From the IMG/VR virus record IMGVR_UViG_3300025889_000831, positions 1 to 26,181 of that record: 26,181 nucleotides of DNA, one strand, 5' to 3'. The stretch comes from a virus. The stretch's first letter is position 1; each line of letters opens with the position of its first letter. Below are positions 1 through 26,181 of this stretch, in pieces. The notes beneath the pieces are model-generated. The model was not told the origin of the DNA. It saw nothing but the letters and a program-made list of their open reading frames with translations, and did no database searches. A program made the position numbers and the translations under genes.

Positions 1-1
1 T

Positions 2-2311
2 AATTCTTCTACAGGAAAAGTTGAATTAGAAATTGGTACGCATGTAGATAATAAAGGAAGATTCATACCTAGATATGAAGAAGGGTCTAAATATATTAAT
101 GAAGAATATAAAAAATTGCAGGCCCGACCTTCTAGTGCTGAGTACCAATTATTAGAAACATTGAAACAACAGCATTTGAAATTTCAAGAGGATACTCCTA
201 ATTCATCTAAACTATATCTAGACTTACCTAGATTTGTATTAAGAGATAATCTTTCAGTAATTCAATCTGGTAAGATTGGTAATACAACCAAGCAGATTAA
301 AGAAAATTTCTTACAGTATTTTAGAGATATACGAGGAGCAAAAGATAGATCTGTTGATGACTATAACTTTGTATATGATGATACTACTCAAGAGTATAGA
401 CTTGTATCTACAACTTTAGAGGGTGAAGAAATAGAAAGAATTCCTGTAGCAGGTTTATTTGATATAGATATAGATAATGTTGATCCAGATGTTACACGTA
501 ACATGATGAGATATTTATACTCTTTGGAGCAACAAAAGAAATTGGTAGAAACACTTCCTATGGTTCAATCAATTCTTGATACTCTTGAAGATCCTGATAA
601 CTATCTTAAAAAACAACAAGTATATAGCCGAGGTGCTATGAAGACTGCAGGCAAAATGGTATCAGTTAAAGAAAAGAAAACCTATAATAGATTAGGGCAA
701 GTAAAATCTTTAATTGAAAGAGAATACTATGGTAGAAAATTTGAAGGTGGATATGGATGGGAAGTATTTGATAGAGTCTTAGGAAAAATACAAAAACTAT
801 CTGCAAGATCATCTTTAGCATTGAATATACCATCTGACTTGAAAAACAGGTTTGGTCAGTTAATGCAGAACTATATTGAAATGGCAGGTGGAGAATTTAT
901 AAATACTTCAGACTATGCTAGAGGTAGACTTTGGGCAGCATCAACTATGACTAAATGGCTTGCTAAAGATGTATATGAAGTAGGAGCAGGTTCTTTAAAC
1001 TATCAATTAGTAGAAGCTTTTGATTCTGTATTTATGACAGAAGATAAATTTGGTAGAACTATTTCAAGAAGTTTTGTAAAAGATTTACTTAATGGTGAAT
1101 GGATGTACATGGCTAGAAAAAATTTAGAAATGGAAGCTGCCTTACAGTTATTTGGTGCATTTTTAAATTCTGAACGTGTAGAACAAAAACTAGCTAATGG
1201 TAAAACTCGTAAACTAAGATATGTAGATGCTTGGGAAATAGATAAAGCTACAGGTGTCATGAAACTTAAAGAAGGTATTGATCCTGAGTATAATAATAGA
1301 AAGGTACAGCATACTTTTAAAGAAGGTGAAACTTTTGAATCTATAGCAGATGCTTATGGTATTAGTGTAAAAACTCTTAAAGAAAGAAATGGAGTCAAAT
1401 CTATTCTAGAATTAAATGAAGGTGATGTACTTACCATAGCTAATATGGAAAAGTTTAAATCATTTAAAAATAAGTTTGCAGGAGTTTCCAGAAGATTGTA
1501 TGGTGCATATGATGAATTTGGACAAGCAGAAGGTAATAAGTATTCAGGTTATAGGTTATTTACATTTATGAGAAAGTGGTTCTTTCCAATGTTCTTTAAT
1601 AAATGGGGATTCAGCTATGATAAAACTCAAGGTAAATATCTATTTTCTCCTGAAAGATTTCAGCCAAGATATGATTGGGCTACAGGTACAACTCCTATAG
1701 GATATTATGTAAATGGATATAAAGCATTTGTTAAGGCTTTAGACTTTAAAGCTAAAGGATGGAACTATTTAACAGCTCAAGAAAAAGCAGACTTTAAAAA
1801 GTCAATGATGGATGCTATGATTATAGCAGTTGCGGCAATCATATTAATACTAGGATTTGGTTATGATCCAAGTGATAAAGAAAGATTCCAAAAAATGAAA
1901 AAGAAATCTGGACCTTTATTTGGAAAAGACTTTGAGCTTGCAGGATACTTAGAAAACTTAACTCAAATACTTACTATAGGTACTATGCAAGAAGTTACTG
2001 CATTTATTCCAATGGTAGAAGTTGGTGTAGTAAACTTTGGATTGGATGATTATATGAAATTGTTTACATCCACAACTACAGCTTTTGGAAATACTATAGG
2101 CTTATATGCAAAAATATTTGATGATCTAATTAAGCACTTAACAGGTAATGAAAAAGCATACTATCAAAAAGATACAGGTGAGCTTTGGTATAAGAAAGCA
2201 GGTCAACCTAAAGTTATATCACACTTGTTAAGAACAGTAGGTGTTACAGGTAGCACCCAAGATTTACCTGAAACTTTAAAAGGAATTGAATCATCTGGTA
2301 AATTAAGATAA
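2..2311 (+). CDS. C-terminal part of a very large late protein, LysM-like segment (partial)
   Basis: The reading frame is open from the left edge, so the true start lies outside; the TTG at 116 is not a credible start. The visible 769 residues are lysine- and glutamate-rich. A LysM-like segment is encoded at about 1307-1440 (a GETFESIADAYGIS helix pattern, then a LELNEGDVLTI strand). A strongly hydrophobic stretch of about 18 residues (about 1817-1860, MIIAVAAIILILG) could be a membrane or fusion helix. No RNA polymerase catalytic motif is visible in this part. In crAss-like phages the end of the late block usually holds giant virion proteins, including the virion RNA polymerase and ejected cargo proteins. 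From position and size I infer a virion or cargo protein; the exact function is not recognised. Confidence 0.8.
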   Translation, partial: NSSTGKVELEIGTHVDNKGRFIPRYEEGSKYINEEYKKLQARPSSAEYQLLETLKQQHLKFQEDTPNSSKLYLDLPRFVLRDNLSVIQSGKIGNTTKQIKENFLQYFRDIRGAKDRSVDDYNFVYDDTTQEYRLVSTTLEGEEIERIPVAGLFDIDIDNVDPDVTRNMMRYLYSLEQQKKLVETLPMVQSILDTLEDPDNYLKKQQVYSRGAMKTAGKMVSVKEKKTYNRLGQVKSLIEREYYGRKFEGGYGWEVFDRVLGKIQKLSARSSLALNIPSDLKNRFGQLMQNYIEMAGGEFINTSDYARGRLWAASTMTKWLAKDVYEVGAGSLNYQLVEAFDSVFMTEDKFGRTISRSFVKDLLNGEWMYMARKNLEMEAALQLFGAFLNSERVEQKLANGKTRKLRYVDAWEIDKATGVMKLKEGIDPEYNNRKVQHTFKEGETFESIADAYGISVKTLKERNGVKSILELNEGDVLTIANMEKFKSFKNKFAGVSRRLYGAYDEFGQAEGNKYSGYRLFTFMRKWFFPMFFNKWGFSYDKTQGKYLFSPERFQPRYDWATGTTPIGYYVNGYKAFVKALDFKAKGWNYLTAQEKADFKKSMMDAMIIAVAAIILILGFGYDPSDKERFQKMKKKSGPLFGKDFELAGYLENLTQILTIGTMQEVTAFIPMVEVGVVNFGLDDYMKLFTSTTTAFGNTIGLYAKIFDDLIKHLTGNEKAYYQKDTGELWYKKAGQPKVISHLLRTVGVTGSTQDLPETLKGIESSGKLR

Positions 2312-2312
2312 C

Positions 2313-2447
2313 ATGACAAAAATTAATACAACAAAATCTTTGCAGCGGCCTAAAGTTAAAAGACCAGGAGTGCATGCTAAAACTAAAACTTCTAAATTGA
2401 AGTCGTCTAAACATTATAAAAAGAAGTACAAAGGTCAAGGAAGATGA
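2313..2447 (+). CDS. Small very basic protein (44 aa), RPGVHAKTK type
   Basis: The ATG at 2313 lies one base after the stop of the giant late gene, and the frame runs to TGA at 2445-2447. The 44-residue product is almost entirely lysine, arginine, serine and threonine, with a central RPGVHAKTKTSK motif and a C-terminal KKKYKGQGR tail. I recall near-identical tiny proteins in other Bacteroidota phages, always of unknown role. The charge suggests nucleic-acid binding or a virion packaging or cargo peptide, but nothing shows it directly. The stop overlaps the start of the next gene (ATGA), so the two are probably translationally coupled. Confidence 0.75.
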   Translation: MTKINTTKSLQRPKVKRPGVHAKTKTSKLKSSKHYKKKYKGQGR

Positions 2448-2599
2448 AATGGCAACTGTTATTCCATTTGCATTGGCCTCATGATAGGCTTGCAATAGGA
2501 TGGGAATATATAGGACCCAACGAACATGAAGAAATTTATACTTTTACTCTTTACTTGACTATAATAACTATAACTCTAGATATATATTCAGAGGACTAA
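2444..2599 (+). CDS. Small unknown protein (51 aa), last late-strand gene
   Basis: The ATG at 2444 overlaps the TGA of the preceding gene by four bases, and the frame ends in TAA at 2597-2599, just before the strand-switch hairpin. The N-terminal half is tryptophan-rich (MKWQLLFHLHWPHD, GWEY). The second half, YTFTLYLTIITITLDIY, looks like an edge strand or a single hydrophobic segment. No family is recognised. Its support is the tight coupling to the upstream gene and the fact that it fills the space to the terminator. Confidence 0.6.
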   Translation: MKWQLLFHLHWPHDRLAIGWEYIGPNEHEEIYTFTLYLTIITITLDIYSED

Positions 2600-2640
2600 G
2601 AAAAAAAAAGGGAGACAGCCTAAGCTATCTCCCAATTCTT
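2600..2640. terminator. Bidirectional intrinsic terminator at the strand switch
   Basis: An inverted repeat at 2610-2633 pairs GGGAGA with TCTCCC and AGC with GCT around one mismatch, leaving a 4-base CTAA loop. On the minus strand it is followed by nine T (A-run at 2601-2609), a strong intrinsic terminator for the replication block. On the plus strand it is followed only by AATTCTTT, a weaker terminator for the late block. It lies exactly between the two convergent stop codons. Confidence 0.85.
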
Positions 2641-3851
2641 TATGCAAAATCAAAGTCTGCATCATCTGATTCATCAAAATCATCTTCATCTACTACCGCA
2701 AAATCAAAATCAACATCTTCTTCAAATGGAGATTCTAATCCTCCATCTGCAGATTTATCTTCTATTATAGTAGGTGTTACCTCAACATCAGGTAATTCAT
2801 CTACACCGTCCATGTGATCTTCATCTCCAATTGGATCTGGATCACATACTGCAGCTACTGCAGCTTCATCTTCAGCAATCTGCTCTCTAATTCTGTCTTC
2901 ACAGTAAACAGGAGATTGTTCCTCCTCTTCTAACTCCTCTTCCATAATAATATTCTCCATTTTCACATCTTGCTCTTCTTGCACTGCTACATTAGCATCA
3001 GATTGTGTTTCTTGTTCAGCTAATATTTCAGCAATAGAATCTTCTAAATCTATCTGACGAGGATCAACAAAAGGTACTGTAGCTTCATTTGTAGTTTCCT
3101 TAACTGCAGGTGCAGCAACTTGAGGTCGCGGAGCTGTTTGAAAATAAGGAAGACTGGTAATAAACCAATGAAGTACTCTTTGATCTTCCATCCAAGTTTT
3201 AGGATGAGATTGTTGCAAAGCAAGAGTTACATAATTATAGAATGCCCACAAACTCTCATTATTTTCATAAGTATGAGTTGGTCTAGACATTTGTTGTCTA
3301 ATTAAACTTGCTTGCTCAGTTGTCAAGATTTCATGATCAGCAAATAAAATACCAAGCAATTGTGATTGCTTTCTTCTATCAAGACTAATTTCTTTCATCT
3401 TTTCTTTGTCAGAAACTAATTGATCATAATACATCTTAGCAAGAGATACTTGCTCTGTAATTGTCTTTTCAGTTTCAGTATCAGCTGTACCAATATGTTT
3501 GCGGGCCCATGATCCCATGTCACCACATACCATAGTAGTATTATTCTTTGTATGAATAGCACCAATACCACACTTAAACCTCATTTGTTTATTATAACTG
3601 TTTGACCATGCAAACATCATAGACAATTCAGCATCATCTCCATAATTTAATGTATATATTGCAGAAGCAATATTACCATCATGTGTAGCTCTATATTTCT
3701 CATCTACAATTTTAAATCCAGCATCTTCTAATGCTTTAGTTGACAAATCCATTACAGACTTGTGGCTAATTACAGTATAAGTACTTGCATGATTTGGCAA
3801 GGCAACATCTATCAGATCTTGCCTGCCATATTCTTTAATTTTTCTAGGCAT
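2640..3851 (-). CDS. DUF932-like phage protein with long acidic tail
   Basis: The product has 403 residues. Residues 1 to about 235 form a folded part with a pattern like DUF932 phage/plasmid proteins: a strand-rich start, the segment RFKCGIGAIHTKNNTTMVCGD, then SWARKHIG followed by helices, and a late SLWAFYNYVTLALQ segment. From about 245 to the end the chain is dominated by Asp and Glu and ends in DDADFDFA. The family call is by eye and moderate. It is the last gene of the minus block, one base after the polymerase stop is allowed for. DUF932 proteins have no settled activity; the tail could bind basic partners or mimic DNA charge, which is inference. Confidence 0.6.
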   Translation of the reverse strand: MPRKIKEYGRQDLIDVALPNHASTYTVISHKSVMDLSTKALEDAGFKIVDEKYRATHDGNIASAIYTLNYGDDAELSMMFAWSNSYNKQMRFKCGIGAIHTKNNTTMVCGDMGSWARKHIGTADTETEKTITEQVSLAKMYYDQLVSDKEKMKEISLDRRKQSQLLGILFADHEILTTEQASLIRQQMSRPTHTYENNESLWAFYNYVTLALQQSHPKTWMEDQRVLHWFITSLPYFQTAPRPQVAAPAVKETTNEATVPFVDPRQIDLEDSIAEILAEQETQSDANVAVQEEQDVKMENIIMEEELEEEEQSPVYCEDRIREQIAEDEAAVAAVCDPDPIGDEDHMDGVDELPDVEVTPTIIEDKSADGGLESPFEEDVDFDFAVVDEDDFDESDDADFDFA

Positions 3852-3852
3852 A

Positions 3853-5760
3853 TTAAAATAATTCTAATTGATTTGATTTAGGCTCAAGCAATTCTATTTC
3901 ACGCTTGGCCTTTTTAATGTAATAATCATAATTGATATTGTAATCTTCAAATGGTTTTTCTATGTAATTAATAAATATAGTTTGTAACCATTTGCCTGCT
4001 TCAACCTGGGACACTCTTTCATCAAGATAGTTTATTTTCATAAGCTTGCATCCCTTATTACTAATGTAATATCTAACTGTTTTTTGCAGTTTGTTTTTTA
4101 TATGTTCTCCTTTATCCACATACTCTTCCCAAAATTCCCAACCAGCATTGGCTTTGACAGCACCACAAAAATCAAATACATTTTTGTTAGCTTTAATTGT
4201 TTCTTCAGGTGGAGTACCATGAATAAAATAATCATATATAGCCTTACGAATACACAAGAAATCTTTCTTTTTATGTAGAGGCAAATCTTCAAATACAAAT
4301 CTACCCTTACATTTAGTTTTAATTTCTTCACCTTCATGTAAAGCAATATAGTTATTACAATCAGCTAGTATAATCTTATGATAAGTATCATGTTCTAGCT
4401 GAAGATTTGTTATGTCTTCCCAGTTTTTGCATATCTCCATGTATTTATCTACATATTTTCTTGGGATTCTAGTCTCAAGACCATCTGTATTATGCATAAG
4501 AGGTACAGCATTAGGGATGTTTTCACAAATCATTTCATATAACATCATTAGGCTTAACTGACCATTCAGAGTTATACGCATTGTAAGTTCAGGATCATAT
4601 AGAAAACTGTTTTCATCATTACTAAGACCGTATGTACTATTTAATACAATCTTATATACATAGTTTCTAGGATCAGATTTTGGTATCTTTTTTCTTTCAT
4701 TAAAGAACCATTCATATTGCTCACAGAACTCTTTTTTAGGAAGATGTCCAGGAGCCCATCCATTTCTAATAGCTAGATTAGGATAAAAACTAGTCACATC
4801 ACTAGTCATGATTACATATTCATCATTAGACGAATATATATCTTTTCTAGCACCATGCACACCACCAAGACCAAAATGGGTAGTTATTCCTTTATACCTT
4901 ACAGTATACTTGAAACTACCCTTTAAGTCTTGCGGATCTAATTCTAGAGCTCTAAATTTGCTAACCAATCTTTGAAACGTAGCTGTTTCAAAATTTACAT
5001 AAGGTAACAAAAGATCTTTAACTATTAGTTTACTTCTGTATGTTCTCATCTTTTTGAGATCATACTTTTTTATACCAGTCTTTTCACTAAGAAACATTGC
5101 AAATAATTCTTTTGCAATTCTTGGTTCAGATGCACTATATAAATCTATATTATATTCTTTTGTAAGCTGTTGTCTTAAAGCAATTTCCTTTTTGCTTCTG
5201 TACATAATTGCTTTAGTTGAAGCTACATCATTAATACAATAGTCTATAATGCTATCTATTTGTTCTAGAGTTTTAATCTCAGTACTATGGTGTATAGGCA
5301 TATCTTTGATATTTTGCCAATCCATAGTATTTTGGGCCCATTTTAAACTAGTTCTTTTTGCAGCATTATCCCAGTGATTTAATTTAAATATATCAACTTG
5401 TCTAATCTGCAGAGCCCATGGAGCAAACTCTGCCCACTCACCTTCATTCTGTTTACGAATAGTATCTTGGGCTTTTGCATATATAAATAAAGCTACATCT
5501 TCTCCATTCATTTCAAGAAGTTGCTCTTTATTTGCTAATATGTGTTCTGTTACTTGAGCATCAAATGCAATACCATTAAAAGATACATGCCATTCTTCAA
5601 GTAAGATGTTCCTTTCTAGAAATGTAATAAATTCTAGACAGTCATTCCTATCTTTATGAATAACAAATATCTCTTTATGATCAGATTTAATGTCTTCAAA
5701 AACAGCTATGAAACAATTAAGTAATGTTTCATAGTCCATTACCCAATGAGTCTTCTGCAT
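3853..5760 (-). CDS. polB: Family B DNA polymerase with 3'-5' exonuclease domain
   Basis: This is the replicative polymerase, 635 residues. The exonuclease domain shows Exo I D9-Y-E11, Exo II N62 to D67 (SFNGIAFD) and Exo III Y174-CIN-D178. The polymerase domain has motif A DVTSFYP (321-327), a GGVHGAR element (299-305), motif B K370-IVLNSTYG (to 378) and motif C HNTDG (423-427). Motif C replaces the first Asp of the usual DTD with Asn but keeps the second, which is the metal ligand in RB69 polymerase. The last residues are NQLELF, matching the bacterial beta-clamp-binding consensus QL[SD]LF. No terminal-protein-specific insertion is obvious. It sits one base from genes on both sides. Confidence 0.95.
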   Translation of the reverse strand: MQKTHWVMDYETLLNCFIAVFEDIKSDHKEIFVIHKDRNDCLEFITFLERNILLEEWHVSFNGIAFDAQVTEHILANKEQLLEMNGEDVALFIYAKAQDTIRKQNEGEWAEFAPWALQIRQVDIFKLNHWDNAAKRTSLKWAQNTMDWQNIKDMPIHHSTEIKTLEQIDSIIDYCINDVASTKAIMYRSKKEIALRQQLTKEYNIDLYSASEPRIAKELFAMFLSEKTGIKKYDLKKMRTYRSKLIVKDLLLPYVNFETATFQRLVSKFRALELDPQDLKGSFKYTVRYKGITTHFGLGGVHGARKDIYSSNDEYVIMTSDVTSFYPNLAIRNGWAPGHLPKKEFCEQYEWFFNERKKIPKSDPRNYVYKIVLNSTYGLSNDENSFLYDPELTMRITLNGQLSLMMLYEMICENIPNAVPLMHNTDGLETRIPRKYVDKYMEICKNWEDITNLQLEHDTYHKIILADCNNYIALHEGEEIKTKCKGRFVFEDLPLHKKKDFLCIRKAIYDYFIHGTPPEETIKANKNVFDFCGAVKANAGWEFWEEYVDKGEHIKNKLQKTVRYYISNKGCKLMKINYLDERVSQVEAGKWLQTIFINYIEKPFEDYNINYDYYIKKAKREIELLEPKSNQLELF

Positions 5761-5761
5761 A

Positions 5762-6142
5762 CTAAATAACAGTACTTACAGAAGGCTTATCAGATACTTT
5801 TTCAAGAAATTTAGAGATATCAAACTTTTTAGCGTTAGCAGCAAACATATTTACAACTTCTTTAATAGAGTCTTTATCTTCAATATAGTACTCTTGAAAA
5901 GTTTCAATTGTTTTTCTTTCTTGCTTTCCACCTTTGTTTCCAGTAATAGCTTTACCATATTCATCAAGCTTAGGTAACATATGTAAAGTTGTTTTAGTCA
6001 CTTTACTTATAATTACAAAAACTTTAGACATTGGATCATAAAGACACTCCACATATGGACAGTCATTACTAATCGGAATCATTTTAAAAGTTTTGGAATC
6101 TTGCCAGCTGGATTCAACTAGCATCATTGTTGGATTACTCAT
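5762..6142 (-). CDS. Conserved-looking unknown protein (126 aa) upstream of polymerase
   Basis: The gene ends in TAG one base before the polymerase start, so it is very probably cotranscribed and coupled with it. The N-terminal half looks like beta strands (TFKMIPIS, VECLYDP, VFVIISKV). A basic glycine-rich loop (GNKGGKQERK) follows, then a mostly helical C-terminus containing EYYIEDKDSIKEVVNMFAANAKKFD. No catalytic motif is visible. The fixed place next to PolB suggests a replication accessory factor; this is inference only. I recall similar short proteins in other Bacteroidota phages without known function. Confidence 0.8.
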   Translation of the reverse strand: MSNPTMMLVESSWQDSKTFKMIPISNDCPYVECLYDPMSKVFVIISKVTKTTLHMLPKLDEYGKAITGNKGGKQERKTIETFQEYYIEDKDSIKEVVNMFAANAKKFDISKFLEKVSDKPSVSTVI

Positions 6143-6163
6143 TGTTAGTTTTTAGTTACAAAT

Positions 6164-6721
6164 TTAATTAATTATTTTTGCTTTTTGCAAACTTTCCTGT
6201 ATTAGCGTTTCCTTATCATAATCAGGTTTATTACAAAGCTCACCTATACTCTTTAAAAATTCTTCATTGACATCTAATATTTCAGCATAGTCTTTGAAGA
6301 AAACTTTAGGATATAAATAACTTCTCATATAAACGTAGTTAGCAGAATTCTCAGGAAAGAAAAATAGAATTTTGCTCTTTGTTTCATTACTCATTTGGCT
6401 GTATTTGCCATCAAGAAACTTTAACCAATCATTTTTTAAATCAGAAAAATCAAAAATATAAAGATGATTCTCAGAATTAATAGTATGTATTTTATACAAT
6501 CTATTATGTTTAATCAAAACTTTATTTTTAAAATCAGCAAACTCTTTCTTTTCTCTAGGATGATACAAACATATCAACTTCATATCCTCAGGTTTTATGT
6601 TATCCCAAGCAATAAATGTTTCGCTTGGGACAACTTTTGCACCTTTTTTAATTCCAAGAAGCGGATATAAAAACATCTTGGATTTTTGAAAATACTTAGC
6701 ATAAATAGATTTTATAGCCAT
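6164..6721 (-). CDS. Unknown protein (185 aa), crAss-type
   Basis: The frame is a clean 185 residues, starting MAIKSIYAKYFQKSKMFLYPLLGI and ending in a helical, lysine-rich tail. It contains many aromatic residues and short hydrophobic strands (LICLYHP, LYIFDFSD, ILFFFPE), consistent with a compact alpha/beta protein. No known catalytic motif is seen. It lies 21 bases upstream of the 126-aa gene and three bases after the nuclease gene in the same direction, so it belongs to the replication operon. Function is not recognised. Confidence 0.8.
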   Translation of the reverse strand: MAIKSIYAKYFQKSKMFLYPLLGIKKGAKVVPSETFIAWDNIKPEDMKLICLYHPREKKEFADFKNKVLIKHNRLYKIHTINSENHLYIFDFSDLKNDWLKFLDGKYSQMSNETKSKILFFFPENSANYVYMRSYLYPKVFFKDYAEILDVNEEFLKSIGELCNKPDYDKETLIQESLQKAKIIN

Positions 6722-6724
6722 ATA

Positions 6725-7741
6725 TTATAGTTTTAATTTTTCAACTGCTAATTCATAAGGTAAAGTATAATCTTTCTCATTATAATGATACACAACTTGC
6801 TCAATTACTTTTTCAAAGAAACGCTTTAACCATTCACTCATAGTTTTAGGTGTAACTTGAAAAGGGTAAACTTGATTATATTTATCTACGACTACAAATG
6901 TAAATAGTATATTCCATTCTACAGCATCTTCTTTATTTGCAATATATCTGTAAAAAGCTAGATTGTAATAAAGAGCTGCTTGGATCCAATATCTGTAATA
7001 TTCTACAGACTCTGGAAAGTCAATTAATGGTTTACTTGTAGTTTTTAAATCATTTATAAATAAAGTTTTCTTTTCTTTATCAATTACTACATTGTCAAGT
7101 ATACCTTTAAATCCAAATGCAAACTTTCCGTATAGCAATTCATCTATTGTAATAGGTACTTCATTATAAACTTCTAGATCAGAATTATCAAGTTGGAGCA
7201 AAGCCTTAACAGATTCATTATCTTTTATAGAATCTACACATACTTTACAGTATGCATAAGATTCTTCATCTATTAATGTTTTGTTTTGACTTGATTGTAG
7301 AAAATTAAAATAACTGATATTATCTTCAGTTAGAATTTTCTTTATTCTAGCTTCATCAGTCTTAAGACTTTGATGTAAGTTTATGCTTTCTAAAACGTTG
7401 ATTATATCTGTTTCATAATCTTCTAAACCTGTTGAACCATCTAAATTATTAAAATGTAATTTAAAGATTTCATCAACAACTGTTTTATTATTACCACTTG
7501 GTAGTTTGCCAGGGACTATAATAAAATCTTTCTCAAAGTCTTCAGGATTAAGAAGAAGGCAGTGAATGACCCTACCTTTTACAAGGTGAGGGTCAACACT
7601 ATCTTCCTTTTGTTTGAGCACATAATCGTTAAAAAACATGCTTGGTGAAAACAAGAGCTTATTTATACTACTGTAGCTAAAATAAAATTTGTCTTTATAA
7701 AATAATTCTAGTTCCTCAGAACCAATCAAATTCTGCTTCAT
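6725..7741 (-). CDS. PD-(D/E)XK nuclease, RecB/Cas4/DUF3799-like
   Basis: The 338-residue protein has the layout of phage PD-(D/E)XK exonucleases. It starts with a YFSYSSINKLLFSPSMF helix. H60 lies in KGRVIHCLLLNPEDF and E194 in YNEVPI. D216 lies in GFKGILDNVV, and the core D231-L-K233 sits in INDLKTTSK. A YWIQAALYYNLAF helix with the conserved Gln (254) follows. This corresponds to the H, D, DxK and Q pattern of lambda-exonuclease/RecB/Cas4-type folds. The likely role is 5'-3' or processing exonuclease in recombination with the Sak4-like ATPase; polarity cannot be told. Its start overlaps the upstream gene end by 26 bases. No four-Cys iron-sulfur cluster of Cas4 type is apparent. Confidence 0.85.
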   Translation of the reverse strand: MKQNLIGSEELELFYKDKFYFSYSSINKLLFSPSMFFNDYVLKQKEDSVDPHLVKGRVIHCLLLNPEDFEKDFIIVPGKLPSGNNKTVVDEIFKLHFNNLDGSTGLEDYETDIINVLESINLHQSLKTDEARIKKILTEDNISYFNFLQSSQNKTLIDEESYAYCKVCVDSIKDNESVKALLQLDNSDLEVYNEVPITIDELLYGKFAFGFKGILDNVVIDKEKKTLFINDLKTTSKPLIDFPESVEYYRYWIQAALYYNLAFYRYIANKEDAVEWNILFTFVVVDKYNQVYPFQVTPKTMSEWLKRFFEKVIEQVVYHYNEKDYTLPYELAVEKLKL

Positions 7742-9113
7742 CTTTTTGTACTATTGGTGTTTCTGCTACTGCAGGTTCTGTAACTTCTTCTTCTATTTCT
7801 ACTGTGTCTTCTTCAATTTCAGGGTCCTCCTGGATTGTTAATTCTGCAGTATCAGGCTCAGAAACTGTAACTTCCTCTTCTGTATCTTCAATAATCTCCT
7901 CTTCAGTTGCAGAAGTTTCTATATGTTTATCTTCAAATTCAACAACATTATTCTTATATTTAATTCCTGTAGCTTCAGAAGCATCAGGATTTAATATATA
8001 TGCTTGAGGAATTATATATTTTGAATAACCATTAGTTTTAAAATATTCTTTTTGATCATCCATTATAAAATCTAAAGCTTCTGTATTTAAAGAATTATTC
8101 TCAATTAATCTTTTAATAACTTCATCTATATGATGTAAACCATACCCATCTATATCAAGATAATTTCTTAGAGATTTAAAATTAACATGATTTTTACTCC
8201 TAGAGTTATTAATTTGATTATTGCAATGAAAGAATAACATTAAAAGATATAACATACTACCTTTATAATTACAATTTGCCATAATTTCCATAGCCATAGT
8301 ATGATTATCAGAATCAGAACTATTAAACATATTTCTAATATTTTGATAGGCATCTTCATCAATAGATGTAGATTCATCACCATTAATTACTTCAAGTAAT
8401 GCACTTTGTTCTATTATAGTATGTTTTTCATATTCTCTATATAAATCTAAATTATCTTGATTAATTGTTCTTGACCAAGTTGAATTATTTTTAGTAGAAT
8501 ATACTTTAGAAAGTTCAAAACCATCTTTTACATTTAACTTTTTATAAAGAGTATTTACGTATTCTTGAGGATAATAACTATCAGGTCTGCACAACTTAGC
8601 TGTATTCCAATCTGTATAGATATATTCAGGCCATTCTCCATCAAATACTGTATTCTTAAGTTCTTCAATTCTGTGAAGCTGATAATCATAAGGTGTATCT
8701 TTAGCTTGTTCTTTTAAAACTTCTAAAGCAGCTTCAAATACTTTACCTGAAACAGTATAATGCCAACCATCATTAAATAATTTGTATCCTGCTGAATCAC
8801 TACCAACAACAACTGTTGCAGAATCTATATCAGTAGTAGTTCTAATTTTATATTTAACAGCTAAATCCTTTAACTTTACTCTAGGTACAGTACATCCTTT
8901 CATGAAGTAAATTTTATCTTTCATTTGGGGAACCCAAGTCTGAGAGTTAAATTTTAAACCATGATCATTTGAATTTTTTGTATTTTGCAATATATATAAA
9001 GTATCTACTTCTTCAACATAATAACTTTCTATATACTGTTTTTTATATTCATCTCTTTCTAACTTTGCACTTAGTCTAACAAACGGAACTCTTTTTATTT
9101 TATCTTCTGTCAT
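7716..9113 (-). CDS. Unknown 465-aa protein with acidic tail ending DWF
   Basis: The first roughly 390 residues are mixed alpha/beta, with no recognised enzyme motif. Features seen include WVPQMKDKIYFMKGC, a DIDSATVVVGSDSAGY strand-turn segment (a BRCT- or Toprim-like look, not proven) and helix-rich regions around 230-370. From about 395 to the end it is a Glu/Asp/Thr/Val-rich low-complexity tail that stops in DEAEFDWF. The C-terminus resembles the acidic hydrophobic tip of SSB proteins. It lies immediately after a hairpin terminator and overlaps the nuclease gene by 26 bases, so the two are probably coupled. Function unknown. Confidence 0.8.
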   Translation of the reverse strand: MTEDKIKRVPFVRLSAKLERDEYKKQYIESYYVEEVDTLYILQNTKNSNDHGLKFNSQTWVPQMKDKIYFMKGCTVPRVKLKDLAVKYKIRTTTDIDSATVVVGSDSAGYKLFNDGWHYTVSGKVFEAALEVLKEQAKDTPYDYQLHRIEELKNTVFDGEWPEYIYTDWNTAKLCRPDSYYPQEYVNTLYKKLNVKDGFELSKVYSTKNNSTWSRTINQDNLDLYREYEKHTIIEQSALLEVINGDESTSIDEDAYQNIRNMFNSSDSDNHTMAMEIMANCNYKGSMLYLLMLFFHCNNQINNSRSKNHVNFKSLRNYLDIDGYGLHHIDEVIKRLIENNSLNTEALDFIMDDQKEYFKTNGYSKYIIPQAYILNPDASEATGIKYKNNVVEFEDKHIETSATEEEIIEDTEEEVTVSEPDTAELTIQEDPEIEEDTVEIEEEVTEPAVAETPIVQKDEAEFDWF

Positions 9114-9121
9114 ATTTATAA

Positions 9122-9150
9122 TTTAAAAGAGGGACTTTCATCCCTCTTTT
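9122..9150 (-). terminator. Hairpin terminator after the MoxR ATPase gene
   Basis: A perfect 10-bp stem (9125-9134 paired with 9141-9150, AGAGGGA with TCCCTCT inside it) surrounds a 6-base loop. On the minus strand it runs into TTTTAAAT. It lies 10 bases after the ATPase stop at 9161. The next gene starts only about 11 bases downstream at 9113, so no separate promoter fits between them. Confidence 0.75.
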
Positions 9151-9160
9151 GTTAAACAAT

Positions 9161-10336
9161 TTATTTTATAGTCATTTGAACAACTTTCTGATTTAACATA
9201 AGTTTTTGAAATTTAGGTTTATTACCATTCAAAATTTCTTTAACCATGTAATATCTTAAGTCATCAGTAAATGATTCGCAATCAGTCACAAGTGAAATAA
9301 TTCTGTCAATCATCTTTTGAGAAACAGAACCTTTGTCAGCTGTAACTAATGCATAGTTTATAATTCTGGTAGATATTATACTAGAAATATCTGCTCTAAA
9401 ATCATCACCAACTCCAATACAAGAGTTTAAAGAACCTTTTACATAACTCCAATCATCATTGTTTAGAATTTGCTCAGGACTAATGATTTTATCTAGTTTA
9501 TTATTAATAAACATAGCAAATAATGCAGATGGTTCTTCACCAATTGATCCATCACCAATCATATTAATCAATGGTAACTGATCTTCAAACTTTGGAATAG
9601 AACTAATAGAGTTAAAGAAAGTAGTAATACTTCTAGGATTAACTTTTTTAGTTACAGTCTCAGGATTCATTAATAAGAAATTAATACATCGACCATCAAT
9701 ACCAACAGTTTCTGCCCACCGAGCCCAAACACTAGCATCAAATTTTACTTCAGTAGAAATAAATCTAGTTCTTTGAGCATCATCAAGACTAGTAACTTGA
9801 TAGTCACCATTGTCTGGATTAGTAGTCAGGATTACATGCCAGTTCTTTGGAAGAGACCATGAAATATATTCTTGTCTATCAATTAACTCCATAGTAGCTT
9901 GCATAAATCTATGATCAGCACGAGTATAATCATCAAGAACTAAGAAACCGCCTTCACCTTTACCTTGAATCCATTCAGGTGCAGCATGAGACATTCTTTT
10001 ATCTACAATTTTATAACCTTTCTTCATTGCGGCATCTACTTGATTTTCATTAATCCAAGTAGTCTGACCATCTTTGTTGGAAATCTTAAATTCTTTTACA
10101 GGAAAACCAACAAGGTCACCTAGTTCTTCTATCTGAGATAGATTAATTTTCACAACATCCATACCCAACTCTTTACCAAGTTGAATAATTGCAGAAGTTT
10201 TACCAAGGCCCGCATCACCTTCAATGTTTACAGCAACAGGTACTTTACCTTCATTTTGAATGTGCTGATTGTTTTTCACCATGTGTTTTAAGAAGTCTTT
10301 TAACTCATCTACGTTTAGCTGTGTGCTATTGCTCAT
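9161..10336 (-). CDS. MoxR-type AAA+ ATPase
   Basis: The 391-residue protein has a Walker A GDAGLGKT at 40-47, a Walker B FLVLDDYTRAD at 131-141, sensor 1 TTNP at 171-174 and an Arg-containing QRTRF at 188-192. An N-terminal LSQIEELGDLVGFP segment is typical of MoxR/dynein-like AAA_5 ATPases that remodel partners through a VWA protein. It directly follows, 14 bases away, the VWA/DUF2201 gene, the classic pairing. The likely role is ATP-driven activation or dismantling of a protein complex during replication or assembly; the target is unknown. A hairpin terminator follows it. Confidence 0.9.
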   Translation of the reverse strand: MSNSTQLNVDELKDFLKHMVKNNQHIQNEGKVPVAVNIEGDAGLGKTSAIIQLGKELGMDVVKINLSQIEELGDLVGFPVKEFKISNKDGQTTWINENQVDAAMKKGYKIVDKRMSHAAPEWIQGKGEGGFLVLDDYTRADHRFMQATMELIDRQEYISWSLPKNWHVILTTNPDNGDYQVTSLDDAQRTRFISTEVKFDASVWARWAETVGIDGRCINFLLMNPETVTKKVNPRSITTFFNSISSIPKFEDQLPLINMIGDGSIGEEPSALFAMFINNKLDKIISPEQILNNDDWSYVKGSLNSCIGVGDDFRADISSIISTRIINYALVTADKGSVSQKMIDRIISLVTDCESFTDDLRYYMVKEILNGNKPKFQKLMLNQKVVQMTIK

Positions 10337-10350
10337 AATTTTTAATTTTT

Positions 10351-11568
10351 TTAAATTTCTAATCTTATTTGTTTTCCTGGTAAGCTATCATTAAAATCAG
10401 ATCTCTCTGACAATACCCATAGAATAGGTTTCCTGGGTTTTATACTTGTATATGCTTCACCATCTGTGAAGTAAATCAAACTTGTAAACTTTCTATTTTC
10501 TTCAAAATATTCTAGAATAGGATCAAAACTGGTCCCGCCTCTACCTGCAACTTCTAGTTCAAACTTTCCATCATATTGTTTAATGGATTGCATTCTGGAG
10601 TCACATTGTGCAATTGTAATATCAACACCTGCTTTGTACAAGTGATGTATTTCATTAATAAATTCTTTTAATTCATCATCACAAACAGAACCTGAGGTAT
10701 CAATACCAACTAACATGTTCTGTCTCATCTTTATTTTTAGACCAGGATTATCAGAATATCTTTTATTCTCTTTTCTCCTAAGTTTTCTAGTAAAGATTTT
10801 TGTAGATATACCAGTAAATCTTCTAATATATCTTTTCCAATTAAATTTAGGTGGTGTGATTTCCTCTAGTACAATTAGACCTTCAATCTCACCTGGTACA
10901 AAACCTCTTTTCTTTAGAGTTTGTTCTTTAGCTTCTGTTAAAACTCTTTGAACTTGTTTTTCAATTAGTTTCTTTTCAGCATCAGGCATATTTTCAAACT
11001 CTTCCCAATCATGATTAGGTAAATTAACATCTTTAATATTACCGTTTTCATCTATGGTAACTGTCATTTGACCTTGTCCCATGCCATCAAGAAGTTTATC
11101 CATATTTCCATCACCACTACTGCCTTGTTCTTGCTTATCTTTCTGTGCTTGTTGTAGCTTATCATAATAATATCTGCAACCAGCACGCCTATTAAGATTA
11201 AGATCAGGATAATCATCTATATTAATACCACCTTCAGGCAACCAATCTTTATCTATATATTGATTGATTTCCATGTCCATTGCAATATTAGCAAGTTTCT
11301 TATCTGCAAACATTGTAAATGTGGTTAGATGTTGAAATGCAATATGAAGCAATTCATGTTTTAATAGACCAAGTCTATGTTCTTCAGATAGTGCTGTCCA
11401 AAACTTTTCACTTATCATAAGTTGAAAGTTGATTCCATTTTTACATACACCAGCTGTTTGTATTTTGTCATCCCATGACTTATGCAACATTAACAAAAAG
11501 AAACCATAATACGGTTCCTTTAACATCAAGTCTTTTGATGTTTTACTTAGTGAATCTTGTTTATTCAT
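10351..11568 (-). CDS. DUF2201-type metallopeptidase-like plus VWA domain protein
   Basis: This 405-residue protein is the partner of the neighbouring MoxR ATPase. Residues 60-110 carry HELLH (71-75) in LLKHELLHIAFQH, with AMDMEIN downstream, as in the putative metallopeptidase domain that precedes VWA in DUF2201 proteins. A low-complexity linker rich in Gln, Gly and Asp spans about 140-170. The VWA domain begins near 283, with MIDAS DTSGS at 290-294, the GRGGTSFDP loop at 342-350 and FTDGEA at 367-372. All three metal-site segments look intact. Whether the HELLH site cuts peptides is unproven in this family. The start is one base from the previous stop. Confidence 0.88.
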   Translation of the reverse strand: MNKQDSLSKTSKDLMLKEPYYGFFLLMLHKSWDDKIQTAGVCKNGINFQLMISEKFWTALSEEHRLGLLKHELLHIAFQHLTTFTMFADKKLANIAMDMEINQYIDKDWLPEGGINIDDYPDLNLNRRAGCRYYYDKLQQAQKDKQEQGSSGDGNMDKLLDGMGQGQMTVTIDENGNIKDVNLPNHDWEEFENMPDAEKKLIEKQVQRVLTEAKEQTLKKRGFVPGEIEGLIVLEEITPPKFNWKRYIRRFTGISTKIFTRKLRRKENKRYSDNPGLKIKMRQNMLVGIDTSGSVCDDELKEFINEIHHLYKAGVDITIAQCDSRMQSIKQYDGKFELEVAGRGGTSFDPILEYFEENRKFTSLIYFTDGEAYTSIKPRKPILWVLSERSDFNDSLPGKQIRLEI

Positions 11569-11569
11569 T

Positions 11570-11998
11570 TTAAATATTTCCTTTGTAAAATTTTCCTAGT
11601 ATGTTTCCATTTAGGTATTCTTCTTTTTCAAGGACTTCTCTTTTAAACTGATATTTAGTTTCTTCATATGTTAGTTCTGTTTTAGAAAAACATATCTTAA
11701 CCATATATCTTTTAATAGGAATTCCTGCTTTGTGGGCATCTTGCAGAACCTTATTACTACTATAGTAATTTTGATAACTAGGTTTAGTTATCATTGTGTA
11801 CTTTTTAGTTCTTTTATCTGTCATTTCAGCTAATGCTTTTTTGCCAAATCTTTTTTTTCTAACACTAAAAAAGTTCTTTTTACCCACATACCTTACAGAT
11901 TTACCATCAATGATTGCTTCCATTTCATACACAAAGCCTATGGCTCCTTCGGGAATCATTTCATCTTTAAACTCTACTGCTTTATATATCCAGCTCAT
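11570..11998 (-). CDS. GIY-YIG-like endonuclease, SegE type
   Basis: The 142-residue protein has GFVYEM (21-26) and RYVGKKNF (36-43) in the places of the GIY and YIG strands. A YYSSN element (78-82) follows, then a helix with glutamates (111-113) and EEYLN (126-130), like the C-terminal part of T4 SegE-type GIY-YIG proteins. The product could be a free-standing homing-type or phage-competition nuclease, or a domesticated processing enzyme. It overlaps the primase stop by four bases and lies one base from the VWA gene, so it is embedded in the replication operon. The family call is by motif reading. Confidence 0.72.
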   Translation of the reverse strand: MSWIYKAVEFKDEMIPEGAIGFVYEMEAIIDGKSVRYVGKKNFFSVRKKRFGKKALAEMTDKRTKKYTMITKPSYQNYYSSNKVLQDAHKAGIPIKRYMVKICFSKTELTYEETKYQFKREVLEKEEYLNGNILGKFYKGNI

Positions 11999-12978
11999 AC
12001 TAATTGTTTTAATAACGGAAGAAGTTTATCTCTAGTTTCAGTAAGACCATATTTTTTAATAGAGTCAGATAAATCCTTTTCCATATCAAGTATTACATAA
12101 TCAAAATTATATTTTTCTTTATATCTTTTCATAGATCTAATACCTGCTTCATCATTATCAAATAGAACAAATACTTTTTTGTATTTGCTTATTATCTTAT
12201 TAAGCATGTGTTCAGGTATTAATGTATTCTCACTATCTGGTGCAATACATTCTGCATCATTTAACTTAAGTCTAGTAAAGGCCATTAAGTCTTTTAAAGA
12301 AGATGTTATTATTAAATATTTCTTATCAAATTTTAATTGATCAGAACCTTGAATATAATTACATATTTTGATAAATTTTTTATCAGAAACCTTAGGTTGA
12401 TAAATTTTATACAATGTGCCATCATCTCTAAAATAACCATAAATGCTAAAACCCTTTATAGTTATAGAACTTACCTTACCTTTATCATCTTCTTTACTCA
12501 TTATATAGTAATCCAAAGGAGCAACATTATATTTCTCAAGTAGTCTTGAACCAATATTATATTTAGTCCAGTACTTTTGATCTATTGTTGTCCAATGTCT
12601 TATTTCATAATCAGTAACTTGATACTTGCTATATTCTTTATATTCTTTAATAGGATTGCAATCATTATTTAGTATATATTGATTATAATCTTCAATAATT
12701 TTCATAGCAGCTTCACCACGACTTTTAAGATTAAAATAAACTTTAACTAATTCTACAGAATCACCACCTAGACCCGAAGAAAAATCTTTGAATTTGTATC
12801 TATGTGCAGTTGTATCAAAATAAATACACATAGAAGGTGTTCTTTCTCTAGTATTAACTATAGATTTTATTTTTATATCTTGACCATTTAAATGATCTGA
12901 TAATTGTAAGTAATATTCAAAAGGCCATCCAGTTGGAATATCCTCTAAATCAGAAATTAAATTTTTTGTTGAAATCAT
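11995..12978 (-). CDS. DNA primase, DnaG/Toprim type
   Basis: The 327-residue protein has an N-terminal segment with TPSMCIYFD and YKFKDFSSGLGGDSVELV (48-78). This resembles the DnaG zinc-domain layout but lacks its cysteine/histidine ligands. The Toprim domain spans about 219-290, with YLIITSSLKD (221-230) and VFVLFDNDEAG (269-279), which carries the D-x-D pair. The usual Toprim Glu at the end of the first strand is replaced by Ser in ITSSLKD, as I recall from other Bacteroidota phage primases. It should lay primers for PolB with the DnaB-like helicase. It starts about 19 bases after a hairpin terminator. Confidence 0.85.
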   Translation of the reverse strand: MISTKNLISDLEDIPTGWPFEYYLQLSDHLNGQDIKIKSIVNTRERTPSMCIYFDTTAHRYKFKDFSSGLGGDSVELVKVYFNLKSRGEAAMKIIEDYNQYILNNDCNPIKEYKEYSKYQVTDYEIRHWTTIDQKYWTKYNIGSRLLEKYNVAPLDYYIMSKEDDKGKVSSITIKGFSIYGYFRDDGTLYKIYQPKVSDKKFIKICNYIQGSDQLKFDKKYLIITSSLKDLMAFTRLKLNDAECIAPDSENTLIPEHMLNKIISKYKKVFVLFDNDEAGIRSMKRYKEKYNFDYVILDMEKDLSDSIKKYGLTETRDKLLPLLKQLV

Positions 12979-12993
12979 ATAAATGGTTTTAGT

Positions 12994-13027
12994 TAATAAA
13001 GGGGAACCTTTTCTGATTCCCCTTTAA
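12994..13027 (-). terminator. Hairpin terminator after the SSB-like gene
   Basis: A 9-bp stem pairs 12998-13006 (AAAGGGGAA) with 13017-13025 (TTCCCCTTT) around a 10-base loop. On the minus strand it ends in CCCCTTTATT, a short U-tract. It lies 20 bases after the SSB-like stop. The following primase gene starts about 19 bases further on, again leaving no room for a normal promoter. Confidence 0.75.
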
Positions 13028-13044
13028 ACTCCATAGTATAGTTA

Positions 13045-13734
13045 CTAGTCTAGGTTGAAATCAGAACTTGTATTGCTAGGTATAGCAAAGTCATCATTAT
13101 CATCAAAAGATTCAACTGGTTTGTTTTCAATCTTTTTTAGATGTTTTGCTTCATCATATTGAAGAACACTATTTGGATCCGAAGCATAACCATACTTTCT
13201 GTTTTGTGCTTTTGCAAACCAGCAGTCATATGCTATATATCCAGATTTGTTTTCATACTCTTTACCTGCAAGACAAACATGTAAATACTTTCCTTCAAAA
13301 GGTGCATCATTATTAAAGGCTTTTACAAAGTCTTCAATTGTTTCATGTTTATTATCTTGTGCTAAAAACCAATCATTAACTCCTAAAGCAGAAGTTAAGT
13401 TTTTAAGAAACATCATTATAGAATTGTCTCTTTGAATTTTAATACCAGATTTAGTTTCACCATCAGCAAATGCATATTGACTTGCCTTTACTCTACCAAT
13501 CTGACCCTCATATCTACCTTTAGATTCATCATTAGCATCTTTTAGAAATCCTTCAAATCCATCTATAGGTTTTGTTTCCATATCAAGGATTAAATGATAT
13601 GCACCATCTATAAATCTAAATTCTTCTAATCTGACACCATTAATTTTTAATTCATGATTACCTGTAGAAATTGTTTTAGGCATGTTGTTACCACTACCGC
13701 CTTCTGTCATTAAATCTGTTGTACTTAAAGCCAT
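13045..13734 (-). CDS. Single-stranded DNA-binding protein-like
   Basis: The 229-residue protein has strand-rich segments typical of an OB fold (HELKINGVRLEEF, YHLILDMET, GKYLHVCLAGKEY, GYIAYDCWFA). An acidic flexible tail (SFDDNDDF to the end) finishes in SSDFNLD. It sits immediately downstream of the Sak4-like ATPase and upstream of primase, as I recall for the SSB of crAss-like phages. The role would be to coat ssDNA and recruit replication and annealing proteins. The fold is inferred from pattern and context, without a clear sequence signature. Its stop codon is TAG. A hairpin terminator follows, which may give it its own abundant transcript end. Confidence 0.7.
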   Translation of the reverse strand: MALSTTDLMTEGGSGNNMPKTISTGNHELKINGVRLEEFRFIDGAYHLILDMETKPIDGFEGFLKDANDESKGRYEGQIGRVKASQYAFADGETKSGIKIQRDNSIMMFLKNLTSALGVNDWFLAQDNKHETIEDFVKAFNNDAPFEGKYLHVCLAGKEYENKSGYIAYDCWFAKAQNRKYGYASDPNSVLQYDEAKHLKKIENKPVESFDDNDDFAIPSNTSSDFNLD

Positions 13735-13762
13735 TTGATTTTTGTTTTTTAATTATTAATTA

Positions 13763-14485
13763 TTACTTGTATATTTTATTCCAGTGAGTTTTTATCTCAC
13801 CCTTTTCATTCATTTCAGAAATTACTATCTCTTCATTTCTTAAGTGGTCTGGTCTAGCACCACATGTTACTCCATCATTGTTTTTGAAATTAATAATGGT
13901 TTGGTTACCTTTCCTATACATATATCCAATTGCATCTGCATTTGCACAAATTAAAGATTTAATCTTACCAGTTAAATCAATATTTGCGGCCATAACCATC
14001 TCGCCTTTATCATCAACTACTTTATCTTTAATATGACCTGATAAAATAATACAGGGAGCTAAAGTATCAATAAAATCTAGAACTTGGAAAAAAGCTTGAC
14101 GAATATATAAATAACCTGCACCATTAGCTAGTGTAGTTACATTATCTCCATCAAAGTTTTTACCCATTGGAGTTTTTCTGTATAATTTTACAGCTAACGG
14201 CATAACCATTTCTTCTAATGCAGTTACAGTATCTATAGTAATATAGTCATACGGTTTATCTGCTTCTTTAATAGCTTTGCCTGCATCCAATAGTTCTTGT
14301 AGGTTATTAACTTTTACTTTTAATGCTTCAACATACTCACTACCATTTTCGAGATCCAATATAAGATTATTCTTTAAACCTGCATAAGCAGTTGTTTTAC
14401 CTGTTTTAGGTTTACTATAAATAATTAATCTTTTAGGATTTACTCTTTCTGCTTTTACTTTTTGAGTTGGAAGTACTATACCCAT
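13763..14485 (-). CDS. Sak4-like RecA-fold P-loop ATPase
   Basis: The 240-residue protein has a Walker A SKPKTGKTT (24-32), a LILDLENGSE strand (41-50) and a Walker B YITIDTV (81-87). A late ILSGHIKDK segment resembles the sensor strand of AAA_24/Sak4 proteins. These are RecA-core ATPases used by phages for ssDNA annealing and recombination together with an SSB. The SSB-like gene is 28 bases downstream, which supports this. No second DNA-binding domain is visible, consistent with the short Sak4 form. Confidence 0.85.
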   Translation of the reverse strand: MGIVLPTQKVKAERVNPKRLIIYSKPKTGKTTAYAGLKNNLILDLENGSEYVEALKVKVNNLQELLDAGKAIKEADKPYDYITIDTVTALEEMVMPLAVKLYRKTPMGKNFDGDNVTTLANGAGYLYIRQAFFQVLDFIDTLAPCIILSGHIKDKVVDDKGEMVMAANIDLTGKIKSLICANADAIGYMYRKGNQTIINFKNNDGVTCGARPDHLRNEEIVISEMNEKGEIKTHWNKIYK

Positions 14486-14486
14486 G

Positions 14487-15053
14487 TTATTTATCCATTT
14501 TAGTTAATAATATATTTGATAAATTTCTCAATTCATTACCTACTTTAATTAGCGCATCTCTTAAATCATCTTGATTATCTGATTTAGGTTTCAGGCTAAC
14601 TTCTAAGTACTCTTTAGCAAAATTTGGAAAATCTGCTTCTTGTGTTTCTACAGGAGGATTCTCTAGTCTTTCTTGGTATTTTGCATAAGGTATTTCTTCA
14701 CCATTAGGTAAAACAGCAACTAGTTCATCCATAGGAACTATATATACTTCATAATCATTACCAGACTTACTAGTCTTTTGCTCTAAAGGATATTCCTCTT
14801 TATAAAAAGGATTAAACTTTAATTTGTATAAAGTGTGTGTAGGATCTTCAGATACACCTTCAAAGTCACTAAGTTCTGTATAGATATCTTTACCTACTTT
14901 AAATTCATTAGGAAAGAATTGCATTTTAAGGTCTTCTCCTGGAGGAGCCCATGCAGATTTAGCAACAAAGTAGGGATCTTTTATACCTAGCTTTTTAAAT
15001 GTTGGCAAATGGGTTGCCATGAGAATTTTGGTATTCTCCTGCCTTGTATTCAT
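14487..15053 (-). CDS. Unknown protein (188 aa) between helicase and Sak4 ATPase
   Basis: The N-terminal two thirds look like a mixed or strand-rich domain with SAWAPPGEDLKMQFFPNEF, HTLYKLKFNPFY and DYEVYIVPMDELVAVL. The C-terminal residues 135-188 are helical, with an acidic LSNILLTKMDK ending. No catalytic motif is seen. Its start overlaps the DnaB-like helicase stop by four bases (ATGA) and its end is one base before the ATPase start, so it is tightly coupled to both. A helicase or recombination accessory protein is plausible, but only from position. Confidence 0.8.
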   Translation of the reverse strand: MNTRQENTKILMATHLPTFKKLGIKDPYFVAKSAWAPPGEDLKMQFFPNEFKVGKDIYTELSDFEGVSEDPTHTLYKLKFNPFYKEEYPLEQKTSKSGNDYEVYIVPMDELVAVLPNGEEIPYAKYQERLENPPVETQEADFPNFAKEYLEVSLKPKSDNQDDLRDALIKVGNELRNLSNILLTKMDK

Positions 15054-16054
15054 ATTTGTATGTTTGTGTTTGTTTTCATTGGTACATCCATTTCTACTAT
15101 TCTTATAGTATCTCTATCTAGTTTAAAGAAACTCATTCTTGTATCACCATTTCTACATTTTAAGAAATGAAATACTAGAGTTTCAGGATCATTTATTTGT
15201 ATTCTTTCAGGACCATAATATCTAATCTTTCTTGCAGCTGGTTTATTAATACCAAGTACTATATCAGCATGCTGTAATAATGCATCAGCACCAAATAGAT
15301 CAGAATCTAAAACATAGTTTCCATATGTACCTTCTATAGCACGTTTAGGGTCATCTATATTTCTATTTAATTGACTTAAGATTACAAATGACAAAGGATA
15401 ACTTCTTTTCATAAAAGTTAGGGCTTCTCCAAGATTATATAACATTTCAAATCTATCCTTCTCATGTGAATCTCTTTTAAATAGAGCTGAGTGATCTACT
15501 GTTACTAATAATTTTGGATAAACCTTTTGTCCATCTTTTTCAACACAGTTTTGTTCAAAGTGATAATGTATACTTGCGCAAAACTCATTTACAGTACAAG
15601 GTCTATAAACAGAGAATACTCTGTTATTTTGAGTCAATGTACTTGTGTATTGTTTACATTTATTATAAATATCTTCTGCAAGTGGTTCATATTTACTATG
15701 TAAAACTCCATAGTCTTTTTGAGTGATTGCTGAAAATGCTCTCATACCAAGAGTTTTTTCAGGCATTTCAAATTGAAATTGTAATACTTGAAAATTTTGA
15801 TCTTGATTTAAAGCAATAACTTCAGTAACAAGTTGTTCCATGAACAAAGTCTTACCAACACCAGGTCTAGCACCAACAACAGTTAAAGTATTCCACTCTA
15901 ATCCATTTAAGGTAGCATCATTAAATTTAGGCCATGCTGTTTTTAGACTTTTAATTCTTCCGTCCATCCTGCCTCTCATCTCTATAAGAGCCTTCTCATA
16001 AGCACGAACTTTGCTAATAGCCTTTAAAGGCTTTGCATTTTTAAATTGTTCCAA
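15050..16054 (-). CDS. DnaB-type replicative helicase (SF4), short form
   Basis: The 334-residue protein carries Walker A GARPGVGKT at 61-69 and QFEMP at 93-97. Walker B LLVTVDH spans 181-187, and the ILSQLNR motif (224-230) is typical of DnaB and T7 gp4 helicases. ADALLQHADIVLGI, the H4-like region before the Arg finger, follows. E. coli DnaB is about 470 residues; here the N-terminal primase-interacting domain is essentially missing, leaving about 45 residues before the RecA core. It would unwind DNA ahead of PolB. Loader function could lie in a neighbouring unknown gene. Confidence 0.92.
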   Translation of the reverse strand: MEQFKNAKPLKAISKVRAYEKALIEMRGRMDGRIKSLKTAWPKFNDATLNGLEWNTLTVVGARPGVGKTLFMEQLVTEVIALNQDQNFQVLQFQFEMPEKTLGMRAFSAITQKDYGVLHSKYEPLAEDIYNKCKQYTSTLTQNNRVFSVYRPCTVNEFCASIHYHFEQNCVEKDGQKVYPKLLVTVDHSALFKRDSHEKDRFEMLYNLGEALTFMKRSYPLSFVILSQLNRNIDDPKRAIEGTYGNYVLDSDLFGADALLQHADIVLGINKPAARKIRYYGPERIQINDPETLVFHFLKCRNGDTRMSFFKLDRDTIRIVEMDVPMKTNTNIQI

Positions 16055-16055
16055 C

Positions 16056-16643
16056 TTATACTATTTTTTCTCTGAAAATATCATTTTCATTAGAGCTACT
16101 TTCATTTAGCATATCACAGTAAGTAGCTAAATCTGATTCAAAAGATTTATCAATGTTTTGTTTTCTAATGAAATATTGGGATGTTCTCATAAATTCATAA
16201 TTTTTAGAACTATACTCTTCCACATACTTTTGTGTTGCTTTAAATATAGTTGCCCACTCGTAATCATAATTTTCAAAGAACCATCTAAAACCTGCTTCTA
16301 GATTTTTTACATTGGTTCTTGCATATTTACCACTTCTTAATTTTGTTGAGGGAAATATTTCATTGTATGTTTTAATACATACATCAAATTTATCACCCAT
16401 TAAATCTGTTGAAGTTTTCTTCTTACTCTTTCTAAAATAAGAGTTTAATTCCTCTACAAATATATGACTTTTTTGTGAAAGAGTCAAATCTTCATTTAAC
16501 CAGCCATCTGTTTGTAATCTAGTAATTTCAATACTACTATTAACAAATGAATTAACAGACACCTTATTCTTAATACAATAAAGTACATACAAAGAATTAG
16601 GTGTCATTTTTTGTTTTAATAATTTATTAAAGATTTCATCCAT
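16056..16643 (-). CDS. Unknown protein (195 aa), possible winged-helix helicase accessory
   Basis: The N-terminal part (MTPNSLYVLYCIKNKVSVN, then EITRLQTDGWL) has the helix-turn-helix-wing rhythm seen in phage replication proteins. The remainder is helical, with FRWFFENYDYEWATIFKATQKYVEEY, a tryptophan-rich segment that recalls DnaD- or replisome-organiser-like C-termini. It lies one base before the DnaB-like helicase start and directly after UDG. A helicase loader or replication organiser is a reasonable guess; no motif proves it. Confidence 0.75.
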   Translation of the reverse strand: MDEIFNKLLKQKMTPNSLYVLYCIKNKVSVNSFVNSSIEITRLQTDGWLNEDLTLSQKSHIFVEELNSYFRKSKKKTSTDLMGDKFDVCIKTYNEIFPSTKLRSGKYARTNVKNLEAGFRWFFENYDYEWATIFKATQKYVEEYSSKNYEFMRTSQYFIRKQNIDKSFESDLATYCDMLNESSSNENDIFREKIV

Positions 16644-16644
16644 A

Positions 16645-17355
16645 TCACCAAGTTACTGAAAAATTATTATTCTTCTTTAAAATTTGATTTATCTCATTAA
16701 ATACATTTTTACAATCCCATTCTGAACCTTTTACATATACAGCACTAGCAGGATGATTTACATAAAACTTATAATTTGTATCATTTACACAGTCTTTCCA
16801 TTCTTGAGCTTGTTTACCCATATATACGTAAATTAAACCTGGATTGCCAAATGTTAAATGATCAAATAGATATGCTATAAAAGGTTTCCATATGCTATAA
16901 TGTTGTCCAACTTTACCTACAACTGTAGTTAAAGCAGTATTTAACATTAGTATACCTTGATTAGCCCATCTTGTTAAATCTGGATTATGTGATTGACCTA
17001 CTCCATCATATACAGTTCTGTTTACTGCATCTAAAATAAACTTCAAACTTGGTTGTAATTGCATTGTATTACTACAACTAAATGCAATACCATCTGCAAC
17101 ATCAAGTTTTGGATAAGGATCTTGCCCTACCATGATAACACTAAGTTTGTCATAAGGGCATTCTTCAAAAGCTCTGAATAACTGGCTGATTTTAGGTGTA
17201 AATCTTTGATTATCTTTTGATAATCTAATTAGCTGTTTTAATATGTTATCAAAATCATTGCTAAATATAAAAGATTTAAGAAATCCCCAACCAGAGGCTT
17301 CTACTTTTTTAAATAATTTTTGTTTAATATCTTCTATGTCTATAGTAGTTGTCAT
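16645..17355 (-). CDS. ung: Uracil-DNA glycosylase, family 1-like
   Basis: The 236-residue protein removes uracil from DNA. The water-activating motif is GQDPYP (77-82, catalytic D79) in place of the more usual GQDPYH. NTALTT (139-144) supplies the conserved Asn, and HPASAV (201-206) holds the catalytic His. DGIAFSCS and QPSLKFIL are also in their family places. The active site looks complete. It is the first minus-strand gene after the lone plus-strand gene and begins the main replication block, so a promoter probably lies in 17356-17386 or the transcript passes through the antisense of the plus gene. Confidence 0.93.
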   Translation of the reverse strand: MTTTIDIEDIKQKLFKKVEASGWGFLKSFIFSNDFDNILKQLIRLSKDNQRFTPKISQLFRAFEECPYDKLSVIMVGQDPYPKLDVADGIAFSCSNTMQLQPSLKFILDAVNRTVYDGVGQSHNPDLTRWANQGILMLNTALTTVVGKVGQHYSIWKPFIAYLFDHLTFGNPGLIYVYMGKQAQEWKDCVNDTNYKFYVNHPASAVYVKGSEWDCKNVFNEINQILKKNNNFSVTW

Positions 17356-17363
17356 ATTTTTTA

Positions 17364-17371
17364 TATCTTTG
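17364..17371 (+). promoter_or_regulatory. Possible Bacteroidota -7 box for the lone + gene
   Basis: TATCTTTG matches the Bacteroidota -7 consensus TAnnTTTG and lies 15 bases before the ATG at 17387. No good TTG/TTTG -33 element is found at the usual 19-21 base spacing. The box occurs by chance fairly often in AT-rich DNA, so this is weak. Confidence 0.3.
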
Positions 17372-17386
17372 ATAAAATTTGAATAA

Positions 17387-17722
17387 ATGGAAATTAAGAA
17401 AGTTAAAGAAATGAAAGATGATGCTTTACTAAATGTAAAAGTAAATAAAACTTATTACCAAATGGCAAAAGCGGCATTATTTACTCTTTTACAAGATGTA
17501 TATAGCACTGAAAAAGGTAGTCCTGATACTTTTGTAAAAGATCTTGTATCAAAAGAATACAAAGATCAAACAGATAAGGAAAGAGCTTTCTATACTTTAA
17601 CTTTACTTGTTGGTGAAATAGAAAAACAAGCTGTTGAAAACGATGCTTATTTTGAAAAAGAAATTGATCCTGAAAAGTTTAAAGAAGATTTGGAAAAGAG
17701 TGAAAACTCTAGTGAAGGTTAA
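17387..17722 (+). CDS. Lone plus-strand unknown protein (111 aa)
   Basis: This is the only plus-strand gene inside the minus-strand block. The 111-residue product is soluble and mostly helical (YYQMAKAALFTLLQDVY, KERAFYTLTLLVGEIEKQAV) with an acidic end (EKFKEDLEKSENSSEG). No family is recognised. It is divergent from the UDG gene, 31 bases apart, and its last 14 bases overlap the end of the convergent NinB-like gene. Coding quality is good, and the antisense side has no comparable open frame. Being on the late-gene strand, it may be expressed late and act in virion assembly; this is inference. Confidence 0.8.
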   Translation: MEIKKVKEMKDDALLNVKVNKTYYQMAKAALFTLLQDVYSTEKGSPDTFVKDLVSKEYKDQTDKERAFYTLTLLVGEIEKQAVENDAYFEKEIDPEKFKEDLEKSENSSEG

Positions 17723-18068
17723 CATTATATAATTCTCCAATTTCAATACAAACCTGAATAGCTTGTGTTAACTCTTCTTTACTGCAGTCAGCAAAAGATT
17801 TTAAATCATCTCCTACAATAAGACCTGCTTTATCTTTAACTATCAGTTTCATTTCATTGAAGCTGTATCCGCTTTCTTTTGCTAGTTCTCTAATACATTT
17901 GTGTACTTTGTTTATTTGTGCAGTACTGCCAATAGCATCCACTAATGACATAAATACATCAACTTCTTGACCTTCAGAAAGTTTTTGAATAAATAAATCT
18001 AAGGCAACTTTAGCTTCTTTAGAGTAAACTAGTTTACCATTCTTAACCTTTAATTTTCCTGAAAACAT
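17709..18068 (-). CDS. NinB-like recombination protein
   Basis: The 119-residue protein resembles lambda NinB in layout: a strand near the start, then AQINKVHKCIRELAKESGYS (compare the QNRKLWACLGDVSRQVEWH region of NinB). MKLIVKDKAGL and a C-terminal SFADCSKEELTQAIQVCIEIGELYNVNL helix follow, matching the final EFAELLELIQAFGTERGV region. NinB (lambda Orf) binds ssDNA and SSB and aids phage recombination, which fits a phage with Sak4- and SSB-like genes. The similarity is by eye and modest. It overlaps the next upstream gene by 26 bases and the plus-strand gene by 14. Confidence 0.6.
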   Translation of the reverse strand: MFSGKLKVKNGKLVYSKEAKVALDLFIQKLSEGQEVDVFMSLVDAIGSTAQINKVHKCIRELAKESGYSFNEMKLIVKDKAGLIVGDDLKSFADCSKEELTQAIQVCIEIGELYNVNLH

Positions 18069-18294
18069 CTATAAGTTCTTTAACTATTTTAGGATCTAGT
18101 ATTTCACAGTCTGGATCAGACATGAATACAGTCCATTCACCATCAGCTCCTACTTCATCACTTTCAGAACTATATAATACTAGATCTTGAATAAGTTCTA
18201 GATTATAATAATAGTAATCATACCCATTCTGACTTTCAGAATCAGGTATTATTTCTTTTTTAAAACCTAATGCAAGTAAATCTTTTTCAGTCAT
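18043..18294 (-). CDS. Unknown acidic protein (83 aa)
   Basis: A small acidic protein with tyrosine repeats (GYDYYYYNLEL), the segment SESDEVGADGEWTVFMSDPDCEI and a C-terminal helix, VKELIDVFRKI. This looks like a small alpha/beta fold without a catalytic motif. It overlaps its neighbours at both ends (26 bases downstream, 8 upstream), which supports translation as part of the chain. Not recognised. Confidence 0.75.
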   Translation of the reverse strand: MTEKDLLALGFKKEIIPDSESQNGYDYYYYNLELIQDLVLYSSESDEVGADGEWTVFMSDPDCEILDPKIVKELIDVFRKIKG

Positions 18295-18700
18295 TGTTTT
18301 CTAATTTTTGTTTTTTACTCCATACTTCTTTGTTGAGAATCTTAGACTCATAGTCTTCTCTACATTTAATATAAATACTTTTTTTGATATTAAATTCTCC
18401 ATGTTCTTTAATTCTTTCTTTTCTGAAAAAATTAATTACTTGAGAAGCTACAAACCAATTTTCTTCATCTTTGGATTCTAATAATCTAACAGTATTATTA
18501 AAATTATCTTCTGACATATAATTAAGATACTGGAGTAATCTTAATTCTGCAAGAAGAATAAAAGGTTTGTATGTATTTATTTTACTACCCATTTGATACA
18601 TATGCCATAACATATGTAAATTTTTACATTCAGGAGCATCTGTTATTTCATAATGCTCTTTACAAATCTTTTTTGATAAATTTTTTATTCTTTGTTCCAT
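18287..18700 (-). CDS. Unknown helical protein (137 aa)
   Basis: A mostly helical protein rich in Lys, Glu, Tyr and Trp (LHMLWHMYQMGSKIN, FILLAELRLLQYLNYM). The end is basic (KKQKLENND). No motif is recognised. Its stop overlaps the next gene in an 8-base ATGNNTGA junction that recurs in this block, and its start overlaps a 39-aa gene by 16 bases. Confidence 0.75.
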   Translation of the reverse strand: MEQRIKNLSKKICKEHYEITDAPECKNLHMLWHMYQMGSKINTYKPFILLAELRLLQYLNYMSEDNFNNTVRLLESKDEENWFVASQVINFFRKERIKEHGEFNIKKSIYIKCREDYESKILNKEVWSKKQKLENND

Positions 18701-18804
18701 GATAAAATCATATTTCTTACTTTTTTACCTAAATCCATATCATTAGGATTTTCTTTTACAAGTTTTTCAATAGAACGAATATTAGGTTTTTTCTTTTTCT
18801 TCAT
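18685..18804 (-). CDS. Small basic protein (39 aa)
   Basis: The start ATG is at 18804 and the TAA at 18685-18687. The peptide begins MKKKKKPNIRSIEKLVKENP and continues NDMDLGKKVRNMI to NKE, a basic amphipathic helix pattern. It exactly fills the gap between the 94-aa metallopeptidase-like gene and the 137-aa gene and overlaps each (23 and 16 bases). Gapless packing elsewhere makes it a probable real gene. Function unknown. Confidence 0.6.
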   Translation of the reverse strand: MKKKKKPNIRSIEKLVKENPNDMDLGKKVRNMILSWNKE

Positions 18805-19066
18805 TTAATAAAGTTTTAGTTTCAGCATTCACCTGGTCTTCTGACCAATCAGCATACTTAATATGCAGTAACTCATGAATAATATCTTCTTCTGTAAGAT
18901 CTCTATCATGAAATATTACTGCACTTTTATTTTTAAAATCACGATCAATACCTATAAAGTAACAGTCTTCTGCTGGACAATCACATAGAACCTGTTCATT
19001 GTTTAAAGGTTCTAATTCAACTGTCCAATCAGTTAACTCTAACTTCTTAAGCCATTTGTCAATCAT
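18782..19066 (-). CDS. Mini zinc-metallopeptidase-like protein
   Basis: The 94-residue protein is built around HELLHIKYAD (HExxH, about residues 64-68) in TEEDIIHELLHIKYADWSED. A strand (SAVIFHDRD) precedes it, as in small phage SprT/ImmA-like minigluzincins. A CDCPAEDCYFIGID segment lies upstream. A third ligand would be a downstream Glu or Asp, which are plentiful. Proteins this small may be toxin-, repressor- or host-protein-cleaving, or inactive relatives. Start and stop overlap neighbours in the same chain. Confidence 0.7.
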   Translation of the reverse strand: MIDKWLKKLELTDWTVELEPLNNEQVLCDCPAEDCYFIGIDRDFKNKSAVIFHDRDLTEEDIIHELLHIKYADWSEDQVNAETKTLLNEEKEKT

Positions 19067-19400
19067 CTTTGTTTTGGTTTAATTTAACAATGTCTATTAA
19101 CTTATCAAGACAAGCAAGTTCTGCTTCTTCGTAGGTTTGAAACTCAAAAGCATTAAATATATGTAGCACACCACCTATATTCATAATAAAACTTTCATGT
19201 CCAATCCCATTTATCATGTGACCTAAGCCATATTTCTCTCTAAAAAACCTGAATACCTGTTGGTAGAGTGGTGCTTTTAATACTTCAACCATTTCTGTAT
19301 AGAGATTACCTCCTCCATCATAATATCCAAAACAAGGTTCATCAAAACCAAGTTCTTTGAGTTTAATCGCCAACTCATAAGGTACAAATTCATTTTTCAT
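19059..19400 (-). CDS. Conserved phage protein of unknown function (113 aa)
   Basis: The sequence starts MKNEFVPYELAIKLKELGFDEPCFGYY and has APLYQQVFRFFREKYGLGHMI in the middle, ending in a helix with EAELACLDKLIDIVKL. I recall very similar proteins as frequent small genes in Bacteroidota phages and prophages, with no assigned role. Its stop overlaps the metallopeptidase-like gene by 8 bases (ATGATTGA) and it overlaps the 63-aa gene by 11. The start region follows the repeated junction sequence discussed in the findings. Confidence 0.85.
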   Translation of the reverse strand: MKNEFVPYELAIKLKELGFDEPCFGYYDGGGNLYTEMVEVLKAPLYQQVFRFFREKYGLGHMINGIGHESFIMNIGGVLHIFNAFEFQTYEEAELACLDKLIDIVKLNQNKDD

Positions 19401-19581
19401 CTTTGTTTTGGTTTAAATAAGTACCATCTTCTTCACATTCATTACCGTTCTCATCTTCATAGCCAATAAAATAACAAGTACAATCAGTACCATAATTATG
19501 ATTTTCATAATCTTCTTTTGTAATGATTAAGTCTTGTACACCTAACCTTACATATACTTCTTTAGCTTTTTCTTTACTCAT
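19390..19581 (-). CDS. Small acidic unknown protein (63 aa)
   Basis: A 63-residue acidic protein with VYVRLGVQDLIITKED, TDCTCYFIGYEDENGNE and an LNQNKDEK end. Its C-terminal residues are encoded by the repeated junction that also supplies the next gene's initiation region, so part of its end reflects translational signals. No family recognised. Confidence 0.7.
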   Translation of the reverse strand: MSKEKAKEVYVRLGVQDLIITKEDYENHNYGTDCTCYFIGYEDENGNECEEDGTYLNQNKDEK

Positions 19582-19596
19582 TTTATTTATTTTGGT

Positions 19597-19860
19597 TTAA
19601 ATATCTATAAATGGTAACCATTTAGTTACTTTGTTAATTACTTTAGTATCATTAAATAAATGTGCTACTAAACCTAAACATAAAATGCTTAGTAAGATAC
19701 ATGCAAACAGCATGATAATACCTAATGCTAGGTAAAATATAAATCCTGATAGAGTATTTGTGGTAATTAAAATATATGCACCACGCCCTAATCCATACAA
19801 TCCAGCAATATTACATACTGCCCATGTTAAATAACCCATTCCTTTTAATAATTTATCCAT
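19597..19860 (-). CDS. Small integral membrane protein (87 aa)
   Basis: The ATG at 19860 is chosen over a possible TTG 27 bases upstream because it makes the 8-base ATGGATAA overlap with the previous 35-aa gene. The protein has two to three hydrophobic segments: LTWAVCNIAGLYGLG with GAYILITT, then FIFYLALGIIMLFACILLSILCLGLVAHLF. It ends KWLPFIDI. It resembles small phage inner-membrane proteins, but no holin or superinfection-exclusion signature is clear. Confidence 0.72.
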   Translation of the reverse strand: MDKLLKGMGYLTWAVCNIAGLYGLGRGAYILITTNTLSGFIFYLALGIIMLFACILLSILCLGLVAHLFNDTKVINKVTKWLPFIDI

Positions 19861-19960
19861 TGTTATCTTCTTTATTTTGTTTTGCAATCAAATATTGTAT
19901 ATAGAGATCTTTATCAAAATGATCCCAGAATTGCATCCAGTCTAAAATGTTTGTTCCCAT
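19853..19960 (-). CDS. Tiny unknown protein (35 aa)
   Basis: The ATG is at 19960 and the stop TAA at 19853-19855, inside the start of the membrane-protein gene. The peptide has a tryptophan/aspartate-rich front (ILDWMQFWDHFDKDLY) followed by YLIAKQNKEDNNG, an amphipathic helix pattern. It fills the space between the tRNA and the membrane protein. Supported by packing and coupling only. Confidence 0.55.
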   Translation of the reverse strand: MGTNILDWMQFWDHFDKDLYIQYLIAKQNKEDNNG

Positions 19961-19974
19961 ATTTTATTTTTTAG

Positions 19975-20048
19975 TACACCCAAAAGGATTCGAACCTTTG
20001 ACCTACTGCTTAGAAGGCAGTTGCTCTATCCAGCTGAGCTATGGGTGC
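19975..20048 (-). tRNA. tRNA-Arg (anticodon TCT)
   Basis: Read on the minus strand, the sequence folds into a complete cloverleaf. The acceptor starts GCACCCA and pairs with TGGGTGT with one end wobble. The D arm is AGCTCAGCTGGATAGAGC. The anticodon stem ACTGC/GCAGT carries loop CTTCTAA (anticodon TCT, reads AGA), and the T arm includes GGTTCGAATCC. The discriminator is A, and CCA is not encoded, so host CCA addition is needed. It lies in the gap between the radical SAM gene and a 35-aa gene, cotranscribed with mRNAs. Confidence 0.95.
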
Positions 20049-20053
20049 ATTGG

Positions 20054-20896
20054 TTAAAATATATACCTAATTGTATCTAAATCAAAATACTGTGAATATA
20101 ATTCCTTAAACTCTTCAAGCAATCTTGTTTTATGCTTAAGAGGGTATCTCATCACACCTGATTTGTTTTTAACCTCAGAAGATAATCGCATCAACTCTTG
20201 TGCTTCATCAGATGATCTTACCATTTGATTAGCATGATTAGTTAATGCAATTACTTCACATTTATTTTCTCCTGCTATTTCTTTTACATTTTGAAATAGC
20301 TGACCATAATGATCTTTCCATTTTTTATAGAATACAAGTGGGCTATAGTTTATATGTACTTCCCAACCTAAATCTTTTAGTCTATTAATTTCATGTATTC
20401 TATCTATGGCTTTCTGCATTTTGGGTTCAAGTATGTCTGCATATGCTTGTGGCATTAAACTTACTCTTACTCTTGGTTTTTTATTAAAATGATTTACATC
20501 TAATTTTAATAAACTAGGATACTTAGTAGCCATAGTACTATTCAATCTAGGATGATTATCATATTTTTTTAGATAATCTATCAGTGGTTCTGGTAGATGT
20601 TTTTGCATCAATACTAAATCAGTATTACATGCTATATCTACCATTGTATATACAGGATCCTGTTGATCAGGAACCTTTGTAAATCCTTCTTCCCATTTAA
20701 CAACTGAGTTAAATATATCATCTACATTTTCATTTACAAATACTCTTTTACCATTGTATCTAGACATATAACAATAAGTATCTACACAACCACCAAAGCA
20801 CCCATATATTAAATTAGGTGCTATGCAGTTAGCACTATTATTATTATCCTTAGTTACTAAAGTTTTAGTTACTTGATGTTTAATTGCCGCACTCAT
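20054..20896 (-). CDS. Radical SAM protein, spore-photoproduct-lyase-like
   Basis: The 280-residue protein has IYGCFGGCVDTYCYMSRY, a cluster of cysteines C33, C37 and C42 (spacing CX3CX4C, against the usual CX3CX2C). Further segments match the SPL layout: VDIACNTD with C90, where SPL carries its hydrogen-donor cysteine (ACTSD-like); RVRVSLMPQAYADILEP; RIHEINRLKDLGWEVHINYSPLVFYKKW; and DHYGQLFQNV. SPL uses SAM to reverse a thymine photoproduct. Here the substrate may be a DNA lesion or a modified base. It starts 8 bases after the 77-aa gene and ends 5 bases before the tRNA. Confidence 0.75.
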   Translation of the reverse strand: MSAAIKHQVTKTLVTKDNNNSANCIAPNLIYGCFGGCVDTYCYMSRYNGKRVFVNENVDDIFNSVVKWEEGFTKVPDQQDPVYTMVDIACNTDLVLMQKHLPEPLIDYLKKYDNHPRLNSTMATKYPSLLKLDVNHFNKKPRVRVSLMPQAYADILEPKMQKAIDRIHEINRLKDLGWEVHINYSPLVFYKKWKDHYGQLFQNVKEIAGENKCEVIALTNHANQMVRSSDEAQELMRLSSEVKNKSGVMRYPLKHKTRLLEEFKELYSQYFDLDTIRYIF

Positions 20897-20904
20897 TGTT
20901 TACT

Positions 20905-21138
20905 CTAAAAAGGCAAATCTTCTTTGTTACTTGTTTTGTCCTCTTCAATGGTAAATTCTTCTGGCTCAATCTCTTTTTTCTGAGCAGAACTAACCTCATT
21001 TTTCTTTCTTTCATATTCTTTTAATTCATAAGTTTGTAATTCTTTCATATGCAGAATATCAGGCCATGTAAGACCTTCTGGTAATTCACCATCATTGGCA
21101 TTTATAATATTAATGTAAAGTTCCTTTACTCTTCCCAT
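20905..21138 (-). CDS. Small protein (77 aa) with SSB-like acidic tip
   Basis: The N-terminal half is helical (GRVKELYINIINANDGELP, WPDILHMKELQTYELKEYERKK). The second half is flexible and acidic (EIEPEEFTIEEDKTSNKEDLPF). The final DLPF is almost the SSB C-terminal peptide (DIPF in E. coli). It might be a tether that competes for SSB-interacting proteins. The start overlaps the DnaA-like gene end by 13 bases. No further family recognised. Confidence 0.75.
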   Translation of the reverse strand: MGRVKELYINIINANDGELPEGLTWPDILHMKELQTYELKEYERKKNEVSSAQKKEIEPEEFTIEEDKTSNKEDLPF

Positions 21139-21614
21139 TTTACTTTAATTTTAGTTTCCTCAATAAACTCCAAAGCTGTTTTAACTAGATGTAGCACAGT
21201 TTGATCTATTGATTTATCATGAGCGTGTGCATAATTAACTATTCTAGCTATTGTTCTTAAATCATATGTTGTAGTTACTGCTCTTTCTGTTGAATGTGCA
21301 TGTTTAGCATTTGAAACATCAAAAGGAAATTTATAGTACAGCATTGCTACATTCATCTGAAAACTTGGATCTTGTGATTTAGTTAAAGCTATAACTTGCT
21401 TTTTAGAATGATTTATTGTACTCCTATCAATTTTATGTTTTGAATTTTCAAAACATTCTGCAATCATTTCTTCACTGTATCCAAATTTATAGTAAAGAAT
21501 AGTTATTAAATAATTTCTCTGATCTAAATAAGATCTTTTTCTGGTTTTGTGCTCTGGAAATATTTCTTTTAATTCTCGAATAACTTCTTCAGCACTATAA
21601 TTCTTGTCTATCAT
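21126..21614 (-). CDS. DnaA domain IV-like DNA-binding protein
   Basis: The 162-residue protein has, at about 25-76, RKRSYLDQRNYLITILYYKFG, then YSEEMIAECFE and KIDRSTINHSKKQV. The order and the DRSTINHS signature match the DnaA C-terminal HTH (DHSTVxHA-type), which binds DnaA boxes. There is no AAA+ domain. The C-terminal half is helical with HAHDKSIDQTVLHLV. It could bind the phage or host origin region, or be a regulator using this fold. It starts 6 bases after a hairpin-overlapped stop. Confidence 0.7.
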   Translation of the reverse strand: MIDKNYSAEEVIRELKEIFPEHKTRKRSYLDQRNYLITILYYKFGYSEEMIAECFENSKHKIDRSTINHSKKQVIALTKSQDPSFQMNVAMLYYKFPFDVSNAKHAHSTERAVTTTYDLRTIARIVNYAHAHDKSIDQTVLHLVKTALEFIEETKIKVKWEE

Positions 21615-21620
21615 AATGTG

Positions 21621-21670
21621 TTAAATAAAAAAAGGCCATAATAACCCTTTAATTTCTGCTATTATTGGCC
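21621..21670 (-). terminator. Possible attenuator/terminator overlapping the 59-aa gene end
   Basis: On the minus strand GGCCAATAATA can pair with TATTATGGCC (21634-21670) with one bulged A, followed by TTTTTTTATTTAA. The T-run contains the stop codon of the 59-aa gene, and the next start is at 21614. The stem is weak in its lower half, so it is listed as possible only. Confidence 0.4.
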
Positions 21671-21800
21671 CTATAATTAATGATGTCAGAAAATCGTGGT
21701 TCTTTGCATAAAGATACCAAAAATATATCATCATAATTTGGGACACAATAAAGTATGCTGCAATGATATACATCACTGCATTAAATAATTTATCATCCAT
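21621..21800 (-). CDS. Small membrane protein (59 aa)
   Basis: The ATG is at 21800 and the TAA at 21621-21623. The product has a 20-residue hydrophobic stretch (MYIIAAYFIVSQIMMIYFWY) and a second near the end (LIIGPIIAEIKGLLWPFFI), so one or two membrane passes. It fills the space between the DnaA-like gene and the 103-aa gene. No family recognised. Confidence 0.65.
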   Translation of the reverse strand: MDDKLFNAVMYIIAAYFIVSQIMMIYFWYLYAKNHDFLTSLIIGPIIAEIKGLLWPFFI

Positions 21801-21810
21801 ATTAAAGTGA

Positions 21811-22122
21811 TTATTCTAAAGTAGATAGATCAGCATCTTCAGCTGTTATATTTTTAGAATTTTTAAGTTTTGTTGTAGATTTATACTCATTAAGTACAAC
21901 AGGTGCATTATCAGGAACTATTAAAAATCTTTCTAATGCATAATATTTATAAGGAGCTGAAGCTTCTGTAAGTTGTACTTCTTCAAAAGCAACACCTAAT
22001 GTACCATCTTGTGCAGATAACTCTACAACTTCAGTAATGGTGTAAACAGCTCCTTCTTCTATCCATTCATATTCAGATATCTGTGCTGGTTTTTTTGAAC
22101 TATCTATGCAAATCGCTTTCAT
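21811..22122 (-). CDS. Unknown protein (103 aa)
   Basis: The first 70 residues look like a compact beta-barrel (KAICIDSSKKP, VYTITEVVEL, LGVAFEEVQL, YYALERFLIVPD), close in style to small SH3-like phage proteins that start MKAICID. The tail is polar and acidic. It overlaps the ClpS-like gene by 23 bases, so the two are probably coupled. No function known. Confidence 0.75.
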   Translation of the reverse strand: MKAICIDSSKKPAQISEYEWIEEGAVYTITEVVELSAQDGTLGVAFEEVQLTEASAPYKYYALERFLIVPDNAPVVLNEYKSTTKLKNSKNITAEDADLSTLE

Positions 22123-22357
22123 ATTGTTCTAATGAAACATTTACTTTGACATAATCTAGTGTTTCTAGAATAGAATACATTTTATCAAAAGAGCCTGATG
22201 CAATAGTGACCTGACCCTTTTTATGTGCAATAAGAGCACACTGTTCTGCTTGAATTAACGTGTGACCACATATTTCAACTAAACAGCATATAACAAAATC
22301 AAAAGTGAGTTTGTCATCATTATACAGAATGACTTTATGTGTTTTAGATACATCCAT
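22100..22357 (-). CDS. clpS: ClpS-like N-degron adaptor
   Basis: The 85-residue protein aligns by eye with ClpS. HKVILYNDDKLTFDFVICCL (residues 7-26) matches [20 protein letters not shown] of E. coli, keeping N13-D14-D15 of the binding pocket. AEQCALIAHKKG (37-48) matches ATQLMLAVHYQG, keeping the pocket His (H45). The remaining SGSFDKMYSILETLDYV corresponds to the last strand and helix but lacks the Lys equivalent to E. coli K84. Only about six residues precede the fold, so the N-terminal extension that delivers substrates to ClpA is absent. Likely role: bind N-degron proteins or compete with host ClpS. Confidence 0.8.
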   Translation of the reverse strand: MDVSKTHKVILYNDDKLTFDFVICCLVEICGHTLIQAEQCALIAHKKGQVTIASGSFDKMYSILETLDYVKVNVSLEQYESDLHR

Positions 22358-22395
22358 ATTATAATATACTAATTTTTGATGAGATTTCCTGAGCT

Positions 22396-23487
22396 TTAGT
22401 CTAGATTTACATTATAACTCTTCCATTCAATTTTATCCTGGTCAAGATTTTCTAATGCACTTTTAACCCACTTTTCATCTACAGTATTTATATAACATAA
22501 TACATGTACTATAGCTTTCTCATCAGGATTAAGTCTTAATAACCTACCTATTCTCTGTTGTGCTTTTCTTTCATTACCATATGCATGCATAATAATACCT
22601 TGTTTTAATTCTGGTATATTTACACCTTCATTTAATTGCATAACTGAAGATAATTTAGTTATAGAACCTTCTTTAAACATTCTTAAATTATCATCAGAAT
22701 CAGGATTATTACTATGGTAACTATGTGTACATAATCTATCTGCTTGATCCTGTGTATTAGCAAAGAGTATACATTTTGTATTAATGCTATTAAACAATAG
22801 CTTAGCATACTTTTCTTTGCTTGGATACTCCATCATTGCTTTCATTCTCATTACACGCAACATGGTAGTTTGATTTGGTGCAGCATCAATTCTATTACAC
22901 CAGTAACTATAATTCTTCTGCTCAGAAGTCTTAAATGATTGTTTGCCTGTAACCCAATAGTTATTATTTGTACCTAAATTAATTTTATGTACAATAATAT
23001 GATAATCATTGAGTATTTTGTTTTCTACAGCACTGTCTGTAACAAATCTGTAGACAATTGGACAAAAGTCATTAACAAGTTTACCTTTTTCAGAATTCTG
23101 ATATTTAGGTGGTGTACCTGTTAAACCAAGTATTTTACCTTTAAATTCATCAAGAAATGCTCTATGAGATTCTAGCAAACTATGACATTCATCCAAATAT
23201 ACAATATCAAAATCTTTTGGATTCTGTTTATTAATACTTAAATATGTTGTGAACTTAACATTGTTCAACAACTTTTCTTTTTCAAATTTTTGAGCCTCAC
23301 TTCTCCAAGAATCAAATATTGATATCTTAGGTGCAACTACAAGTATATTAAGTAAAGGAGAATAATGATTTTCTAAGTGGTTTAAAGCTACAAGTGTTTT
23401 ACCAACACCTGTAGCTAAAGCCAAACCACATCTTTCTTTACCCTCAGTTGCTTTTAAAGCTTCACTTTGAACTTTTTGTCTGTCCAT
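22396..23487 (-). CDS. SF2 DNA helicase, UvsW/RecG-like
   Basis: The 363-residue protein has Walker A ATGVGKT (25-31), motif Ia VVAPKIS, motif II DECH (99-102) and motif III LTGTPP (122-127). Motif V SSVMQLNEGVNIPEL and motif VI QQRIGRLLR (310-318) complete the set. The two RecA lobes fit the size and the enzyme lacks large extensions. UvsW-type helicases unwind branched DNA and drive the switch from origin- to recombination-dependent replication in T4. The start overlaps the upstream 96-aa gene by 26 bases. A 38-base gap separates it from clpS. Confidence 0.92.
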   Translation of the reverse strand: MDRQKVQSEALKATEGKERCGLALATGVGKTLVALNHLENHYSPLLNILVVAPKISIFDSWRSEAQKFEKEKLLNNVKFTTYLSINKQNPKDFDIVYLDECHSLLESHRAFLDEFKGKILGLTGTPPKYQNSEKGKLVNDFCPIVYRFVTDSAVENKILNDYHIIVHKINLGTNNNYWVTGKQSFKTSEQKNYSYWCNRIDAAPNQTTMLRVMRMKAMMEYPSKEKYAKLLFNSINTKCILFANTQDQADRLCTHSYHSNNPDSDDNLRMFKEGSITKLSSVMQLNEGVNIPELKQGIIMHAYGNERKAQQRIGRLLRLNPDEKAIVHVLCYINTVDEKWVKSALENLDQDKIEWKSYNVNLD

Positions 23488-23752
23488 ATTCTTCCTCGTA
23501 TTTATCTTCTAAATATGTGGCAACTCTATACCACATAGCTTTAGCAGTTTCTTCTGCTAATAATCTAGCGGATACAATTCCTGCATACAAAGCTTCTTTG
23601 GGACTTAATCTAGTTCCTATAACTTCTTCAACATAATCATATCTCTTATGAGTATTAATTAGTTTTTGAGCTAGCTCTAACATGCGTTCTTTAGTTATAT
23701 CCTCAGTACAACTTTCTGATTTGGGTGTCACATTTTGTGATGGCATCATCAT
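23462..23752 (-). CDS. Unknown protein (96 aa)
   Basis: A helical protein (RMLELAQKLINTHKRYDYVEEVIG, LYAGIVSARLLAEETAKAMWYRVATYLEDKY) with a polar tail that overlaps the helicase start by 26 bases. The first residues MMMPSQNVTPK are probably disordered; initiation could use any of three consecutive ATG codons. Not recognised. It lies two bases after the ParB-fold gene's stop is allowed for. Confidence 0.75.
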   Translation of the reverse strand: MMMPSQNVTPKSESCTEDITKERMLELAQKLINTHKRYDYVEEVIGTRLSPKEALYAGIVSARLLAEETAKAMWYRVATYLEDKYEEEYGQTKSSK

Positions 23753-23754
23753 AA

Positions 23755-24486
23755 TTATTTAGTTTTTAGATTAAATACTTTAGATCTAATATAATTAGAT
23801 GCTTCCGTATTATCACTAATAAGCTTAATATTTTTAATATTAGATTTTAAATTATTGATGATTTCAGATTGACTTATCTTACCATAAGCTTGAATAAATG
23901 CACTTAAAAAAGAGAATTTTATACTTCTATCTACATTTGCAAGCATTATAAACAAATCACTAAAGTCTTTGCACATAGCTTCTGCAAGCGGATTAGTAAC
24001 TTTAAACTCTCCAGATCTTATAATCTGACTATTAATAGTAAAACTATAATGATTTCTGCATAGTGCTCCAACCATCATTAGTTCAAGATTATATAAATTT
24101 TTAAACTTTAAAAGTTTCCTATAATCATTAGAACAAAACTTATAAGCATTGACATAATCTAATAATGCCCAAGATTTGGATGAGTTGTTTAATTTACCCA
24201 TTTTATGAACTAAGTCAAGTTCATCTTTAACTTCAATAGTAGTATAAGGTATAGACATACCTTCTCTTTCTAATGCTGTAGCTAGATGCTGACCATCTAT
24301 AATATATAGTTTCTTTTCGCCTTCTACTACATCTGTTTCACATGCAACTATGGGTCTTATAATACCCATATTTCTTACACTTTCTACTAGTTCTTCTACA
24401 TGCTGAGATTTTATTTCTCTATTCATTGGTAGAATTGAAAACTTTTTATAACTGTCTGTGTGTTTAATTGATAATTTCATAATCAT
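23755..24486 (-). CDS. ParB/Srx-fold protein
   Basis: The 243-residue protein has MNREIKSQHVEELVESVRNMGIIRPIVACE near the start and YIIDGQHLATALEREG (about 61-76), the ParB/sulfiredoxin GxH-type signature. Then comes a helix (SWALLDYVNAYKFCSNDYRKLLKF). The C-terminal half is helical and contains no ParB HTH signature I can name. ParB-like folds in phages may act in DNA partition, DNA binding or nuclease-like roles. The start may be at 24486 or, two codons later, at 24480. Confidence 0.8.
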   Translation of the reverse strand: MIMKLSIKHTDSYKKFSILPMNREIKSQHVEELVESVRNMGIIRPIVACETDVVEGEKKLYIIDGQHLATALEREGMSIPYTTIEVKDELDLVHKMGKLNNSSKSWALLDYVNAYKFCSNDYRKLLKFKNLYNLELMMVGALCRNHYSFTINSQIIRSGEFKVTNPLAEAMCKDFSDLFIMLANVDRSIKFSFLSAFIQAYGKISQSEIINNLKSNIKNIKLISDNTEASNYIRSKVFNLKTK

Positions 24487-24496
24487 ATTTTTTAAA

Positions 24497-24904
24497 TCAT
24501 TTTAACCATTTCATTGTTCTAGCCTCTTTTGGATTACCATGAATCCAATTGTGGCAATTACGGCAAACAGGTAACCAAGTACTCTGTATTAAATAATACA
24601 CATCTCTGTTGCTACCTGCATATGTATGATGGACATCTGTAGCTCCTTGACTACATCCATTTACTTTTACTTTACATAAGGAATTTTCTGTAAGATACCT
24701 TTCTCTAAGTTTGAGATATTCTTGATCTTTCTTTTTTCTTTTAGAAGAAACCTGAGGGATAGATACGGTTGGTTTCTGAGGCTTATTCAAATTGCTTTTG
24801 TGGCAACTCCAGCAATATTTGCAGTATCTAAAACCCTCATGGTTCTTCCATATTACAGATGGTTTATTACACCCATAACATTCTTTAAGCTTAGGTTTAA
24901 TCAT
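24497..24904 (-). CDS. HNH endonuclease with N-terminal zinc ribbon
   Basis: I choose the ATG at 24904 (MIKPKLKECYG) because it gives the recurrent 8-base stop/start overlap ATGATTAA with the 71-aa gene; an ATG at 24934 adds ten residues. CYGC and CKYCWSC form a probable zinc ribbon in the first 35 residues. Then a lysine-rich linker is followed by LCKVKVNGC, DVHHTYAG and PVCRNCHNWIHG. The Cys pairs and His residues give an HNH/His-Me fold. It is about 135 residues. Such proteins are common in Bacteroidota phages; a recombination or nicking role is likely. Confidence 0.88.
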   Translation of the reverse strand: MIKPKLKECYGCNKPSVIWKNHEGFRYCKYCWSCHKSNLNKPQKPTVSIPQVSSKRKKKDQEYLKLRERYLTENSLCKVKVNGCSQGATDVHHTYAGSNRDVYYLIQSTWLPVCRNCHNWIHGNPKEARTMKWLK

Positions 24905-25112
24905 TGTTTGCAGGTTTTGGTACACCTTTGGCAATGTAATACCTAATTAGATCAAGTTTTTCATACTTAGTTCTTTCTCTTTTATTACCTATAGAGTCAG
25001 TAACATACCAATAATTATCATCTCTCATATCATGCCAATCTTGTAAATCAAAATTTTTAGTTAGAGTAAAAAATTCTTGTTCTACATATGACATTGAATC
25101 ATGATAATCCAT
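24897..25112 (-). CDS. Unknown small protein (71 aa)
   Basis: A small protein rich in Asp, Tyr and Trp (DLQDWHDMRDDNYWYVTDS) with a helix containing EKLDLIRYYIAKGV. No motif recognised. The end overlaps the HNH gene start by 8 bases, and the start overlaps the upstream gene by 14 bases. Confidence 0.7.
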   Translation of the reverse strand: MDYHDSMSYVEQEFFTLTKNFDLQDWHDMRDDNYWYVTDSIGNKRERTKYEKLDLIRYYIAKGVPKPANND

Positions 25113-25593
25113 TTCCTTTTAATCTTGGTAATTGGTTTGGGTCTCTTTCTAAACTTAAAAAGTTTTTAGGTAAGATACCTTCATCAATAAAGATAGCAAT
25201 AATTTGGTCTTTATCAATATTTAAATCTTTGAAATTTAAAGTATTTCTAAATTTATCATCTGTTTCTGTTTGAGCTAACATAGCTTTAGTAAAAGCTGAA
25301 TTAGGAAACAGTTTTTCAAAGAAACTATTTGTAATTTCAATTAGTTTTCTTTGTTTAATAGTATTAACAACACGTTGTGCTCTTTTATGCACATTATTAA
25401 TTCTATATATCTTTTTCTTACACATTCTGCTAACTTCCTCTTCATCAAGAGAATTAACGCCATACAAAGCTCTTTTATAAAGATAGTTTTGATAAGCTGA
25501 ATACTTATCTTGTTCATATGACATCACAGTTTGTGGGGTCAAGAGATACTTCTGTATCTGTTCTTGCAATTTTCCAATTTTAGTCGAATTCAT
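25099..25593 (-). CDS. Unknown helical protein (164 aa)
   Basis: The start at 25593 (MNSTKIGKLQ) is preferred over an upstream ATG (25662), because the upstream stretch contains the terminator hairpin and a low-quality sequence. The body is helical, basic and cysteine-poor, with RALYGVNSLDEEEVSRMCKKKIYRINNVHKRAQRVVNTIKQ and, later, FEKLFP. No domain recognised. The end overlaps the 71-aa gene by 14 bases. It is the first gene after a strong terminator, so it could have its own promoter, but no clear box is seen in the 38-base leader. Confidence 0.75.
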   Translation of the reverse strand: MNSTKIGKLQEQIQKYLLTPQTVMSYEQDKYSAYQNYLYKRALYGVNSLDEEEVSRMCKKKIYRINNVHKRAQRVVNTIKQRKLIEITNSFFEKLFPNSAFTKAMLAQTETDDKFRNTLNFKDLNIDKDQIIAIFIDEGILPKNFLSLERDPNQLPRLKGNGLS

Positions 25594-25614
25594 TTTTTTA
25601 CATTTTAAATCATA

Positions 25615-25653
25615 AATAATAAAAAGAAAAGGGGAAAACAATTGTCTTCCCCC
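25615..25653 (-). terminator. Intrinsic terminator after the 158-aa gene
   Basis: GGGGAA (25631-25636) pairs with TTCCCC (25647-25652); ACAATTGT lies in the loop. On the minus strand this is followed by TTTTCTTTTTATTATT, a strong U-tract. It lies about 27 bases after the stop of the 158-aa gene. Confidence 0.8.
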
Positions 25654-25679
25654 AATCTTCATTCACTCAAAAAATATCC

Positions 25680-26156
25680 TTATCCTCCTATTGAAAATTC
25701 TTCATTAGGTTGGACAGCAGTACTTTTCTTATTAGCATTATATGCTCTTATTTCATCTATATTATCATGAGAAATTAAATCATCCTCTAGATTTGCATCT
25801 GAAGTCCAAAGTCTCTTTTGATAAATAGGTTTACCCATGAGAGTGCATACAGGTGCATCTTCACTACCTGCTCTTTTTAATTGCTTTTCAATATTAACAT
25901 CACTGAAAGGCTCTAATGATTCCAAAGTAATAATTTTACCTGGAAGTTCTTGACCAGCATAAAAACCTGCTTGGGTTAATTGGTCCATTTTACCTGGAAC
26001 AATTGCAGTAATTCTTTTTACATCTAACCAACCAGTACCAGTAGTAACTACTTTAGATTGTTCTACTCTAAAATATCCATAGTCTGGATTGTTTTCTGAA
26101 ACGTTAACAACTGCTTTTGTTTTTTCATCTGCTAATACAATTACTTTTGAATTCAT
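25680..26156 (-). CDS. Conserved phage protein of unknown function (158 aa)
   Basis: The protein starts MNSKVIVLADEKTKAVVNVSEN and has strand-rich segments (YGYFRVEQSKVV, LDVKRITAIVPG, GFYAGQELPGKIITLESL). PVCTLMGKPIYQKRLWTSDANLEDDLISHDNIDEIRAYNA follows and an acidic-polar end. I recall close relatives with GFYAGQ...LPGKI and the HDN-EE/DE-R helix in Bacteroidota phages, with no known function. It is transcribed alone or as the first gene of its unit, closed by a strong terminator, suggesting high or early expression. An A-run lies right before the ATG. Confidence 0.8.
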   Translation of the reverse strand: MNSKVIVLADEKTKAVVNVSENNPDYGYFRVEQSKVVTTGTGWLDVKRITAIVPGKMDQLTQAGFYAGQELPGKIITLESLEPFSDVNIEKQLKRAGSEDAPVCTLMGKPIYQKRLWTSDANLEDDLISHDNIDEIRAYNANKKSTAVQPNEEFSIGG

Positions 26157-26181
26157 AATTCTGTTTTTTTTAATTAATTAA

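Follow-up and report, generated by a model that had tools for sequence, protein, structure and literature searches.

A stand-alone DnaA domain IV that acts as a transcription activator is already known from GafY of Caulobacter, a protein that is homologous to this domain, binds to promoters and turns on a gene transfer agent (PMC9632790, PMC11150451). The GafY authors propose that the protein does not act on oriC, contrary to an earlier report (cited in PMC9632790) in which the same gene was described, under the name HdaB, as a replication factor. GafA of Rhodobacter likewise carries a DnaA-like N-terminal domain, which is needed for activation (PMC9638019, PMC6363796). DnaA itself recognizes the TTA part of the DnaA box through Arg399 in the minor groove and the remainder of the box through the helix 434-451; the substitutions R399A and T435M impair binding (PMC5742627; also PMC4588119).

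Here we analyzed a 26,181-base virus record, which in its entirety is the window considered below, and in which a protein of 162 amino acids is encoded at 21126..21614 (-), as established by its open reading frame together with profile and fold comparisons. In the computed models, this protein has a DnaA domain IV fold in its N-terminal half and a ribbon-helix-helix (RHH) domain in its C-terminal half. The DnaA-domain-IV-like domain covers residues 5-97 (21324..21602, -; from the VIA-align range 6..97, the hhalign mapping and conservation) and the RHH domain residues 108-157 (21144..21293, -; from VIA-align and weak profile matches). The initial annotation had placed this reading frame and the preceding 59-aa frame (21621..21800, -) correctly, and it had rightly described the longer protein as lacking the AAA+ motor, since two predicted DNA-binding domains fill the whole chain. 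Like the N-terminal domains of GafY and GafA, the phage protein has a DnaA-IV-type helix-turn-helix (HTH) that lacks an AAA+ partner and occurs in a phage-derived setting; GafA continues into a sigma-like C-terminal region, whereas the phage protein has, by fold, an RHH domain there. The pairing of DnaA domain IV with RHH may be new: literature searches on DnaA with crAss-like phages, phage-encoded DnaA or domain IV, RHH with phage, and DnaA-like phage initiators, with most subscription journals outside their coverage, returned no description of this domain pair. With about even confidence, we consider that the protein binds specific DNA sites as a dimer and thereby regulates the replication operon of the phage.

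The family is barely visible from a single sequence. The 162-aa protein alone had no Pfam match at E<=1 and only chance-level matches in PDB and PHROG, and a protein-alone scan for relatives recovered a single near-identical contig. Among 50,697 phage records, neither the window protein nor that of locus L114 had a match, and the two matches of the L121 protein were at chance level (E 7). The well conserved neighbor at 20054..20896 (-), a spore-photoproduct-lyase-like protein (PF20903, E 1.7e-16), was used as synteny bait and returned 80 loci, some of them short; an iterated profile search of these loci found the gene in nine (L004-L009, L012, L013, and L081). An eight-sequence profile led to 47 loci and to the 39-member alignment A2, and later profile scans with A2 and A4 gave 55 loci each. 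Identical sequences were counted once. In L125 and its copy L171, the gene lies in two frames and is apparently broken; it was omitted from A2 and A4, and its pieces were searched separately and stand as separate entries among the 55. For A1, A2, and A4, the L013 frame was cut off ahead of the 77-aa part fused to it. Two scans of a species-genome collection produced 16 pattern matches each and no relative, with the same single pattern and so with limited sensitivity. In every one of the 80 viral loci returned, many of which otherwise diverge, the bait protein shows at least 74% identity, and its conservation appears unusually strong.

The N-terminal half was compared with known structures using two AlphaFold models, one of the window protein, built with A2 (mean pLDDT 88.9), and one of L121 from a helicase-linked subfamily (pLDDT 89.7), which shows the same two domains. 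Structure prediction had been suggested as a check by the initial annotation, and it ranked the domain IV fold first in both models, with modest scores. In Foldseek searches of the PDB, the first and second ranks for the window protein were the DnaA DNA-binding domain 3pvp (probability 0.99, E 0.24-0.34), and the top three for L121 were 1j1v and two 3pvp chains, with nothing at E<=0.001 for either model. In VIA-align, residues 1-97 gave Z 8.0 with 3pvp (85 residues), 7.9 with 8btg (92), and 7.8 with 1j1v (87), followed by ParB 6t1f at Z 6.8 over 60 residues, all among the matches listed, and L121 reached Z 8.6 and 8.5 with 1j1v and 3pvp; these values lie at a level where the tool warns of a mere common arrangement. 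The best viral fold matches were BFVD proteins named ‘Chromosomal replication initiator, DnaA C-terminal’, with E as low as 0.0035 and a probability of up to 1.00. These names are annotations, and some of these viral proteins may share the DnaA-IV and RHH architecture.

Profile comparisons across the family point in the same direction. Aligned by hhalign against 11 DnaA sequences, the 39 homologs of A2 matched over 85 columns with E 1.4e-4; without context the score was 26.0, which was reached by 0 of 150 column-shuffled controls (largest 18.4). At E<=10, PF08299 was the Pfam family most often matched, by nine of the 39 members (best E 0.0012) as against three for the next family, and by 7/40 in a second set. 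The DnaA-type HTH proposed in the initial annotation is thus borne out by the profile of the relatives and by fold comparison, but not by a PF08299 match of the protein itself, which alone gave none at E<=10 (control genomes were positive in 12 of 14 cases); the window protein is accordingly not filed as a PF08299 member. The domain might instead be an HTH of another class, such as sigma region 4, ParB/KorB or DeoR, its likeness to DnaA reflecting convergence on the common trihelical core. Among 40 members, NCBIfam models for sigma70-ECF matched five and DeoR four, with DnaA matching none, and at equal depth (six sequences each), sigma region 4 (E 0.0012, 35 columns) does no worse than DnaA (E 0.0037, 52 columns). 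ParB/KorB HTH folds are also close behind DnaA (Z 6.0-7.5 in both models, with ParB at 6.8-7.5), as is DeoR 7bhy (Z 5.8-6.1; profile E 0.012-0.083), all among the matches listed. However, those matches span the HTH core only (35-68 residues), whereas DnaA spans 80-92 residues in two separate models and also takes in the basic loop and the first and last helices. The DnaA match stands out by its length and not by its HTH core, and we regard membership in another HTH class as unlikely and remote homology of the N-terminal half to DnaA domain IV as very probable. What the phage domain has in common with DnaA domain IV (1j1v, 3pvp) is the whole-domain fold, with the HTH followed by the last helix; it differs from DnaA in lacking AAA+, in its fusion to an RHH domain, and in a shorter stretch before the basic loop.

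The C-terminal half was overlooked by the initial annotation, and residues 108-157 form, in the model, an RHH domain. In VIA-align, this segment matched RHH chains at Z about 5-6.3 (rmsd mostly 1.2-3.4, among the matches listed), including the Rv0298 antitoxin, CopG, AmrZ, PutA, Arc and others, many of them full-length. Profile matches were to ArtA, SvtR (56B), and HP0222, with E 0.06-0.6. None of the 39 members had a significant match to a Pfam RHH family (RHH_7 in 2/39, best E 0.053), and DSSP assigned no strand on the single-chain model. The likeness to CopG, Arc, ArtA, SvtR, and HP0222 concerns some 50 residues at the C terminus and is seen in the fold and in weak profile matches; unlike in these regulators, the phage RHH comes after a second DNA-binding domain.

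The hhalign alignment pairs R25 with Arg399, R33 with Arg407, and D63-R64-S65-T66 with Asp433-His434-Thr435-Thr436 of DnaA. This numbering of the DnaA residues agrees with the aligned ranges. Among the 39 members, the Arg399 position holds Arg in 36 and Lys in three, and the Arg407 position is Arg in all 39, so that both arginines of DnaA domain IV are also found in the phage family; by contrast, the Asp433 position is Asp in 22/39, the His434 position is never His (Arg in 32), and the Thr435 position is Thr in six and Ser in 17. Judged from this alignment, the D-H-T-T base-reading signature is absent from the family. The mode of holding DNA seems to be kept, and the sequence read should differ from that of DnaA: with the arginines kept and the major-groove reading residues changed, a phage-specific site would be expected rather than a DnaA box. 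In this respect the family also differs from GafA, which has E8 where DnaA has R399 (PMC9638019), while the phage family keeps Arg.

The initial annotation had suggested that the protein may bind host DnaA boxes, and such a protein could block or divert host initiation by occupying them. The DnaA-like fold and the Arg399 equivalent (Arg or Lys in 39/39) speak for this idea; against it are the missing His434, the scarcity of Thr at the Thr435 position, and the lack of any enrichment of DnaA boxes in the phage sequences. The window contains three exact boxes against 2.1 expected and 44 with one mismatch against 51.6 expected; in hand-picked loci, exact boxes number 12 against 16.8 expected where the gene is present (13 loci) and 11 against 17.8 where it is absent (10 loci). 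These counts cover phage DNA and say nothing of the host chromosome. Binding to host DnaA boxes is thus left without support by the absence of His434 and of box enrichment, and we consider it very unlikely, although finding TTATNCACA as the bound motif would revive it.

The usual gene order around the family is HNH, ParB-like, SF2 helicase, ClpS, 103-aa, the facultative 59-aa gene, DnaA-like/RHH, 77-aa, the facultative spore-photoproduct-lyase-like gene, UDG, and DnaB. In the window, all on the minus strand, this corresponds to a ParB-like protein (23755..24486; phrog_12305, E 7.7e-16), an SF2 helicase in the same operon (22396..23487), a ClpS-like protein (22100..22357; PF02617, E 1.3e-14), a conserved 103-aa operon protein with no assigned function (21811..22122), a 77-aa protein (20905..21138), and a DnaB-like replicative helicase (15050..16054; phrog_19, E 9.7e-29; PF03796, E 7e-19). 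The first 13 nt of the 77-aa gene are also the last 13 nt of the 162-aa gene; such an overlap is typical of family loci and suggests that the two genes are probably translated in a coupled manner. Of the 55 family ORF entries (the broken gene being counted by pieces), 48 have an SF2 helicase homolog on the same strand at a distance of no more than 1300 nt; among entries flanked on each side by 2.5 kb or more, the proportion is 31/33.

Several other features of this region deserve mention. In L013 (2432-3133), the DnaA-like/RHH and 77-aa genes form one 234-codon frame, which is either a natural fusion or a sequence error. The 77-aa protein of the window ends in ...NKEDLPF, which presumably resembles the acidic tip of single-stranded-DNA-binding proteins; of its 39 distinct homologs, only some end in PF, and these form one subclade of close relatives of the window phage. 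The phage-encoded ClpS-like adaptor is present in the operon of most main-subfamily loci, and a tRNA-Arg (TCT anticodon; 19974-20048, -) lies among the operon genes.

This context raises the main alternative to a transcription regulator, namely origin recognition: the dimer would mark the replication origin of the phage and, in the manner of DnaA domain IV at oriC, assist in positioning the SF2 or DnaB helicase. The gene lies within a replication module (PolB, primase, DnaB, Sak4-like annealing protein, and exonuclease), and in the second subfamily it directly precedes the SF2 helicase gene (gaps of -4 to 9 nt), followed by DnaB (L081, L121, L122, L123, L126, L127, L129, and L176). In addition, three of the 39 members match the PHROG ‘DnaA-like replication initiation protein’ (best E 0.009). 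On the other hand, the same kind of replisome can dispense with the gene. When 22 hand-picked records were searched with A2, it was found in the seven that had been selected as bearers and in 0/15 of the others, which are related records whose syntenic site lacks it; eight of these 15 are 109-115 kb long. Since none of these 15 has it elsewhere, the 162-aa gene is accessory within a conserved replication operon. Moreover, repeat scans of the 26-kb window revealed no iteron-like array, and none near the 162-aa gene. Origin recognition is therefore possible but, in our judgment, rather doubtful. Given the GafY/GafA precedent, the presence of an RHH partner, and the accessory distribution, we favor transcription regulation over origin binding; the same facts would also suit an auxiliary role in replication, and we infer the transcription role from precedent and accessory distribution.

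The same scans brought out other elements. An 18-nt element, TTTGTTTTGGTTTAAATA, and its variants occur at three successive gene junctions (19068-19085, 19402-19419, and 19586-19603), and a fourth copy is intragenic (16229-16246). A perfect 10-bp inverted repeat, TAAAGGGGAA/TTCCCCTTTA, with a 10-nt spacer lies at 12997-13026, upstream of the primase gene. A scan of 19500-24000 for promoter and terminator consensus sequences found no more sites than expected (27 against 29.1 and two against 1.1, respectively). Nor did the analysis bring out a promoter or a binding site for the 162-aa protein.

Expression of the 162-aa gene might also be controlled through its leader. The initial annotation had pointed to a GGCC hairpin with a seven-T run at the end of the 59-aa gene, and this is indeed present (about 21627..21671, -) with a bulged stem, within the last codons of that gene (...GPIIAEIKGLLWPFFI and stop) and 12 nt upstream of the start codon of the 162-aa gene. 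The 59-aa protein is hydrophobic and, by inspection only, probably a membrane protein. In L001, an identical copy, the hairpin has an MFE of -14.5 against -9.4 +/- 2.4 in 1000 synonymous recodings (P 0.027) and is thus somewhat stronger than coding demands. Across ten recoded loci, hand-picked and related and hence not independent, four fold better than 95% of recodings (P<0.05). Perfect-stem hairpins with a T run also occur just before the start codon in three of six leaders of the helicase-linked subfamily (L123, L125, and L176), with differing sequences. Both the position before the start codon and these counts would fit an attenuator dedicated to the 162-aa gene, as the initial annotation had proposed. 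However, the hairpin region also codes for the conserved C-terminal sequence GP...WPFFI of the 59-aa protein, and L005, the nearest relative with an 80% identical protein, shows no excess folding (P 0.51). The 59-aa gene is itself an accessory gene of the operon, present upstream in 26/51 family leaders and missing in 25/51, and in five loci (L010, L011, L014-L016) it is followed directly by the 77-aa gene without a DnaA-like gene; folding of four of these (L010, L011, L014, and L016) still predicted a hairpin in each. A scan for perfect-stem hairpins with a T run, which misses bulged stems, including the window's own, was positive for five of 51 family leaders and for 97 of 1552 background ORFs. 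At the hairpin, Rfam gave nothing above the gathering threshold, only snoRNA models with E 0.24-0.97. Because it is part of the 59-aa coding sequence and is present where the DnaA-like gene is absent, the hairpin is not specific to the 162-aa gene. It does not track with that gene, and we rejected a dedicated attenuator as highly improbable; at most, the hairpin is a weak terminator for whatever lies downstream.

Overall, under the favored reading of a dimeric regulator, the RHH domains would dimerize and hold a palindromic site by means of a two-stranded sheet, thereby placing two DnaA-type HTH heads on flanking half-sites. Such a protein would be expected to recognize a site specific to the phage rather than the DnaA box and would most likely regulate transcription of its own replication operon, much as GafY and GafA regulate gene transfer agents, acting as an accessory regulator and not as an essential initiator. 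It is also conceivable, though somewhat improbable, that the family represents a virus-specific class of initiator in which an RHH dimer takes the place of the AAA+ motor of DnaA and hands the phage origin to the SF2 helicase and DnaB; if so, the phage would recognize its own origin without host DnaA. A DnaA-IV and RHH family that sits in a conserved replication operon and is naturally present or absent among close relatives would provide a direct test system for whether a motor-free DnaA domain IV serves replication or transcription.
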